Part shown: in pieces, positions 1-64,000 of the stretch
Layout: each line of letters begins with the position of its first letter
Position numbering within the stretch: position 1 is the first letter of the stretch
DNA from: Bdellovibrionales bacterium
GTDB taxonomy: Bacteria; Bdellovibrionota; Bdellovibrionia; Bdellovibrionales; UBA1609
NCBI GenBank assembly: GCA_027459485.1
Contig: DAIDIG010000002.1
Coordinates: 124,001 to 188,000 of the forward strand
DNA length: 64,000 nucleotides
Direction: 5' to 3'
The notes under the pieces: generated by a model
Databases searched by the model: none
What the model was told of the DNA's origin: nothing
The model's input: the letters and a program-made list of their open reading frames with translations, nothing else
Program-made: the position numbers and the translations under genes

Positions 1-1342
1 TCTGCTTGATCTCGACGAGCGACAGACGGGGAGTTACGCCGGGTATTTCAAAGGCCTCGGATCAAACGAAAAAGTGATGAAGCTCATGAGAGGTGAATCG
101 GTGCCGGCCGGTGACATGCGCACGGCGGCTCAAAAGTTCTTGGATTCGATCAAGAATAAAGGGGCCTTCGACCAACGCCAACTCATTCGACCAAAGCTTG
201 AGGCAATGCCCGAGCTTCGCGACTATTTCGACAAGTTGGGAGATCTGCAACGCCTGCAGTTACAAAAATCGAAACTCGCAGTGGCCGAGCACAAGCTTTT
301 GGATCACCGAACGACTATGCGGAGCGCGAGTGAAATCGTCGACGAAGCCATCAAACCGAGGCTTGCTTCTCCGCAAGTCATGGGTGAAGAAGCGAAGGGG
401 GCGTTACTTGACGCTGAGATGTTTAACGATGCGCTGAAAACAGCGATGACCGAAGATGCGGCGACTTTGTCGCGCGTCGGTAGTGGCGCGGTCGCGCGCC
501 TACTTCTGGCCCGAGCAACCGGTATCGGCGCGGCGCGAATCGGACTTGCCGCACTTGGCACGGTTGGGTCGGTTGTCGCCCTCGCGGCTACTCCCGGTCA
601 AATATGCAAAGATGGCCTGGCGAGATTGAATAAATACGTCGTGTATGCTGACAAAAGCAAATGCGAAATTGCGCCGGCGATCGGCCCGAATACGATCGAC
701 TACCTTTATAATTTGCCTCCAGATAAACAGTTGAAGGCGCTCACCGATTATGCATCAGACGGGCCTCAGTTGTGTTTTGCACTTGAAGAAGTCGAAGATT
801 CGCAAGGGCCACATACTTGGTCGGCCGAATGTACGAGCGGCGGCTTTCGATTGATCGGCAAGCCGGGCACGGGCGTCGCACGAACGGCGCTTGCATTTGA
901 TACGGGCAGCGATGGCTCCATCAGAAAAATGCAATTTACCGGCCCAAAGATGCGGCCCACCGAGGGCGCTTCAGAAAACTTCGGAACATACGGTCTTAAC
1001 ACGAACGAGAATCGTTTCGAAATTCTATTCAATAACAATGAACAACCAGCTTCGGTTCTCACACCAAAGACGTATCTCAATACTTCGAGCGAAACGATTT
1101 TTAACAATCCGAACAATTACGAACGTACGAGCGCGAAAGATGCAATTTACGGCCCTTGGTATAAGCGGATTTCAAACGTAGCTGAAAATATGAAAATTTA
1201 TGACTCTGCACAACTTGCCATTACCGAAGTGCAAATGTGCTGCAGTCGTGCGAGTTCCACCGTCGCCGACAGATGCCGCCTTTGGAATTTATCGCCGGCT
1301 GAATCAGCCCACATGAGCGGTTGGCATAATTCGACTCGATAG
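1..1342 (+). CDS. Unrecognised protein, 5'-truncated by the window edge
   Basis: The reading frame is open from base 2 and continues into the first in-frame ATG at 77, so the true start lies to the left of the window. At least 446 codons are visible. A charged, probably helical N-terminal part is followed by an Ala/Gly-rich hydrophobic stretch at about 500-590 that could be one membrane segment or a buried helix. A Cys-containing C-terminal domain follows (CC pair near 1240, further Cys near 1273). I recognise no family. It converges with the RelA/SpoT-domain gene, with only five bases between the two stop codons, so no terminator fits between them. Confidence 0.8.
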   Translation, partial: LLDLDERQTGSYAGYFKGLGSNEKVMKLMRGESVPAGDMRTAAQKFLDSIKNKGAFDQRQLIRPKLEAMPELRDYFDKLGDLQRLQLQKSKLAVAEHKLLDHRTTMRSASEIVDEAIKPRLASPQVMGEEAKGALLDAEMFNDALKTAMTEDAATLSRVGSGAVARLLLARATGIGAARIGLAALGTVGSVVALAATPGQICKDGLARLNKYVVYADKSKCEIAPAIGPNTIDYLYNLPPDKQLKALTDYASDGPQLCFALEEVEDSQGPHTWSAECTSGGFRLIGKPGTGVARTALAFDTGSDGSIRKMQFTGPKMRPTEGASENFGTYGLNTNENRFEILFNNNEQPASVLTPKTYLNTSSETIFNNPNNYERTSAKDAIYGPWYKRISNVAENMKIYDSAQLAITEVQMCCSRASSTVADRCRLWNLSPAESAHMSGWHNSTR

Positions 1343-1347
1343 CTCAA

Positions 1348-2688
1348 TTAAAAGTGTAAGCCCTGAATGGCAGCTGCATGCTCGATCGAAAGAATCTGTG
1401 GCAAATCAGCAGGGAGCTTGGGCCGGACGAGTCGAGTTTTTGGGCCTGAGCCTTGAGCCTCGAGCCAGCGCGCGTAAGCATAAAAGCGCATCAAATAATT
1501 GTTCAATTCGGCTCGCTGAGCTTCATTGAGACGTGATAGCGTGTCAATAAACTCATTCAAATTTGCGTTGCCTGTTTGGCTGGCCACTTTGTTCGAACGA
1601 ACGTCGTGGTAAATATGCTCGATCTCAGCGAGCCGGTCGATAATTTCACCGCGAATCTGTAACTCAGCAGGTATACCCGACGGCAGCATGAGATTTAAAT
1701 TCAAACTCGTATACCCCGAGGTTTTAAACGCCGAACCTTGCTTGATTTCGAGATCCATCGCTTCGCCGGCCATCCCGATTGCCTGGAGCATGCGCGATAA
1801 CTGATTTTTGTTCAGGTAGGGTTTTGCGCCGGGCGCATGATAATTATGAATTTCTGTCACTCGAATTGAACCGCTCTCGATTCGACGGATCAATGTGTTG
1901 ACTATCGAATTCATCAAATCGCGTAGTGGCTTTTGTGATGAGTCACGCGGCTCTTTGAGGACGATTCTAAAGCCGATACCGTCGCCGATAACCTCTTGAG
2001 CCTGCTGTAGGCTCGATATGCGCATATTTTTTTCGAGGGCTTTACGCTCAAGTTTGCGTCGGATGCTCGATTCGTTTTTTACGCGAACTCGAAGATCGAC
2101 TTGCATGAGGTAGGGTCCAAAAATAGGTTGTAGGTATTCGTAAGCGGTTTTGTTTTTTTGATAGATCGGCTCAAGGTCTCGCGCAAACTGGCCCATGTTT
2201 TCACGAACCAGTTGATTCGATACTAATTTGAATAGGTTCAGTGGCCAGCCACTCGAATCTACCCAGTCTGAGCGTACCGGCAAAGGTTTAAAATTGACGT
2301 TCAAGCCGGGCAAAAGTGAAACTGCCGATTCTGGGCGAAAAGCAAAAATCCGATTTTGAGGAACGGTGGCCAAACTCTCAAGAATCTCGCGGGTAGTATC
2401 TTCGTCCGCCAAACCGCCTTTGAGAGGGAGATCATCGCCAAGAATTTCACCAGTATCGGTTTGACGCAAAATTTTAATTTGCGAAGTGTCCGCATAGACA
2501 ATAGCGAACGTTTCACCGGCCAGCGAATTGTAGCGCACAGAAGCGCCCGGTGAAAGGATCACGCGGCAGCTGGTCGCCTGGCACGGATCTGCGAGCAGTA
2601 ATAAAGCGAATGCCGCAGCCGCAAAACTGCGGACGCGACGGCCGGGCCTACTATGGCTCAATTCGATCTTAATATTCCACTTCGTCAT
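1348..2688 (-). CDS. Exported RelA/SpoT-domain protein
   Basis: A protein of about 446 residues. The N-terminus has a basic stretch (RPGRRVRS), a hydrophobic core and an AxA-like site before ATSC, which reads as a Sec signal peptide. From about residue 195 to 370 it has the order of motifs of a (p)ppGpp synthetase fold: R-x-K...S...RRK, then GDGIGFRIV (the metal-binding Asp context), GYTSLNLNL where synthetases usually have GYxSxH, and AELQIRG, which keeps the Glu of the ExQxR motif, then AExEHxxY. There is no HD hydrolase, TGS or ACT domain, so it is not a normal cytosolic RelA/SpoT. The start at ATG 2688 follows AGGT; a GTG at 2709 is an alternative. The family assignment is good; export and substrate are inference. 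It could act in the periplasm or on another cell. Confidence 0.82.
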   Translation of the reverse strand: MTKWNIKIELSHSRPGRRVRSFAAAAFALLLLADPCQATSCRVILSPGASVRYNSLAGETFAIVYADTSQIKILRQTDTGEILGDDLPLKGGLADEDTTREILESLATVPQNRIFAFRPESAVSLLPGLNVNFKPLPVRSDWVDSSGWPLNLFKLVSNQLVRENMGQFARDLEPIYQKNKTAYEYLQPIFGPYLMQVDLRVRVKNESSIRRKLERKALEKNMRISSLQQAQEVIGDGIGFRIVLKEPRDSSQKPLRDLMNSIVNTLIRRIESGSIRVTEIHNYHAPGAKPYLNKNQLSRMLQAIGMAGEAMDLEIKQGSAFKTSGYTSLNLNLMLPSGIPAELQIRGEIIDRLAEIEHIYHDVRSNKVASQTGNANLNEFIDTLSRLNEAQRAELNNYLMRFYAYARWLEAQGSGPKTRLVRPKLPADLPQILSIEHAAAIQGLHF

Positions 2689-2787
2689 CTGTACCTGTAT
2701 ACCATGCACGACGGGTGCCAGAAAAGCCCATCAGATTTCAAGTGGTTGCAATCGAATTTCGCTTCATCGAAGTGCGAAAAACGTCAC

Positions 2788-4239
2788 TCAACGTGGCTCT
2801 GCGAGGGGGCGGCTCGATATCGGGCGGGCAATTTCTTCAAGCGAACGGCCTTCAGTGTCGATTCCGTAGCGCCATTCGACCGCCGCTGTGGCAAGAAGCA
2901 AAACTGTCGCGATCAAATAGCCGATGAAAACCAATTCTCGCGAGCCGGTGCCGATGAGAGTACCAAACAGCCAAGGGGCCACAACGCCGCCGATTCCGGT
3001 GCCGATCGCGAAGAAGAGCGCAATGGCGATGCCGCGCACTTCGAGCGGGAAGGTTTCACTCACCGTGAGATAAGCCGAGCTTGCCGCGGCCGAACCAAAA
3101 AAGAAAATGATGCTCCATAATAAAGTTTGTTCTTCGGCGGTGATCATCGAGTGGGCAAAAAGATGGCCTGTTATGAGCAGCAAAACGGCCGAAATAGCGT
3201 AAGTGAGTGAAATCATCACGCGGCGGCCGATGCGATCGAAGAACGGCCCGAGTATAAAGGGCCCAAGAAAGTTGCCGAACGCGAACGGCAGCAAATACAA
3301 CCCGGTCCGCTGGACGGGGACCTGGTAGTAGTTTGTCAACACCATCGCATAAGTGAAAAAGATGGCATTGTACAAAAACGCCTGCGAGGTCATGAGAACG
3401 AGACTGACAAGCGAGCGAGCGCGATATTTTGTGAAGAATGAACGAACGATCTCGACCAGGCTGATGGTTTTTCGCGGTTGAATGAGTATTTGTTTTTCGG
3501 GCTCGTCGAGCGATTGGCCCGTTTCGCGGGCGACATCGCTCTCAATTTGCGCCATGACTCGTTCGGCTTCTTCGCGCCGGCCGTGCACGATCAACCAACG
3601 CGGGCTTTCGGGCACGAATCGACGCAAGAACAAAATGATCAGACCGATGACTCCGCCAGTGGCGAAACCAAACCGCCAGCCGAGATCGGGCGCAAAACGA
3701 GCTGGGTCGAGAATAAAGACAGTCGAAAGAGCGCCGACGGCCGTGCCCAACCAGTATGATCCATTGATCATAATATCGATTCGGCCGCGAACACGGGCGG
3801 GCACGAGTTCGTCGATTGTTGAATTGATCGCCGAGTATTCGCCTCCAATTCCGGCGCCAGTAATAAATCGGAATGCGCAAAAGCTCATCTCGCTCCATGA
3901 AAAAGCGCTCAGGGTGACTCCCAACAAATAAATAATCAGCGTAATGTAAAAGAGTTTTTTTCTGCCCCATCGATCGGTCAGATACCCGAAGGCGAGTGAG
4001 CCGACGACCGCTCCGATGAGATACCAAGATGAGATCAGGCCGATCTGAGCGGGAGTTAGACCGAGCGTGCGAGGGTCTTGTAAGACGCCGCTGATTGCGC
4101 CTTTCAAAGTCACCTCCAAACCGTCGAGAATCCATGTGACGCCGAGGGAGATGACGAGGATCCAATGAAAGCGGCTCCAGGGCAGACGATCCAACCGAAA
4201 GGGGATCGAAGTAAGGTACTTCGAATAATTTCGAATCAT
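2788..4239 (-). CDS. MFS transporter, sugar-porter/AAHS-like
   Basis: A 483-residue polytopic membrane protein with about twelve hydrophobic segments. Major facilitator signatures are clear: GYLTDRWGRKK after the second segment (motif A), RFITGAGIGGEYSA in segment 4, PESPRWLIVHGR before the central loop, and DRIGRR in the second half. These fit the sugar porter or aromatic acid:H+ symporter branches, which move small organic solutes by proton symport across the inner membrane. The substrate cannot be read from the sequence. It is divergent from the cytochrome c gene, with 114 bases between the two starts that should hold both promoters. Confidence 0.9.
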   Translation of the reverse strand: MIRNYSKYLTSIPFRLDRLPWSRFHWILVISLGVTWILDGLEVTLKGAISGVLQDPRTLGLTPAQIGLISSWYLIGAVVGSLAFGYLTDRWGRKKLFYITLIIYLLGVTLSAFSWSEMSFCAFRFITGAGIGGEYSAINSTIDELVPARVRGRIDIMINGSYWLGTAVGALSTVFILDPARFAPDLGWRFGFATGGVIGLIILFLRRFVPESPRWLIVHGRREEAERVMAQIESDVARETGQSLDEPEKQILIQPRKTISLVEIVRSFFTKYRARSLVSLVLMTSQAFLYNAIFFTYAMVLTNYYQVPVQRTGLYLLPFAFGNFLGPFILGPFFDRIGRRVMISLTYAISAVLLLITGHLFAHSMITAEEQTLLWSIIFFFGSAAASSAYLTVSETFPLEVRGIAIALFFAIGTGIGGVVAPWLFGTLIGTGSRELVFIGYLIATVLLLATAAVEWRYGIDTEGRSLEEIARPISSRPLAEPR

Positions 4240-4353
4240 TATCTGCGTGTATACAACGTCTGTGTTAGCGTGCGATCAAGCCAGACGCCATTGACATAAA
4301 AGTCTTTTAATGAAGAATTTAAATGTCGGCGTGAGAACCGGAGCGGAGGCCCT

Positions 4354-5256
4354 ATGTCTGTTCGCGTATTGAGTTTATCATTTATTTTTTGTGCAGTTGC
4401 CTGTCACGCAATTGCAACGAGCACAACGAGATCGGAAGACCCCGAGCTTACAATTCGCGTGGGTACAAATTCGAAGACATGGCATCGAAGTGAGCTTCTG
4501 CGGTCAAAAGAACTAGAGAATATTCAAGTACCAAGTGACCCGACTTACGGCCGTTTAGTCCAAAAGTTCAAAGCAATTCGAGCTTCCGTTCTCTTCAAGC
4601 GAGCCGCCGGCCGGGCTTCGCTGACTGGATTGGTAAAAGAAGGCGCTGTACTTCAGTTTTCGTGCGTGGACGGATTTTCGGCGCAATTGCCGATGCAGCT
4701 GGTTATGAATGCGGACGACAAAAAATCGGTGGCTTACATTGCGATCGAACCGCCCCGTGATAAATGGCCCGAACTCAAAGGCGCGCATCCGCATTTCAAA
4801 ACCGCTGGCCCGTATTATTTAATTTGGGTGAACGCCGAGAAGTCGCACATCGGCCCTGAGCAATGGCCCTATCAACTGACGAGTTTTACCGTCAAGCCGC
4901 CGCTAGAGAAACAATTCCCGGATATCGTACCGAATACTCAAAATAAAAATGTACTCGCCGGCTACCAGCTGTTCGTAAAAAATTGTTTTGCCTGTCACAC
5001 AATGAATGGCGAAGGTGATTCGCGGCTTGGTCCCGATCTGAATTTGCCCATGAACCCGACTGAATATTTGCGACCCGGGATGATTCGACGACTCATTCGC
5101 AACCCGCAAAATTTGAGACAATGGCCGGAGTCGAAAATGTCGGCATTCGGGCCCGATGTTTTAAGCGACCAAGATATCGATCGAATCATTCGTTATTTAA
5201 GATTCATGGCCGGGCAGAAGTCGCGCGGCTCGCATTCGCGCCTGCAGTCAAAATAG
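4354..5256 (+). CDS. Exported mono-haem c-type cytochrome with an N-terminal accessory domain
   Basis: A 300-residue protein starting at an ATG preceded by GGAGG. It opens with a short signal peptide ending near residue 22. Residues about 30-185 form a beta-rich domain similar in pattern to sulfite-oxidase/molybdopterin-associated folds; I am not sure of its family. The C-terminal third is a class I cytochrome c: CFACH at residues 211-215 binds haem, followed by GPDLN and the candidate axial Met262 in SKMSAFGP, then the usual terminal helix (DQDIDRIIRYLRFM). It is probably a periplasmic electron carrier or a donor for a redox enzyme. Its last 53 bases overlap the 3' end of the convergent GH15 gene. 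Confidence 0.87.
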   Translation: MSVRVLSLSFIFCAVACHAIATSTTRSEDPELTIRVGTNSKTWHRSELLRSKELENIQVPSDPTYGRLVQKFKAIRASVLFKRAAGRASLTGLVKEGAVLQFSCVDGFSAQLPMQLVMNADDKKSVAYIAIEPPRDKWPELKGAHPHFKTAGPYYLIWVNAEKSHIGPEQWPYQLTSFTVKPPLEKQFPDIVPNTQNKNVLAGYQLFVKNCFACHTMNGEGDSRLGPDLNLPMNPTEYLRPGMIRRLIRNPQNLRQWPESKMSAFGPDVLSDQDIDRIIRYLRFMAGQKSRGSHSRLQSK

Positions 5257-6916
5257 ACGCGCAGCTAGCTTGTGCCAACGAAGCACGATTTGGCGATTCA
5301 GAACTTTGTAGAATTTCGACCAATCGCTTTCGCGATTGAATCGCTTGATAGAGCTCGGCGTAGTTCCAAGTCAGATTGGGGAGTGCGGCCGGCGCGCCGT
5401 TGTGTTTGTCGTACTGCTCATTGAGGTACAGTTGCTGGTCGAGCGGCTTTCGAGGATCAAACCCACCGGCTTGCGCGATCATACCATCGATGAGCGAATC
5501 GCCCTCCGCCAACATATTTCTTGCAATGCTTTGAAATTCAGCCGAGTTCGCGGCGATTTTCGACCCGGGTTTTAACGCGGTCGCTTGGCCGGTAAATCGC
5601 CTTAAGGCATTCAAGTTTTCATTCTCGACATCAAAAAAACCTTTTCGATGGGCATCGATCGCCATCGCGTAAACATCTCGGCCAAGATCGAAAGTGGGGA
5701 TCGGCCAGACATTGCCGCCGAAGTATTTGTCTTTCGGGTAGCGGCCGACCAGAAAACGCGAATTTTTTTGATTGATCGGTAAGTAATACTTGAACCCGCC
5801 CTTTTTACCCTCGCCCAAATCTTCTTCTTCGCCCGACATGAATTTTTGTCTAAACTTTTCGACAGTGGCCATCATCCATGGTGAAGACGCGGTAAAGGAG
5901 AACTGTTGAAACCCCAACGTTGCGCGAATATCACTGCGAATATAAAGGGGCGCGATATATACGACCGAGTCAAAGCCTTCACGGCCGTTATTGTACCGCT
6001 GCCCGCTCGCGCTTTGCGTGGCGACAATCTTGCCGGCGCTTGGGTCGATGAATTCGGGCAGCCATCGATCGATGGCTTGAATCGTATTCAACCAGTTCGT
6101 CGGTACTGATAGTTTAAGACGTCGGGCCACGTGGACACCCATCACGAGCGCATTATCTTGAAGCACCAGTGTGGCGAAATGAAAGCCCAATTGCTCTTCC
6201 CAAATATCAAAACTGGGGCGATTGAAACTGGGCGGCCGGTGCCGATCGCCGGCAATCGAATCAAGGTCACCGGTGATAAGCTGATCGAAAAGTCGGCGAG
6301 CCGCTGTTACATGCCCCTCATTGATGAGGATATCGGCGAATTCAGCCATCGCCATTGCGGTCAGTGCCGGTCCGTCGCTTTGCGGGCGACCCCAGATTTT
6401 TTTAAACATTTTGCCGTTTAAATAAAATTTTGGTTCGTCGTTGGGTGCTTGCGCCAAAAGTTTGAGATTGAATTCGGCATAGTCGAAAAGAAATTGGCGA
6501 CACCAACTTTTGAGATTCGGATCGACAGCCTGTTTGTAAACGTCGACTAACGCCAAGGCGATGAAGGCGGAGTCGCGGCGCCAGGTGAATCTGTAATCTT
6601 GATGTTCTCCGTTGAAGCCGTCGTGCGCTTCACCGGTTGACGCAGGGACGGCACCCGGTGATGCCTTAAACAATCTCCGGGCGTCTTCAATGTTTCGCTT
6701 CATGGCGTAAACAGCGGCAGCCTCGAGAGCATCGTACTTGTGGGTATCAAGTGGCGTGAGGTTTTCGTATTTGGCTGTGGGAGTTTCAACATCTTTCGCA
6801 GCCGTATCTTTCAACAGTGCTTGAGCGAAAGCTGTTTGATCTATAATTAGGATCAGACCCAAAATGGAACCAAAAAATCCGATGAGTCTAACCCAATTAC
6901 GTAACTGCTTACGCAA
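5204..6916 (-). CDS. Exported GH15 glucoamylase-like glycoside hydrolase
   Basis: 570 residues with an N-terminal signal peptide (hydrophobic core about 11-24, AFA-QA cleavage near 31). The (alpha/alpha)6 barrel landmarks of family GH15 are present: YRFTWRRDSAFIALAL at about 108-123, DGPALTA near 181, DIWEEQLG at 237-244 holding the likely acid Glu, GGNVWPIPT, and NEQYDKHNG near 500 with the likely base Glu, followed by LTWNYAELYQA. The family hydrolyses terminal alpha-glucose units of starch, glycogen or related glucans. The start is a TTG with AAGGAG seven bases upstream; no in-frame ATG fits. In a predator it could digest glycogen, but that is inference. Confidence 0.88.
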   Translation of the reverse strand: MRKQLRNWVRLIGFFGSILGLILIIDQTAFAQALLKDTAAKDVETPTAKYENLTPLDTHKYDALEAAAVYAMKRNIEDARRLFKASPGAVPASTGEAHDGFNGEHQDYRFTWRRDSAFIALALVDVYKQAVDPNLKSWCRQFLFDYAEFNLKLLAQAPNDEPKFYLNGKMFKKIWGRPQSDGPALTAMAMAEFADILINEGHVTAARRLFDQLITGDLDSIAGDRHRPPSFNRPSFDIWEEQLGFHFATLVLQDNALVMGVHVARRLKLSVPTNWLNTIQAIDRWLPEFIDPSAGKIVATQSASGQRYNNGREGFDSVVYIAPLYIRSDIRATLGFQQFSFTASSPWMMATVEKFRQKFMSGEEEDLGEGKKGGFKYYLPINQKNSRFLVGRYPKDKYFGGNVWPIPTFDLGRDVYAMAIDAHRKGFFDVENENLNALRRFTGQATALKPGSKIAANSAEFQSIARNMLAEGDSLIDGMIAQAGGFDPRKPLDQQLYLNEQYDKHNGAPAALPNLTWNYAELYQAIQSRKRLVEILQSSESPNRASLAQASCASILTAGANASRATSARP

Positions 6917-7053
6917 CCCCTAACTCCTTACCAAACTCTAACCAGAGGGCGTAACCGTATTTCATCACTGGGGATATTACAACAAATGATAGCGCGATGA
7001 ATCGTGTAAAGGTTTCAAAGTTGATATCGAGCACATTTAGAGGAGTTAGAAGC

Positions 7054-7503
7054 CTATTGTAAGACGAACTGTACAACAACTTGACGGGGGATATCGCTCA
7101 GTTCCAACTCGGGCCCCATAAACGAATAGTTCATGGTTGAACCAAGAGTAAAATAATAGTTTTGCTGGCAGTTGGCGGGTGTCGCGGTAAACCCGCTAAT
7201 TAATACTTGTGTGGCGTTCCAAGTCACATTCGCTGTGTAGGTTGCTGAGCCATTCTGAACTCCGTTCACAAAGCAAAAAAAGCTGCCTGATATTTGTGTG
7301 GCGCTTTTTATTGTGATGGTCATGCCGCCGAGTGGGACCTTTTCTAACGGCCACTGCGTCGCCCCTTTAACGAGGGTCAAATTGTAGGTTTGACCGATAT
7401 TCAAAGTCTGAAATGATTTTGCCTGCAGCGGCTGTGGCGGTTGCTGCCCACAACCCGCGCACGTCAATGCGGCGGTGATGGCTGTAAGCAGAAACGTTTT
7501 CAT
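7054..7503 (-). CDS. Small lipoprotein, META/HslJ-like in outline
   Basis: 149 residues with a lipoprotein signal (LTCAGC, modified Cys near residue 18). The mature part is a short beta-rich domain with the pattern QTLNIGQTYNL...ITIKSATQISGSFFC...LGSTMNYSF. It is a diverged paralogue of the next gene upstream: both share an IGQTY/VGKTY strand, a GSF-x-C motif, a second conserved Cys (ANC / GCL) and an aromatic Y-x-F near the end. I recognise no firm family; a META-type domain is possible. The ATG overlaps the TGA of the upstream paralogue (ATGA), so the two are translationally coupled. Confidence 0.75.
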   Translation of the reverse strand: MKTFLLTAITAALTCAGCGQQPPQPLQAKSFQTLNIGQTYNLTLVKGATQWPLEKVPLGGMTITIKSATQISGSFFCFVNGVQNGSATYTANVTWNATQVLISGFTATPANCQQNYYFTLGSTMNYSFMGPELELSDIPRQVVVQFVLQ

Positions 7504-7970
7504 GGCTGTAACGAGAAGTCGGCGGTGTCACCGTTAAAATCGGTCAGAGTCAGACCGTTATTTGAAAACTGATATCTCAAACTCGATTGCAAATTGAAAA
7601 AGTGATTGGGTAAACACCCTTGGATCGTCGAATTGACATTTGTGAACGTTACGACGCCTTGGTTCCAGGCAGCCATGGCCAGGTATTGAGCTGTCACCGT
7701 CATTGTGTTGCCCATGTAGCAGCCAAATGAGCCGTTCACTTGATTATCGCTTTGCAATGTCAATGTCAGACTGTTCGGCGGGACGGGAGTTGGGGCGCCA
7801 AATCTATTTTGCATTTCAGTTAATACGTATGTTTTACCGACCAGAGTCACCATTTGCGTTGGGCCGCCGCCGTTTTGGCCCATCATTTGCCCGGGAGGTG
7901 CTTTGCCGCACCTCACGACGGATAATGCCAATGTTGCTATCGCTAGGATGAAAATCACTGATCTTTTCAT
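7500..7970 (-). CDS. Small exported protein (probable lipoprotein), paralogue of the downstream gene
   Basis: About 156 residues from the ATG at 7970, which begins a proper signal sequence (MKRSVIFILAIATLALSVVRC). The alternative start at 8006 adds a charged leader that would spoil the signal. The Cys in SVVRC suggests a lipoprotein, but Arg at -1 is unusual for a lipobox, so acylation is uncertain. A Gly/Met-rich linker is followed by the same beta domain as its neighbour (VGKTYVL, VNGSFGCYMG, QGCLPNHFFNLQ, RYQF). Function unknown. It overlaps the downstream paralogue by four bases. Confidence 0.75.
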   Translation of the reverse strand: MKRSVIFILAIATLALSVVRCGKAPPGQMMGQNGGGPTQMVTLVGKTYVLTEMQNRFGAPTPVPPNSLTLTLQSDNQVNGSFGCYMGNTMTVTAQYLAMAAWNQGVVTFTNVNSTIQGCLPNHFFNLQSSLRYQFSNNGLTLTDFNGDTADFSLQP

Positions 7971-8267
7971 AGATAAAATCGTTTCACATTCCTGTACGTC
8001 AGTCAAACGCGCAAGCGGCAGAAAGAGCTGAGGTAAAAGACGCGGGCCCTGCAGGTGCAGGGCCCGAAATGAATGGGTATTTGAGGGATTTGTTGCTTAT
8101 GAAAAACAACCGATGTTCGTTCATAAATGCAGTTCGTGTTCCACCTTCGATACGGAACGTGCGCGGATTTCGCGTATTTGGACGGCCGATTTGGCCCGGA
8201 TATCCGGACAGTAAATCCGAGCTTGCGACATTTTCGGATCTCGATTAGTTTTTCAGTTTACTATTGT
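7971..8267. other. Intergenic region with a perfect GC-rich hairpin
   Basis: No credible gene lies here. Bases 8043-8066 form a perfect inverted repeat with 11-base arms (CGGGCCCTGCA and its complement) around GG. On the minus strand the hairpin is followed by TCTTTT, so it may end transcription coming leftwards through the tRNA region. On the plus strand no T-run follows. Bases 8247-8260 carry a 14-base motif found twice more in this window. Confidence 0.5.
8043..8066 (-). terminator. GC-rich perfect hairpin, possible terminator
   Basis: Arms of 11 bases, all paired, with a core of GGGCCC on each side. The effective loop is probably GCAGGTGC. On the minus strand it is followed by CGCGTCTTTTACC, a weak T-run. 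It is unusually stable for a region with no gene; a protein-binding site or transcription barrier is also possible. Confidence 0.4.
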
Positions 8268-8354
8268 GCCCACGTGGTGGAACTGGCAGACACGTACGAT
8301 TCAGGGTCGTATGTCCGCAAGGACGTGAAGGTTCAAATCCTTTCGTGGGCACCA
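8268..8354 (+). tRNA. tRNA-Leu (anticodon CAG)
   Basis: An 87-base tRNA with encoded CCA. The acceptor stem pairs GCCCACG (8268-8274) with CGTGGGC (8344-8350), followed by A and CCA. The D-arm TGGTGGAACTGGCAGACA, the anticodon stem TACGA/TCGTA with loop TTCAGGG, a long class-II variable arm (TGTCCGCAAGGACG) and the T-arm GGTTCAAATCC are all present. The class-II variable arm and anticodon CAG identify leucine. Confidence 0.97.
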
Positions 8355-8373
8355 AAGCTTTAATTCGATAGGT

Positions 8374-8658
8374 CTATTGGGGTCGGTTTTGATAAAAACT
8401 AAAGGTTGATGAAACCTTCGTACCCGTCACAGTTTGCTGAGTCGGAGTGACGGCGAACTGCGTGGTGACTTGCGAACCAGCCAAAGTGTTAGCACTCGGC
8501 GAAATTTTGATCGGTATTGAATTGCTCGTTTGCAGGTTCGGCATAATCGAGGGCAACGTCGTCGCCCCGTGCCCGACGAAACTTTGAATCTGCTTGTTAC
8601 ATCCGCCCGCAGCGAACGCCAGCACATACAGAGTTAAATAAGCCGCTAAAATGCGCAT
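8374..8658 (-). CDS. Small lipoprotein
   Basis: 94 residues. The N-terminal signal ends in a good lipobox, AAGGC with Cys20, followed by a short Ser/Thr-rich mature region of about 75 residues with no recognisable domain. The mature part has two repeated segments rich in V-T-x-T-x-V, suggesting an extended or beta structure. It lies opposite to the adjacent tRNA gene. Function unknown. Confidence 0.65.
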   Translation of the reverse strand: MRILAAYLTLYVLAFAAGGCNKQIQSFVGHGATTLPSIMPNLQTSNSIPIKISPSANTLAGSQVTTQFAVTPTQQTVTGTKVSSTFSFYQNRPQ

Positions 8659-8925
8659 ATCGAATTATCGGAAAATCCTCGACTAAACTTAAGTCGGGTT
8701 ACCTCGCATGAAGACCCCGCGCCTTCCATGCTCATTGCTGTTTGCATGGTGGCCCCCCCTTAAAACACTTCAGGGAGAACATCATAGTCTGCTTAAAAAA
8801 ATGGCTCAAAATGGGACATTTCTATTTTGCAAACAAGCGGACATTTCTTTTGCCTTCGTCTTTCAAACAAAAGATTCTTTGTTTATACCGCATTACCAAG
8901 TAATCTTTTAGTTTTTTCAGTTTAA
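8659..8925. other. Intergenic region with a possible IS21-type end relic
   Basis: No convincing gene; the 67-codon frame on the plus strand has no domain and reads through the repeats. The region is AT-rich on its right side. It holds two direct repeats at 8814-8853, an AT-rich palindrome (AAACAAA at 8865-8871 with TTTGTTT at 8878-8884) and a near copy of a shared 14-base motif at 8910-8924. Confidence 0.45.
8814..8853. repeat. Paired GGACATTTCT(a)TTTTGC repeats, possibly an IS21-family terminal remnant
   Basis: GGACATTTCTATTTTGC at 8814-8830 is repeated as GGACATTTCTTTTGC at 8839-8853, 25 bases apart in the same direction. Short tandem copies of this kind are typical of the multiple repeats at the ends of IS21-family elements, and the wording resembles such ends as I remember them. 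No istA/istB gene and no second end are visible. A regulatory site for the adjacent lipoprotein is the alternative. Confidence 0.35.
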
Positions 8926-10386
8926 TTATGGGTAACCGCACGTGCACCTCGTTAGAGGGCAGAGTCCACCTCTAGAGGCATTGCAAGCTGCCAATGTTGC
9001 GTACGGCCCGTAATACGTTGTATCAATTGGGTAGTGGTGTGGGTTCGGGCATGGGATTCTGCCTTCAAATCCCCAGGTGCCGGTACAGGTACATGAGCCA
9101 CTACTGTAATTCCACGACCCACCTGTACACAAAAACTTAGCGCCGCCACTAAAATTAGCGTTTGTATTGGCAATATTTGGTGTCGACGTTCCATTTGTTG
9201 AGACCCCAACCGCTGTCGATCCCGTGCATCCGCCGCCCCAAGCCCACGATGCGTTAGCTGGGCAGTTTACAGTTGATGAGCAAGTTGCGCCCGCATTCGG
9301 CGACGGCGCCCACGACCCAGTACTCTGGCATAGAAAAGTTGCAGCTCCTGTAGGCGAACCTGAAACAAGTAAGGGCGAATTTGTTCCAGCATCAGTCGGC
9401 GGGGCAACGGCAGTACAGCTTGGTGACGATCCCCAAGTTAGAGTTGCCGAATTACATTGTACGCTGCTGCAAGTTGACGTCGAGGGGTTATACGTCAAGC
9501 TGCCACTTGAACATGAAAATTTACCGGCGCCCGTGGTGGGACCCGTCGTATCTATAACTGTACCAGATGAACCATTCGGAATTATTGTGGTCGAATCTGC
9601 ATTGCAAGTGTCGCTACCTACTGTCCACGCCATGCCTGCGGGTACTGTGCAACTGCCTGGAGCGCACGTGCAAGTTGTCCACGATGCATTCGGTATGCAG
9701 CCTATCGCCTGACACATATTGCAACTTGTACCCGTCCAATAACCGCCAACAATCAAGCAGTTGGTTTGCGCATCGTTGCTCCAGGCGCCGAGACAAGTTG
9801 AAAGCGGGCTGGATGGTGATAGCGCCCCTACAGTTGTAAAGTAAACTTGCATTGTCCGGTCAAACACGGCGTTGCCTGAGATATTCTGATTCTCACCGCT
9901 GGTCGAAGTCCCCAAACTTTGTCCTATTATTTCGACTTCCGCAGAATAACTATTCTTAGTGGGGTCGACAGGGTTCACGTTTTTAAAATACACGTGTTGG
10001 ATTTGCGTTCTGCCATCGTAATTTGCTCCCGCGTAAATACCCGCGCCATTGGCTGCACAGTTCGTCGGCACAGCCGCAGGGTTCGGCGGATAAGTGCAAG
10101 TCGAGGGAGTGAGAGACACTTCTTTTGGTGCCGCCCCTATTTGCGCAGACGTACTTATTAGAGCCTTCGTGCAAAGAGTCGGGTTCGACAAAATGCCTTG
10201 GGCGTCTTTTAGCAGCGCTGCTTGCTCAACCATCCAGTCAGCAGTGGTGCCAGATTTTAAGGACGTCCGTAGCGCCACAGAAAGACCTAACATGACAACT
10301 GAAAGCACAGCCGCCGAAACCATCAACTCTATCAAAGAGAATCCGGCACGATTTAAAATGTGCAGATTCCTATAGCCGCATTCCAT
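8926..10386 (-). CDS. Prepilin-like protein with repeated Cys-rich C-terminal modules
   Basis: About 486 residues. Just after the start comes a type IV prepilin/pseudopilin cleavage and methylation motif, RAG-FSLIELMVSAAVLS, with Glu at +5, leading into the hydrophobic N-terminal helix. The middle part resembles a minor pilin. The C-terminal half is rich in Cys and contains about three modules of some 60 residues, each with C...W....C...G....G...F-C...G.W/L...C, followed by a last segment ending CTCGYP. I chose ATG 10386, preceded by GGAG and overlapping the upstream gene by 34 bases; the longer frame from 10500 would bury the prepilin leader. The modules may form disulfide-linked binding domains at a pilus tip; that is inference. 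Confidence 0.8.
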   Translation of the reverse strand: MECGYRNLHILNRAGFSLIELMVSAAVLSVVMLGLSVALRTSLKSGTTADWMVEQAALLKDAQGILSNPTLCTKALISTSAQIGAAPKEVSLTPSTCTYPPNPAAVPTNCAANGAGIYAGANYDGRTQIQHVYFKNVNPVDPTKNSYSAEVEIIGQSLGTSTSGENQNISGNAVFDRTMQVYFTTVGALSPSSPLSTCLGAWSNDAQTNCLIVGGYWTGTSCNMCQAIGCIPNASWTTCTCAPGSCTVPAGMAWTVGSDTCNADSTTIIPNGSSGTVIDTTGPTTGAGKFSCSSGSLTYNPSTSTCSSVQCNSATLTWGSSPSCTAVAPPTDAGTNSPLLVSGSPTGAATFLCQSTGSWAPSPNAGATCSSTVNCPANASWAWGGGCTGSTAVGVSTNGTSTPNIANTNANFSGGAKFLCTGGSWNYSSGSCTCTGTWGFEGRIPCPNPHHYPIDTTYYGPYATLAACNASRGGLCPLTRCTCGYP

Positions 10387-11066
10387 ACTCCCCCCATATC
10401 TCCACAAACACCAGCCGCACAACTTCCGGGTGGCGGGCTCGATACCCAAGTAAATCCCATCGAGGTGCAGGCTCCTTTGGCTATCGATGCCAGAACGCAA
10501 TTTTTAACGGTGGTCCCAGCGCCCGGCTTGTATATAACTGTTCCTGTCCACGTACGCGGTATTACAATATTACTTGCGGGGTCAAAAAATGAATAATTCA
10601 CTGACAAATCCGCTTGATAATAGCCCGGACCAACTGGATACGACGGAACCGGGTGAACATTTACAGCCGACATTGGCGAAGCAATCGTGATATGCGGCAG
10701 TAACGGCTGATCTGATGTGCTTAACGAAACAGGTGGTGAACCAGGAACGGTGACAGTAAAGGTCGGGGCCGAAATATTTAGCATTTTATCACATAGTTGG
10801 TCGTTTGATAAAATTGTGTTGAGTTGATTTTCAAACATTTGCGCTTCGGTGAAAGTAAGCGCAGTCGCTGAGTTAGTTTGCAAAGAATTACCATATTCAG
10901 CAATTGCAGTTGCGACTATCGCCGCAATGAGGCCGACAAGAAAAATAAATGGCAACGCGCCTTGGCCTGGCGACCCATTTACCGCAAACGATCCCACACC
11001 TACGTGCGTGGTCGCGCGATGTCTCATATTGAGCCAAAGTACTGCAAGAAAACGTACGTATTCCAT
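10353..11066 (-). CDS. Pilin-like (PilX/GspK-type) membrane-anchored protein
   Basis: 237 residues in the longest frame; ATG 11027 is an equally possible start. After a basic leader, GQG-ALPFIFLVGLIAAIVATAIAEY looks like a pseudopilin hydrophobic helix of the PilX/GspK kind, without the usual Glu at +5. The body is a beta-rich domain, and the C-terminus holds short Cys motifs (CTSMGFTW...C, CGDMGGVWNAAIGIC) that match the C-x-x-x-GG-x-W pattern in the next gene. The two genes overlap and clearly form one unit. It is probably a minor pilin partner of the downstream prepilin. Confidence 0.72.
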   Translation of the reverse strand: MEYVRFLAVLWLNMRHRATTHVGVGSFAVNGSPGQGALPFIFLVGLIAAIVATAIAEYGNSLQTNSATALTFTEAQMFENQLNTILSNDQLCDKMLNISAPTFTVTVPGSPPVSLSTSDQPLLPHITIASPMSAVNVHPVPSYPVGPGYYQADLSVNYSFFDPASNIVIPRTWTGTVIYKPGAGTTVKNCVLASIAKGACTSMGFTWVSSPPPGSCAAGVCGDMGGVWNAAIGICTF

Positions 11067-11172
11067 GGCAATACCGCATCGGATAGATTGTGTTTCAACT
11101 TGAGTACCGTTCTACCTTGGACATTTCTGATTTGGTTTCGAGGGCTTTCGAATCGATGTCTCAGTTCGAGAT

Positions 11173-12927
11173 TTATCTCATTTTAAGTACGACAACGGAG
11201 ACGTCGTCGGGGATGGAACCATCTTTGCGAAAATCGTCGAATGCCCGTAAGACAACTTGAGTCGCTTGCGACGCGGACGTGCTGACGCTCAGCTGAGCGC
11301 CAACTGATTTCGCGAATCGACGGTCGCTCAATGTTTGGCCGCTTTTGTTTTCGACGGCGAAAAGCCCGTCGGTGTAAATTAACAAAAATTCGTTTTTCGA
11401 AAGATTGAAGGATTTTTCTTTGATGTAGCCACTCAGCCCATCTCCGAGGCGCCCGCACGCCGGGATTTCGAGAGGAGCATAGTCAAAGCTCGATCCATTA
11501 AAAGAAAATCGGATCGGCAATTCGTGAGACGAATTCACAACAAAGCCCTCGCCCGTGCGAGTGTCGATTTTCATCAAAAGACCCGTCATCAGTACTTGGC
11601 GCCCCGAACAACTGGAAATCGCGTGATCCCAGGCGACCATCATTTCAATGAGCGTCAACGATTCTGTTTCAAGTCTTGAAAACACTGAACGCGCGGCCGC
11701 CGTGATCAAAGCCGCCGGTGTGCCATGCCCTGTCGCATCGGCAACCGCTACATAAAGAGCGTCGCCTTTCACGAAATAGTACCACCAGTCGCCACCGCAC
11801 TCGCTCGACGTGATCACTGTGCCGCTGATCTCGATTTGGTTGACCAGGCTAGTCGGTTTGATCGGCAGAAGTCGCTCTTGCACAAGTTTGGCGGTTTTGA
11901 GTTCTTCTTCCATCCGCGCCTTTTCGCGGGTTTCACTCAACAGTCGCTGAATCTCGCGCGACATTCTTACGAACGCTTGCTTTAAAATTCCGACTTCATC
12001 GTGCGAATCGATCGACTCCTCGACATCGAAATGCCCTTGGCCGATTTGATCGGCGGCGCTTGTCAAATGGCCCAATCGCCACGTCAGACTGCGCGATAAG
12101 ACGATTGAAATCGCGACCAGACCGAAAAACGAGAACGCCAAAAAGACAAGAGACCGGTTGAAGAGAGTACCGAGAGCGCCGAACGCTTCTTTTTCGGGAG
12201 TGAGTTCAAAAACCTGCATGTCAGCGAGCCCGAGCGGAGCGGCGGACTCGAGGTAAACGGTCCCGGCGTCTTTGTAAATAGATGTTCTATCGAGTTTGAG
12301 ATCACGAATGCGCCGAGCGACATGTTCGAAAGTAGAAACGGGCACCCCTCGATAGTCGGCTTTGTAAAAAAGTTGGCCGTCGCGAGTGAACGCCACCGTA
12401 TGCGTCGGGCTTAATTCGGGTAGCAGATCGCGGAGGTCAACAAGTGCGCTCACATGCAGCGTGTCTTGATTGGGTGAAGACACGCGCTGACTCACGATAA
12501 ACTGATCGTCACGAGAGGGTTGAATGACGAGCGAGCGACCCGTCGGCTTGGTGACATCCGTCATTTCACCCGGCTGCTTTTCGAGTTTAAAAACAATGCG
12601 GCCGGTTGTTTCGTCCACCAGCTCAAGCGCCTGCAAGGCCCGTTCAGATTTGAAAATGCCGACACCGATTTCGGTCGGTTTGCCGGTCGATGGGTTGTAT
12701 GTCGCCGTCACGAATTGCATGCTTTGCATGGCGTGTTCAAACTGCGAATTGAATTCCTGCTTAAGCGAAGCGACACTCGAATTTTGCGCTTCAAACACGT
12801 ATGAAAGTTTATCGGATTCAAAGACGTTCTTTGCGACCACAACGTATGCGATCACGAGGCCGAGTCCGGTCGCTACAAGGGCGAGACTTAACTTCCAACG
12901 AATAGAAAGATTGTTCAGTAAAGCCAT
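11173..12927 (-). CDS. Membrane HAMP-SpoIIE (PP2C-type) serine phosphatase
   Basis: 584 residues. TM1 at about 14-32 and TM2 at 258-278 flank a periplasmic sensor region of about 225 residues. A HAMP domain (about 280-332) and a coiled coil with the ELKTAKLVQERLLP signature at 342-355 lead into a PPM/SpoIIE phosphatase domain. Metal-binding Asp residues are seen in ECGGDWW (D380), VADATGHG (D397), YTDGLF and PDDVSV near the C-terminus. RsbU-like members dephosphorylate anti-anti-sigma factors and so switch on alternative sigma factors. No STAS or anti-sigma partner lies in the window. It overlaps the upstream FecR gene by 13 bases. Confidence 0.9.
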   Translation of the reverse strand: MALLNNLSIRWKLSLALVATGLGLVIAYVVVAKNVFESDKLSYVFEAQNSSVASLKQEFNSQFEHAMQSMQFVTATYNPSTGKPTEIGVGIFKSERALQALELVDETTGRIVFKLEKQPGEMTDVTKPTGRSLVIQPSRDDQFIVSQRVSSPNQDTLHVSALVDLRDLLPELSPTHTVAFTRDGQLFYKADYRGVPVSTFEHVARRIRDLKLDRTSIYKDAGTVYLESAAPLGLADMQVFELTPEKEAFGALGTLFNRSLVFLAFSFFGLVAISIVLSRSLTWRLGHLTSAADQIGQGHFDVEESIDSHDEVGILKQAFVRMSREIQRLLSETREKARMEEELKTAKLVQERLLPIKPTSLVNQIEISGTVITSSECGGDWWYYFVKGDALYVAVADATGHGTPAALITAAARSVFSRLETESLTLIEMMVAWDHAISSCSGRQVLMTGLLMKIDTRTGEGFVVNSSHELPIRFSFNGSSFDYAPLEIPACGRLGDGLSGYIKEKSFNLSKNEFLLIYTDGLFAVENKSGQTLSDRRFAKSVGAQLSVSTSASQATQVVLRAFDDFRKDGSIPDDVSVVVLKMR

Positions 12928-15230
12928 CTGAGCACCGTGTACGCTTCGCTTGCGCCCTCTCGATAGGGGAGTTGTGTCGGTGCCTCATAAGTTGACCCCG
13001 CATTCATTAACTGAACGCGATAACCGAGCCCGAACGACCAATTCTTCTTGTAATAATAATTCCCGTAAATTGAACCCTCGTAAAGATTCGTCGCATCCGG
13101 GTTTTCGCCGACCAGAAAATTACCCCCCGCCGAGCAGCGCTCAAATACCGGGACCTCAACCGACGCGCCGAGTTTGGCGAGCGTAAATCCGGGCGAATAG
13201 TAGCCGTTGTACGAGTTTCGATAGATCTCCAGCCCCGAAATGAGCGCAAATTGAAGCGGTTCAAAAATATTGAGGAGATGAACGGTGGGGCGCCAGCGAC
13301 GTTCGTAGCGGATTTCTAAATCCAGCGGTGAAAACCCGTCGCCTGTCGGCACGCTCACATCGGCGACTTTTGAGTAAACGTTGCCTTCGACGCCGTTGGC
13401 TCCAAACCAATTCAGCCAGTGAACGCCGGCAACCGCTGCAGTGGGTATTTGCCCGCTCACAGTCGCAAGATCGCGCGAGTACATCGAAACTTCGCCAAAA
13501 TCGAATTCAACGTGGGAGCGGTAAATTTGCTGATTCCAATTCTCCTGAGTCGGAGGATTGTAAGTCATGATGACGGACTCTGATTGAGCCGGTTCACGCG
13601 GTAAAACGGCCGGCGGCAGCGTTTTTACGATCGGCCGCGGCGAAACGAGCAGACGGACATTTGCGAACCTCGATGAGTGTCGGTAGAAACGATCGACGGA
13701 TGCGATTTGCAGATCGTAAATGCCCGCCATTTGGGGCGCGAGCCGCAAAGCCGGTTCAGCCACAGTCAAATCGGTCGACGTGCCACTGACCACATTGACA
13801 ATGTGAACCGAATATTTGCTCGCGCGCTCAGACGCAGGCCATGCTAAAATCCTATAATCCCCCACCGTCATATGGATTTCATTTGAAGATAGGACGGGTG
13901 CATCGGGGAGTTGTGGCCGCTCCGCGAGGACCGAAACCGAATTCGAGAGGTCGGAGATTTGATTGGCGGCATTGACACTTCGAGCGCGGAAATAATAGCG
14001 GTCTGGGTCGGAAAGTGTCACCCGTAATTCCGATGCACCGGAGGCGTCGGCAACAAGCCAGACTGCGCGCGTGTTGGCCTGCGCAAAATTCGCGTCGCGA
14101 CTCATTTCGACGATGTAAGATGGCTTCGCGCTGGGCCCAGTCGGGGCTTGGACCCGCACCGTTGTAACGGCGGTGTTGCCGAGCAAATAAACATGCTGTT
14201 CCGCCACGGTGACGCGCGGAACCTGCCGTTTAAGAAACGCCGTCAGTACCCGAAACGATTGCGGCGCTGACCAGTGCTCGTGATCAATCGACAGATGCAC
14301 GAAGTTTTCACCCAGATGCGCCGTTTGAAAATGGGCGTGCAGAGATCGTGAGTCCGCCTCGAAGGCGTCTTTCACTAAGTTGAAACTCGAATCGTCTGAG
14401 AGTTCGCCGTACACATGCTGGGGCGAGCCGACGAGAAACCAGCTCACGTTCGTCGGCAAATTCACCCACGCGCGCGGCTCGGCTCGCAGTCGAATGGCCG
14501 AACCGGCCGGCAATTGTGCGGCGGTCCCATTCTCGGTAGACGAATCGGCTGGCGCGTAGTAATCGCCGACTTGCCAGACGTGGACGTACGGAGCGGTCGA
14601 AAGTTCGGGAATGGCATCGGCATTTTCGTTCTCGGGCGCCGCTTTTGCAGCGACATTTTCGAAATTCAGCTTCTTGAACCCATGCTTGTCACCGATCAGC
14701 ACTTTGCCCTTTATCGTGCGAATGATCTGGCGGCCGTGCTTCACAAAAATTTGAACTTGCGCATTGTCGGCCTCAAGCTCGCGAAGCTGACCATTGATCG
14801 CGACCGTCATAGTGCCCTTGACGTGCAGACTGAAATTGCCGACGGCAAAATCCGGAACTTCAAGGTTGTTCATCGAGCGAAATGTCACCATCGAATTTTG
14901 GCCGAGTTGAACTTCGCTGTTGTTTTTCAATTTTACGACCACCTGAGAATTGGCCGCCGTGAAAACGCTGTCGCCGATATGTACCGATTCATTCGGTTTG
15001 GCCTTTGTCCACGCCAAACTGCCAAACGACTTGTGGCGTGCGTCTCGACTGTATGAACTAATCAGTCCGATTCGCGGCGTTGTCGATGAGTTATCGTTCG
15101 AACCGAATAAGCGAAAGAAGAGCGCATCCGATTTGAGTATCGCGCCGGTCAGCAGAAGGCCGATCAGGCAAAGCAACAGGACCAACCGATCGGCTTTTTT
15201 AAAAAATGGTTCACGTGCAGATACACTCAT
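12915..15230 (-). CDS. FecR-domain protein with fibronectin-like middle and beta-barrel-like C-terminus
   Basis: 771 residues. An N-terminal membrane anchor (about 17-34) is followed by a FecR domain at about 65-185 (GDSVFTAANSQVVVKLKNNS, then LGQNSMVTF and FSLHVKGT). Fibronectin-III-like segments follow (YIVEMSRDANF, YYFRARSVNAANQISDLS). The last 180 residues show alternating aromatic strands such as YGNYYYKKNWSFGLGYRVQL and end in LRWLY, like an outer-membrane barrel. FecR-type domains transmit envelope signals. The gene heads an operon with the SpoIIE phosphatase and is divergent from the fibre gene, with 113 bases between starts. A complete barrel is not certain. Confidence 0.82.
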   Translation of the reverse strand: MSVSAREPFFKKADRLVLLLCLIGLLLTGAILKSDALFFRLFGSNDNSSTTPRIGLISSYSRDARHKSFGSLAWTKAKPNESVHIGDSVFTAANSQVVVKLKNNSEVQLGQNSMVTFRSMNNLEVPDFAVGNFSLHVKGTMTVAINGQLRELEADNAQVQIFVKHGRQIIRTIKGKVLIGDKHGFKKLNFENVAAKAAPENENADAIPELSTAPYVHVWQVGDYYAPADSSTENGTAAQLPAGSAIRLRAEPRAWVNLPTNVSWFLVGSPQHVYGELSDDSSFNLVKDAFEADSRSLHAHFQTAHLGENFVHLSIDHEHWSAPQSFRVLTAFLKRQVPRVTVAEQHVYLLGNTAVTTVRVQAPTGPSAKPSYIVEMSRDANFAQANTRAVWLVADASGASELRVTLSDPDRYYFRARSVNAANQISDLSNSVSVLAERPQLPDAPVLSSNEIHMTVGDYRILAWPASERASKYSVHIVNVVSGTSTDLTVAEPALRLAPQMAGIYDLQIASVDRFYRHSSRFANVRLLVSPRPIVKTLPPAVLPREPAQSESVIMTYNPPTQENWNQQIYRSHVEFDFGEVSMYSRDLATVSGQIPTAAVAGVHWLNWFGANGVEGNVYSKVADVSVPTGDGFSPLDLEIRYERRWRPTVHLLNIFEPLQFALISGLEIYRNSYNGYYSPGFTLAKLGASVEVPVFERCSAGGNFLVGENPDATNLYEGSIYGNYYYKKNWSFGLGYRVQLMNAGSTYEAPTQLPYREGASEAYTVLRWLY

Positions 15231-15246
15231 CTCACTGCTTCATCGG

Positions 15247-15343
15247 ATCAAAATGAGATTTTTATTACGAATTTTCGACGCGTGTCTGAATTCAGGACGC
15301 GGCGAACGTCAAGTTTTTCAGTTTAGTTACCGATACATAAAGT
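15247..15343 (+). promoter_or_regulatory. Candidate FliA-like promoter of the fibre gene
   Basis: Within the divergent spacer, TCAAGTTT at 15309-15316 and ACCGATAC at 15329-15336 resemble the sigma-28 consensus (TAAAGTTT - 11 - GCCGATAA) with a 12-base gap. The -10-like box ends seven bases before the ATG at 15344, and no Shine-Dalgarno is visible, so a transcript from here would be leaderless or nearly so. The 14-base AGTTTTTCAGTTTA motif at 15312-15325 overlaps the putative -35. Confidence 0.3.
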
Positions 15344-18300
15344 ATGAGCCTACGATCCCGTCGCCTTCTTGGCTTTTTGACCTCTTCTGTACTCGTGCTT
15401 TCTGTAATCGGCACTCGGTCCGTATATGGCACAACAAGCGACACTCCTCAGTCTTTCACTCTCGACGGCCAACTTTTACAAGCTGGCACGCAAAATCCTT
15501 TGCTCGATTCGGCCGCAAAAATCACCGTCGACGTTTTAGATCCGTCGAGAACTTGCATCTTGTATGAAGAGCAGCAAACGGTGAATACGTCTACGACCAA
15601 CGGATACTACAATATTCAAGTCGGTACGCTCAGTACGGTGGACCCGAAGCGCACGGCGAGCGATCCGCACAACACGATGGCACAAGTTTATCAAAACGTG
15701 ACTTCGATTGCGGGCACGAGCGCTCCCGGTCAGACGTGCGCTGGGGGAGTGTACGTCCCCGCGAGCGGAGATGTGCGCTATTTTCGAATCACCGTTACGC
15801 CCTCAGCCACTGGTATTGCCGATACACTTTCGCCCGACACAGTACTCAGTGCTGTGCCGACCGCGATTGCCGCTCAGACATTGGACGGTCTCGACCAGTC
15901 GTCGTTTCTGCAAGTGAACACGTCAGGCGGCGCGAATCTCACGCAAGCCAATCTCAATTTTCTTTTTACCGGCACCGCCTACAGCAATTTGCAAAACATC
16001 GAGAGCGGCAACTATTTGCAGAGTTCGTCTTCCGGTGCGGCGGACTTGCCCTCGTATACAAACGCGAGCCCGCCAGCGGCACCATCGGCCGGTAGCGTTT
16101 GGTACAACTCGACGAGCGGAGCCATCCAATATTATGACGGCACCGGCACAAAAACATTGTCGTCCGGCAGCGGTGTCACGTCGGTTTCTGTCAGCAGTCG
16201 TTTGACCGCCAACGGTACGGCCGCCGGCACGATTACTTCCACCGGTACGATCGACCTCAACACGAGTGGAGTCACTGCCGGAACTTATCCGAAAGTGACG
16301 GTCGACTCCTATGGGCGCGTCACAGCCGGTACGACTCTTGCCAGCACCGACATTCCGACGCTGACGACGGCGGGTCAGGTCTCTGGTAACACCATTACAT
16401 CCGGTACAATTGGCGGCTCAACAGTACTCAATACGAGCGGCAACATCACAACCTCAGGTAACATTTCGGCGACCAATGTGTCGGCAAATGCCGCAAACTT
16501 TCGCTCGATCACTCTCACCAATGGTTCGTCACAGACAGAAACGATTCAACCGTCGGCGGCGATTACCGGCACTCCGACGTTTACTTGGCCCGGCACAACA
16601 GGCACGGCCAATCAAGTTCTCACCACCGACGGCTCGGGTAAATTGTCATGGACTACCGTCGGCACCGGTAGCGGCACAGTCACGAGTGTTGGGCTTTCGA
16701 TGCCGTCTATATTTACTGTCAGCGGTTCACCAGTTACGACGAGTGGTACGCTAAGCGCGACACTTGCAAGCCAAACGGCGAATACGGTTCTCGCTGCCCC
16801 TAACGGTACGGCCGGTGCGCCAACTTTTCGCGGACTCGTCGCAGCCGATCTCCCGACAAGCGGAGTCACAGCCGGCACGTACAAGTCTGTCACGGTTGAT
16901 ACATACGGTCGAGTCACGGCTGGCGCCAACCCCACAACTTTGAGTGGATACGGCATCACCGATGGAATGCAAAACTTGGGTGGTTCACCCGGCGTTGAGA
17001 CGGGCCTTGATGCTTCGAAGCCCGCGACACCTGGCGCAGGTACTATCTACATGGCAACGGATACCAAAAAAGTTTATCAATATAATTCGGGAGCGTGGAC
17101 GATGATGGCATCGGCCGCGGGCTCTGGCGGAACAGTCACAAGCATCACCGCCGGCACTGGCCTCACGGGCGGCACGATCACTGGCAGCGGCACCGTTGCT
17201 CTTGCCAACCCGAGTGCCACAACAATCGGCGGTGTCGAGTCGATCGCTCCTGTGTCGCACGAATGGATCAATTCAATTTCAACTGCCGGCGTGCCTTCGC
17301 TGTCGCAACCATCATTTAGTGACCTCACTGGCACCGTGACTGCAACGCAAATGCCGGCACTTACGGGAGATGTGACATCAACCGCCGGTTCAACCGCGAC
17401 AACCGTTGTAGGCATTCAAGGCGTGAGCGTGAATTCGACGGCGCCGACCACTTCGGGGCAAGTACTTCGTTACGATACAACGACATCGAAGTACGTGCCG
17501 AACTTCATCGGTATCGCCGATATCCGTTCAACAGTTGCCGGTAACGCGAAGTTCTTCCCGACAACTTGCACGGCTGGGCAGACGCTCACATACTCGTCGC
17601 CGACCGACACCTATGTCTGCACGAACATCACAGTTGCCGGCAGCAATTTTGGCTCGCAATCTCAAGCGACGTTTTTAGCCGCTCCGACAGGTGCCGCCGG
17701 TAACCCGACGTTTCGCACGATCGCTTCGACCGATCTCCCTACGAGCGGCGTGGCTGCAGGCACATACAAATCGGTCACAGTTGATACATACGGGCGAGTC
17801 ACAGCCGGCGCAAACCCAACGACACTCGCTGGGTATGGCATTACCGATAGCGTGCAAAACGCCGGCGGCACTCCGGCCATTCAAACCGGTGCCGATGCGA
17901 GTAAACCGGCTACACCGGGTGCCGGCACGATTTACATGGCAACTGATACAAACAAAATCTATCAATACAACTCGGGTGCATGGGCGACGATGGGCGGCGG
18001 CGGTTCCGGCACCGTCACGAGTGTCGGCATGTCACTGCCGAGTATGTTCACAGTGAGCGGCTCGCCTGTTACAACGAGCGGCACACTCAGCGCGACACTC
18101 GCAAGTCAAACGGCGAACACGGTTTTGGCTGCACCAAATGGTTCAGCCGGCGCGCCGACATTTCGTACGCTCGCGACAGCGGATATGCCATCGAGTGTGG
18201 TGCTGAATGGCGGTAACTCCGCAAGTGCCGCTATGAATATTGGCTCGACGACAGCCTACAATGTCAATCTCATCGCGAACAACGCAACCGTTCTCACGGC

Positions 18301-18871
18301 CGCAAGCGGCGGCAACGTGGGCATCGGATCAGGTTCTCCAGTGGACCCACTCTCAATCAGCACGACTCCCACTGCATCGGCGACCCATGCCCTCGTCAAC
18401 TTAAGTAACACGGCTCTTTCGGGCGCTTCCGCGTCGGGCACGTATATCGGCGCCAACCCTGCCTCTGCGGGCGCGGACTTCATCAACTACCAGGTCGGCA
18501 ACGCAAGTAAATACAAAGTGGATAGCGGCGGTAATGTGACGGCAACTTCGTCACGTTTGAATGGCCAGGTTTCGGCCCAGCAATATGTGGTGGCAACAGG
18601 CTCAACGGTCGACTTCAACAACGGTAACGTGCAAGTGCTGCAAAGCGTGGGCGGCTCCACGATCACTCTCAACAATATGCAAACTGGTGGCGCGTACACG
18701 GTCATCGTCTCGGACCCCACTTCGCGTACCTATACCTTTAGCGGGTGCACGAACAAATTTCAGCCGGCCAACGGCGCCACGACCGCGAGTAGCTGGACCG
18801 TTTACACCATTTTATTCGTTAACGTTTCGAGCACCAACTATTGTTTGATATCGTGGATTACGGGGTTCTAG
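15344..18871 (+). CDS. Large exported tail-fibre-like adhesin (MAT-fibre candidate)
   Basis: 1175 residues. A signal peptide (MSLRSRRLLGFLTSSVLVLS, cleavage near 30) is followed by a beta domain at about 35-170, then a long repetitive shaft and a small Cys-containing C-terminal domain ending SWITGF. The shaft uses phage-fibre-style modules: TSGVTAGTYKSVTVDTYGRV (three variants), GYGITD repeats, SVWYNSTSGAIQYYDGTG and GTIYMATDT...VYQYNSGAW units, and SVGLSMPSIFTVSGSPVTT blocks, two of them almost identical. Bdellovibrio bacteriovorus has a set of mosaic adhesive trimer fibres with this build, chimeric between phage-fibre shafts and variable tips, used in prey recognition. Membership is inferred from the pattern. 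No tail, capsid or lysis genes are nearby, so it is not a prophage remnant. Confidence 0.85.
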   Translation: MSLRSRRLLGFLTSSVLVLSVIGTRSVYGTTSDTPQSFTLDGQLLQAGTQNPLLDSAAKITVDVLDPSRTCILYEEQQTVNTSTTNGYYNIQVGTLSTVDPKRTASDPHNTMAQVYQNVTSIAGTSAPGQTCAGGVYVPASGDVRYFRITVTPSATGIADTLSPDTVLSAVPTAIAAQTLDGLDQSSFLQVNTSGGANLTQANLNFLFTGTAYSNLQNIESGNYLQSSSSGAADLPSYTNASPPAAPSAGSVWYNSTSGAIQYYDGTGTKTLSSGSGVTSVSVSSRLTANGTAAGTITSTGTIDLNTSGVTAGTYPKVTVDSYGRVTAGTTLASTDIPTLTTAGQVSGNTITSGTIGGSTVLNTSGNITTSGNISATNVSANAANFRSITLTNGSSQTETIQPSAAITGTPTFTWPGTTGTANQVLTTDGSGKLSWTTVGTGSGTVTSVGLSMPSIFTVSGSPVTTSGTLSATLASQTANTVLAAPNGTAGAPTFRGLVAADLPTSGVTAGTYKSVTVDTYGRVTAGANPTTLSGYGITDGMQNLGGSPGVETGLDASKPATPGAGTIYMATDTKKVYQYNSGAWTMMASAAGSGGTVTSITAGTGLTGGTITGSGTVALANPSATTIGGVESIAPVSHEWINSISTAGVPSLSQPSFSDLTGTVTATQMPALTGDVTSTAGSTATTVVGIQGVSVNSTAPTTSGQVLRYDTTTSKYVPNFIGIADIRSTVAGNAKFFPTTCTAGQTLTYSSPTDTYVCTNITVAGSNFGSQSQATFLAAPTGAAGNPTFRTIASTDLPTSGVAAGTYKSVTVDTYGRVTAGANPTTLAGYGITDSVQNAGGTPAIQTGADASKPATPGAGTIYMATDTNKIYQYNSGAWATMGGGGSGTVTSVGMSLPSMFTVSGSPVTTSGTLSATLASQTANTVLAAPNGSAGAPTFRTLATADMPSSVVLNGGNSASAAMNIGSTTAYNVNLIANNATVLTAASGGNVGIGSGSPVDPLSISTTPTASATHALVNLSNTALSGASASGTYIGANPASAGADFINYQVGNASKYKVDSGGNVTATSSRLNGQVSAQQYVVATGSTVDFNNGNVQVLQSVGGSTITLNNMQTGGAYTVIVSDPTSRTYTFSGCTNKFQPANGATTASSWTVYTILFVNVSSTNYCLISWITGF
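16678..18165 (+). repeat. Duplicated and permuted fibre-shaft modules
   Basis: Two module types each occur twice inside the fibre gene. The SVGLSMPSIFTVSGSP...LAAPNG block is at about 16678-16833 and again at 18010-18165. The TSGVTAGTYKSV...GYGITD...YQYNSGAW block is at about 16855-17105 and again at 17740-17990. Their order is reversed between the copies (block 1 then 2; block 2 then 1), which points to shuffling or recombination of shaft segments. Confidence 0.8.
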
Positions 18872-18918
18872 TAAATCCACCATAGCTAAGATTTTATGGG
18901 GGACGTGTCGAGGGTAAA

Positions 18919-21900
18919 ATGAAACGAGTCATTCCATTAATTGCTTTGACGACTCTTTTCGTTTTCTCATGCGATAAGCAATCCTACGCCTACTACAATC
19001 TCGGCGCTTTTTGGCGCGCCTCAAGCAGCAGTAGTGGCAGCATTTCGAAAGAGCCATGGACGGTTCAAGATGGGACTGCGTCCGGTCAAGCGATAGCGAA
19101 TGGCATCGCCGTCGATTCAGCCGGTAATTCTTATGTATGCGGTTCCACATCCGTTGCCGGTATCGATGGTAACTCACTTAAAGGCTCCACCGACTTATTC
19201 ATCTCGAAGTATAACACATCAGGGGTTAGACAGTGGACGGTAGAGGATGGCTCATCTGGCGGACTTGCCACCGCTAAGGCGTTCGGAGTTGCCGTTGACT
19301 CATCCGGTAACGTTTACGTAACGGGAGAAACCACTAATGGACTCGATGGCAATTCTGTCAAAGGTTCCACCGACTTCTTCATCACAAAGTACAACACGTT
19401 GGGCGTCCGCCAATGGACTATGCAGGATGGAACATCTGGCGGTTTCGCGTACGGCAATGGTATTGCCGTCGATTCATCCGGAAACACATTTGTCACAGGC
19501 TACACTTACGGTGCCGGGTTAGACGGTAATACGCTAAAAGGTACTCAGGACCTATTCATAACGGAATACAATTCATCAGGCACGCGACAATGGACTGTTG
19601 AAGACGGGACCTCAACCGCAAATGCGACGGGTAGTGGAATTGCCATCGACTCTTCGGACAACGTCCATGTAACCGGTTATATTACGGGTGCCGGGTTAGA
19701 TGGTAATACGCTAAAAGGTACTCAGGACCTATTCATAACGGAATACAATTCATCAGGCACGCGACAATGGACTGTTGAAGATGGCACGTCAGGAGGTTCT
19801 GCTTACGGCAACGGCATTGCCCTAGACTCGTCGGGCGACGCATATGTTGCTGGATATACATCTGGTGCCGGCCTCGACGGCAATACTCGTGTTGGAACTA
19901 AGGACCTTATAATTACTAAATATAATTCGTCTGGGACCCGCCAATGGACGGTCGAAGATGGGACATCAGCCGGTTCTGCAGTAGGCAGCGGAATTGCCAT
20001 TGATATTTCAGGCAACCCGTATGCTACTGGATATACATCTGGTGCCGGGATCGATGGAAACACTCTAAAAGGTACTTACGACCTCTTTGCCACCGAATAC
20101 AATTCTTCGGGTACGCGACAGTGGACAGACGAGGACGGCCCAAGCGGCGGCGAGGCTCTTTCCAACGGAATCGCTATTGATTCATCCGGCGATGCCTATC
20201 TAACTGGGTATGTAACTAACTCTGGAAGTGGAGTGGGCATAGACGGTAACATAATGACGGGATTTGAAGACATTTTCATTATCAAATTAAGCAATGCGAC
20301 CAAGCTACTCACCCTTTCATTTAGCGGCGTCACCCTAACTTCGTTTACAGCAACGGCCAGCTTTGCGGGCGACCTCAATTCGAGCAATAGCGCCACCATT
20401 TATTATTGTGACGCAACCCTAACGCCGAGCTGCACCCCGACAAGTGGTACATCGGCTGCAATGACTCGCTCAGCGGGACAGTTCAATTATTCAGCCGCCA
20501 GTCTGAATTCTGGCGATACCTACAATGTCGAAGTCGTCGCAACCGATGCCGACGGAACCTACGCTTCACCGTTGACCAGTAGTATCGTTTTAGCCACCAC
20601 TTGCCAATTTTTCTTAACCTCAGGATCGACTTGGACCGTACCCAGCGACTGGAGCAACTCTAACAATAAAATCGAAGTCATCGGTGCCGGTGGATCTGGT
20701 CCGAACGCCACCGCTGGCGCCGGTGGCGGTGGCGGTGGCTACGCAAAAGCGACCAATGTCACTTTAACTGCAGGCGCCTCTATCGCCTACTCGGTTGGGG
20801 TTGGCGCAACTGGGGCTGCTGGGGGTAACACTTATTTTTGTAATTCGACTAGCAACTGCGCAAGCATCAGCGGTTCTGCCGTCGTCGCGGGTGCTACAGG
20901 CGGCGGCATCGGCGCCTCAGGTTCACCGGGCTCAAGTGGCTCCGGCAGTGTTGGAGCTGTTCTTTATTCTGGAGGCGCAGGGGGAACATCAATCGGTGGT
21001 GGCGCGGCTGGGCCGAGCGGTAGTGGCTCATCCACGGGTACAGCAGACAGTGGTACGGTATCGGCAGGTGCTGGTGGGGCAGAATGGGGCAGCGTTGGAT
21101 CTGGTGGCGGCGGTGCAGGTGCTGTGTACAACCTACTGACGCACACTTATACTTCGGCCAAAACCGGAGCGAACTTCGGCGGCGGCGGGGGGGGCGGCTA
21201 TAGTGCCTCATATCCGGGTGCAAGCGGCGCGAACGGCATAATCGCAGTCACCTACGGCGGCGTCAACTGTGGTAGAGTCAGTTATGCGAAACAAATAATA
21301 CTTACATCGGGCACGACTTGGACAGTGCCAAGCGATTGGAACAGCACTAACAACTCGATCGAAGTGATAGGGGCTGGCGGCGGTTCGACAGGATCGGACG
21401 GCGGTGGGGGCGGCGGTTACAGTCGTGCGGTTAACGTAGCTCTCACGGCAAACAGCACAGTCAGTTACTCTGTTGGCGCCGCAAGCACGGGATCCGGTGG
21501 CAATACATATATCTGTAATTCAACCAGTAATTGTGCCAGCATTTCTGGTTCTGCGGTTGTTGCGGGTGCAAATGGCGGTGGCGGCGGATCGGGAGCCTAT
21601 CCGTCATCTACGGCTGGCGCGGGCGGGTCGACAACTGGCGCGGTTGGCTCATTCACGTACTCCGGAGGTAACGGGGGCAATGCTACAAAGGGCATAATTA
21701 CCGCATTTCCCGGTGGCGGCGGTGGAGCAGCCGGGCCGTTTGGTGCTGGGAGCAATAGCCCTGGGCTGAGCGGCGGGTACGCCGATGATTATCACGTATC
21801 CGGAAATGCCAGTGGTACCGAGTGGTCTGCATCGGTCGGCTGCGGTGGCGGTGGAAATGGGTCGATTGGCGGCGGCGGGGTGGGCACGAATGGCTTGAAC

Positions 21901-21984
21901 TATGGCGGTGGCGGCAGCGGCGTGGGTGGTACGAATACAAGCAATGGCGGCCCCGGGCTAATCGTTATCAGTTATACTCCGTAG
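18919..21984 (+). CDS. Lipoprotein with a seven-blade SBBP propeller and two glycine-rich domains
   Basis: 1021 residues, start preceded by GAGGGT. The signal ends VFSC with Cys18, a probable lipobox. Residues about 47-460 are seven units of about 59 residues, each with QWTVEDGTSGG...GIAIDSSGN.YVTGYT...LDGNTLKGT.DLFI.KYNSSG, the SBBP beta-propeller repeat. A fibronectin-like domain (about 470-560) with a CDATLTPSC loop follows. Two similar glycine-rich domains (about 560-780 and 790-1021) each start with LTSG.TWTVPSDW...IEVIGAGG and share CNSTSNCASISGSAVVAGA. Such Gly-rich domains occur in phage receptor-binding tips and can form polyglycine-II sandwiches. It follows the fibre gene by 47 bases and is probably a surface binding protein, perhaps co-expressed with it. 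Confidence 0.87.
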   Translation: MKRVIPLIALTTLFVFSCDKQSYAYYNLGAFWRASSSSSGSISKEPWTVQDGTASGQAIANGIAVDSAGNSYVCGSTSVAGIDGNSLKGSTDLFISKYNTSGVRQWTVEDGSSGGLATAKAFGVAVDSSGNVYVTGETTNGLDGNSVKGSTDFFITKYNTLGVRQWTMQDGTSGGFAYGNGIAVDSSGNTFVTGYTYGAGLDGNTLKGTQDLFITEYNSSGTRQWTVEDGTSTANATGSGIAIDSSDNVHVTGYITGAGLDGNTLKGTQDLFITEYNSSGTRQWTVEDGTSGGSAYGNGIALDSSGDAYVAGYTSGAGLDGNTRVGTKDLIITKYNSSGTRQWTVEDGTSAGSAVGSGIAIDISGNPYATGYTSGAGIDGNTLKGTYDLFATEYNSSGTRQWTDEDGPSGGEALSNGIAIDSSGDAYLTGYVTNSGSGVGIDGNIMTGFEDIFIIKLSNATKLLTLSFSGVTLTSFTATASFAGDLNSSNSATIYYCDATLTPSCTPTSGTSAAMTRSAGQFNYSAASLNSGDTYNVEVVATDADGTYASPLTSSIVLATTCQFFLTSGSTWTVPSDWSNSNNKIEVIGAGGSGPNATAGAGGGGGGYAKATNVTLTAGASIAYSVGVGATGAAGGNTYFCNSTSNCASISGSAVVAGATGGGIGASGSPGSSGSGSVGAVLYSGGAGGTSIGGGAAGPSGSGSSTGTADSGTVSAGAGGAEWGSVGSGGGGAGAVYNLLTHTYTSAKTGANFGGGGGGGYSASYPGASGANGIIAVTYGGVNCGRVSYAKQIILTSGTTWTVPSDWNSTNNSIEVIGAGGGSTGSDGGGGGGYSRAVNVALTANSTVSYSVGAASTGSGGNTYICNSTSNCASISGSAVVAGANGGGGGSGAYPSSTAGAGGSTTGAVGSFTYSGGNGGNATKGIITAFPGGGGGAAGPFGAGSNSPGLSGGYADDYHVSGNASGTEWSASVGCGGGGNGSIGGGGVGTNGLNYGGGGSGVGGTNTSNGGPGLIVISYTP
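19057..20300 (+). repeat. Seven 59-codon SBBP repeats, two nearly identical in DNA
   Basis: Seven in-frame units with a 177-base period encode the propeller blades. Bases 19510-19607 and 19687-19784 differ at only two of 98 positions, while the other units differ widely. This shows a recent duplication or gene conversion of one blade-sized segment. Confidence 0.88.
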
Positions 21985-22047
21985 TGCTATGGGCAGGCGA
22001 AGGTGACTTGAATTGGTGTCGCATTTTGACAATCGATGTATGCCGAG

Positions 22048-22803
22048 TTACTCATTCGCCAAAATACCGCCCAACATCCCGCCAACAATCGAACCTGCGC
22101 CCATGCCGCCCCCGTTGCCGCCGCCAGCGGTGCTGCGGGGTAAGTAGCGCGCAATTTCTTCGGCGAGATTCAAGATTGGCATGCTTTGAAGCCATATTTT
22201 GCCGGGCCCAGTGAGTTCGGCGAGAAAAAGACCGTCGCCGCCGAAGATGATATTTTTGAATCCCGACATCATGCGAACGTTGAAGGCGACCGTGGCAGTT
22301 TGCACTCCCACATGGCCGGCGTGGACGAGAAGTTGTTCGCCCGGTTGAAGATCTCGCTCGATGACTTCGCCGGAGAGATCGAGCCATACAGTGCCGGGGC
22401 CTGTGATTTTCTGTAAGACGAAACCCTCTCCGCCGAATAACCCGGCGCCAAACCCTTGCTGAAAGGCGATGTCAAACGTGACCGACTTTTCGGCGCACAA
22501 AAAAGATTCTTTGCGGCAAATCAACGCCTCGCCGGGCCCGAGCGTTCGCGCGATAATTTTACCGGGGAATTTCGGTGCGAAGGTGATTTCGCCGTTGCCG
22601 GCCGAAATAAATTCCGTGACGAAAAACGACCCGCCGCTCATGGCACGCTTGATGCCGGCGAAAAGCCCGCCGCCGGTATGAGTGGTCATCGTCATCATCG
22701 GGTTCATCCAGGCCATCATACTGGTTTGGCTGTACACTGACTCTTGAATATCGAGGTAACTAGTAACAGTTTGCAAAAGCGTTCCTGAAATCTCGTATTT
22801 CAC
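22048..22803 (-). CDS. AIM24/TIGR00266-family protein
   Basis: 251 residues of mainly beta structure with the repeated, Gly-rich strands of the AIM24 family: a GGLFAGIKRAMSGGSFFVTEF segment split over about 45-66, IARTLGPGEALICRKESFLC, FGAGLFGGEGFVLQKITGPG and IIFGGDGLFLAELTGPGKIW. The fold is a double-psi or TRAP-like beta barrel; the molecular role in bacteria is unknown. The start is a GTG with GGAGG eight bases upstream. It is transcribed towards the propeller lipoprotein gene and away from the ArsR promoter. Confidence 0.9.
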   Translation of the reverse strand: MKYEISGTLLQTVTSYLDIQESVYSQTSMMAWMNPMMTMTTHTGGGLFAGIKRAMSGGSFFVTEFISAGNGEITFAPKFPGKIIARTLGPGEALICRKESFLCAEKSVTFDIAFQQGFGAGLFGGEGFVLQKITGPGTVWLDLSGEVIERDLQPGEQLLVHAGHVGVQTATVAFNVRMMSGFKNIIFGGDGLFLAELTGPGKIWLQSMPILNLAEEIARYLPRSTAGGGNGGGMGAGSIVGGMLGGILANE

Positions 22804-22885
22804 TTTGAGACCCTCCCGGCGTGCTGATGTCGATGTGTGATACGGGTACTCTGCAAGCCTTTGAATTGATTGTCAAATGACAATG

Positions 22886-22913
22886 TTGACAATCTTTTGT
22901 GCTCGTTTATAAT
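22886..22913 (+). promoter_or_regulatory. Near-consensus sigma-70 promoter of the ArsR-AHSA1 operon
   Basis: A perfect -35 TTGACA (22886-22891) and a perfect -10 TATAAT (22908-22913) are separated by 16 bases, ahead of the ArsR-type gene at 22966. The -10 overlaps the left arm of the palindrome at 22910-22931, an arrangement that suits repression. Confidence 0.8.
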
Positions 22914-22931
22914 TAACTAAATAGTTAATTA
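22910..22931. promoter_or_regulatory. Palindromic operator candidate for the ArsR-type regulator
   Basis: TAATTAACT (22910-22918) and AGTTAATTA (22923-22931) are perfect 9-base inverted arms around AAAT. They overlap the -10 box and the likely start of transcription. Winged-helix ArsR dimers bind AT-rich palindromes of this kind, so autorepression by the product of the next gene is likely. This is inferred from position. Confidence 0.65.
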
Positions 22932-22965
22932 AATATAAGGTTAAATATAAAAAAGGCGAAAGCAA

Positions 22966-23322
22966 ATGACACAAGATATGCTCAGTCAAACGTTCGGAGC
23001 TCTGGCCGACCCCACCCGGCGGGCGATTCTGGCCCGGCTTGCGCGCGGCGAAGCGAGCGTGTCGGACTTGGCCAAGCCGTTTATGAAAACCATGAGTTTG
23101 CCGGCCGTCACGAAACATCTCAAAGTTCTCGAAAAAGCCGGTCTCATCACGAAAACCAAAGAGGCGCAGTGGCGCCCTTGCCGGTTGAACGGCGAACCGC
23201 TCAAACTCGCGGCCAATTGGATGGAGCAATACCGCGCGCATTGGGAAGACCGCCTCGATCGCCTTGACGACTATTTGAAAACAATCACGAAAAAAGGAGT
23301 CAAAAATGGCCGTAAAAAATAA
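22966..23322 (+). CDS. ArsR-family winged-helix transcriptional regulator
   Basis: 118 residues. The fold is read from QTFGALADPTRRAILARLA at 7-25, then SVSDLAKPFMKTMSLPAVTKHLKVLEKAGLI with the recognition helix at about 45-58, and a beta wing with TKEAQWRPC. The ArsR metal motif ELCVC is absent, as is usual for the subgroup paired with AHSA1 proteins. The C-terminal helix (WMEQYRAHWEDRLDRL) should mediate dimerisation. It probably represses its own operon through the palindrome at 22910. The downstream gene starts within its last 17 bases. Confidence 0.92.
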   Translation: MTQDMLSQTFGALADPTRRAILARLARGEASVSDLAKPFMKTMSLPAVTKHLKVLEKAGLITKTKEAQWRPCRLNGEPLKLAANWMEQYRAHWEDRLDRLDDYLKTITKKGVKNGRKK

Positions 23323-24304
23323 AACAGAAAAAAATGCGGGCCCAAATGCCGCGATTACGACCAATGAAAACGCGATTCATATCGAACGCGTGTACGATGC
23401 GCCGGTGAATTTGGTGTGGGAGGCCTGGACCGACCCCAAGCAGGTTGCCAAATGGTGGGGGCCTCGCGGGTTCACGATCACAACGAAAAGTAAAGACTTG
23501 CGGCCGGGCGGTACGTGGGTTTACACCATGCACGGCCCAGACGGCACTGATTACCCGAACCATACGACGTACCATGAAGTGGAGCAGCACAAAAAGCTCG
23601 TATACGATCACGGCGCCAGCGACAAAAATAGCGCGCCGATGTTTCGCGTGACCGTTTTATTTACCGACTTAAAAGGCAAAACAAAAATGGATATGACGAT
23701 GGCATTGCCGAGCGCCGAGGCTCTTCAAGAAACCCGTAAAATTATCAAGAACCACGGCGGCAACTCAACATGGGATCGTCTGGCGGAATATTTGTCAGAA
23801 AAAACCTCAGGCCAAGAAATCTTCGTTATCAATCGCACTTTCGAAGCTCCCGCTGATGTTGTCTTTGCGGCGTGGACAGAGCCGAAAAAAATCGCGCAGT
23901 GGTTGCCGCCAACAGGTTTCTCGATGACGTTCATTCGCGCTGACATCAAACCCGGCGGTCGCTCGTTTTATTTTATGGCGGATGGCTCAGGCAATAAAAT
24001 GTACGGCCGCGCCGAATACTTAGAAATCGAAAAACCGAAGCGGCTGACTTATACGCAGCAATTTTGCGATGAAAACGAAAAAGAAGCGAGGCACCCGGCG
24101 ATTCCGAACCTCCCGCCGACATTTTTGACGACGGTCATTTTTTCAAAAGAGGGGCCGGGCAAAACGCGCGTCACGATCACTTGGCGTGTGCATGGTGCGG
24201 TCAATCGTGCCGAAGTTGAAGCGTTCGTAAAAATGCGCGGAGGATTTGCGCAAGGCTGGACAGGCTCGCTCGATAAGCTCGAGCAGATGGTGCGCGAAGT
24301 ATAA
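23306..24304 (+). CDS. Double-AHSA1 (SRPBCC) domain protein
   Basis: 332 residues made of two tandem AHSA1/SRPBCC domains. The first, about 22-165, runs from IERVYDAPVNLVWEAWTDP through WWGPRGFT to GGNSTWDRLAEYL. The second, about 172-330, runs from INRTFEAPADVVFAAWTEP through WLPPTGFSM to GFAQGWTGSLDKLEQMV. Most family members have one domain; here two are fused. The fold makes a hydrophobic pocket for small ligands, and ArsR-AHSA1 pairs are common, but ligands are generally unknown. The ATG at 23306 has AAAGGAG six bases upstream and overlaps the regulator gene by 17 bases. Confidence 0.9.
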   Translation: MAVKNKTEKNAGPNAAITTNENAIHIERVYDAPVNLVWEAWTDPKQVAKWWGPRGFTITTKSKDLRPGGTWVYTMHGPDGTDYPNHTTYHEVEQHKKLVYDHGASDKNSAPMFRVTVLFTDLKGKTKMDMTMALPSAEALQETRKIIKNHGGNSTWDRLAEYLSEKTSGQEIFVINRTFEAPADVVFAAWTEPKKIAQWLPPTGFSMTFIRADIKPGGRSFYFMADGSGNKMYGRAEYLEIEKPKRLTYTQQFCDENEKEARHPAIPNLPPTFLTTVIFSKEGPGKTRVTITWRVHGAVNRAEVEAFVKMRGGFAQGWTGSLDKLEQMVREV

Positions 24305-24315
24305 TTCTTAAATCT

Positions 24316-24822
24316 TTAATGTCGAGCTGGCGTGCTGGGGGCCGGGGGCGGCTGCCTGAACGCATGATGCTCATCCAAATAAAAAATGGAATGGCCGTTC
24401 ACCATGTACACGTTGTCCGGCGTTTTCTTATACCATTTGCCTTCGATTTCTACATATTGACTGTCGGTTGCCCGCGTGGCTGCGAGAGCCCTTTGCGCCG
24501 GTATGCCGGCCGACCCCTGCTGTTGAGAAGTCGAGGAGGTTGACGGTGCGCTCATTAGATTATGAGAGATAAGCTCAGTTGAGATCTTGTGCTGAGCAGA
24601 GGCAGGTAATAACTTGACGATCGATGCCATCGCGTCCTTTGGGTCGTGTTTCGTGAAATAGTGGACGAAGCTGTAGAGCGTGACTCCGCCGATGATGAGC
24701 AATATCAAACCAATTGGTGGGCCGGCTTTTTTGGGGCGATTGTGCGCAATCGGCTTAATGCCGGTGGGTGACGGCTTCACTTTCGCCAGCTCGTCGAAAT
24801 AATCCTCTGGTTTCTTTGCCAT
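24316..24822 (-). CDS. Single-pass membrane protein of unknown function
   Basis: About 168 residues from ATG 24822 (MAKKPEDYFDEL). A short cytoplasmic part is followed by one membrane helix (PPIGLILLIIGGVTLYSFVHYF, about 38-59). The external part is Ser/Gln-rich and ends in a small domain with EIEGKWYKKTPDNVYMVNG and a Pro/His-rich tail. A longer frame to 24903 exists, but its added leader looks non-coding. I recognise no family. Confidence 0.65.
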   Translation of the reverse strand: MAKKPEDYFDELAKVKPSPTGIKPIAHNRPKKAGPPIGLILLIIGGVTLYSFVHYFTKHDPKDAMASIVKLLPASAQHKISTELISHNLMSAPSTSSTSQQQGSAGIPAQRALAATRATDSQYVEIEGKWYKKTPDNVYMVNGHSIFYLDEHHAFRQPPPAPSTPARH

Positions 24823-25079
24823 CGATACCAATATCGGAAGTCTCAGCATTGATCTTAAGACTCGACCTAAGCCTTTCGCGCGCCTATTAGACCAAAAAGA
24901 CAATGGCGGCTAGCATATTCAAGTCCGTGATATTGCAGAAGATATTTTGGGTAAAAGACGCCCGCCCCAACGGTCCGCATCTCGAACCTGAAATACCTAC
25001 ACGAATCATTAGACTCTTGTGATACATCGCCAGTTGCCTCTTGCAAAGTTAAACGCCGCTCACTAGATTCGTTCCAATT

Positions 25080-26063
25080 ATGACAAAATATAAAGATTAT
25101 TTTTTGGGGATTTTGGTGTGTTGTTCGGCGATCGCGCTTTTGGCGGGCGGTTATGCCTTAGCCGATGATTCGTCCGATACCGGCGCATCGACGTCGAGCT
25201 ATCATTTGAGCTCTTCTGAAAAAGAAAAGTTGAAAGAAAAGGTGGATAAAGCGCTGGCCCAAGATCTCGACAAAGACGTTACGGACATTCAAATGCGCGC
25301 GCTCTCGGGCGCGAAATCGCAATGGAGCTCGAGTTACTTTTTTCACTACATGGGCCCCGCGATTAATGACTTAGCATCGGGTACGCGCCCTCTCATCGGA
25401 GGTCAGCGCAATCCTCAACCGACTGATCTCGACGGCAACGTCGGGCTTCGTTATCGTTTCGACAAAAGCAACAGTTTGTTCATGGCAATTGGCGTGTACA
25501 AATCGGATCCGCTCCATACCAATGAAGCTCAGCAACCTGTGACATTTAATAACCCGATGATTGACTGGAACTACACGACCAAAATTTTCGGTCTGCAGTT
25601 CGGCAGTGACCTCGAATACATTCAATCGACTGTGCCTTATCAAACGGACATCAATCAGATCGGCCAAGTGGCGAACTACTTAACTATCGTGAAGCAGCTT
25701 GGGCACTCGCGTTTTGATGTCGGAGCTTGGCTCAACACTTGGTACGACTATTTCGGTACACAGCCGGTATCTGAAAAAATCGCGGCTGAACAAAATGATA
25801 TCGCTCTTCAAGCCTTCCCGACATTAGATTACCGCCCCGACGACAAAGTGAAGCTTTGGACGTCGGTTGCCGTCATCAATCAGATGCACTACAAGTCAAA
25901 TGCGGGCTTTTTCCAATTTACCCCTGCGACCGATTACCAATATTTTGGAGTTGGCTTTGCTCCGACGCGTAACCTGTACTTTGATCCGTACGTCGCGTTT
26001 GAACCGACCCAGGTTGCGTTCAACCGGATGATTTTCAATCTGACGACTGACATCAATTTTTGA
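25080..26063 (+). CDS. Probable outer-membrane beta-barrel protein
   Basis: 327 residues with a signal peptide (hydrophobic 9-24, cleavage near ALA-DD at 28) followed by a charged, helical stretch of about 50 residues. The rest has alternating strands typical of an outer-membrane barrel (VGLRYRFDKSNSLFMAIGVY, FGLQFGSDLEYIQ, FDVGAWLNTWYDYF, VKLWTSVAVINQM) and ends in a C-terminal Phe (TTDINF), the usual signal for barrel assembly. No family is recognised. There is no clear ribosome-binding site, so the start is less certain. Confidence 0.78.
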   Translation: MTKYKDYFLGILVCCSAIALLAGGYALADDSSDTGASTSSYHLSSSEKEKLKEKVDKALAQDLDKDVTDIQMRALSGAKSQWSSSYFFHYMGPAINDLASGTRPLIGGQRNPQPTDLDGNVGLRYRFDKSNSLFMAIGVYKSDPLHTNEAQQPVTFNNPMIDWNYTTKIFGLQFGSDLEYIQSTVPYQTDINQIGQVANYLTIVKQLGHSRFDVGAWLNTWYDYFGTQPVSEKIAAEQNDIALQAFPTLDYRPDDKVKLWTSVAVINQMHYKSNAGFFQFTPATDYQYFGVGFAPTRNLYFDPYVAFEPTQVAFNRMIFNLTTDINF

Positions 26064-26121
26064 ACCTTGCCGGGCCCATTAAAGCCACATAGACTAGAAA
26101 GCTGCGATAGCGGAGTTCATT

Positions 26122-26541
26122 ATGTTCAGCGGCGGTTCGCGGTTTTTAGTCGTGGATGACAGCACGACGGCTCGAGAGGGCGTTCGTTCGGTATTGAATA
26201 AAATCGGTTTTTCGGCGGTGGACGATGCGGTGGATGGCCGAATGGCCGTCGAAAAGCTAAAACGTGCCGCCGACGAGTCAAAGCCCTATGACATCGTCTT
26301 TTTGGATCTCAATATGCCCGAGATGGATGGATTAAAGACTTTAGAAACAATTCGGCAGACGAGTGCGATTCAGAATGTGCCAGTCGTCATTATTACGACT
26401 GAAAGCGCTAAGCCGACAGTTGTGCGCGCGGTTATGCAGGGTATTTCGGGATTTATTGTTAAACCTTTTTCTGCCGATGAGTTAAAGCGCAAAGTCGTTG
26501 AGATCTTTCAACGCGTTCAGAAGGATGCGGCCACTCGGTGA
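26122..26541 (+). CDS. CheY-like single-domain response regulator
   Basis: 139 residues, receiver domain only. The acidic pocket is D12-D13, the phospho-acceptor is D62 in VFLDLNMPEMDG, the switch Thr is T92 or T93 in IITTES, and the conserved Lys is K114 in VKPFS. With no output domain it must act by protein contact, as CheY does at the flagellar motor or in phosphorelays. The ATG follows GGAG. No histidine kinase is adjacent. The glycosyltransferase gene starts 18 bases downstream and may be co-transcribed. Confidence 0.93.
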   Translation: MFSGGSRFLVVDDSTTAREGVRSVLNKIGFSAVDDAVDGRMAVEKLKRAADESKPYDIVFLDLNMPEMDGLKTLETIRQTSAIQNVPVVIITTESAKPTVVRAVMQGISGFIVKPFSADELKRKVVEIFQRVQKDAATR

Positions 26542-26558
26542 CGAAAGTATTTTAACAA

Positions 26559-27704
26559 ATGGGCTTTCGCGTTCTACACATTGGCAATGAAATCTCATGG
26601 CGCGGCGGCGAAAATCAAGTGCGACTTTTGATTGCCGGTTTACGTCCATTCGGTGTCGAGTCTTTCGTCGCCTACCCGCGCGAGAGTCGTGGCTTTGCCC
26701 GCTTTGCCGAGCTGCGCGGATCGGATGGCCCGGTAGAAGTTCTACCCCTCCCGTCTCGCCGCGCTTTTGACCCGCGAAATATTCGAGATTTAGTCCGCTT
26801 TTGCGACGTGCACGATATTCAAATTTTGGATGCGCAAAGTTCGGGCGGCATGTCGATGGCGCTCAAAGTAAAAAAGCGCCGACCGAAGTTGTGTCTCGTT
26901 GTCCACCGACGGGTGGACAACCCCATAAAAAGATCGTGGCTCACTCGCCGAAAATATTTGAATCCCCGGGTGAATCGGTTTGTTTGCATTTCAGCTGCGA
27001 TCGGGCAAATCGTGCGTGAGTACGGGGTCAATCCGGATCTCATCTCGATCGTGCCGAGCGCGGTCGAAGAAACCCCGTACATTCGGCTGGGGCACAATAA
27101 GATTGAAGCCAAAAAAATACTGGCGGGCCGAGCCGTCCCGCTCGACACGGTTTGGATCGGTAACGCGTCCGCCTTCACGAGCCAAAAAGGCCACGACACA
27201 TTCATTCGCGCGTGTCAGATTTTGCAAAGTCGGAGCGTGCCGTTTGTGTGCTGGTTTGCCGGCGATGGTCCGCTGCTTGCGAAATGTAAACATCTCGCTG
27301 AAGATTTGAACCTTCAACACTCCGTTCGATTTATCGGTCACACCAAAAGCGTGACGAACTTTGTGCTCGCCCTCGATGTGCTGGCGGTGCCGTCGAACAA
27401 CGAAGGGCTCGGCACCATTCTGCTTGAAGGCGCATACGCCGGCTGCGCTCTTGTCGGTTCAAATGTCGGCGGCATCCCTGAAATCGTTCGGCAGGGCGAA
27501 ACTGGCTTTTTGGTCGCGCCCGGTAATGCCGAAGAACTCGCGGACCGGCTCGAAACGCTCATTCGTGATGCGGACATTCGTGCAAAGTTATCTTCTGCCG
27601 CTCGCGATTACGTGCGTTCACATTTCTCCGTCGAGCAAATGGTTCGCGGCAATTTGGCTGTGTATCAAGGTGTGCTTAAGGCGGCATCTCATCGTCCGTC
27701 TTGA
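26559..27704 (+). CDS. Glycosyltransferase, GT4/group 1 family
   Basis: 381 residues with the two Rossmann-like halves of GT-B enzymes. The N-terminal NEISWRGGENQVRLLIAGL is typical of family 4 acceptor-binding domains. The C-terminal half holds the donor-binding signatures GNASAFTSQKGHDT, FAGDGPLL, FIGHTKSV and the E-x7-E motif in NNEGLGTILLEGAYAG, then GGIPEIVRQGETGFLV. Such retaining enzymes transfer sugars from nucleotide sugars to lipid A, capsule or other glycans at the inner face of the membrane. Acceptor and sugar cannot be told. Confidence 0.9.
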   Translation: MGFRVLHIGNEISWRGGENQVRLLIAGLRPFGVESFVAYPRESRGFARFAELRGSDGPVEVLPLPSRRAFDPRNIRDLVRFCDVHDIQILDAQSSGGMSMALKVKKRRPKLCLVVHRRVDNPIKRSWLTRRKYLNPRVNRFVCISAAIGQIVREYGVNPDLISIVPSAVEETPYIRLGHNKIEAKKILAGRAVPLDTVWIGNASAFTSQKGHDTFIRACQILQSRSVPFVCWFAGDGPLLAKCKHLAEDLNLQHSVRFIGHTKSVTNFVLALDVLAVPSNNEGLGTILLEGAYAGCALVGSNVGGIPEIVRQGETGFLVAPGNAEELADRLETLIRDADIRAKLSSAARDYVRSHFSVEQMVRGNLAVYQGVLKAASHRPS

Positions 27705-27736
27705 CTGCCTCAGCTCTTTCGGGTGAGCCATGTTTT

Positions 27737-29293
27737 TCATGACCCGGATGAGGCGTCGATCCGCGGGAACAAGGGCGCTGTTTTCGCGATCGGCGTTTGC
27801 GGCGGAGTCACTGCCCATTTTGAGAGCGAACCCCATTCGATCGCTTTTACCCCGACGGCGCTTAAAAGTTCGCGGCATTTCTTTGGCATCACCGGCGAAA
27901 GTAGCGCGCCCGTGATACGCAAAATTTCGACCGCCATATAGAGGTGCTGACTGGCCATAGTGGGGTCGGTTTTTGCGGTCTTCCAAGGCGCTTTCGTCTC
28001 AAGAAAACGATTCGTCTCATTGAGCAAATCGACGATTCGCTCGAGCGCGACTGAGGGTTCGAAATCTTCGATTCGAGATTTCACTTCTGCGGCTAACTGT
28101 GTCGCGTGGGCGATCAAATCACGGCTCGCGGGGTCGGTGTCAGCAATCGCCGGGTTGTAGTGCGGCACGATCCCGCCGAAAAATTTATCGATCAAAGTGG
28201 AAGTCCGACTCAACAAGTTGCCGAGGTTGTTGGCGAGATCGGTGTTGATGCGATTGATCACAAGCTCGTGCGAGATCGGCGCGTCGTTACCCAGATGAAT
28301 GTCGCGAATCAGAAAATAGCGAAGTGCATCTACGCCAACGAACTGAACCATTTCGTGTGGGTCCATGACACTGCCCTTGGACTTGCTCATCTTTTCATTG
28401 TCGCGATTCAAAACCCAACCGTGCGCGAAAATCGTTTTCGGCAGCGGCACGCCCATGGCGAGAAGCATTGTCGTCCAATATACCGAGTGCGTGATCAAAA
28501 TATCCTTGCCGATGAGATGATTCGCTCCCGCTTCGCGCCACCATTTGCTGAAATCAGCCGAGCGCTCCGCCTGGTTGAGGCCGACCGCGGTCGCGTAATT
28601 GAGAAGGGCGTCGAACCAGACGTAGGTGACGTAATCGCGATCAAACGGGATTTCAACACCCCATGCCAGACGAGACTTTGGACGACTGATGCAAAGATCG
28701 GCAAGCGGTTGCCGCAAAAATCCGAGCACTTCGTTTTTGCGATTTTCGGGGCGAATGAAATCAGGGTGCGAGTGGATGTATTCGATCAATGGGTTTTGAT
28801 ACTTCGACATTCGAAAAAAATAATTCTTTTCGTTAACGCGTGTGACGTCTTTGCCTGTCGGTGTTTTGCCGTTTACTAATTCCTTTTCGGTGTAAAACAC
28901 TTCTTCGCTGACGCAGTACCAACCTTCGTATTCGTTTAGATAAATATCGCCTTTGTCGTAGAGGTCTTGAAGCGCCTTTTGCACTGCTGTTTTGTGAAAC
29001 TCGTCGGTCGTGCGAAAAAACACGTCGTATTGGATGTCGAGTTCGCGCCAAACCGTTTTGAAATTTTCAGCCAACTCGTCACAATGCACTTGCGGGGCAA
29101 GCCCCCGTTTTTCGGCCGCTTGTTGCACTTTTTGGCCATGCTCATCGACGCCTGTCAAAAACAAAGCTTCGTCGCCGAAGAGCCGGTGGTATCGTGTCAG
29201 CACGTCCGCCGTGATCGTCGAGTACGCCGTCCCCAAATGAGGCTTGTCATTCACGTAATAGATGGGGGTGGTCACATAAAAACGCGAACTCAT
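27737..29293 (-). CDS. metG: Methionyl-tRNA synthetase
   Basis: About 518 residues from the ATG at 29293, which follows GGAGG; an upstream in-frame ATG lacks a site. Class I synthetase motifs are clear: PIYYVNDKPHLGTAYS (HIGH-type) near the N-terminus, FLTGVDEHGQKV, and EKMSKSKGSVMDP (KMSKS) near residue 300. The connecting peptide lacks zinc-binding Cys pairs (YEGWYCVSEEVFY), so it is the zinc-free form, and the C-terminal dimerisation/tRNA-binding EMAP domain is missing. It charges tRNA-Met in the cytoplasm. It lies 27 bases after lpxD in the same direction. Confidence 0.96.
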   Translation of the reverse strand: MSSRFYVTTPIYYVNDKPHLGTAYSTITADVLTRYHRLFGDEALFLTGVDEHGQKVQQAAEKRGLAPQVHCDELAENFKTVWRELDIQYDVFFRTTDEFHKTAVQKALQDLYDKGDIYLNEYEGWYCVSEEVFYTEKELVNGKTPTGKDVTRVNEKNYFFRMSKYQNPLIEYIHSHPDFIRPENRKNEVLGFLRQPLADLCISRPKSRLAWGVEIPFDRDYVTYVWFDALLNYATAVGLNQAERSADFSKWWREAGANHLIGKDILITHSVYWTTMLLAMGVPLPKTIFAHGWVLNRDNEKMSKSKGSVMDPHEMVQFVGVDALRYFLIRDIHLGNDAPISHELVINRINTDLANNLGNLLSRTSTLIDKFFGGIVPHYNPAIADTDPASRDLIAHATQLAAEVKSRIEDFEPSVALERIVDLLNETNRFLETKAPWKTAKTDPTMASQHLYMAVEILRITGALLSPVMPKKCRELLSAVGVKAIEWGSLSKWAVTPPQTPIAKTAPLFPRIDASSGS

Positions 29294-29320
29294 GAGGCCT
29301 CCACTGATTCGTATCAACAG

Positions 29321-30427
29321 TTAAATTTCCGCATCGTCGTCGAGGCCCAAATGCTTCACAACTTTTGCCAGCATTCGTCGCATACGAGGCAAATGTTGAA
29401 TGCTCATTTGAATGCGCTGCGATTCGCGTAAAGGTATTGGCGGCAATCCGCCATATAGCCCCGGTTTTTCGATTGAACACGAGACGCCGCTTAAAGGAGC
29501 GACCGAAACTCCTGATGTAATAGTGATGTGCCCGTTGATCGTCGACCGACCGCCGAAAACGCAATTATCGCCGATCGTGACCGAACCGGCCGCCATTTGC
29601 CCGCCTGTAAAAAGACAGTTCTTGCCGATATTGATGTTGTGGCCGAAGTGACAGTGGTTGTCGATTTTGGTGCCGGCCCCGATGCGCGAAGGCTCGAATG
29701 TACCGGCATCGATGGTCGTGCAGGCGCCGATGTGCACGTCATTTTCTAGAATCACTCCGCCGTAATGGGGGATGCGATGGTGGCGGTTTTCTTTGTCCTG
29801 CGCGAAGCCGTAACCATCGGAGCCAATCACGCACTGAGGTTTGAGTTCGACCCGATCACCAAGCTGGCAATTCGGGCCGACGTAGGCCTGCGTGTGGACT
29901 CGCGCCTCGCGCCCAATGCGGCAGTTAGGCCCAATGTAGGCAAGCGCGCCGACCCAAGTGTTCTCGCCGATTTCAACGCCTTCGCTGATGACGGTGCCTG
30001 GGCCGATGCGCACTCCCGCCGCGATTTTGGCTGATTTCGCGACCACAGCCGACGAATGGATAAGATCATCGTCGATTGGCTTCATGTCGCTGATCGGGCT
30101 AAAAAAACGGGCATTGATTTTGGCCATCGCCAAATAGGGTGAAGCGCTTTCGAGGATTGTTTTACCGGCGGTCAAAGAGTCGTCAATTTTGGCAACCAAA
30201 TGCGCCATTTTACTTGCGATCACAAGAGCCGCAACCCCGCTGTTCAACACTTTTTCGAGGTGGCGACTGTCAGAAATGAAAACTATACCGTTATCTGTCG
30301 GCTGTTCTTGTGAGCAGGGCCATGACACCTTGCGATTGCGATCCCCCCGAACGAGACGGATCAAATCGGGGTATTCGTCAAGTATTTTGCCTATGAGAAT
30401 AGGGTCAATAGCGAGCCTGTTTGACAT
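29321..30427 (-). CDS. lpxD: UDP-3-O-acylglucosamine N-acyltransferase
   Basis: 368 residues. The N-terminal uridine-binding domain (about 1-115) is followed by a left-handed beta-helix of hexapeptide repeats (about 120-330: VRIGPG, VEIGEN, CRIGRE and so on) and a C-terminal helical extension. The catalytic His is most likely H263 in FGHNINIG; the GSDGYGFA loop near 202-209 is typical of LpxD. It adds the second R-3-hydroxyacyl chain from acyl-ACP in lipid A synthesis. It starts 28 bases from the divergent infA start and is followed by metG. Confidence 0.95.
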   Translation of the reverse strand: MSNRLAIDPILIGKILDEYPDLIRLVRGDRNRKVSWPCSQEQPTDNGIVFISDSRHLEKVLNSGVAALVIASKMAHLVAKIDDSLTAGKTILESASPYLAMAKINARFFSPISDMKPIDDDLIHSSAVVAKSAKIAAGVRIGPGTVISEGVEIGENTWVGALAYIGPNCRIGREARVHTQAYVGPNCQLGDRVELKPQCVIGSDGYGFAQDKENRHHRIPHYGGVILENDVHIGACTTIDAGTFEPSRIGAGTKIDNHCHFGHNINIGKNCLFTGGQMAAGSVTIGDNCVFGGRSTINGHITITSGVSVAPLSGVSCSIEKPGLYGGLPPIPLRESQRIQMSIQHLPRMRRMLAKVVKHLGLDDDAEI

Positions 30428-30455
30428 CGTTCAAATATAGGTTAAAAGACGAGAG

Positions 30456-30674
30456 ATGGCAAAAGACGATTTAGTACAGATGGATGGCAAGGTGACCGAC
30501 GCGGGCGCGGGCGGGCTTTATAAAGTCAAGCTCGACAATAACGTCGATATCAGCGCCAAGTTGTGCGGCAAAATGCGGCAGTTCAATATTCGTGTTGTTG
30601 TGGGTGATCGCGTGACTGTGGGAGTTTCGCCGTACGATCCGAGCCACGGTCTGATCATGTACCGTCATAAATAA
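30456..30674 (+). CDS. infA: Translation initiation factor IF-1
   Basis: 72 residues forming a single S1-like OB fold: MAKDDLVQMDGKVTDAGAGG, then YKVKLDNNVDISAKLCGKMR and VVVGDRVTVGVSPYDPSHGL, ending MYRHK. Length and pattern match bacterial IF-1, which binds the ribosomal A site during initiation. The first part differs somewhat from the common MAKEDxIE start, but the core is plain. The tex gene begins nine bases downstream, so the two are likely co-transcribed. Confidence 0.95.
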   Translation: MAKDDLVQMDGKVTDAGAGGLYKVKLDNNVDISAKLCGKMRQFNIRVVVGDRVTVGVSPYDPSHGLIMYRHK

Positions 30675-30683
30675 TAATTCGCC

Positions 30684-33200
30684 ATGAGCGCTGTTGTCGA
30701 TTCCCAATTTCTTCAATACTCCAAATCGAAAATTCCAAGCGTTTCGCCCAAATCTATTTCGGCCGTTTTAGAACTCCATGAGCAAGGTGCGACCGTTCCG
30801 TTCATGGCCCGATATCGCAAAGAAAAGACAGGCAATCTCGATGAAGTGGCGATTCGCGCGGTCTTGCAAAACTTCGAAACTTGGCAAGAGATCGTCAAGC
30901 GTAAAGTGTTTGTCGTTGAAGAGATCGCAAAACAAGGCAACTTGACCGACGATTTACGAAAGCAAATCGAACAGTCGTTTGATCTGCACGAAATCGAAGA
31001 ACTTTACCGGCCATTTAAGAAAAAGAAAAAAACCAAAGCGAAACTCGCGGTCGATGCGGGGCTTGGGCCTTTAGCTGAATGGATTTGGCAACTCGGTCAC
31101 GGCGAAATTCAAGACTCCACAAGTCTTGAGGTGAAGGCGAAAGAATTTATCAACCCGGCCGCGCAGTACGCGACCTACGAAGAGTGTTTGCGCGGCGCTC
31201 AACACATTCTCGTGGAGCGACTATCGAATAATCCCGAATTGCGCAATCGCGTGAAGCAGGACTATTTCGCGAACGGTCGTGTGATCAGCGCGAAGACCAA
31301 AGAGTTCAAGCCGAATTCGAAATATTCGATGTACGCCGACTTTAAAGAATCGGTGAAAAGCCTGCAGGCGCGCAAAGCTTCGCATCGATACCTGGCCCTT
31401 CGTCGCGGTTGGCAAGAGGGCGAACTCAAAGTCACCGTCGAAGCGACGGACGACGAGCTTTTACACGCGTTTGAAGCCGAAGCACTGACACGTCCTGAAT
31501 CGCAAGCGGCGGCCTTTCTGAAAGAAGCGGCTAAAATCGCGCTCACAGTGCATGTCGTACCGTCTGTCACAAACGAACTCCACAGTGTTTTGAAAGATCG
31601 AGCGGATACCGACGCCATTACGGTTTTTGCCGAAAACGTGCGCCGCGTTCTGATGTCGAGCCCGTTTGGGCCGAAAATTGTTCTGGGTGTCGACCCAGGG
31701 CTTCGCACGGGGTGCAAAGTTGCGCTCATTGACCGAAGCGGCCGGTTTTTGACTCATACAGTTTTGCAGACACTTGGCGAAGATTCAAAAGAGAAAGCAA
31801 AAAAGCTGTTCGCTGAAACGATATCGCAAATTCAAATCGACGCGATCGCGATCGGTAACGGCACGGCCGGCAGAGAAACCGAAAAATTCGTTCGCGAAGT
31901 TCTCGCTGAGATAAATAAGCAAGTGCCGGTCATCATGGTGAACGAGTCGGGCGCGAGCGTGTACTCGGCGAGCGACGTGGCGCGCGAAGAATTCCCGGAT
32001 CTTGATGTGACGGTGCGCGGGGCGATCTCGATCGCGCGACGCTTGCAAGATCCGCTGTCCGAACTCGTGAAGATCGACCCGAAATCTATCGGCGTCGGCC
32101 AGTACCAACACGACGTGAGCCAAAATGATTTAAAAAAATCTTTGCACGCGGTGGTTGAGTCATGCGTGAACCAAGTGGGCGTGGATGCCAACACGGCCTC
32201 GTCGTCGCTTCTGCAATACGTGGCGGGCATCGGCCCGGCAATCGCGAAAAACATCGTACAATACCGCAGCGAAAAAGGTTTGTTTCAAGAGCGCGGCGAC
32301 TTCATGAAGGTGCCGCATTTTTCTTCGAAGGTATTTGAACAAGCGGCCGGTTTTTTACGCGTGCATAATGGTAAAATCCCGCTCGATCAGACGGGGATTC
32401 ACCCTGAACGCTACATGGCCGTGCGAGATATGCTGAACGAAGCAGAGCTCACTCCCGCCCAGGCGATCGGCGGCAACCTTGAGCCGATCAAAAAACTTCG
32501 CGATAAATATGCCAAGCTGATCGGCGAATTCACATTCGACGACATCGTCAATGAATTGGCGAAGCCGGCGCGCGACCCGCGCGATCCGTTCAAGATTTTT
32601 CAATTTCGTGAAGACATTCACGAAATCAAAGACCTCAACGAGGGCATGATTTGCCCGGGGCTTGTCACGAATGTCACCAATTTTGGAGCGTTCGTGGATA
32701 TCGGCGTTCACCAAGACGGCCTCGTTCATATTTCTCAATTGACTCATCAATTTGTGGAAGACCCACGCGCAGTGGTGAATCCGGGCGATCAGGTCACTGT
32801 GAAGGTGCTGGCGGTTGATGTTGAAAAGAAACAGATTTCGCTGACCATGAAACTTGAGGAGCGCCCTCGCGTAGAACCAACGCACGCGGCGCGATCGCAG
32901 TCGGATCGACCTCGGGCTGAGCGCTCGCATACGCAGCGACCTCAGCGTGGTGGCGGCCGACCAAAGCCCGGCGATCGGCCACGCGACGAGCGGCCACGTC
33001 CAGACCGCCCGCACGGTGATCGCGCTATGCAAGGTGACCAGGGCCCTCGCCGCGAGTTAAATCATTCTCGTAACAATGACCGTCACCGCACGAACGATCG
33101 GTCGCGCCCGCACGATCGGCCGCGCGGGCAAGATCGACAGCGACCGAATGCGCAGCCGTTCAACAATCCGTTTGCCGCGCTTCAAGGGATAAAAAAATAA
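30684..33200 (+). CDS. tex: Tex-type transcription accessory protein with a long basic tail
   Basis: 838 residues. The order is the N-terminal Tex domain (about 1-190), a YqgF-like RNase H fold starting at VLGVDPGLRTGCKVAL near 332, helix-hairpin-helix motifs (LLQYVAGIGPAIAKNIVQYR near 510), and an S1 domain at about 650-725 (GMICPGLVTNVTNFGAFVDIGVHQDGLVH split by position). The family binds nucleic acid and is linked to transcription and toxin gene expression. After the S1 domain come about 105 residues of low-complexity Arg/Pro/Asp/His sequence (DRPRDERPRPDRPHGDR type), absent from most Tex proteins, which could bind RNA. Confidence 0.95.
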   Translation: MSAVVDSQFLQYSKSKIPSVSPKSISAVLELHEQGATVPFMARYRKEKTGNLDEVAIRAVLQNFETWQEIVKRKVFVVEEIAKQGNLTDDLRKQIEQSFDLHEIEELYRPFKKKKKTKAKLAVDAGLGPLAEWIWQLGHGEIQDSTSLEVKAKEFINPAAQYATYEECLRGAQHILVERLSNNPELRNRVKQDYFANGRVISAKTKEFKPNSKYSMYADFKESVKSLQARKASHRYLALRRGWQEGELKVTVEATDDELLHAFEAEALTRPESQAAAFLKEAAKIALTVHVVPSVTNELHSVLKDRADTDAITVFAENVRRVLMSSPFGPKIVLGVDPGLRTGCKVALIDRSGRFLTHTVLQTLGEDSKEKAKKLFAETISQIQIDAIAIGNGTAGRETEKFVREVLAEINKQVPVIMVNESGASVYSASDVAREEFPDLDVTVRGAISIARRLQDPLSELVKIDPKSIGVGQYQHDVSQNDLKKSLHAVVESCVNQVGVDANTASSSLLQYVAGIGPAIAKNIVQYRSEKGLFQERGDFMKVPHFSSKVFEQAAGFLRVHNGKIPLDQTGIHPERYMAVRDMLNEAELTPAQAIGGNLEPIKKLRDKYAKLIGEFTFDDIVNELAKPARDPRDPFKIFQFREDIHEIKDLNEGMICPGLVTNVTNFGAFVDIGVHQDGLVHISQLTHQFVEDPRAVVNPGDQVTVKVLAVDVEKKQISLTMKLEERPRVEPTHAARSQSDRPRAERSHTQRPQRGGGRPKPGDRPRDERPRPDRPHGDRAMQGDQGPRRELNHSRNNDRHRTNDRSRPHDRPRGQDRQRPNAQPFNNPFAALQGIKK

Positions 33201-33240
33201 CCGGGGGACGCGAGATGCGACCCTTAGAAAAGAGCGCAGT

Positions 33241-33996
33241 TTGGCAACATCCGAAGAAAATGCGAAAAACGCCGGCAAAAAGACAACAGAAAAGAAAAAA
33301 GAAAGCATAAAGGGCTTAATCGGCGCCGTGCTGATCGCTCTCACGATTCGTTGGGCGTTTTTTGAGGCCTATGTCATCCCTTCGGGCAGTATGCTCCCGA
33401 CGCTGCTCATTAACGATCATATCTTCGTTAACAAACTTATCTACGGAGTTCGAATTCCGTTTTCGAGTGACTGGCTGGTGCATTTTCGCGAACCGAAACG
33501 CGGCGAAGTCGTGGTGTTCAAAGACCCCCGTGATCAAAGTACGATGCTCATCAAACGCGTGATCGGTGTGCCGGGTGATACGATCCTTTATCGTGACGAT
33601 GTGCTGTACGTGAACGGCAAAAAAATTGAGGATGACCCCGACAACGACCACTGGGCTCTTGATATGATCAAAGATCAAGATCTTGAAAACGCGCGTGAAG
33701 ATCACATCCAGCTGACTGAAGAGTTGGGGCACACTCCGCACGCCATTCTTCATCGAAACGGACTCTACGATCGTGATTTTGGCCCTGAAGTGGTGCCGGC
33801 CGACCATCTGTATATGATGGGCGACCATCGCGACAACTCGGCGGATTCGCGCTACTGGGGGTTTGCCCCTATCGACAACGTCGTCGGTCGCGCTACCTTC
33901 GTTTGGTTAAGTTGTTCGGATACCATCCCGGTCATCAACATGGGATGCAATCCGCTCACCGTTCACTGGTCGCGGTTTTTTCACTGGATTAAGTAG
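33241..33996 (+). CDS. lepB: Signal peptidase I
   Basis: 251 residues. A Lys-rich cytoplasmic leader, one membrane helix (GLIGAVLIALTIRWAFFEAY, about 25-44) and a periplasmic serine protease domain. The catalytic Ser is S50 in IPSGSMLPT and the Lys is K105 in MLIKRVIGVPGD; GDHRDNSADSRYWG is the conserved box E. It cleaves Sec and Tat signal peptides. The start is a TTG: a TAG stop lies four codons upstream in frame and no ATG is found before the catalytic Ser, so a non-ATG start is required. Confidence 0.94.
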   Translation: MATSEENAKNAGKKTTEKKKESIKGLIGAVLIALTIRWAFFEAYVIPSGSMLPTLLINDHIFVNKLIYGVRIPFSSDWLVHFREPKRGEVVVFKDPRDQSTMLIKRVIGVPGDTILYRDDVLYVNGKKIEDDPDNDHWALDMIKDQDLENAREDHIQLTEELGHTPHAILHRNGLYDRDFGPEVVPADHLYMMGDHRDNSADSRYWGFAPIDNVVGRATFVWLSCSDTIPVINMGCNPLTVHWSRFFHWIK

Positions 33997-34102
33997 GCAT
34001 TGGCCATTGTTCTACTGCATAGCTATCGATCCACACGCGCTATTCACCTGGCCATCCTCAAAAAATCGAAGTAGCATCTGATCACTAAGCAAGGGCGAAC
34101 TG

Positions 34103-34570
34103 ATGCAAATAAAATTATTACTGCTACTCGTATTGCCGGCTACGCTCATGGGATGCGGGCAAGCCTTAACTGACATCATTAACGGCAATCAACAGAATGC
34201 ACCACAACAAAGATACACGATGAAGGGCGACGGCATTGAGGAGTGCCTCAGCGCTGATCGCGCCGTGTATAGCGTTGCTCTCAGTGGTACTGGAACTAAA
34301 TGGGATTTTTTTTACCAAGGCGAAATTTTCTCTCTTCAGGCGGCCCAGTTGGCGCAAGCACAATCAAATTTGCCGGCGGATATTATTCAAGACCAAGTGA
34401 CACTTAAAAAGTGCGACGGCAAACAACTTGTCGTGCGGCAATCAATTCGAAGAGTCATACTTCGAAACAAGCAGGGGCAAGTCATGTTTGACGGCCAATT
34501 GAATTGCGTCGGCTATCCGCCGAACGGTCTCGCTCTGCTGCCTGACGAAATGAATTTGTGCAACAAGTGA
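34103..34570 (+). CDS. Small lipoprotein, unknown family
   Basis: 155 residues. The signal ends LMGC, a good lipobox with Cys18. The mature protein has several Cys residues (EECL, KKCDG, NCVG, NLCNK) that could form two disulfides, and mixed beta strands (YSVALSGTGTKWDFFYQGEIF). I recognise no domain. It follows AAGGGCG at a suitable distance and stands alone between lepB and a convergent HAD gene. Confidence 0.75.
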   Translation: MQIKLLLLLVLPATLMGCGQALTDIINGNQQNAPQQRYTMKGDGIEECLSADRAVYSVALSGTGTKWDFFYQGEIFSLQAAQLAQAQSNLPADIIQDQVTLKKCDGKQLVVRQSIRRVILRNKQGQVMFDGQLNCVGYPPNGLALLPDEMNLCNK

Positions 34571-34610
34571 GTGCGAGTCGGCCTTGCCTATTGCGACTGC
34601 CGACCTTCGC

Positions 34611-35429
34611 TTATTTGTTCGAGACCATTCTTTCGACTATTTCGGCAAAACCCGCGCCGCCGGGGCGCTCAGCCACAAATTGCGGTAGTGACCGCATCGA
34701 GGCCGTGAATTCTTGCACGTTCGCCACCGCGAACGAGTTTTGAAAAAAACCGAACATCGGCTCGTCGTTGGGCGAATCGCCTACAAAAGCGACGGATTTT
34801 TGCATTTCGTCGGCGGGTGAGTCGCTCAGCTTCAAGCCGAATTCACGCTCGAGAAAAATTCGGCACATGGTCAGTTTATCGTACTCTCCGAACCAACCGT
34901 TGACATGAATAGAGCTGATCTTCGCTTGGGCGCCGTGCAACTTAAAAATTTCAACGATGCGATCAATTTCGATCGGCGACAGCGGAGCGACATCTTCGCG
35001 GTAATCGATGGCGAGATCCATCTGGCGGCAAAACTGGTCGCTCGCAACGGCGCATCCTGGCACGCGCGCCAAAATCTCGGCACGAATTTTATCGAGCCGT
35101 CGAGCGTGATCGGACCGCGTTGCCGCGTTGTAAAAATAATGGCGGCGCATTTCGGCAGTGGCTTCACCGTTTGCATGGCGATCGACGTAGCGAAAGTAAA
35201 ATCCGCCGTTTTCACCGACCACGCCGGCAACGGGCCACTGTCGCGCGATGAGTTCGCACCAGCCCGCCGGTCGTCCAGTCACCGGTACGGCATGGATACC
35301 TTGGTCGTGTAACCGCCATAAGGCCTGATACGCCGGCGCTGTTAATCTCCCTTGATCTGTTAAAGTGTCGTCGATATCTGTAAAAACGAAGCGCAGACCA
35401 GGATTTACAAATTCACTGATGGGTTTCAT
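34611..35429 (-). CDS. HAD-superfamily phosphatase (Cof/MPGP-like)
   Basis: 272 residues from the ATG at 35429, preceded by AAGGAG; the longer frame to 35591 has no such site. HAD motifs: FTDIDDTLTD near 16-25 (nucleophile Asp and second Asp), PVTGRPAGW (motif II Thr), a C2-type cap in between, and VAFVGDSPNDEPMF (motif IV Asp pair). This is the class IIB layout of sugar-phosphate, mannosyl-3-phosphoglycerate and sucrose-phosphate phosphatases. The substrate is unknown. It is divergent from topA, with about 115 bases between. Confidence 0.9.
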   Translation of the reverse strand: MKPISEFVNPGLRFVFTDIDDTLTDQGRLTAPAYQALWRLHDQGIHAVPVTGRPAGWCELIARQWPVAGVVGENGGFYFRYVDRHANGEATAEMRRHYFYNAATRSDHARRLDKIRAEILARVPGCAVASDQFCRQMDLAIDYREDVAPLSPIEIDRIVEIFKLHGAQAKISSIHVNGWFGEYDKLTMCRIFLEREFGLKLSDSPADEMQKSVAFVGDSPNDEPMFGFFQNSFAVANVQEFTASMRSLPQFVAERPGGAGFAEIVERMVSNK

Positions 35430-35545
35430 CGTTGCTCCTTGAGGCCGCTCGAAGTTTAAAATATTTTTCGGCAATAGACATCGTCGGCGCAGCGAGTTAA
35501 TACCGCGCGTGACTATTTTTAAAATTGAATGGCAGTATGGGCGGA

Positions 35546-38134
35546 ATGGCACAGAAAAAATTAGTAATTGTTGAGTCACCGACAAAAGCAAAGACGATTC
35601 GAAAATTTTTGGGACGCGACTATATGGTGGAGTCCTGCATGGGCCATGTTCGCGACCTGCCGCAATCGGCGAAAGACATCCCTGAAAAATTCAAAAAGAA
35701 ACCGTGGGCAAATCTAGGCGTCGATGTCGAACACAGTTTTACTCCTATATATTGCGTGCCAAAAAACAAAACCAAAATCGTTAGCGAATTGAAAAAGAAA
35801 ATCGACGAGGCGTCTGAAGTCATACTCGCGACTGACGAAGACCGCGAAGGCGAAAGCATCAGTTGGCATTTGGTGAACCTTTTAAAGCCGAGCGTAAAAG
35901 TAAAGCGCATGGTATTTAACGAAATCACAAAAGAGGCGATTCTCGCCGCGCTCAAGGACTTTCGCGACATCGACATGAATCTCGTTCATGCGCAGGAAGC
36001 CCGGCGGATTCTCGATAGACTTGTCGGTTACACCATTTCGCCACTTTTGTGGAAGAAAGTGGCCTACGGCCTTTCGGCTGGTCGGGTGCAGTCAGTCGCG
36101 GTTCGATTGGTGGCCGAGCGCGAGCACGAGCGATTGCGATTTAAGAAATCGGAATACTGGGATCTCACAGCGGAAAACGAAAAGAGTAAAAGTAAATTTG
36201 AATCGCGCCTTGTGAATTACAAAGGTCAGCGAATTGCGAGCGGCAAAGATTTTGATAGCCTCACGGGTGCGTTGACCAAAGATGCCAATCAGCAGCGGGT
36301 TCTGTGCCTCGACGAAGTGCAAACACAAAAAATAAAAAAAGAAGTCGAGAAAAAAGATTGGGTTGTAACCGAGGCAGAAGAAAAGCCCGTTTCGCGCAAA
36401 CCCGCGCCGCCGTTTATCACTTCGACGCTCCAGCAGGAGTCGAACCGAAAATTGGGCCTCAGTTCACGCGAGACCATGCAAATCGCCCAGCGCCTGTATG
36501 AACGCGGGATGATCACATACATGCGTACCGATTCAATGTTTCTTTCGGAGCAGGCCATACATGCCGCGCGCGAAGGCATCGTCAAATTATACGGTAAAAA
36601 ATATTTGCCCGATCAGTTTCGCGATTATGGCAAGAAAAAGGTCAAAGGCGCGCAAGAGGCGCACGAGGCGATTCGCCCGGCCGGGACGAGTTTTGTGCTC
36701 CCCGAAGATTCGGAGCTCAGCGGTATCGAGCTCAAACTCTATGACCTGATTTGGAAGCGAACCATGGCTTGCCAGATGGTGAATTCCGAACACAAACAAA
36801 TGACAGTGAAAATTCAAGCCGGTGACGCACTTTTTTCAGCGTCTGGTATGACGATCGAGTTCCCCGGGTTTTTGAAGGCCTATGTCGAAGGCAGTGACGA
36901 CCCCGAAGCCGAACTCGAAACGAACGAAGTCCGCCTGCCGAATTTAAAAAAGGGCGACAAAGTCGGCGTCGAGAGTATCAAAGTCAACCGTCATGAGACA
37001 AAACCGCCAGCGCGATATACTGAAGCTTCACTCGTGCAAACTCTCGAGCGCGAAGGCGTCGGCCGCCCATCCACTTATGCTTCAATTCTCGGCACCATTC
37101 AAGATCGCGGCTACGTGAAAAAGGTCGGCAATGCACTCGTGCCTACATTTACGGCTCTCGTCGTTACGAAACTTCTCAGCCAAAACTTGCCGGAGTACGT
37201 CGAAACCGGTTTCACTTCGGCCATGGAACAAGCTCTCGATGACATCGCCAGCGGCGATTTGGATCAAGAAAAATATCTGACCTCTGTGTATTTCGGCGAC
37301 AAGGGTTTGAAAAAACAAGTTGAGAAGAAAGAAAAAGAAATCAATGCCGACGAATCACGTAGCGTGCAGCTCGAAGGTTTGAAGGGGTTTGATTTCAGAG
37401 TCGGCCGCTACGGGGCATACGTTTGCCGAAAAGAGAAAAAGGGTGAAGAGGTGTGCGCGTCGATTCCAGAGACGCAGTTCCCCGGTGACATGACGGCCGA
37501 AATTGCCAACAAGCTGATTGATCAAAAGATCAACGGGGCTGACTCCATCGGCAATGACCCAGCCACAGGCAAACCGGTTTATGTTTTGTCGGGACGTTAC
37601 GGCCCATATGTTCAGTTGGGCGACGGCGACGAAAACAATAAAGAGACAAAGCCAAAACGCATGGCATTGCCCGCGGGCTTGGCACCCGAAGACGTGACGC
37701 TCGACAAGGCTCTTTGGCTGCTCAGTATGCCGCGAAAGCTTGGTGTGCATCCGCAATTGAAAAAAGATGTCAAATTGGGGATCGGCCGATTTGGCCCCTA
37801 CGTTGTCTGCGAAGGCGACTATCGATCAGTGCCCAAGACCGAGGATTTTTTTTCAGTTTCAATCAAGCGCGCTCTTGAATTGCTGGCCCAACCCAAGCGC
37901 GGGCGCGGTAAATCAGTACCACTCAAAGAGCTTGGCCAACACCCACAGAAAAAAACAGTGGTACAGGTTCTCAACGGGAAGTATGGCCCGTACATCAAAT
38001 GCGGTGGAACGAATGTGTCCTTGCCTGAAGGGCTTAAGCCCGAAGATGTGACTCTTAAAATCGCGCTCGATCTTTTGGCCAAAAAAGAAGACGCCCGAGG
38101 TGGGAAGAATGCGCAGCAAAAACGCGCAACTTGA
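35546..38134 (+). CDS. topA: DNA topoisomerase I
   Basis: About 862 residues from MAQKKLVIVESPTKAK; upstream TTG 35525 and ATG 35537 are also possible. The Toprim domain has VIVESPTKAKTI and ATDEDREGESISWHL; the active-site Tyr is Y325 in GMITYMRTDS. It relaxes negative supercoils by a type IA mechanism. The C-terminus lacks the Cys4 zinc ribbons of E. coli TopA and instead carries about four Topo_C repeats with the core GRYGAYV, GRYGPYVQLG, GRFGPYVVC and GKYGPYIKCG, as in actinobacterial and many delta-proteobacterial enzymes. Confidence 0.96.
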   Translation: MAQKKLVIVESPTKAKTIRKFLGRDYMVESCMGHVRDLPQSAKDIPEKFKKKPWANLGVDVEHSFTPIYCVPKNKTKIVSELKKKIDEASEVILATDEDREGESISWHLVNLLKPSVKVKRMVFNEITKEAILAALKDFRDIDMNLVHAQEARRILDRLVGYTISPLLWKKVAYGLSAGRVQSVAVRLVAEREHERLRFKKSEYWDLTAENEKSKSKFESRLVNYKGQRIASGKDFDSLTGALTKDANQQRVLCLDEVQTQKIKKEVEKKDWVVTEAEEKPVSRKPAPPFITSTLQQESNRKLGLSSRETMQIAQRLYERGMITYMRTDSMFLSEQAIHAAREGIVKLYGKKYLPDQFRDYGKKKVKGAQEAHEAIRPAGTSFVLPEDSELSGIELKLYDLIWKRTMACQMVNSEHKQMTVKIQAGDALFSASGMTIEFPGFLKAYVEGSDDPEAELETNEVRLPNLKKGDKVGVESIKVNRHETKPPARYTEASLVQTLEREGVGRPSTYASILGTIQDRGYVKKVGNALVPTFTALVVTKLLSQNLPEYVETGFTSAMEQALDDIASGDLDQEKYLTSVYFGDKGLKKQVEKKEKEINADESRSVQLEGLKGFDFRVGRYGAYVCRKEKKGEEVCASIPETQFPGDMTAEIANKLIDQKINGADSIGNDPATGKPVYVLSGRYGPYVQLGDGDENNKETKPKRMALPAGLAPEDVTLDKALWLLSMPRKLGVHPQLKKDVKLGIGRFGPYVVCEGDYRSVPKTEDFFSVSIKRALELLAQPKRGRGKSVPLKELGQHPQKKTVVQVLNGKYGPYIKCGGTNVSLPEGLKPEDVTLKIALDLLAKKEDARGGKNAQQKRAT

Positions 38135-38987
38135 ACTCGGGATCGAGCGTTCGCGCGAACAAGACCGAAACTACAATAAGGGTGGGCGCAGCTTTTACTT
38201 CTTCGACTTCGATGACAATATCGCCATATTGTCGACGGCGACATACATTTTCCACAAATATACCGGCAAAGAGTTAGAGCTATCGACCCGCGAATTCGGC
38301 GAACATAGCGGGAGTGTCGGGCGGTCCGGACCATATAAAGACTATGAAATAAGATTCGATGACGCGACTGGCAGTTTTCGCAACTTTCGTGATCGTGATA
38401 TGTCATTGGTCGAGCGGCTCCTCGGCAAGAAGCAACCGTTCATTGAAGATTTAATTCACGCGTTAGGCCATGCCGATTATCATTGGAAAGGCCCCAGTTG
38501 GAATTGTTTTTATCACGCCGTGTTCAACAGGCGGCCACTTTCATTGATTACCGCCCGCGGTCATAAGCCTCAGACTTTGAAAGCCGGCATTCGCTTGCTT
38601 GTTAATGAAGGTCACATCCCGCACGAGCCCAACTACCTCGGGTTATATCCGGTCAATTGTCCAGAAACTCGCAAGGCCTTAATTCAAGGGCGTTCGGATA
38701 TCTCGGTGGCTGAAATGAAACAGTCGGCGATTCGCGCATCCGTCGAGCAGGCGTTTGAGACGTACGGTTTAAATGAACATCATCGATTCGGGATGTCGGA
38801 CGATGATCCAAGAAATGTCGAACTTATCATCGACGAAATGACTCGGTTGAAACGTCGATTTCCGCGCAATTCGTTTTTCGTATTTAACACTCACAAGGGC
38901 CAGTTTTTAAGACGCGAGGTGTTTGACGGCCGAACGGAAGACAAGGTCGTCCCCTCCCAGTTTCATCAGCTCTCGCTTTTCGATTGA
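38109..38987 (+). CDS. Conserved protein with a HAD-like DxD start, function unknown
   Basis: About 292 residues from ATG 38109 (GTG 38100 is possible). FYFFDFDDNIAILSTATYIFHK near 26-47 resembles HAD motif I (DxDD). Later, LSLITARGHKPQTLKAG resembles motif II, GRSDISVAEMKQSAIRASVEQAF could hold the conserved Lys, and RFGMSDDDPRNVELI resembles motif IV with its acidic pair. A HAD-type phosphatase or polynucleotide-end-processing enzyme is plausible but unproven. It overlaps the end of topA by 26 bases and so probably shares its transcript. Confidence 0.8.
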   Translation: MRSKNAQLELGIERSREQDRNYNKGGRSFYFFDFDDNIAILSTATYIFHKYTGKELELSTREFGEHSGSVGRSGPYKDYEIRFDDATGSFRNFRDRDMSLVERLLGKKQPFIEDLIHALGHADYHWKGPSWNCFYHAVFNRRPLSLITARGHKPQTLKAGIRLLVNEGHIPHEPNYLGLYPVNCPETRKALIQGRSDISVAEMKQSAIRASVEQAFETYGLNEHHRFGMSDDDPRNVELIIDEMTRLKRRFPRNSFFVFNTHKGQFLRREVFDGRTEDKVVPSQFHQLSLFD

Positions 38988-39032
38988 ATCGTTGCTAGTA
39001 TGAAGCTTCATCATTCGAAGAAAGGTGCCTAC

Positions 39033-41075
39033 ATGAATCGCATCACATTGTTTATCGCCATATTAATCTCGCTGATTTCAGCTCACTCGTTCGGACTGGA
39101 CCTCAGTTGCCGCTATGTCGCGCCGATCGAGATGCGCTTTTTGCAGAAGCATCTCATCTATAGCCGGCTCACGCCCAATCTTGAAAAGCGAACCATCGAT
39201 CAATACATCGAGCACCTCGACGGTTCAAAAATGTATTTTACTCAAGGCGATGTCGCGAAAATCAAGTCGATGATGAAGGGCATATTTGAAGAGGTGAATC
39301 ACGAGCAGTGTCAGCCGATCGTGGACGTTTACAATCTTTTCAAAACCAGAATGAAAGACAACATTGAATTCGCCGAAAAGACCCTTCAATCGAAGGATTT
39401 CAAATTCAACCCCAAGACCGAACTGATTACCGATCCTAAAAAACGTAAATTCGGCAAAGACGAAACGGCCGTCGATAACTACATGAAAAAATACATTCAG
39501 CTTCAAGTCGCCAACTATATTGCGACCGGCGTGAAAGAACCGAAAGCGCACGAAAAGGTACTTCAAAATTACCAGCGCGCGATGAAGCGTCTCAATGAAG
39601 ACAAGCCGTCTGATATACTATCGACTTATCTTGATTCGTTCGCTCTTGCGCTTGACCCTCACTCGACCTACTGGTCGCCGGATGCCTTTCAAGAGTTCGA
39701 AATTCAAATCCGCCTCTCTCTTGAAGGTATTGGCGCGACCTTGAGTTCTAAAGACGGCTTGACGGTGATCGAACAGCTCCTGCCGGGCGGCGCGGCGGCA
39801 AAATCAGGCTTACTCAAGCAAAAGGACATGATTGTGGGAGTTGGCCAAGGCGAAAATGGCCCGATCGAAGATGTCATGGATGAGGACTTACGCGATGTCG
39901 TCAAAAAAATTCGCGGTAAAAAGGGCACGAAGGTGAGACTCGCGATTTTGCGCAAAACTCCGAAAGGTAACAAAAAATTCAATGTCACCTTGACTCGTGC
40001 AGAAATCAGCATTCAAGACGAAGCTGCGTCAATCGATTACGTCAATAAAGTATACAACGGCAAAAAAGTTAAGCTTGCTCTCGTCAATTTGCCGAGTTTT
40101 TACGCCGACGGCACTGAAGGTGGCCGCTCATCGGCCTCTGATATGAAAAAACTTTTACGCCAAGCGCGCGAGAAGCACGTCGACGGAATGGTTCTTGATC
40201 TCTCATCTGACGGCGGCGGCTCGCTGCAAGATGCGGTTGAAATCGCGGGGCAGTTTTTTCGCGAAGGTAACGTCGTGAAGCAATCGAGCCGCGACACAAA
40301 TAAAGAAATTGTGTTGGCCGATCGTGATCCGTTAGTCGATTATGCCGGCCCGCTTGTCATTCTGACGAGCCGCTATACAGCGTCGGCCGCGGAAATTGTA
40401 TCAGGCACGCTGAAAGATTACGGCCGTGCCGTGATTGTAGGCACCGATCACACGTTCGGTAAGGGGACCGTGCAGCAAGTTGAGCCGCTCCCACAGCTCG
40501 GAGCGATTAAGACGACTATTGGCATGTTTTTTATACCCGGCGGAGAATCGACTCAGCGAATCGGTGTGAAATCCGATATCACATTGCCGAGTGTGTTGCC
40601 GCTTGAACATATCGCCGAAAAGGAACTCGAGTATGCGCTGCCCGCGAAGCGATTGGCGCCGTTTTTGTCGGCCGAAGCGTTTGTACCCTCGGGCCCGGGT
40701 GCTTGGCGGCATGTCGATAAAAAGTTGATCGAGAAATTGCGTCGTGATAGTGAGATTCGCGTTGCCAAAGACCCTGACTTCAAAAAGATTCGTAAAGATA
40801 TTGCTAAAGAAAAGAAGAATAAAAACGGCGAGATGCTCATCAGCGACTTCTTGAAAGATCAAGGTAAGGCGGACGAAGAAGAACAAAAAGAAGAAGGCAA
40901 AGATTACGCGCAAACTCAAGAGTTACATAAAGAAGCCTACATGAAGCGCGCGGATATCAAAGAGGCGCTGAACATCGCGGCTGAAATGTCCGTCCTGCAA
41001 GGGTACGGCAAAGCGGTCGCGCACTCGGGCACGTTGGCGAAGGATGCAGACGCGAAACATGCCCAAGCGGACTAA
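39033..41075 (+). CDS. Exported C-terminal processing (tail-specific) protease, S41/Prc-like
   Basis: About 680 residues from ATG 39033 (AAAGG upstream), with a signal peptide ending near SFGL. An N-terminal helical domain holds RTIDQYIEHLDGSKMYFTQGD, as in Prc. A PDZ domain at about 230-315 (LEGIGATLSSKDGLTVIEQL) is followed by the S41 catalytic core: S451 in RYTASAAEIVSG and K477 in TFGKGTVQ form the Ser-Lys dyad. A Lys/Glu-rich C-terminal part follows. The family trims C-termini and controls murein hydrolases in the periplasm. Its last bases overlap the longest frame of the next gene. Confidence 0.93.
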   Translation: MNRITLFIAILISLISAHSFGLDLSCRYVAPIEMRFLQKHLIYSRLTPNLEKRTIDQYIEHLDGSKMYFTQGDVAKIKSMMKGIFEEVNHEQCQPIVDVYNLFKTRMKDNIEFAEKTLQSKDFKFNPKTELITDPKKRKFGKDETAVDNYMKKYIQLQVANYIATGVKEPKAHEKVLQNYQRAMKRLNEDKPSDILSTYLDSFALALDPHSTYWSPDAFQEFEIQIRLSLEGIGATLSSKDGLTVIEQLLPGGAAAKSGLLKQKDMIVGVGQGENGPIEDVMDEDLRDVVKKIRGKKGTKVRLAILRKTPKGNKKFNVTLTRAEISIQDEAASIDYVNKVYNGKKVKLALVNLPSFYADGTEGGRSSASDMKKLLRQAREKHVDGMVLDLSSDGGGSLQDAVEIAGQFFREGNVVKQSSRDTNKEIVLADRDPLVDYAGPLVILTSRYTASAAEIVSGTLKDYGRAVIVGTDHTFGKGTVQQVEPLPQLGAIKTTIGMFFIPGGESTQRIGVKSDITLPSVLPLEHIAEKELEYALPAKRLAPFLSAEAFVPSGPGAWRHVDKKLIEKLRRDSEIRVAKDPDFKKIRKDIAKEKKNKNGEMLISDFLKDQGKADEEEQKEEGKDYAQTQELHKEAYMKRADIKEALNIAAEMSVLQGYGKAVAHSGTLAKDADAKHAQAD

Positions 41076-42123
41076 ATCTAGGGCGAAAAAGAACATGCAC
41101 GGGCCGATTCGAACACAAAAAAAGTGGGGAGCGAAACTGCCGCTCCCAAAAGATCTCTTGCGCAAAATGCTCGATCTTATGATCAAGTCGCGACGGCTCG
41201 AAGAGCGGCTGATTAAGATTTACAAGGCCGGTGAGGCCTATTTTTGGATTGGCGGGCCGGGTGAAGAAGCGTTCGGCGTGCCGCTTGGTTTACTCGTGAA
41301 CAAAGGTCGTGGCCACGATCACGACTATTTGCATTTACATTATCGCGGTTCGCCGACGCTCGTGGCGATGGGCATGCCGATGATTGATTCAATCCGTATT
41401 ATGATGAATCGCGCCACTGATACTTCGACCGGCGGCAAAAATTTCTCTAACCATTTTTGCTATCCGGAATGGAATGTCGTGCCGGTTTCGTCTCCCATAG
41501 AAGTGCAATATCCGATGGCGATTGGCACCGCTTGGGCTCAGCGTCGAGCGAAAGCGAAAGGCATCACAATCGTGACCGGTGGCGATGCCGGCACGGCCGA
41601 GGGTGATTTTGCATCGTGTTTGGTTTGGTCATCGCGAAAAGGCAGCGAGTTACCTCTTCTGATTACGGTTCAAAACAACCTTTGGGGGATTTCGACCGCA
41701 TTTGAAGGTCAGCACGGTGAAACTCAGATTGCCGACCGCGCGAAGGCATTCAACATCGAATCTGTCGTGATCGACGGCAATGATCCCGTCGAATCTTACA
41801 TTCGCCTGCAAGAAGCTTTTCAATATATTCGAAAAAATCGAAAACCGTATTTTATCGAGGCGCGGCTTTCGCGATTGTACGGCCACTCGTCGGCATCGGG
41901 GGCAAACCCGATACCTGAGGCGGATTGCATTCAATCGTTTTCTGAGTTGTTGTTGAAAAACGACGTCGTCAAAGAGAGAGAAGTTAAAGATCTATTTGAC
42001 CGCTACGAAAGCGAAGCGCGCGAGGCTCAAGAGATCGTGCGCGGCGAACCGGTACCCGAGCCCGGCGAAATTTGGAAGCACGTTTACGCCAATAATGAAA
42101 ACGCTGATTGGAGATTGTTCTAA
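41044..42123 (+). CDS. 2-oxoacid dehydrogenase E1 component, alpha subunit
   Basis: 359 residues in the longest frame; ATG 41095, just after the protease stop and with AGGG upstream, may be the real start. Features of the alpha subunit: MIKSRRLEERLIKIYKAGE, HYRGSPTLVAMGMP, HFCYPEWNV, and the thiamine-diphosphate motif GGDAGTAEGDFASCL ending with QNN, in which the usual GDG is GDA. LYGHSSASGANPIPEAD is the phosphorylation-loop region. With the beta subunit it decarboxylates pyruvate or branched-chain 2-oxoacids. E2 and E3 are not in the window. Confidence 0.9.
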   Translation: MQTRNMPKRTKSRAKKNMHGPIRTQKKWGAKLPLPKDLLRKMLDLMIKSRRLEERLIKIYKAGEAYFWIGGPGEEAFGVPLGLLVNKGRGHDHDYLHLHYRGSPTLVAMGMPMIDSIRIMMNRATDTSTGGKNFSNHFCYPEWNVVPVSSPIEVQYPMAIGTAWAQRRAKAKGITIVTGGDAGTAEGDFASCLVWSSRKGSELPLLITVQNNLWGISTAFEGQHGETQIADRAKAFNIESVVIDGNDPVESYIRLQEAFQYIRKNRKPYFIEARLSRLYGHSSASGANPIPEADCIQSFSELLLKNDVVKEREVKDLFDRYESEAREAQEIVRGEPVPEPGEIWKHVYANNENADWRLF

Positions 42124-42142
42124 ATGAATCGTGAGGCGCGAC

Positions 42143-43216
42143 ATGGCTAATATGGCCCAGGCGATCCGAATGGCGCTTCATATTGGCGAACATCACCTCG
42201 GCGTAAAAGATATTTTCGGCCAGGATGTTGGCGCGCCACTCGGTGGAGTCTTTACAGCGACTCAAGGTCTTAAAACTGCATGGAACACTCCACTCGACGA
42301 GCGCGGAATCATCGGTTGCGCAATCGGTATCGCGCTCACCGGTGACCGATGCGTCGCCGAAATTCAATTTTGCGATTACATTTTTAACACCATCGATCTT
42401 TTAAAAATCGCGGGCAATACGCATTGGGTGAGCCATGGTAACTACAACTTGCCTATGGTGGTGATGACCCCCACGGGTGCGGGCATTCGCGGTTCGATCT
42501 ATCACTCTCACAGTTTCGACGCGTGGGCCTCGCGCCTCACGGGGTGGAAGATTGTGATGCCTTCGACGCCACTCGATGCGTTTGGGCTCATGCTTTCGGC
42601 GATCGAAGATCCGAACCCAGTGATGTTTCTTAAGCCAAAGGCCTTGCTGCGAGTGAAGGGCGAAGAGTTGTTACCGGGTGAGCCGGCCGACGAAAAAGAG
42701 CTCAAATCATTGATCGACGCGCCGATTGGCGACCGATCGAAATGGAAGCCGCGCTGGCCGAAACTTGATGAAACCTTTCGCGTGCCGATCGGCAAGGCGA
42801 AGGTGACACGATCGCTGGCTCAGTCGAATGGCCCCAGCGCCACTTTGGTCAGTTATGGGCGGACGTCGCTTCTCTGCAATCGCGTTGCCGATGAATTGCA
42901 ATCCGAAGGCGTCGGCGTCGAGGTGATCGATTTGCGCTCGATTTACCCATATGATTGGCAGGCGATTCGTGAATCAGTCATGAAAACGGGCCGCGTGATG
43001 TTTGTAAATGAAGACACCGAAGTTACGAATTTCGGCGAACATCTGGCCTATCGTGCGACGAACGAGCTTTTTTATCATTTGCTCGCACGGCCGCGCGTTC
43101 TCGCCGGCAAAAATGTTCCGGGGATTGGTCTTCACCCGAATTACGAAGATCACTCCGTCCCGCAATTGAGCGATATCGCACGCGAAGTTCGCGAGATGAT
43201 CGCTGAAGTACCGTGA
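42143..43216 (+). CDS. 2-oxoacid dehydrogenase E1 component, beta subunit
   Basis: About 357 residues from ATG 42143 with GAGG upstream (GTG 42131 is an alternative). Family features: FGQDVGAPLGGVFTATQGL, an IGCAIGIALTGDRCVAEIQF segment spanning about 60-80, MTPTGAGIRGSIYHSHSFDAW, the C-terminal transketolase fold VSYGRTSLLCNRVADEL, and VEVIDLRSIYPYDW. It pairs with the alpha subunit encoded 20 bases upstream to form the alpha2-beta2 E1 enzyme, probably of the branched-chain or acetoin type by its pattern. Its TGA overlaps the GTG start of cutA. Confidence 0.92.
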   Translation: MANMAQAIRMALHIGEHHLGVKDIFGQDVGAPLGGVFTATQGLKTAWNTPLDERGIIGCAIGIALTGDRCVAEIQFCDYIFNTIDLLKIAGNTHWVSHGNYNLPMVVMTPTGAGIRGSIYHSHSFDAWASRLTGWKIVMPSTPLDAFGLMLSAIEDPNPVMFLKPKALLRVKGEELLPGEPADEKELKSLIDAPIGDRSKWKPRWPKLDETFRVPIGKAKVTRSLAQSNGPSATLVSYGRTSLLCNRVADELQSEGVGVEVIDLRSIYPYDWQAIRESVMKTGRVMFVNEDTEVTNFGEHLAYRATNELFYHLLARPRVLAGKNVPGIGLHPNYEDHSVPQLSDIAREVREMIAEVP

Positions 43217-43539
43217 CTTCAAAGATCTGCTTCATCTATACAACTTGGCCCGATAAACGATCGGCGAAAGCGGCGGCGAAAAAGTTGCTCGACGAGCGGT
43301 TGGTCGCCTGCGCCAATATTTTTGGCGGAGCGATCACCAGTCTGTACCGATGGCAGGGCCGCGTCAGCCAAAGCGTCGAAACGGTGATGATTTTAAAAAC
43401 CCGCGATCGGCTGTGGTCACGTGTTGAACGACGCGTGTTCGAATTGCACCCGTATGATTGCCCATGCATTGTGAAGGTGACAACGCCGCAGGCTCATCGA
43501 GCCTTCGCGGACTGGATTCACTCAGAAACGCGAATCTGA
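43213..43539 (+). CDS. cutA: CutA family protein
   Basis: 108 residues with the trimeric ferredoxin-like fold signatures: FIYTTWPDKRSAKAAAKKLL, ERLVACANIFGGAITSLYRW, ETVMILKTR and ELHPYDCPCIVKV. Named for divalent-cation tolerance in E. coli, its real role is unclear. The start is a GTG sharing four bases (GTGA) with the stop of the E1 beta gene, so translation is coupled. The stretch after HPYDCP differs a little from the common HPYExP. Confidence 0.92.
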   Translation: MTSKICFIYTTWPDKRSAKAAAKKLLDERLVACANIFGGAITSLYRWQGRVSQSVETVMILKTRDRLWSRVERRVFELHPYDCPCIVKVTTPQAHRAFADWIHSETRI

Positions 43540-43540
43540 G

Positions 43541-43627
43541 CTACAGACTGCGCGCAAGAAACTGTGCGGCAAAAACCATCAATACTGTTAACGCGAATAG
43601 AATTAAAAATACATGCTGTGTTTTCAT
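43541..43627 (-). CDS. 28-codon single-helix membrane peptide
   Basis: A short frame on the minus strand, ATG at 43627 and TAG at 43541. The translation is MKTQHVFLILFALTVLMVFA followed by AQFLARSL: a short basic start, one strong hydrophobic helix of about 20 residues and a basic end. AAGGA lies three bases before the ATG. It is convergent with cutA, one base past its stop. The ribosome site, clean helix and fitting length make it a good small-protein candidate, but there is no homology evidence. Confidence 0.5.
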   Translation of the reverse strand: MKTQHVFLILFALTVLMVFAAQFLARSL

Positions 43628-43681
43628 TTGTCCTTCGACCTCAACCCTCCGTGGTTAAACTTCACGCTCAGGTGTCTGAGC

Positions 43682-43722
43682 GGTGGTGCCATTTTATCTC
43701 CGAAAACGGCAACCACACCCTC
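43682..43722 (+). promoter_or_regulatory. Hairpin in the pyrE leader
   Basis: GTGGTGCC and GGCAACCAC pair (GTGGT with ACCAC and GCC with GGC, one bulged A) around a 17-base loop, about 90 bases before the pyrE ATG. There is no T-run right after it, so it is not a simple terminator. A leader or regulatory role is a guess. Confidence 0.25.
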
Positions 43723-43808
43723 CCATACTGTTTAAGAGCACAATTCATGCCAACCGCGACGGTGCACTGAAGCTTGCTGATTCTTTGGTTAAGGCCTACA
43801 TTCATCCA

Positions 43809-44333
43809 ATGACACGAAATGATTTAGCAGCCGCCATTTTTAAGTGCGCGTATTTGCGCGGAGAATTCAAATTGCGATCCGGTCAGACATCGAATGAATA
43901 TTTCGATAAATACCGGTTCGAATCGAACCCTGAAATTTTGCGTGAAATTGCTCGAAAAATGACACCACTGGTTCCGGATCGCACCCAGGTGCTCGCGGGC
44001 CTTGAGATGGGTGGTTTGCCAGTTGCAGCCGCTCTCGGCATGGAGGCCGGGATTGATGTTTGTTTTGTTCGTAAGAAGGCCAAAGAATACGGCACCATGA
44101 AACTCGCCGAAGGCGCTGACATTGTTGGCAGGCGAGTGTGTGTAATTGAAGATGTTGTGACAACTGGCGGGCAAATTATTGAAAGCGTGCGTGAGCTTCG
44201 CAAACTCGGCGCGGAAATCACCGACGTTTTATGCGTGATCGATCGCGAACAGGGAGCCCACGACAAACTGCAAGACGAAAAACTTTGGCTTCATCCGCTG
44301 TTTCTGATGTCTGAGCTCAAGGCCTCGATTTAG
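43809..44333 (+). CDS. pyrE: Orotate phosphoribosyltransferase
   Basis: 174 residues from ATG 43809 (MTRNDLAAAIFKCAYL); the longer upstream frame has no family match. Type I PRTase features: GEFKLRSGQTSNEYFDKYRF near 18-37, LAGLEMGGLPVAAAL, FVRKKAKEYGTMKLAEGA (catalytic loop with Lys) and the PRPP-binding motif VCVIEDVVTTGGQI. It makes OMP from orotate and PRPP in pyrimidine synthesis. Length is slightly shorter than E. coli PyrE (213) but close to many bacterial forms. Confidence 0.94.
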   Translation: MTRNDLAAAIFKCAYLRGEFKLRSGQTSNEYFDKYRFESNPEILREIARKMTPLVPDRTQVLAGLEMGGLPVAAALGMEAGIDVCFVRKKAKEYGTMKLAEGADIVGRRVCVIEDVVTTGGQIIESVRELRKLGAEITDVLCVIDREQGAHDKLQDEKLWLHPLFLMSELKASI

Positions 44334-44376
44334 CCCGCACCTAGCGAGGCGGACTCTAGCCCAGGCGCGGTGTTGA

Positions 44377-44396
44377 CAACAATTTGTAATTTGTTG
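44377..44396. promoter_or_regulatory. Inverted repeat upstream of the HTH-kinase gene
   Basis: CAACAA (44377-44382) and TTGTTG (44391-44396) are inverted around eight bases, immediately before the ATG at 44403, and overlap a TTGACA (44373-44378). Because the product carries an XRE-type HTH, this could be its own operator. Note that a TTGACA -35 here would start transcription almost at the ATG. Confidence 0.4.
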
Positions 44397-44402
44397 ACGC
44401 TA

Positions 44403-45923
44403 ATGAGCGCAATGAAAGAGCATCCGTCAGAACGATTGATCCGTCTGCGAAAGAAATTGGGCATTTCTCAAAGAGAAATGGCGCAAGAATTTGCGGTCTC
44501 AAACGGAGCCGTCGCTTTATGGGAAAGTGGCGAAAGACCGATACCTGGGCCAGTAATTAAGCTCATCGATTCGTTTGAATCTTACCTAAAACCGAAAAAA
44601 TTTTCGAACGCCGAGATCAACACAATTGATGCAGTTAGTGGCAAGTGGGCTGAAGACATTCTTTTGGCGACTTGCAATAAGAAAGCGCAGTCGCGTTTGG
44701 TTTCGCTGAGACCAAAATTTAAAGAGCTGATTCAATATTATTTGTGTAAAAATCTCCCGCACGACAGCATTCAGAGGAGAGTGCAGTTTGCGATACTTCA
44801 ACAGTTGATTCAAAAAATAAAAGAAACCCGGGGGCTGCCCTTAAAGTTAATTCAGCTCGCGAGCCATCTTGACCCCGAAATTCCAGCCTCGTTGAGGGAG
44901 TATCTGCATCATGTTCAGACGGCATTAACGGCCATGCCCGCGCACGTCGCTTCACGCGTTATCCATCAACAATTTGGGCAACGACCGACTGAGCTATTCG
45001 CACAGTGGCAAGCCGAACCCTTTGCAACGGCGAGCATCGGGCAAGTTCATCTGGCGCGACTGCATACCGGAGAGTGGGTGGCCGTTAAGGTTCAATATCC
45101 AAATATCCGTGAAGAACTTGAGGCGGCATTTTACGACCCCGTGGTCAGAGAATTACTTGCCACGCTTCTCTGGTCCGGTTCGTCTGAGGTTTTGGAAGAG
45201 TTTCAACATCGAGTTCTTCAGGAGTGTGACTATAATAAAGAGGCTGAAAACCAAAATAACTTTCGTCATTTTTTCGAAGGCGACAACGAAATTCAGATAC
45301 CTCGAGTATTTGAAAAGTATTGCTCGAATCGAGTCTTGACTACGGGATATTTTGCCGGAGAGAGCTTTGATAAATTTTTGCAAACCGCAACTCAGGACGA
45401 AAAAAATCATGCTGCCGAATTGATCGTTCGTTTTCAGGCGGTTTCATTCTTTAAATATGGCTATATTTATGCGGATATTCACAAGGGCAATCTTCTGTTT
45501 TCTAAAGGCCAGCTGGGCATCGTCGATTTCGGTCGCGTCGTTCAATACCACGAACCCGACAAAACAAATGCCGGCAATTTAACGAAAGCCATTCTTAACA
45601 ATGATATCCAGGCCGCCCGGCGCGCGGTTGAAGGTCTCGGCATGGTGAGAGAATGGTCTGGCTTCGACTTTGATGAGCTTTGGGATTTGCTGCGCGAAGA
45701 GCATCGGCATTTTCACGAGGATAAACCGTTCAAATTTACGATCGAGTATTTAAAGAGAAAAAATCGACTGTCGAAATCTTTCAGCCAAAAAAGCTTTTTG
45801 GATATTAAAGCTCCGTTGTTTTGGAACTGGTTTGCGGTTTCGACCCATGATGCCGTTCGCGCCGAGCTTGGAGCCGAATCCAATTGGCGGAAGTTGATGC
45901 TCGGTTTGATCTCGAATTGCTAG
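44403..45923 (+). CDS. XRE-type HTH fused to an ABC1/UbiB-like atypical kinase
   Basis: About 506 residues from ATG 44403 (ATG 44412 or GTG 44370 possible). Residues about 8-60 are a Cro/C1-type HTH: SERLIRLRKKLGISQREMAQ, then VSNGAVALWESGERPIPGP. Residues about 140-420 match the ABC1/AarF/UbiB kinase: the Ala-rich loop ATASIGQVHLA, VAVKVQYP with the Lys at about 229, YADIHKGNLLF and GIVDFGRV. The signature KxGQ is changed to KLIQ. ABC1 proteins are ATPases linked to ubiquinone or lipid metabolism; an N-terminal DNA-binding domain is unusual. It stands alone and ends before a good terminator. Confidence 0.88.
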   Translation: MSAMKEHPSERLIRLRKKLGISQREMAQEFAVSNGAVALWESGERPIPGPVIKLIDSFESYLKPKKFSNAEINTIDAVSGKWAEDILLATCNKKAQSRLVSLRPKFKELIQYYLCKNLPHDSIQRRVQFAILQQLIQKIKETRGLPLKLIQLASHLDPEIPASLREYLHHVQTALTAMPAHVASRVIHQQFGQRPTELFAQWQAEPFATASIGQVHLARLHTGEWVAVKVQYPNIREELEAAFYDPVVRELLATLLWSGSSEVLEEFQHRVLQECDYNKEAENQNNFRHFFEGDNEIQIPRVFEKYCSNRVLTTGYFAGESFDKFLQTATQDEKNHAAELIVRFQAVSFFKYGYIYADIHKGNLLFSKGQLGIVDFGRVVQYHEPDKTNAGNLTKAILNNDIQAARRAVEGLGMVREWSGFDFDELWDLLREEHRHFHEDKPFKFTIEYLKRKNRLSKSFSQKSFLDIKAPLFWNWFAVSTHDAVRAELGAESNWRKLMLGLISNC

Positions 45924-45980
45924 ACCGACGGCAAGCCTCGCGCCGCAAATCACTCGATAACCACCCTTTATGGCTCCGGC

Positions 45981-46002
45981 TGCTTACGCTGTAAGCATTT
46001 TT
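45981..46002 (+). terminator. Intrinsic terminator after the HTH-kinase gene
   Basis: TGCTTAC (45981-45987) and GTAAGCA (45991-45997) form a perfect 7-base stem with loop GCT, followed by TTTTT. It lies 58 bases after the stop codon. Confidence 0.7.
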
Positions 46003-46097
46003 ATCGAATTTGCTGTGATTTGAGAACACCTTCAAACTCTTAGCTGAAACTCATAGCAATAAAATCCACAAGTTTTGGACGGAAGGGGAATTCAGAA

Positions 46098-47573
46098 ATG
46101 AGAACGTTTGTATTTTCTAAGAGTGTATTGATAGGTGGGGTCATCGCCGGGCTGGCGAGCGTTGCGTTTATACAAGGCTGTCAAAAAAAATCGAGTTCAA
46201 GTTCGACCACTGCGTGTTCTACGACTGTCACGTCGTTGCAGTCGGGAATTTGCGCGGCACAAACAGCCATGGCGGTGGCCCCCCACTTTGTTGACTCAAA
46301 CCCAACGGCGTTCAATTTGATGCCACGCCTGTTTCGTTATGCCGACAACAGTATAGAGCAGCTGCTCATGCCGGCGGCGTTTGCGACGTCAGGTCCAAGT
46401 TTAAGCGCGTTTTGGACGACTTCGACGGCTGTCCGCAGTCTGTACGACGGCAGTACCTTTGAATCGCCGCAAAATTGGATGGGCGAAGAAATGGACTCGA
46501 ATTTCGTCAACAGTAATAATGCGCCTACGACACCGTTTGGGCGCGCAGCAATGGATCAGTTTATGGCGTGTGTGCTGGGGTCCGTTACGAGTGAAATGTG
46601 GTCAAGCTCGATCGACACCGACAATCTTTTGAAAGTTGGTACATACTCGACAACGCAGGCAATCGATTTTTCAACTGCTTCAAGCGGCACATTTATGGGC
46701 TGCACGGTGCCATCAACAGCCAAGCAAAACATCGTTTCGATGGGATCGATCGCATCCGGCACCCCGATTTTAACCGTAACCGCTGTCACTGGCTCGACTT
46801 ACACAAAAGCGTACGCCATGAATGGCGGCAATACGTATTACCTGAAGCTCGATCCAACAAATCACATTATGAACTTAGGTGAGGTTGACGAGCTTACGGG
46901 GCTCCAACACGGATGGGGCGTCGAACGCCAACTGCTGTCGGTCAATAGCGGTGTGGTCGATTTTGAGTATACCTCACAATCATATTGCGGCGGCGGCGCA
47001 ACAAAGTGCACTGATGCGGCTTCAGCTGAAGGGGGCAATCTTCTCGATAGTCTTGAAATGTATCGATTTCACGTCGATACCAGTACAAATGTTGCTTACG
47101 TTTTTGGCGCTTCTACTCAGTACGACGACGCCCTGGCTTCGGGCGACGGTAGCAGCAATGCAAGCGAAAGCTTTATGCGTTATGCGATGGCCGGTAAACC
47201 CAATAGCCTGAATTCAATTTCGATTTCGATGACTGAGGCAGGTATGAGCCAAGGTTTAAGTTTCATTGCGGTTGGCGCCAGTGCTCAAAATTACGGTGAC
47301 GGTTGCATATCGGCATCGACCGGAAGTGAAAGTAACGACGGCAGTCTCAGCTGCGATCTCAGTGCATCGGCGATCGATATCACCAATAGCGGCAGCAGTG
47401 GCGCGACAAGCACGAGCGGCGTTGCCGAAGCCACAATCATTGCCCATGCTTCGAGTAGTTCGACCTACGCGTCTTCGGTTTACACGGTTGACGGCAACAC
47501 CGCGATCAACTGGTCAACTTTTGACACGAATACTTCAACGGGGATGTTCGGCGTGCCTTCTACCACGAACTAA
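46098..47573 (+). CDS. Large lipoprotein of unknown function
   Basis: 491 residues. The signal ends FIQGC with Cys28 as a probable lipidation site, followed by a KKSSSSS linker. The mature part is low in charge and rich in Ser, Thr and Gly, with scattered Cys (ACSTT, GICAA, MACVL, GCTVP, YCGGG...KCTDA, DGCIS, SCDLS) that could form disulfides. No repeat or known domain was recognised. The ATG follows GGAAGGGG. It is monocistronic, flanked by a terminator upstream and a convergent gene downstream. Confidence 0.8.
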   Translation: MRTFVFSKSVLIGGVIAGLASVAFIQGCQKKSSSSSTTACSTTVTSLQSGICAAQTAMAVAPHFVDSNPTAFNLMPRLFRYADNSIEQLLMPAAFATSGPSLSAFWTTSTAVRSLYDGSTFESPQNWMGEEMDSNFVNSNNAPTTPFGRAAMDQFMACVLGSVTSEMWSSSIDTDNLLKVGTYSTTQAIDFSTASSGTFMGCTVPSTAKQNIVSMGSIASGTPILTVTAVTGSTYTKAYAMNGGNTYYLKLDPTNHIMNLGEVDELTGLQHGWGVERQLLSVNSGVVDFEYTSQSYCGGGATKCTDAASAEGGNLLDSLEMYRFHVDTSTNVAYVFGASTQYDDALASGDGSSNASESFMRYAMAGKPNSLNSISISMTEAGMSQGLSFIAVGASAQNYGDGCISASTGSESNDGSLSCDLSASAIDITNSGSSGATSTSGVAEATIIAHASSSSTYASSVYTVDGNTAINWSTFDTNTSTGMFGVPSTTN

Positions 47574-47623
47574 AGTGGCCAAATTGGCGGCACAAGTTCG
47601 GACCGCGCGAGGGACGATGAAGT

Positions 47624-48676
47624 TTAAGCTTTTTTGGCGGCGGCTTGTTTTTTCTGCCGCCACTGATCGAGGGCGAACTGCCGCATATCCGTAACCGAAT
47701 CGTATTCGTCGACGATCTCAACGCCGAGTAGAGTTTCAATCGCATCCTCGAGCGTGACGATCCCGGACATCGTTCCGTACTCGTTCACGACGAGAAACAA
47801 ATGCTCGCGGCGTTTGATAAATTCATCGAGCGCGGCGCTGACGGTCGTGTCCTCTGAAATCGTGTGAATAGACGTCATGATATCTTTGATCGGTATATTG
47901 TCGCGATCATGCGCAACGGCCTCCATCAACTTATAACGATGGAGCAAACCCTTCACGTTATCGAGGTCGCGATCATAAACCGGTATGCGTGAAAAGCGCA
48001 CGGGCTTGTACTTCGCCATGACGGCGCCAACGGTTTCATTCATTTCAAACGCATTCACGACGGATCGCGGGGTCATGATCTCCGAAACTTTAATTTTATT
48101 CAGCATCAGCAAGTTTTTTATGATCTTGCTTTCTTTCTGGTGAATCGCCCCTTCATCGGCGCCGATTTCGGCCGTCGCAATCATTTCTTCTCGCGAAGTA
48201 CTGTGCACATTTTCTTTGCTTTCGACGAGTCGATTGAGAAGGCCCGTCAGTGCCACAAAAGGTATCGTAATAAAGATCATCGCGCGAATGACATACGCCA
48301 AGGCGGGGGCCAGCTCTTTGGCGTAATGAGCGCCAATCGTTTTCGGCAATATTTCTGAAAACACCAAAATTACAAATGTTAGTATCGCGGAGGCCACGCC
48401 CAATGTCGTGTCACCCCAGATGTGCACGACTTCGCGCCCGATCATCATGGAGCCCGCCGTGTTCGCAATCGTATTCAACGTCAAAATAGCGGCGATCGGG
48501 CGTTCGATGTTTTCGCGTAAACGCTCGAGCAGCTCACCCGTCCGCTTGCGGCGTTTACCGACTAGGGCGATCGCAGCCGGTGATATTGAGAGGATTGAGG
48601 CCTCGCTCATCGAGCAAATAAAAGAAGTCGCAAGAGTGGCGACGACGTACAAGATCAGTGCAAGATGGTCGTCCAT
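47624..48676 (-). CDS. DUF21 (CNNM)-CBS domain membrane protein
   Basis: 350 residues. The N-terminal DUF21/CNNM domain has about four membrane helices (SEASILSISPAAIALVGKRR, NTIANTAGSMMIGREVVHIW, ILVFSEILPKTIGAHYA). A pair of CBS domains follows at about 200-325 (ISEIMTPRS-like VSEIMTPRSVVNAF, DIMTSIHTISEDTTVSAAL, VVNEYGTMSGIVTLEDAIE). The C-terminal CorC_HlyC transporter-associated domain is missing; the protein ends soon after the CBS pair. Relatives are linked to magnesium or other divalent-cation export. It precedes a convergent lipoprotein gene. Confidence 0.92.
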   Translation of the reverse strand: MDDHLALILYVVATLATSFICSMSEASILSISPAAIALVGKRRKRTGELLERLRENIERPIAAILTLNTIANTAGSMMIGREVVHIWGDTTLGVASAILTFVILVFSEILPKTIGAHYAKELAPALAYVIRAMIFITIPFVALTGLLNRLVESKENVHSTSREEMIATAEIGADEGAIHQKESKIIKNLLMLNKIKVSEIMTPRSVVNAFEMNETVGAVMAKYKPVRFSRIPVYDRDLDNVKGLLHRYKLMEAVAHDRDNIPIKDIMTSIHTISEDTTVSAALDEFIKRREHLFLVVNEYGTMSGIVTLEDAIETLLGVEIVDEYDSVTDMRQFALDQWRQKKQAAAKKA

Positions 48677-48688
48677 GAAGCTACTATT

Positions 48689-49225
48689 TTAGCGGACTTC
48701 GGGGTCTTCGTAAACGCGGCTGCCTGTTGCCTTGCGTTGCCCCTGATATTTGCCTTTATAGGGATTAAGAGCGGCTTGATCCATCTGACAAAAGACCAGT
48801 TGGCAAACGCGGCGCCCGGCCCGCAAACGAATGGGGAGCGAATTTGCATTGTAAAGTTCGAGCGTAATTTGCCCTTCGAAGCCAGGGTCAACCCAGCCGG
48901 CATTTTGAATAAAGAGCCCGATGCGCCCGATGGAACTTCGCCCTTCGACAAACGCCGTTAGATTATGAGGTAAGCGAATATACTCTTCGGTCGTCGCCAA
49001 AAGGAACGAGTGCGGTGGCATTATTATCTCGTCGTCCTCAATTTCACGATACAAAATTTTAGATTCCATATCAATGATGTGCATCTGCCGGTCTTCGACA
49101 ATCAAAAAGTGACGGCCCAAATGGCAGTCAATCGAAGCTGGTTGAATCGAATTCGAGCGAAGTGGCTCGACCAGCAATTCGCCACTATTGATCATGGCTG
49201 TCAGCGTTTTATCGGAGAGGATCAT
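48689..49225 (-). CDS. dcd: dCTP deaminase
   Basis: 178 residues. Family motifs: MILSDKTLTAMINSGEL, IQPASIDCHLGRHFLI, FVEGRSSIGRIGLFIQNAGW at 92-111, and DPGFEGQITLEL with the likely catalytic Glu E123, then CQLVFCQM. It belongs to the dUTPase-like trimeric fold and makes dUTP from dCTP on the route to dTMP. Whether it also hydrolyses dUTP, as bifunctional archaeal-type forms do, cannot be told. It lies 12 bases upstream of the DUF21-CBS gene in the same direction and may share its transcript. Confidence 0.94.
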   Translation of the reverse strand: MILSDKTLTAMINSGELLVEPLRSNSIQPASIDCHLGRHFLIVEDRQMHIIDMESKILYREIEDDEIIMPPHSFLLATTEEYIRLPHNLTAFVEGRSSIGRIGLFIQNAGWVDPGFEGQITLELYNANSLPIRLRAGRRVCQLVFCQMDQAALNPYKGKYQGQRKATGSRVYEDPEVR

Positions 49226-49484
49226 GGTTTGACCTTATAGCAGGTTCAAGTGCAGACAACCAGGACTGTATCGCAACATTTACCCCTATCGTGAAGAAGT
49301 GAAACAGCCGCAGTGCGTGAGAGACAAAAATTATTTCAAAGTTTCGGAGCTGATACAGTCGCATTGACAAAAAAATCGCAAAACCTGTAGATCGAACGTG
49401 AGGGCGGGGCGGTGGCTACAAGGCGAAAGTCCCGGGGATTTTTAAAAACGGCGCGTCCAGCGTCTACAACAAAGAGGGGGATTT
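49226..49484 (+). promoter_or_regulatory. Divergent spacer with a likely promoter and GC-rich leader for the DUF4189 gene
   Basis: TTGACA at 49364-49369 with a weak -10 (TGTAGA, 49386-49391, 16-base gap) would give a leader of about 90 bases. The leader is GC-rich (49399-49437) and could pair GGGGC with GTCCC before an AGAGGGGG ribosome site at about 49472. I compared it with c-di-GMP-I, RNase P, SRP and tmRNA patterns and found no match. Confidence 0.4.
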
Positions 49485-49838
49485 ATGAAAAAACTATTAG
49501 TAGCGGTCGTGTTCTTGGTATCGTCTGCCGCATTCGCGCAGTACGAAGCGATCGCCTACAACCCGCAGACCGGGCAAGTGGCAGGTTCGCGCGGTTACTC
49601 GTTCGAGTCGGACGCCGTGAACAACGCGCTTTACGCCTGTCAAAATGCGTATCCTTATCAGGCATGTACAGTTATGAACACCGGCTATGCGAATTGCATC
49701 GCTCTTGCAGCGGACCACATGGGTCACTGGGGTCGCGCGCAGAATTTTCCGGGTTGGGATCAAAACGACGCCGTTTCGGGTGCTCTCAACGCTTGCGGTA
49801 GCCCAGAATGCACTTTGCTCCGAGTTGAGTGCAATTAA
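49485..49838 (+). CDS. Small exported DUF4189-like protein
   Basis: 117 residues. A clean signal peptide (MKKLLVAVVFLVSSAAFA) is followed by a mature domain of 99 residues with the DUF4189 pattern: YEAIAYNPQTGQVAGSRGYS, then A-x-x-x-AL-x-C repeated (NNALYACQNAYPYQACTV, SGALNACGSPECTLL) and NTGYANCIALAADHMGHWG. Cys residues are spaced for two or three disulfides. Function is unknown; such proteins occur in the envelope. A strong AGAGGGGG site precedes the ATG and a strong terminator follows, suggesting a well-expressed single gene. Confidence 0.82.
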   Translation: MKKLLVAVVFLVSSAAFAQYEAIAYNPQTGQVAGSRGYSFESDAVNNALYACQNAYPYQACTVMNTGYANCIALAADHMGHWGRAQNFPGWDQNDAVSGALNACGSPECTLLRVECN

Positions 49839-49864
49839 TCCGATTTTAAAAATTTAAAGCTTAT

Positions 49865-49897
49865 AAAAAAGGCGGGTCAGCAAATGCCCGCCTTTTT
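49865..49897. terminator. Bidirectional intrinsic terminator
   Basis: AAAAAAGGCGGG and CCCGCCTTTTT pair around TCAGCAAATG. The GGCGGG/CCCGCC stem (49871-49876, 49887-49892) has a T-run on the right for the plus strand and an A-run on the left that serves the minus strand. It lies between the convergent DUF4189 and spondin-like genes. Confidence 0.9.
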
Positions 49898-49915
49898 CAT
49901 TGCTACGAGTTGTCT

Positions 49916-50677
49916 CTATTCCGCGCGAATTTGAATTTGAACGGCTCCGGACGACGGAATAAGCAATGACTGAGTATCGCTCGCGCCGTACTTCGCTTCC
50001 AAAAAATCGACGACGCTTGGCAGGTACGGCGCAAAAAATCGAATGTGCGCTGCACCTCTCAGTGGCATCGAAAGCTCTCGAAGGCATGAAACCGCGTTGC
50101 TGGCGTCGGCACATGCATTCGAACAGCCTCCGCCGGCCAACACGCACGCCGGTGTGGGAGTGACATTCGGCTCAATTGGATTCGAAAAAGCGCCCGTTTG
50201 CAAAACCTGATCGTGCATCGAGATTTCATCCAATTCATGAGTCGACAAAGCGACGAGATCGCGGGATTTGATTTCGCCGACGGAACAAGCATCCTTGGTC
50301 TTACCGTACATCGCTTCGAAGTGAACGCTTTGCCGAGCGGGATTTTGCAATTCAACTTCAACCGTAGAATGTTCGCCGGGTAAGATCGGTGCCGAGGTAT
50401 GAGTAACAAATGTCACGTCAGAGTGGTTCATGATTTCACTCGCACGTGTTTCAGGATGGCCGGTAGTGCAAAGTTGAATGAACCCTGCAGTCGGGCTTTC
50501 GCCCACCTGAGCTTTCGGTTGTTGCCCGTTTTCGATATAGATCACAGCGGGCGAAATCGGCATGCCGCTGCCGTTTGTCACCGTTAAATCATACTTGGCG
50601 GCATGCGCCTGAGCTGCGACAGATAACAGCGCGGTCACAGCGCACGTTAAAACCGAAAATTGTTTTGCTTGAGTCAT
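49916..50677 (-). CDS. Exported spondin-N-like protein
   Basis: About 253 residues from ATG 50677, with GGGGGA upstream; the longer frame from 50749 hides the signal peptide. After the signal (AQAHAA) the mature part begins AKYDLTVTNGSGMPISPAVI, followed by a beta-sandwich with THTSAPILPGEHSTVEVEL, the layout of bacterial spondin-N domains. A Cys-rich insert (ACVLAGGGCSNACADASNAV) follows near 190-210. Spondin-type domains mediate extracellular adhesion in animals; the role in bacteria is unknown. Its 3' end shares the bidirectional terminator. Confidence 0.72.
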   Translation of the reverse strand: MTQAKQFSVLTCAVTALLSVAAQAHAAKYDLTVTNGSGMPISPAVIYIENGQQPKAQVGESPTAGFIQLCTTGHPETRASEIMNHSDVTFVTHTSAPILPGEHSTVEVELQNPARQSVHFEAMYGKTKDACSVGEIKSRDLVALSTHELDEISMHDQVLQTGAFSNPIEPNVTPTPACVLAGGGCSNACADASNAVSCLRELSMPLRGAAHIRFFAPYLPSVVDFLEAKYGASDTQSLLIPSSGAVQIQIRAE

Positions 50678-50818
50678 TTTTAGTTCCCCCTTGTTTCGTT
50701 GAGTCGCGACCATCGAGTGGTCTCCGAAATCTATTATCGGAGACCACACCCAGATGTCGCGATTAGACTCTCTAAACTCGGAGGTAAGCGGGGCTCACTT
50801 CAAAACGAGCCCGCGGAG

Positions 50819-52927
50819 TTATTTGTTCTCCGCTGCTCGCTTCTCTTGATATTTTTTTGCAAGTTCGTCTTGAATATTGCGCGGGCATTGGGCGTAACGT
50901 GAGAATTCCATTGTGAATTCTCCCTTGCCTTGAGTTGCCGAGCGCAAAATTGTCGAGTAGCCGAACATTTCAGAAAGCGGAACTTCGGCGTTGATCACCA
51001 CGAGACCGCCATCCATCGAGCTTGTGCCCTGAATAATACCACGGCGTTGGTTGATTTGGCCCATCACGGTGCCTTGATATTCTTCGGGGCAAGTCACTTC
51101 AAGTTTCATGATCGGTTCAAGCGCGCACGGGCCCGCCTTTTCGTAACCTTGGCGAAAGGCCGCCATCGCGCAAATGCGAAAGGCCATCTCGCTCGAGTCG
51201 ACGTCGTGATAAGCGCCGTCTTGCAGCCGCACAAGCACGTTGACGATCGGGAAGCCAATAAGCGGCCCTTTTGCCATTTGCTCGGCAAAACCCTTATCAC
51301 AGGCCGGGATAAATTCACGAGGGATACGACCGCCGACGATTTCGTCCACAAATTCGTAAATCTTTTCGCTATTCGGCGGGAGCGGCTCCATCATACCGGC
51401 GACTTTTGCATACTGACCCGCACCGCCTGTTTGCTTTTTGTGAGTGTAATCGAAAGCCGCAGCCTGCGTAATTGTCTCGCGATAGGCCACTTGCGGCGCG
51501 CCTGCGACCACCTCGCATTTGAATTCGCGTTTCATCCGCTCCATGTAAACGTCAAGGTGCAGTTCGCCCATCCCTGAAATGATCGTTTCGCTGGATTCTT
51601 CATCGCGGTGAACGCGAAACGTCGGGTCTTCTTTGCGAAATTTGTTGAGCGCTTTCGTGAAATTGTCGGCGCCCGCTTTGTCTTTTGGGCGAACGGCAAG
51701 CGAAATCACCGCATTCGGTACGAACATCGAAGTCATGGTGAGATTCACTGTGCCATCTGTAAACGTGGTGCCCGATTCGCAATCGATACCAAACATCGCG
51801 ATAATATCGCCGGCTGATGACGACTCGGTCTCTTCCATCTTATCAGCATGCATGCGCGCAAGACGTGGTACCTTAATTTTTTTGCCCGTCTGCATGTTCG
51901 TGATGAAGTCGCCTTTTTTAACCGTGCCTTGATAAATACGCACATAAGTCAATTGGCCGAACGGCGTCTCTTGCAGCTTAAATCCGTAACCGACAAACGG
52001 TTTCGACGGGTCGCAAGGTAATTCGACTTTGGCTTCTTTGTTGTCTTGATCAAGCGCTTCGTTTTTCACCTCAGTCGGGTTCGGCAAGTAATCCGTCACA
52101 CCGTTGAGTAGCAACTGTACGCCCTTGTTCTTATAGGCCGAGCCCATGAAAACGGGTGTGAGCTGCATCGAAAGACAACCTTTGCGGATGGCTTTCTTGA
52201 GTTCTTCTTCAGACGGGTCTTCTTCCATTAAAAACTTTTCGCCCAAAGCTTCGTCGAAATCGGCGGCCTTGGCGATCAGTTCTTGACGGTATTTTTTCGC
52301 ATCGTCATGCAATTGCGGCGGGATGGCCTCTTCGCGAATGTGCTCGCCGTTTTCGCCATCGAAATAAAACGCCTTCATTTTAACCAAATCCACGACACCT
52401 TCGAAGCCGTCTTCGGCGCCGATCGGGATTTGCATCATGGCCGCATTGTGATTCAATTTGTCGCGCAAAGTGCCGGTCACGCGGTAGGCGTTGGCGCCCG
52501 AGCGATCGAGCTTATTGATAAAGGCCAAGCGTGGAACTTTGTACCGGCGCATTTGGCGGTCGACAGTGAATGATTGCGACTGCACGCCCGCCACTCCACA
52601 AAGCACGAGAATGGCGCCATCTAAAACGCGAAGCGAACGTTCCACTTCGATCGTAAAATCGACGTGCCCGGGCGTATCGATGATGTTGATCTCCGTATCG
52701 CCCCAGTGAACGTTGGTGGCGGCCGATTGAATGGTGATTCCGCGCTCGCGTTCAAGCTCCATAGAATCCATGGTCGCGCCGACGCCGTCTTTGCCTTTTA
52801 CTTCATGAATGGCATGAATACGGCCGGTGTAAAAAAGAACACGCTCGGTTAAGGTCGTTTTACCCGAATCGATGTGAGCCGAGATCCCGATGTTTCTTAC
52901 TTTTTCTAGAACCCATTTACCAGCCAT
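50819..52927 (-). CDS. fusA: Elongation factor G, spd/mitochondrial EF-G1 type
   Basis: 702 residues with all five EF-G domains. GTPase motifs: [10 protein letters not shown] (P-loop, 17-26), RGITIQSAA (switch I), [10 protein letters not shown] (switch II), and [11 protein letters not shown] (NKxD). Several stretches, [20 protein letters not shown] and [20 protein letters not shown], resemble the spirochaete/planctomycete/delta-proteobacterial spdEFG1 class and its mitochondrial relative rather than E. coli FusA. It drives translocation on the ribosome. It is not in a str operon: no rpsL, rpsG or tuf lies nearby. Confidence 0.95.
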
Positions 52928-53009
52928 TGCGAACCTTTCGTGCTAGCGCTTTAATGCGATTAATTTTATGCCATTGAAAGCGTGAATAAATATCATGTTT
53001 TTTCGCAGC

Positions 53010-53203
53010 TTGTCTAGCGCCCTGATGGTTCTAATAGGGGCCTGACCCTTGGAGCCTTGATACCCCGCCGGGTCCATCTATCGTCGATCCGGCGCAAACC
53101 CCTTTCGGACCAACCCTGCCGCCGCCGGAACTCCGCATCGTTCCTAATTGTATTTGCAATGCCGGCAATGGCGTTCGCGCGCCGGTGAGGGCGCACCTTT
53201 TTT
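53010..53203 (+). ncRNA. ssrS: Candidate 6S RNA
   Basis: About 190 bases closed by a long-range stem: GCGCCCT (53017-53023) pairs with AGGGCGC (53188-53194), followed by ACC and TTTTTT. The 5' part, with GGGGCCTGACCC then TTGGAGCCTTGATACC at about 53037-53064, resembles the 5' strand of E. coli 6S RNA around GGGCCAGUCCCCUGAGCCGAU. An apical stem CGCCGGGTC/GATCCGGCG (53067-53075, 53086-53094) fits. 6S RNA binds the housekeeping RNA polymerase in slow growth. The match is by eye; another structured RNA is possible. Confidence 0.52.
53184..53203 (+). terminator. T-run ending the candidate 6S RNA
   Basis: The closing stem's 3' strand AGGGCGC is followed by ACC and six T residues at 53198-53203. 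A local GGTG/CACC stem (53184-53187 with 53194-53197) could also act as a short terminator hairpin. Confidence 0.45.
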
Positions 53204-53366
53204 AAGTAGGCGTCTCGAACAGCGACCGGATAAAGCTTTTTCCAAAATTGCCATGAAATCGGTTCGCGATTTTTAGGGACAGCGAAGGCTATCGGAGCAA
53301 AACGCGAGAGTGTCTGTCGGTCAGGGTTAGGTTGCGACTAAAGAAAATAGGCCGTAAAATTCGCCT

Positions 53367-54830
53367 ATGAGCCACTCCTTTCGACAAGCCCTACAAGACA
53401 CTTTTCACCTTGAGCAGTTTCGCCCACTCCAGCATGAGGTCATCGAGCATTTTTTTGCGGGTGGGTCGGCATTGGTGATCATGCCCACGGGGAGTGGTAA
53501 AAGTCTGACTTATCAGCTGCCGGCCGTAAGCTTGCCTGGGACGACGCTTGTCGTTTCGCCGCTCAAAGCATTGATGAAAGATCAGGTGGATAAGTTGCGG
53601 GCCTTGGGCGTGCGGGCTAGCCTCATCAATTCGGATGTCTCGCGCACCGAGCGTGAAAAGCGCCAAGAGAAGTTAAAACGCGGAGACCTTCAAATTTTGT
53701 ACGTGACGCCTGAGCGATTTCAAAAGCAAGAGTTTCTCGATGCGGTCGATAGCGCGAAGATTTCACGACTGGTCCTGGATGAAGCCCATTGTATTTCGCA
53801 ATGGGGCCATGACTTTCGGCCGGAGTACGGAAAAGTCGGACTTCTACGAGAGCGATTAAAAAATCCGCCGACGCTCGCCCTCACTGCAACTGCGACGGCG
53901 GAAGTGAAAAACGACATTCGCGAAAAACTTCGCTTCGACGCGAACGCGCCGACTTTTTCATTGCCGATCGCGCGCCCGAACCTTGCGATTGAGGTCGAAG
54001 ACATTGTCAGCCTCGAAGAGAAAGCCGAAACAGCTATCGAACGTTTGCATGGGCATGACGGCGTGGGTTCGGCGATTATTTACTTTGCGCTCATCACGAC
54101 GCTCCACAAATTTTCGGATGTACTTAGAAAGAAGAAGATTCGCCATGTCGTGTACCACGGCGATTTGCCCGAAAAGATGAAGCGCTCGTCGCAAGAAGAT
54201 TTTTTAGCGGGGCGGGAGCCGATCATATTGGCAACGCCGGCGTTCGGGCTCGGCGTCGATAAACCGGATGTGCGGGCGGTGATTCATGCCGAGGTGCCAG
54301 GCTCGATTGAAGCCTATTTTCAAGAAATCGGGCGGGCCGGTCGCGACGGCTTACCCGCTCGGTGCGTGTTGCTGTACGATCAAGACGACGTCACAACGCA
54401 AATGGAGTTTATCGAATGGGCCAATCCTGACGGGGAATATATTCGTAAAGTGATGTCGCTTATTGCGGGCCACTCCGCACGGTTTAGACAAGAAGGTGCG
54501 GATTTCTTACGTGAACAAATGAGCTATTTCAATAAGCGCGATTATCGGGTTGAAACGGCACTGAACCTTTTGCGTTCGTGGGGGATTCTTGAGGAGACTG
54601 CGGATCGCGCCGAGATCACCGGCGAACTTACCAATGCTCTATGGAATGAAGAATTGCGCACGACGCGAAAGCGCCACCAGCAAGAAAAGCTGCTGAAACT
54701 AATTCGATGGATCAATTCTCGGGCGTGCCGTCAGCAAGGCATCTACCAGTATTTCAGCGAGGTCGAGACGACACCTTGCGGGATTTGCGACAATTGCCGG
54801 GCGGCTCAGCCGCCGCGGGTGAATCGATGA
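53367..54830 (+). CDS. Short RecQ-like ATP-dependent DNA helicase
   Basis: 487 residues. Superfamily 2 motifs: MPTGSGKS at 39-46 (Walker A), LDEAHCISQWGHDFRPEY with D138-E-A-H141, ALTATAT, and the aromatic-rich loop and motif VI QEIGRAGRDG. A RecQ zinc domain is present at the C-terminus (SRACRQQGIYQYF, then CGICDNC). The protein then stops, so the winged-helix RQC part and the HRDC domain of E. coli RecQ (609 residues) are missing. It should unwind DNA 3' to 5' in repair or recombination. The TGA overlaps the ATG of aat. Confidence 0.93.
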   Translation: MSHSFRQALQDTFHLEQFRPLQHEVIEHFFAGGSALVIMPTGSGKSLTYQLPAVSLPGTTLVVSPLKALMKDQVDKLRALGVRASLINSDVSRTEREKRQEKLKRGDLQILYVTPERFQKQEFLDAVDSAKISRLVLDEAHCISQWGHDFRPEYGKVGLLRERLKNPPTLALTATATAEVKNDIREKLRFDANAPTFSLPIARPNLAIEVEDIVSLEEKAETAIERLHGHDGVGSAIIYFALITTLHKFSDVLRKKKIRHVVYHGDLPEKMKRSSQEDFLAGREPIILATPAFGLGVDKPDVRAVIHAEVPGSIEAYFQEIGRAGRDGLPARCVLLYDQDDVTTQMEFIEWANPDGEYIRKVMSLIAGHSARFRQEGADFLREQMSYFNKRDYRVETALNLLRSWGILEETADRAEITGELTNALWNEELRTTRKRHQQEKLLKLIRWINSRACRQQGIYQYFSEVETTPCGICDNCRAAQPPRVNR

Positions 54831-55522
54831 GCCCGCACGATTCGTTTACTCAGCCGTTGTATGCGAAAAGGCGCAAGCGTTTTCCGGACCCAGCTGCAGC
54901 CACAATGGATGGCATCGTTGCCATGGGCGATGATCTCACAGCTGATACTCTGTTCGAGGCCTATAGTTTTGGAATCTTCCCTTGGCCGCATCCCGATCTG
55001 CCTTGTCTCTGGTTTTGCCCAGATGAACGCGGAGTTCTCGAGTTTAAAGATCTGCACATCAATCGATCTCTCGCTAAATTTTTACGTAAATGCGATTACG
55101 AAATCACGTTCAATCGCGCTTTCGGTGATGTCATGCGCGAATGCGCGAACGTGGCAAGGCCGGGGCAAAGCGGGACTTGGATTACGCCTGATATTATTCA
55201 AACATATCAAGAATTTCACAAGCGTGGATATGCGCATAGTGTAGAGTGCTGGTCGGGTGGGGACTTGATCGGCGGCCTTTATGGCGTTTATGTTGCTGGT
55301 GTCTTCAGCGGTGAAAGCATGTTTTTTAAAAAGAGCAATGCTTCGAAACTTTGCCTCATTCGTTTGGCGGAACAACTTCAAAAAAGCGGCCTGACGTGGA
55401 TGGACATACAAATGGTGACCTCAGTCACATCACAGTTGGGCGGCCGTTACATTTCAAAATCAGATTTTCTTGACCGTTTGAAAGCGGCAAAGCGAACGGC
55501 GAAAAGGCTTCACTTACCTTGA
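54827..55522 (+). CDS. aat: Leucyl/phenylalanyl-tRNA-protein transferase
   Basis: 231 residues from ATG 54827, which overlaps the recQ-like stop (ATGA). Family features: RKRFPDPAAATMDGIVAMGD, YSFGIFPWPHPDLPCLWFCP, CANVARPGQSGTWITPDI, GLYGVYVAGVFSGESMFFKK and MDIQMVTSVTSQLGGRYIS. It adds Leu or Phe from tRNA to N-terminal Arg/Lys, making degrons for ClpS-ClpAP. The longer frame from 54707 lies inside the upstream gene and is not needed. Its last 13 bases overlap the convergent PilZ gene. Confidence 0.95.
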   Translation: MSPHDSFTQPLYAKRRKRFPDPAAATMDGIVAMGDDLTADTLFEAYSFGIFPWPHPDLPCLWFCPDERGVLEFKDLHINRSLAKFLRKCDYEITFNRAFGDVMRECANVARPGQSGTWITPDIIQTYQEFHKRGYAHSVECWSGGDLIGGLYGVYVAGVFSGESMFFKKSNASKLCLIRLAEQLQKSGLTWMDIQMVTSVTSQLGGRYISKSDFLDRLKAAKRTAKRLHLP

Positions 55523-56124
55523 TGGCTATAGAAATCGAGGCTCGGAAAACGCTGACCCCATGGTGAGCCGTTTTTAGGATTGTAACTCGGCGTCGGTTGG
55601 GCGATGTACCACATTAAAAAGACCGTCGCGGCGGTGAGAATGGCACACATGACGAGCCGCCAGGCATATTCTTGTAAAAACGATAAGTAGCGAAAGAATT
55701 TCTGTCGCCGATGGGTTTTAAATACTTCTTTGAATTTGTGGTCGAGCGCTTGGCGAATCGCAACAGTGTGCCCCGCCGGTAAATTTTGAAATTGAACGGC
55801 GACGAGGACGGGGTTCTCCGCTACGAAGTTTTCACGCTTCACATACCACTTCTTGATTGTGTATTCTTCGACCCGCACCACGCGCGCCCACCAGGCGACA
55901 CTTTGACCGTCTTTAAGGGGGACCTCGACTTTGATCAAGTCCGATAAGTGCGGGGCTTGATCGCGATCGATCACGAAAGCCAGGCCGGTTGCCGAAATAT
56001 CGATGAAAATAGTCGTATGCGTGCGGCCATGCTCGTCTTCACGAGCAAAGCGAATGTACCGGTTGTCGGTCGATTGCAATGTATAGCGTGGCTCGCGGGC
56101 CACGAATTTTCGCGCTTCGGACAT
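55510..56124 (-). CDS. PilZ-domain protein with a C-terminal membrane helix
   Basis: 204 residues from ATG 56124 (GAGG upstream). A PilZ domain covers about 12-115: REPRYTLQSTDNRYIRF, then DISATGLAFV, which is the D-x-S-x-x-G c-di-GMP motif, and VAVQFQNLPAGH. The matching RxxxR is not clear, so c-di-GMP binding is uncertain. A hydrophobic helix (LVMCAILTAATVFLMWYIA, about 155-173) near the C-terminus should anchor it in the membrane, which is uncommon for PilZ proteins. Bdellovibrio has many PilZ proteins linked to motility and predation. Confidence 0.85.
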   Translation of the reverse strand: MSEARKFVAREPRYTLQSTDNRYIRFAREDEHGRTHTTIFIDISATGLAFVIDRDQAPHLSDLIKVEVPLKDGQSVAWWARVVRVEEYTIKKWYVKRENFVAENPVLVAVQFQNLPAGHTVAIRQALDHKFKEVFKTHRRQKFFRYLSFLQEYAWRLVMCAILTAATVFLMWYIAQPTPSYNPKNGSPWGQRFPSLDFYSHQGK

Positions 56125-56224
56125 AGAACCTCGTTGACCGGTTCGGCGTTTTCCGAACAATTCTTGACTAGTCAGGATTGCCGCTGATCTGCATAGTGGA
56201 TATTTAAGATTAGGTCCGACAACG

Positions 56225-56902
56225 ATGAAGAAACACAACTTTCGTCTGGTACTATACGCCGGCGGTCAGAGCGTCGAGAATAAGCGCATTCACTCCGCTC
56301 TTTCTAAGATTCTCGGTCGAAAAGCGCGCTCTTTAACCTACGTACCGTCGTCGCATGAAAACGGCGAATATTATTTTCGGCGAATTCGCAAACGCTACGC
56401 TCAATTCGGATTTAAAAAATTTCGTTACTTCGCCGTCGACAGTGATTTTCTGATGCGCGAGATGCGCGAAGCCCTGAAGAGCGACGTTGTTTACCTCGCC
56501 GGTGGCAACACGTTTTATTTTTTGAAGCATCTGCGCGAGAGCGGGATGTTAGAGCGTCTCGACCGTTACGCAAAGGGCGGGGGAGTGATCGCGGGCCTCA
56601 GTGCTGGCGCTATCATTATGACGCCGACAATAGAGCTCGCAGCTTATCCGCCGCCGGACGCCGATTTGAATGAGGTCAAACTTAAAAACTGGCGTGGTCT
56701 GGGGCTTGTTGATTTTGAATTTTTGCCTCACTTTAGCAATTCGAAGCAGGCCACAGAGGCGCTGGTTCGTTACTCCCGCCGCAGGCTTCGAATGATTATT
56801 GCCGCGCCCGATGGTAGTGGCGTCGTAATCAATCGCAGTGAAATTCATATATACGGCCCGGTTTATATTTTTTACCGGGGGCAGAAGATTCGTCTCGGGT
56901 AA
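56225..56902 (+). CDS. Peptidase S51-family protein
   Basis: 225 residues with a flavodoxin-like class-I-amidotransferase fold: LVLYAGGQS, VVYLAGGNTFYFL, and the nucleophile elbow VIAGLSAGAI with Ser126; His170 in FEFLPHFSN completes the likely dyad. Family S51 includes dipeptidase E (Asp-X) and cyanophycinase; the pattern fits a cytosolic dipeptidase-like enzyme, with no signal peptide. The substrate is open. It is divergent from the PilZ gene and is followed 15 bases later by the exported nuclease-like gene. Confidence 0.85.
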   Translation: MKKHNFRLVLYAGGQSVENKRIHSALSKILGRKARSLTYVPSSHENGEYYFRRIRKRYAQFGFKKFRYFAVDSDFLMREMREALKSDVVYLAGGNTFYFLKHLRESGMLERLDRYAKGGGVIAGLSAGAIIMTPTIELAAYPPPDADLNEVKLKNWRGLGLVDFEFLPHFSNSKQATEALVRYSRRRLRMIIAAPDGSGVVINRSEIHIYGPVYIFYRGQKIRLG

Positions 56903-56917
56903 ACTTGCGTTCTACTG

Positions 56918-57946
56918 TTGAACCGTTTACGGTACCCATACTCAAGGGGTAAGGGTCTGGGGCGTTCGAGGTTTATCTTTTTACTGCTAACTGTACTGGC
57001 TGCCGTTCATATACCGGTGGCATCTCGGGCCGACCAAACGTGCTCGCGTTTTCTGACGCCGTCTATAAATTCAGGCATTACCCCGAACGATGTACCTCTC
57101 AAAGATACTCCGACAGGTCGCAAGGTTTATAAGCAATTGCGGCAAGCTTTGCTTGTCAATCCGACTACATTTGCGGCTTTTGTATCTGCTCAAAACGACC
57201 GGACGACAGTTCGTGATGTTGTTGAGTTCATGCTGAAAGATCGAAAGCGTATTTATGATTTACTCAGCAAAATTTTGACCGAATTGCCTGAGAACGATCG
57301 ACTTTATAACATGGTGGCGCGCATTCAAAAAATTATGCATTCTGGAGTTTCGGGCCCACTTTATCTGAAAATGAAGCAAATTTCTCAAAGGTACGGCCAG
57401 GCCGATTGGCAACCGTCTTTTAAAGTCGATCTGCTGGGCTCCTTCTACATGAACAGCTATACGTATCTATCTGAATTAATCACGGCTCTCGAGCTGCGCG
57501 GACTTCTTTATGCCAACGTGCACTTTTATCAGATGTTACCGAGCAATAACCGAGAAAAGTTAGAAGCCTATTTCAATACAAATTACTCTCGAGATTTACT
57601 AAAATACGAGCTGGATGCCGTCACCGTAGATACTAAACGGCGTGAAATGACGTGGTTTGAGGTCAAGCATTATAGCCATAGAGTCGAGGCTGGCCGCACA
57701 ATTTCAGATCTGGGCAAGCGCATTTACAACCTTCGGCGGTTAATAAGCGCCATAGAAACCAACCCCGAGCTCCGTGCGTTGTTCCCGTACAAATTTAAGA
57801 TTCGATATGTTATTTGGGGAGCCGGCATAAGTCCGGACGAGTGCGCGCGTATTAAAGAACAATATGGCGTGACGGTTGAAGATCGGAGCGTTCAAAATTT
57901 CAACCATCAATTTGGAATTACTAATCGTAGTGCCTCCGGGTTTTGA
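56918..57946 (+). CDS. Exported PD-(D/E)XK nuclease-like protein
   Basis: 342 residues in the called frame, which starts at a TTG; no ATG precedes the signal peptide, and a CTG at about 56957 with AAGGGG upstream is an alternative. The hydrophobic core FIFLLLTVLAAVHIPVA ends in SRADQ, a signal peptide. The middle is helical. At about 229-252, KYELDAVTVDT...MTWFEVKHYS has the D233...E248-V-K250 pattern of PD-(D/E)XK nucleases, with helices before and strands after. Export plus a nuclease fold would suit breakdown of foreign or prey DNA. The nuclease call rests on one motif. Confidence 0.72.
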   Translation: MNRLRYPYSRGKGLGRSRFIFLLLTVLAAVHIPVASRADQTCSRFLTPSINSGITPNDVPLKDTPTGRKVYKQLRQALLVNPTTFAAFVSAQNDRTTVRDVVEFMLKDRKRIYDLLSKILTELPENDRLYNMVARIQKIMHSGVSGPLYLKMKQISQRYGQADWQPSFKVDLLGSFYMNSYTYLSELITALELRGLLYANVHFYQMLPSNNREKLEAYFNTNYSRDLLKYELDAVTVDTKRREMTWFEVKHYSHRVEAGRTISDLGKRIYNLRRLISAIETNPELRALFPYKFKIRYVIWGAGISPDECARIKEQYGVTVEDRSVQNFNHQFGITNRSASGF

Positions 57947-59111
57947 ATCCCTCGCCGCGGCTGAATTGGATGAAAAGTTCCCTGAACTCGTGTCTGACGA
58001 AAGCTACCGGCGCGGCGAATTTGTTCGCGGCGGGTTGAATCTATCGGTGCCCATCGAAATTGTTCCCGACTTGCATTTTAAACTGAAATTGCCTACCTCA
58101 ATACGCGAGCGGCTTTATGAATTCAAGTGTCGCGACTTTCCGAAACTGTTCAACAAGATACAGTCGCTACCTTGGCGCCGGCATTTGATTGGCGACGCTT
58201 TTGAGCTTTCTGTCAGCGCCGAAACTTCACGGCTCGGCAACGAAAAGCGAATCGCCGAAACCGTGACAGATGGAATTCGCCGGTATTTTTCAAAACAGCC
58301 GGCAAAAAAACCGGCTGTACCGTATACCCATAGGATTTATGTACGTTTGTCGCAGGATATCTGCACGATTTCACGCGATCTATCAGGTGATCCGCTTTTT
58401 CAACGCGGTTATAAAGAGCTTTCGGCGATCGCCCCCATGCGTGAAAATTTAGCGGCGGGTTTGTTTTACGGGTTGTGGCGCGAAAGCGGAGGGTTTGATT
58501 GTCTGGTTGATCCGATGTGCGGTAGCGGCACATTTCTTTTCGAATCTTGGCTTTTTTGGCGCGATGTTCGGTTCATTGAGCGTGATTTTGCGTTCTTCCA
58601 TGATGAAAGGTGGGGCGTGAGCCGTGGGCACTCTACCCAACAAAACAACGTGGCCGGCGACACTCTACCAAAGCCGACTCATTTTTTTGGTTTTGATCGC
58701 GACAGTCGAGCGCTCAAATCGGTTGAATCGACTGTGGCCGGCTTGATCAAAAAGAGACATCTCGAAGCCGACGAATCGCCGTGGTCATTTACGGTTAGTG
58801 ACGTTTTGACTGCCGATTTTTCAAAACAGTTCGCCGACCTTCGAATTGACCCAGCTCGGTCGATGGCTGTGATTGCAAATCCACCCTACGGCGAACGAAT
58901 AGCGCTTCCGATGCCCCCTCAGAGTTATTATCCGCTGTTGCTTGAGCGACTCACACAGGCTGCCGGCCCAAATGTCAAAGCCTTGGGAGTTGTAATACCA
59001 AGCTCCTATCATCGACATGTGCACAATAAATCTGGCAGTTTCAATCTAGCTCGAACCATCGATTTTAAAAACGGCGGGTTGGACGTACAGTTTCAAATTT
59101 TCAAACGGTGA
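57876..59111 (+). CDS. RlmL/THUMP-type RNA guanine-N2 methyltransferase
   Basis: 411 residues in the longest frame, all starts being non-ATG (TTG 57876, TTG 57912, GTG 57930). The sequence begins with VVPPGFESLAAAEL, typical of the N-terminal ferredoxin-like part, then a THUMP region (about 70-170). The methyltransferase has SAIAPMRENLAAGL, the SAM motif DPMCGSGTFLFES, GFDRDSRAL and the ANPPYGER catalytic motif (NPPY). Relatives such as RlmL make m2G2445 in 23S rRNA. The family assignment is firm; the exact site is not. It overlaps the upstream gene by up to 71 bases. Confidence 0.9.
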   Translation: MKIGAFKISTINLELLIVVPPGFESLAAAELDEKFPELVSDESYRRGEFVRGGLNLSVPIEIVPDLHFKLKLPTSIRERLYEFKCRDFPKLFNKIQSLPWRRHLIGDAFELSVSAETSRLGNEKRIAETVTDGIRRYFSKQPAKKPAVPYTHRIYVRLSQDICTISRDLSGDPLFQRGYKELSAIAPMRENLAAGLFYGLWRESGGFDCLVDPMCGSGTFLFESWLFWRDVRFIERDFAFFHDERWGVSRGHSTQQNNVAGDTLPKPTHFFGFDRDSRALKSVESTVAGLIKKRHLEADESPWSFTVSDVLTADFSKQFADLRIDPARSMAVIANPPYGERIALPMPPQSYYPLLLERLTQAAGPNVKALGVVIPSSYHRHVHNKSGSFNLARTIDFKNGGLDVQFQIFKR

Positions 59112-60030
59112 TGCCGGTTTGAAACCGCGATATGAATGAGCAGCGTTCGCAGAGTTCTTCGTGGAGCTGCCCGCGATCAAATCCGTCGCGTAGGCGGCGC
59201 GCACGATCGTTTGCTAATATTTTGGCGAGTTCACCAGACGGCGAATCAGCCTGAAGACGACCGAGCGGGATGCCGGCCTCCTTGTCGAGGCAGCAGGGCA
59301 CAATAGTACCGTCTGATAAAATCGAAAAGTGAGTTTTGAGCGCGTGGCATTTGCCTTCGGTCTGTATCCGCGCCCGTTCAAGGTTGGGCCATTCGAAGCG
59401 CGAGTCGAAATGGACGTAAAGTCGCCCCTGTACGCGATAAGATTTTCGCTTTCGCACATCCACTGGCGACGCCAGTTCAAATCCGAATTCTTCGCGAATC
59501 GGTTTTAGAAACTGCTCGTTGTGTTCGATCGAAGCTTCATCCGAACCGATATTCCAAATTCGAAAATTTATATACAGATCGGGGCGGCGGTCGAGCGCTA
59601 TTCGGGTAAAACGAAAAATCCGCTGAAGATAACTGTCGAAGCCGGCGTTTCGCTTTTCAAGGCTTTGCCGAATGTTGGCCGGAAAGCTCTGTAGCGAAAA
59701 ATTAATTTGACGAAAAATCGGGTGAAGTAAAATATCGGCGCGAGATCGGCCGCCGTTAGTACCGTGGTCGAGAAGGGTGCCATTTGTCGTAAGCTGAACG
59801 GGCACGCTTTTTTTGGCGCACATTTCGACAAAAGTTTCGAATTCGGGGTGGGCCAGCGGCTCGCCCATCACGTGAAACGTCACTTCGTCGACGAGGCCTT
59901 TGGACTCTTCAATGGCGCGCTGGAAGAGCGCCGGCGTCATTCGCTGAGCCGGTCGCTCCACTTCGGGGCAGAAATCACACTGCAAATTGCAAACATTCGA
60001 AATCTCGATGTAGGCGCGTTGAAAGTGCAT
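59101..60030 (-). CDS. Radical SAM protein with a SPASM-like C-terminus
   Basis: 309 residues. The radical SAM cluster motif is CNLQCDFC (C14, C18, C21), followed by FHVMGEPLAHPEF (the GxE-like SAM-binding motif) and LTTNGTLL. The C-terminal part has GKCHALKTHFSILSDGTIVP, then CCLDKEAGIPLG and CERC, the pattern of a SPASM/twitch auxiliary Fe-S site. Such enzymes modify peptides, rRNA or cofactors; no precursor peptide gene is visible, so the substrate is unknown. It converges on the methyltransferase gene with an 11-base overlap and follows the exported protease gene by 17 bases. Confidence 0.88.
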   Translation of the reverse strand: MHFQRAYIEISNVCNLQCDFCPEVERPAQRMTPALFQRAIEESKGLVDEVTFHVMGEPLAHPEFETFVEMCAKKSVPVQLTTNGTLLDHGTNGGRSRADILLHPIFRQINFSLQSFPANIRQSLEKRNAGFDSYLQRIFRFTRIALDRRPDLYINFRIWNIGSDEASIEHNEQFLKPIREEFGFELASPVDVRKRKSYRVQGRLYVHFDSRFEWPNLERARIQTEGKCHALKTHFSILSDGTIVPCCLDKEAGIPLGRLQADSPSGELAKILANDRARRLRDGFDRGQLHEELCERCSFISRFQTGITV

Positions 60031-60047
60031 TTGCGCTTGTCATACCA

Positions 60048-61613
60048 TCACCATTCGCTCGTCGGTACCGGTTTCGGCGCGCGAAGGAGTGCGGCTTGTT
60101 CGTCCTGGCTCAGCATGCTCCGCCGGACGACGACACCGAACACGTTTTGATGTAGCCATTCGCGATACATGTGCAGCATGCCGCCATCGCCCACTTTTTC
60201 TCCCCACGAATTTTCGACCAAATATTTAATCGGCGGGGCCTTCGGGTCCGGGCGGTCGTAGCCGCGTATGGACATGGCATGGTTGGCTGAAATAAGACGG
60301 TAGAAATCCAAGATCGCGCGAGCGGGGTAGAGCGAACGCGAACCGGAAAAACCATAAACCGGGTCGTTGTTATAGAGCTTCGGATGCAGAATGCCCGAGT
60401 ATGGTTTAACCGGCGAGGCTGGCGAAAAATCAGCGCTGTTCAAAACATCCGCCTCGAAGTAGAGGGCCTGGCCGGCGTCGATTGACTTCATAATGAGCTG
60501 TTCGATGCGGTCCATTGGCAAATTTAGACCCGTATATGAAAATTCCGGATTCGGTTGCTTTTCAATGGCCATTGCCGATCCGCTGACTTCGTACCGCTGA
60601 CCATAGGGAAAGCGTGGATTATAAAACAGCGTGACGTACTCAGAAGGATCATATTTCACGAATTCATGAGCGAACGACTGCGGCGTGAACTCCAGAACCT
60701 GCGTGTCGGTCACGACGAGAGGCGAACCCTTCTGCGCCTGGCGGGGCCTGGCTTGCATGCGAAATGAAAATTCGGCCGGCGGCACTCCCAAATTGGCGAC
60801 TAAAATTGCCATTACGTCTTGAAGCGCTGATTCGCGAATCGAGCGAAGCGCGCGATCTATCTGAGCGTCAGAGCCGGCGCCCTGCACCACCTGCCTCATT
60901 TGCTCGGTCGCAAGCATTAGCTTTTTCTGCAAGTCAGCGTTGAGGATGCCAGAATTAAACGAGCCCGAAGCTTCTCGCATGGCCGACTTCGGAACCAGGC
61001 CGTACTTCTGAACGAGAAAGTTAAACCACTGGTGGGTGCCGCCGTCGCCTGCGACCCATTGGGTGCCGTTGTTGATGGCATTGAGGAGCTTGCCGCGATC
61101 GTTTCCGAACTTCCTTACCGCCTGTTGAGTCAAAGTCAGCGCCGTGTTGGCTTTTTCAAGCATAGCGAAGAAATAAAGGTAATTTTCAGAAAATTCGAAA
61201 CTTCTGTCGACCAGTCCTTCGACTAACAATTTCGATCGAAGCATGTTGAGGCTTGCGAAGAGCCAACAGCGACCAGACTGATATTGATTCGTGACTTTTG
61301 GGATTGCGATGATGTTGGTGTAATTTTCGTTATGGTTTTGAATAATTTCACGATTCAACGTCAATGATGATAGGCCTTGGGTTTGCGCCGCCTGAAGGAT
61401 TAACTTTTGCTCCGGCGTCGGTTCAGTTTTCATTTTTGCGAGCTGTTGATCGATCCACCGAACATTGATTTCACTAGAACCTTTCACAAAGGTCGAATTG
61501 TTTAGGATGTCCGAACACTTTTCGCCTTCGGCACGTGCGATCGGTGATAAGGTCAAAATTGTTGCTGCAAGTATAACCGAAAAAAAGACGGCTCGCGCCG
61601 TTGATCGATACAT
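60048..61613 (-). CDS. Exported C1B (bleomycin hydrolase-type) cysteine protease
   Basis: About 521 residues from ATG 61613 (GAGGGGGGA upstream). A signal peptide (FFSVILAATILTLSPIARA) precedes a papain-like C1B domain: the catalytic Cys is C116 in YQSGRCWLFASLN, the His lies in NHAMSIRGYDRP, and the Asn in LVENSWGEKVGDGG. The family fold, including ENYLYFFAMLEKANTAL and DGGTHQWFNFLVQKYGLVPK, is well kept. Bleomycin hydrolase and PepC are normally cytosolic aminopeptidases; export points to a digestive or envelope role. Confidence 0.92.
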   Translation of the reverse strand: MYRSTARAVFFSVILAATILTLSPIARAEGEKCSDILNNSTFVKGSSEINVRWIDQQLAKMKTEPTPEQKLILQAAQTQGLSSLTLNREIIQNHNENYTNIIAIPKVTNQYQSGRCWLFASLNMLRSKLLVEGLVDRSFEFSENYLYFFAMLEKANTALTLTQQAVRKFGNDRGKLLNAINNGTQWVAGDGGTHQWFNFLVQKYGLVPKSAMREASGSFNSGILNADLQKKLMLATEQMRQVVQGAGSDAQIDRALRSIRESALQDVMAILVANLGVPPAEFSFRMQARPRQAQKGSPLVVTDTQVLEFTPQSFAHEFVKYDPSEYVTLFYNPRFPYGQRYEVSGSAMAIEKQPNPEFSYTGLNLPMDRIEQLIMKSIDAGQALYFEADVLNSADFSPASPVKPYSGILHPKLYNNDPVYGFSGSRSLYPARAILDFYRLISANHAMSIRGYDRPDPKAPPIKYLVENSWGEKVGDGGMLHMYREWLHQNVFGVVVRRSMLSQDEQAALLRAPKPVPTSEW

Positions 61614-61749
61614 GAGTCCCCCCTCAATTTTTATTTCCCCGCCGCTACAATTCACCCGGCATCGCCTGGGGGTCAATACATAAACTTTTCCAAACTTTTT
61701 CTGATGAGTTTTGGATTTTCTACATTGGCTGGCTAGGGTTCGCCCTGAA

Positions 61750-62844
61750 TCAAATTTTCTGACGTTGTGAAGAATCGAGCGCGACGGCGACGATGATGAT
61801 CACACCTTTGAGTACCATTTGATAAAAGCTCGAAATGCCTAGGAGGTCCATGCCGTTATTGAGTGCCGCCATGATTAATGCGCCGATGAGTGAACCCGTC
61901 ACCGTGCCGCTGCCGCCACGCAAACTGGTGCCGCCGATGACAGCCGCCGCAATGGCATCGAGCTCGAACAAATTGCCGGCATTCGGGTCGGCACTGTTGA
62001 GACGCGAGCACAGGAGCACCCCTGCAAGACCGGCGAATGCACCCATGATTGTGTAAACCCAAAATAAAGTGCGCTTGATCCGCACCCCGGCCCAATAAGC
62101 GGCTCGTTGGTTCGAACCGATCGCATATATACTTCGACCGAAAACAGTGGAGTTCAGCCAAAAACTGCTGAGAGCCGCCACCACAACCAAAAACACGACG
62201 AAAACCGGCAGCCCGCGGTAACCATAAAAGGCGTATGCGAACGCGGCCAAAAGAAGCGCGGGGAAGATCAGGTTTTGCCATTGTTTGCGATTGACCCAGA
62301 TCAAACAAAGAAGAAACAGTAAAACCAGAGCTAGAGACGGCACGCGTGGCAAATATGAATCTGAGAATTTACCGAGCTGGTCGCTCATCGGGGATAGTGT
62401 GGCACCGCCTGAAAGGATCATGGCTCCGCCGCGCGCAATGACCATCATGCCGAGGGTAATAATAAACGGATTGACCCCGAGAAGAGCTGTTAAGAGGCCC
62501 GAGATTGCGCCGCAAGCAAGACCGACAAGAACGGCTACACCGACCGAAAGCCATGCGCCGGTATATCCGAGATCGATGAAGTGCCAGTTGAGTTGCGCAA
62601 TGCCGGCTACGATTCCGGTGATTGCGACCAAGCTACCGACGGAAAGGTCAATCCCGCTTGTGATAATCACAAGGGTCATGCCGGCGGCTAGAATTCCGTT
62701 GATAGTTGCCTGTAAAAGCAGGTTTGTGAGATTACGGGCGGAGCCGAACTCGCCATGAGTGAGAATGAGAAAAATAAATGAAAGGCCGAAAAGGCCGATC
62801 CAGGCGCCGTTTTTTTGTGCGAACGTACCCATCTTGGATTTCAT
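61750..62844 (-). CDS. Sugar ABC transporter permease, RbsC-like
   Basis: 364 residues with about nine to ten hydrophobic segments of the BPD_transp_2 family: VIITSGIDLSVGSLVAITGI, FIITLGMMVIARGGAMILSG, FGRSIYAIGSNQRAAYWAGV and AAVIGGTSLRGGSGTVTGSL are all typical of ribose/xylose/galactose permeases. A middle insert of about 50 residues (IWVNRKQWQNLIFPALLLAA) makes it longer than RbsC (321) and closer to XylH. The ATG overlaps the TGA of the ATPase gene upstream (ATGA). The substrate is probably a monosaccharide, not further resolved. Confidence 0.92.
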   Translation of the reverse strand: MKSKMGTFAQKNGAWIGLFGLSFIFLILTHGEFGSARNLTNLLLQATINGILAAGMTLVIITSGIDLSVGSLVAITGIVAGIAQLNWHFIDLGYTGAWLSVGVAVLVGLACGAISGLLTALLGVNPFIITLGMMVIARGGAMILSGGATLSPMSDQLGKFSDSYLPRVPSLALVLLFLLCLIWVNRKQWQNLIFPALLLAAFAYAFYGYRGLPVFVVFLVVVAALSSFWLNSTVFGRSIYAIGSNQRAAYWAGVRIKRTLFWVYTIMGAFAGLAGVLLCSRLNSADPNAGNLFELDAIAAAVIGGTSLRGGSGTVTGSLIGALIMAALNNGMDLLGISSFYQMVLKGVIIIVAVALDSSQRQKI

Positions 62845-64000
62845 GCCATGGCCTCCTTGCGCGCGTTACCGACCGCAAGTTGCATGAGCGCCACCTGCGA
62901 AAATTGCTCACGCGCGAGTATGCCCATTAATTGCCCCTCGCGCATCATCGCAATGCGGTCGCTGAGCGCCATCAGCTCTGGCAAATCCGACGAAATCATG
63001 AGAATGCTTCGCCCTTGCGTCGCCAATTGAAAAATAATTTCATAAATTTCGGACTTTGCTTTGACGTCGATACCGCGAGTTGGTTCATCGAGAATAATTA
63101 ATTTCGCGTCGGTATCCATTGCGCGGGCAATGATAACTTTTTGCTGGTTGCCACCTGAAAGTTGCGAGATCGACTGATCGAGAGAGGAGTGCTTCGTGCT
63201 CAGCTCCCCAAGGCGGGTACGAGCGCGTTCGGTTTCGCCCGTGTGATTAATGCGCAAACCGCGAAAAAAAACCGCAAGTCGTGAAATGCCGGCATTTTCG
63301 ATGAGCGAGCGTTCGGGCAAAATGCTTTCACCTTTGCGATCTTCGCTGACGTAACTCAGCCCGCGCCGAAGTGCCGCTTGAGGAGTCAAAAACTTCACGA
63401 CCTCATCGAGAAACCGAACTTCGCCGCCCAGCTGCTCGGCTGTTTCGTCGCCGAAAATCGCTTTTACGAGTTCGGTACGGCCGGCACCGAGCAGTCCGCC
63501 AATGCCAAATATTTCGCCGGCACGTATTTGAAAGCTTAAAGGCCCAAGTACAATTGCGCGCTCGGGTAGTCGCGCCCTGTATTCATTCAACTCAAGAATG
63601 GGATTGCCGAACTTACGCTTCGGTGCAGGCGGGTATATGTTTTGAATTGCGCGACCTACCATGTGTTCGATCAAGCCGTCCGGATTCGTTTCGGTCGTCA
63701 TGAAGGAGCAGACCGTTTGGCCATCGCGTAAGACAGTCAGGCGATCGCAAAGCGCGAAAATTTCTTCCATCTTGTGGCTGATGTAAACCATTGCCTTGCC
63801 TTGCAGCCGCAAGTCTCGAAGTAGCTGAAAAAGTTTTGCGCTCTCTGTCGGTGTGAGACTTGAGGTCGGCTCGTCTAAGATCAAAACCTTGGATTGCCTC
63901 GATAGTGCTTTGGCAATTTCTATCAATTGTTGCGTACCGATGCTGAGGTCACCGATTTTTTCGTCTGCCCGGCAGGGTGCTCCCACTGTGTCGAGCCAGG
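62841..64000 (-). CDS. Sugar ABC transporter ATP-binding protein, RbsA-like, 5' end outside the window
   Basis: At least 386 residues; the frame stays open to the right edge, so the first Walker A lies outside. The first domain shows SIGTQQLIEIAKALSRQ (signature) and VLILDEPTSSLT (Walker B). The second has GIGGLLGAGRTELVKAIFG in place of a full Walker A, then LSGGNQQKVIIARAM and LIILDEPTRGIDVKAK. Two fused ATPase domains are the hallmark of RbsA/XylG/MglA importers of simple sugars. It is coupled to the permease gene. The binding protein is probably further upstream. Confidence 0.93.
   Translation of the reverse strand, partial: WLDTVGAPCRADEKIGDLSIGTQQLIEIAKALSRQSKVLILDEPTSSLTPTESAKLFQLLRDLRLQGKAMVYISHKMEEIFALCDRLTVLRDGQTVCSFMTTETNPDGLIEHMVGRAIQNIYPPAPKRKFGNPILELNEYRARLPERAIVLGPLSFQIRAGEIFGIGGLLGAGRTELVKAIFGDETAEQLGGEVRFLDEVVKFLTPQAALRRGLSYVSEDRKGESILPERSLIENAGISRLAVFFRGLRINHTGETERARTRLGELSTKHSSLDQSISQLSGGNQQKVIIARAMDTDAKLIILDEPTRGIDVKAKSEIYEIIFQLATQGRSILMISSDLPELMALSDRIAMMREGQLMGILAREQFSQVALMQLAVGNARKEAMA

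Follow-up and report, generated by a model that had tools for sequence, protein, structure and literature searches.

A FecR–SpoIIE gene pair beside a prey-binding fibre gene in a Bdellovibrionales bacterium as a candidate contact-signalling module

Genes and predicted proteins at the locus

The window, that is, the whole stretch of DNA analysed here, comprises 64,000 nt of a Bdellovibrionales bacterium (UBA1609; GCA_027459485.1, DAIDIG010000002.1:124,001-188,000, read 5′ to 3′). The source organism is uncultured and related to the predatory Bdellovibrio, and the genome that holds the window (G000) amounts to 2.75 Mb in 34 contigs. Below, FECB denotes the FecR gene, SPP the HAMP-SpoIIE phosphatase gene and MAT a mosaic adhesive trimer; MAT<|FECB> stands for a MAT divergent from FECB, and L- and G-numbers designate loci and genomes, respectively. 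The MAT fibre gene (15344..18871, +; 1175 aa) and FECB (12915..15230, −; 771 aa) lie on opposite strands, their starts separated by a 113-bp intergenic region (15231..15343) in which a promoter scan found no sigma-70 consensus. FECB is followed on the minus strand by SPP (11173..12927; 584 aa), with which it overlaps by 13 bp. An earlier sequence-only reading of the window had given correct coordinates for all three genes, and the 113-base divergence that it reported was confirmed.

A small lipoprotein gene (8374..8658, −; 94 aa) lies 2.5 kb downstream of SPP. In the window, a profile built from three relatives picks out this ORF alone (E 1.7e-10; next match 0.012), and homologues directly follow FECB at L123, L125, L128, L205 and L207. 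Between SPP and the lipoprotein gene sits an overlapping pair of pilin-like genes, of which 8926-10365(−) has an N_methyl/GFSLIEL match over the Pfam cut-off and 10353-11066(−) a weak Flp-like match; possible interplay between adhesion and type IV pili is mentioned in the MAT paper (PMC10769870). On the other side, MAT is followed by an SBBP beta-propeller gene (18919-21984, +), a homologue of which (L070 6165-9278) is separated by 92 bp from a different FecR protein of the window genome (449 aa).

The phosphatase and the fibre belong to known families. The fibre gene product matches Bdello_MAT_N (NF053851, 85.4 bits; cut-off 60) through its conserved N-domain (about 15434-15919, +), and by this match the fibre described earlier as phage-like is a MAT prey-binding fibre. 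In PHROGs it has a weak tail-fibre match. Several MAT paralogues are present in the window genome. SPP is predicted to contain a transmembrane segment, a periplasmic sensor, a second transmembrane segment, a HAMP domain (11950..12102, −; PF00672, 33.8 bits) and a SpoIIE (PPM-type) phosphatase domain (11182..11769, −; PF07228, 88 bits), the latter two each over the Pfam cut-off, as the HAMP-SpoIIE assignment had implied. The catalytic motifs GGDWW, DATGHG, TDG and DD are kept and are invariant in 22 sequences, and judged by its sequence SPP is a member of the SpoIIE/PPM membrane phosphatases.

The FecR domain of FECB scores below the Pfam threshold (PF04773, 18.5 bits; cut-off 24), yet the AlphaFold2 fold and the family profiles agree with FecR. 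The model predicts a helix at residues 12-33, which corresponds to a hydrophobic N-terminal segment at about 16-34 (15129..15185, −), a FecR-type periplasmic beta domain at 53-187 (14670..15074, −; pLDDT mostly over 85) and FN3 domains at 255-530 (13641..14468, −), for which Foldseek matches FNIII proteins (E 5e-9). The full-length model did not resolve the barrel, so the C-terminal part was modelled separately. Together with four relatives, the C-terminal 212 residues folded into ten antiparallel strands (pLDDT 72, pTM 0.68, from five sequences), a predicted outer-membrane beta barrel at residues about 573-771 (12918..13514, −) whose best PDB matches by Foldseek (OpcA, TM 0.60; OmpT; porins) are nearly all outer-membrane barrels. 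The FecR, fibronectin-like and barrel-like parts that had been read from the sequence are thereby each backed by predicted structure. A strict AxA cleavage site was found in only 1 of the 37 FECB-family N-termini with a clear hydrophobic segment, and the segment is for that reason read as an uncleaved inner-membrane anchor, with a cytoplasmic tail of about 15 residues. With an anchor at the N-terminus and a barrel at the C-terminus, FECB is predicted to be a single chain spanning from the inner to the outer membrane.

In some lineages the barrel is fused to FecR, and in others, comprising many species, it is encoded by a separate gene directly after SPP, a pattern which argues that the FecR protein and the barrel work together. 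The window-subfamily barrel and the commoner barrel have marginal similarity (hhalign E 0.0015); their placement in one family was rejected on this account, and the window domain is treated as barrel-like by fold.

Recurrence of the fibre-linked gene order

To survey the pair, 47 family genomes were searched with FECB and SPP and a genome collection was searched with SPP, yielding 84 distinct SPP sequences. FECB neighbours SPP at 70 of these 84 loci across Bdellovibrionota, usually divergently. At 69 loci FECB is found within two genes of SPP (63 divergent, 4 tandem, 2 convergent); the 70th is L128, where FECB had been missed by a simple ORF caller and was recovered by a six-frame search.

Outside the window, MAT<|FECB> was found three times, at L125 and L128 in G083 and at L205 in G134, both genomes belonging to other families. 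Two of these run on into SPP, namely the diverged MAT-FECB-SPP triads of L125 and L128, which share a contig, and the third into the lipoprotein only. Short divergent gaps between MAT and FECB occur in the relatives too, and families f1, f3 and f8 share the order at low identity of their sequences. In the family genomes MAT lies within 6 kb of FECB in 7 cases against 1.3 expected (P 4e-4, a rough value since the genomes are related). The window SPP belongs to a clade of seven rows (SH-aLRT 100), and a MAT is near SPP at 4 of the 7 loci of this subfamily (window, L123, L125 and L128), compared with 1 of the 77 remaining rows (P 9e-5); the contigs of the subfamily's other three loci are each shorter than 5.1 kb. 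The gene order remarked on in the sequence-only reading thus recurs elsewhere in Bdellovibrionota, with MAT<|FECB> followed by SPP or lipoprotein twice in G083 and once in G134, and fibre and operon meet again at L133, the single MAT-linked locus among the 77, with MAT located within the FECB/SPP cassette.

A class-wide profile search for the FECB subfamily, blind to MAT, returned 8 loci in 6 of 144 genomes. At 7 of the FECB loci the contig extends upstream of the gene, and at 4 of these 7 MAT was immediately divergent. One of the four is L205, which shows MAT<|FECB>, the lipoprotein gene and a convergent ABC transporter gene, with no SPP directly after. In a tree of MAT N-domains, all four MATs of this arrangement (window, L125, L128 and L205) fall into one 7-row clade of 51 (SH-aLRT 89), a grouping with a chance probability of about 1.4e-4; the remaining members are two window-genome paralogues and one row from a short contig. 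We conclude that the MAT-FECB-SPP gene order is more than chance.

The FecR-SpoIIE pair might nevertheless be a general envelope-stress sensor whose adjoining fibre gene is meaningless. In most genomes no MAT is found near the canonical FECB-SPP pair, and the upstream gene of the closest FECB orthologue (G041, 60%) is M41-like, not a MAT, while the G127 orthologue adjoins neither MAT nor SPP. Set against the order common to three families at low identity, the congruence of the MAT clade and the conserved lipoprotein, a chance neighbourhood appears highly improbable. The M41-like gene of G041 (L007 1-690) has a homologue at L066 5773-9219 that is divergent from another window-genome MAT, a hint of rearrangements among these loci.

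Alternatively, FECB could be a device for MAT export or anchoring only, its adjacency to SPP being inherited from an ancestral FecR-SpoIIE pair and contact signalling having been lost. Consistent with this, barrel-bearing FECBs of another subfamily adjoin MAT at L057, L058 and L102 without SPP, L205 likewise is without SPP, and FN3-barrel proteins without FecR are found one gene from MAT at L064, L088 and L089. However, SPP retains all its catalytic motifs and is adjacent to FECB in the window, L123, L125 and L128 despite the rearrangement of the canonical cassette; moreover, the majority of MAT genes lack a neighbouring FECB, so that FECB is not a general exporter. On balance we regard this explanation as unlikely.

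Two further observations concern the surroundings of MAT genes. On contig C3 of the window genome, a MAT of the triad clade (L063 8532-13632) is near a protein of the standalone-barrel family and a homologue of the window lipoprotein, the neighbourhood being split by an AAA-type ATPase gene. Many MATs also have a gene of about 185-260 aa directly upstream or divergent (L108, L114, L115, L116, L118, L121 and others).

Candidate partner genes of the phosphatase

Searches with the Pfam STAS and HATPase_c_2 models alone imply an SPP without partners; this was rejected, because the partners fall below Pfam thresholds. Clustering of SPP neighbours identified five genes, c0-c4, of which c0 and c2 scarcely register in Pfam. 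At loci elsewhere the FECB-SPP pair heads an operon in the order c2, c0, c1, c3, c4; homologues of this canonical cassette occur in Bdellovibrio sp. qaytius too (L151). Here, c2 (about 289 aa) has GHKL-like N-box and G-box motifs, c0 (about 157 aa) is STAS-like with an invariant candidate phosphoserine in the motif INSxGI, c1 is a CheA-like kinase with PAS, Hpt and HATPase_c domains, c3 is a CheY-like receiver and c4 combines a receiver (REC) with DUF4388 and DnaJ. Against Pfam STAS, c0 scores 11.7-12.4 bits in two relatives, and the window-genome copy had no match among the matches listed. In the 47 genomes, SPP co-occurs with c0 in 26 of 27 (Fisher 6e-11) and with c2 in 27 of 27 (3e-12), tests which treat the genomes as independent though they are related. 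At several loci, including ones of Bacteriovoracaceae, c2 is fused to the C-terminus of SPP (L198, L195, L184, L201, L176, L197 and L191).

The sequence-only reading had pointed to the release of sigma factors by SpoIIE phosphatases in known systems, and to STAS and anti-sigma genes as co-occurring genes to look for. STAS-like and kinase-like partners do exist, but by Pfam a stand-alone RsbW-type kinase (PF13581/HATPase_c_2) was found only in genomes without SPP, and the PF13581 matches listed for the window genome all belong to longer open frames (about 400 aa or more). Furthermore, no sigma gene was recognised in the c0-c4/FECB-SPP cassette, and the STAS-like gene shares its operon instead with genes for response regulators and a CheA-like kinase. 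Output through a sigma factor was accordingly set aside as unsupported.

In the window, SPP is not adjacent to c0. The window genome carries an intact c2-c0-c1-c3-c4 operon without FECB or SPP (G000:C6:169824-175493), located 73 bp after a ribD-like gene. In the congeneric genome G042, FECB and SPP are found exactly between the ribD-like gene and this operon, and the window lineage has therefore probably lost the pair from its C6 cassette. Candidate inputs to the C6 operon in trans are the fibre-linked pair and a second SPP of the window genome, at C11. On contig C1, L068 16284-17942 encodes a cNMP-binding protein whose terminal part is a c2-type domain and which gives a weak receiver match in the stretch before that domain; the c0/c2 switch may also take a cyclic-nucleotide input.

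The main rival to contact signalling reverses its direction, such that FECB-SPP senses an envelope cue and controls fibre expression, with the divergent MAT as the output. A regulator beside a divergent target gene is a common arrangement, and the 113-bp spacing in the window and the short divergent gaps in relatives conform to it; the several window-genome MAT paralogues could then be swapped by regulation. SPP, however, does not itself bind DNA as a regulator, and the module has no recognised transcription factor. The c0 operon contains CheA-like, CheY-like and REC-DUF4388-DnaJ genes rather than a sigma/anti-sigma pair, and at L057 MAT is downstream of FECB in tandem rather than divergent. 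We hold this reversed scheme to be somewhat unlikely but, like the pure anchor, a serious alternative.

From prey contact to phosphorelay: a proposal and its relation to known systems

The best explanation in our judgement, to which we give about an even chance, is a fibre-linked signalling module composed of the MAT fibre, FECB, the small lipoprotein and SPP, with contact-to-phosphorelay signalling as the best-supported reading. According to this proposal, the FECB barrel would act at the cell surface by holding the invariant base (N-domain) of MAT or by being in contact with it, an interaction that we infer from the arrangement described above. Gripping of prey would alter the barrel/FN3/FecR rod, and with it the state of the periplasmic SPP sensor. 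HAMP would relay this change to the SpoIIE phosphatase, and SPP would dephosphorylate c0, in the window genome presumably in trans, with c2 opposing it. As the putative output, c0 would in turn affect the CheA-like kinase and the response regulators encoded with it, changing the behaviour of the predator. Of the contact-sensing circuit first suggested for these genes, the recurrent order and the partners are supported and sigma release is not, while contact as the input is inferred.

In favour of the module are the adjacency of the pair, the recurrence of MAT<|FECB>, the MAT clade, the barrel fusion, the c0/c2 co-occurrence and the orphan operon. Counted against it are the MATs without FECB, the loci without SPP (L057, L058, L102 and L205), the neighbours in G041 and G127, the separation of SPP from c0, the second SPP, the five-sequence barrel model and the weak similarity of this barrel to the commoner one. 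Possible, and put forward tentatively, is a broader view in which such proteins are dedicated prey-contact receptors: single chains from the inner to the outer membrane, each with its own MAT, that feed a sigma-free partner switch running from SpoIIE through STAS/GHKL to a CheA/CheY-type phosphorelay.

We know of no account of the means by which predatory bacteria recognise that they are gripping prey. The same gene set occurs in distant relatives, and it may therefore be how the predator senses held prey. If so, the locus supplies candidates for the fibre's surface partner (the FECB barrel), the transducer (SPP) and the intracellular path (c0/c2 and the phosphorelay). The analysis also reveals a Bdellovibrionota-wide cassette of a FecR protein, a SpoIIE phosphatase, STAS-like, GHKL-like and CheA-like proteins and two response regulators, as well as a protein, FECB, whose single chain is predicted to reach through both membranes. 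In the literature searched, which did not cover subscription papers, no published description of the FECB-SPP-fibre module or of the cassette was found, nor any work joining FecR, SpoIIE and Bdellovibrio; one survey of signalling proteins has both FecR and SpoIIE.

Among known switches, RsbU/SpoIIE-STAS-RsbW-sigma systems share with the cassette a SpoIIE-type phosphatase and possibly, given the low Pfam scores of c0, a STAS-like protein with a conserved serine, but the cassette is without a sigma gene and SPP genomes are without a stand-alone RsbW-type kinase by Pfam. In the SiaABCD system of Pseudomonas aeruginosa, a membrane HAMP-SpoIIE phosphatase opposes a kinase acting on a STAS-like protein, and the output is not a sigma factor (PMC8457831). 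SPP shares this HAMP-SpoIIE layout, although it reaches 48 bits with the SiaA model, far below the cut-off of 700. SiaABCD includes SiaB, SiaC and the diguanylate cyclase SiaD, whereas c0 and c2 have no match to the SiaC and SiaB Pfam families and the cassette has no diguanylate cyclase; the module here adds a FecR protein predicted to span the envelope.

Like FecR of the FecA-FecR-FecI system, FECB is predicted to have a FecR-type periplasmic domain and one inner-membrane helix and would connect the outer membrane to the cytoplasm. There, however, the receptor is a separate TonB-dependent barrel and a sigma factor is the neighbour, whereas FECB has a predicted barrel in its own chain and adjoins a phosphatase and a fibre; it has neither the sigma neighbour nor the sigma-binding cytoplasmic tail of FecR/FecI/FecA systems. 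The window fibre resembles the MAT fibres of Bdellovibrio bacteriovorus in its signal peptide, N-domain and repeats (Caulton et al, 2024; PMC10769870). In that paper the invariant MAT N-domain is taken presumably to bind some element of the surface, and the main text makes no mention of FecR, a barrel or an operon (PMC10769870). Whereas the surface partner of the N-domain is left unnamed there (PMC10769870), at the locus described here a candidate partner and a phosphatase adjoin the fibre gene.
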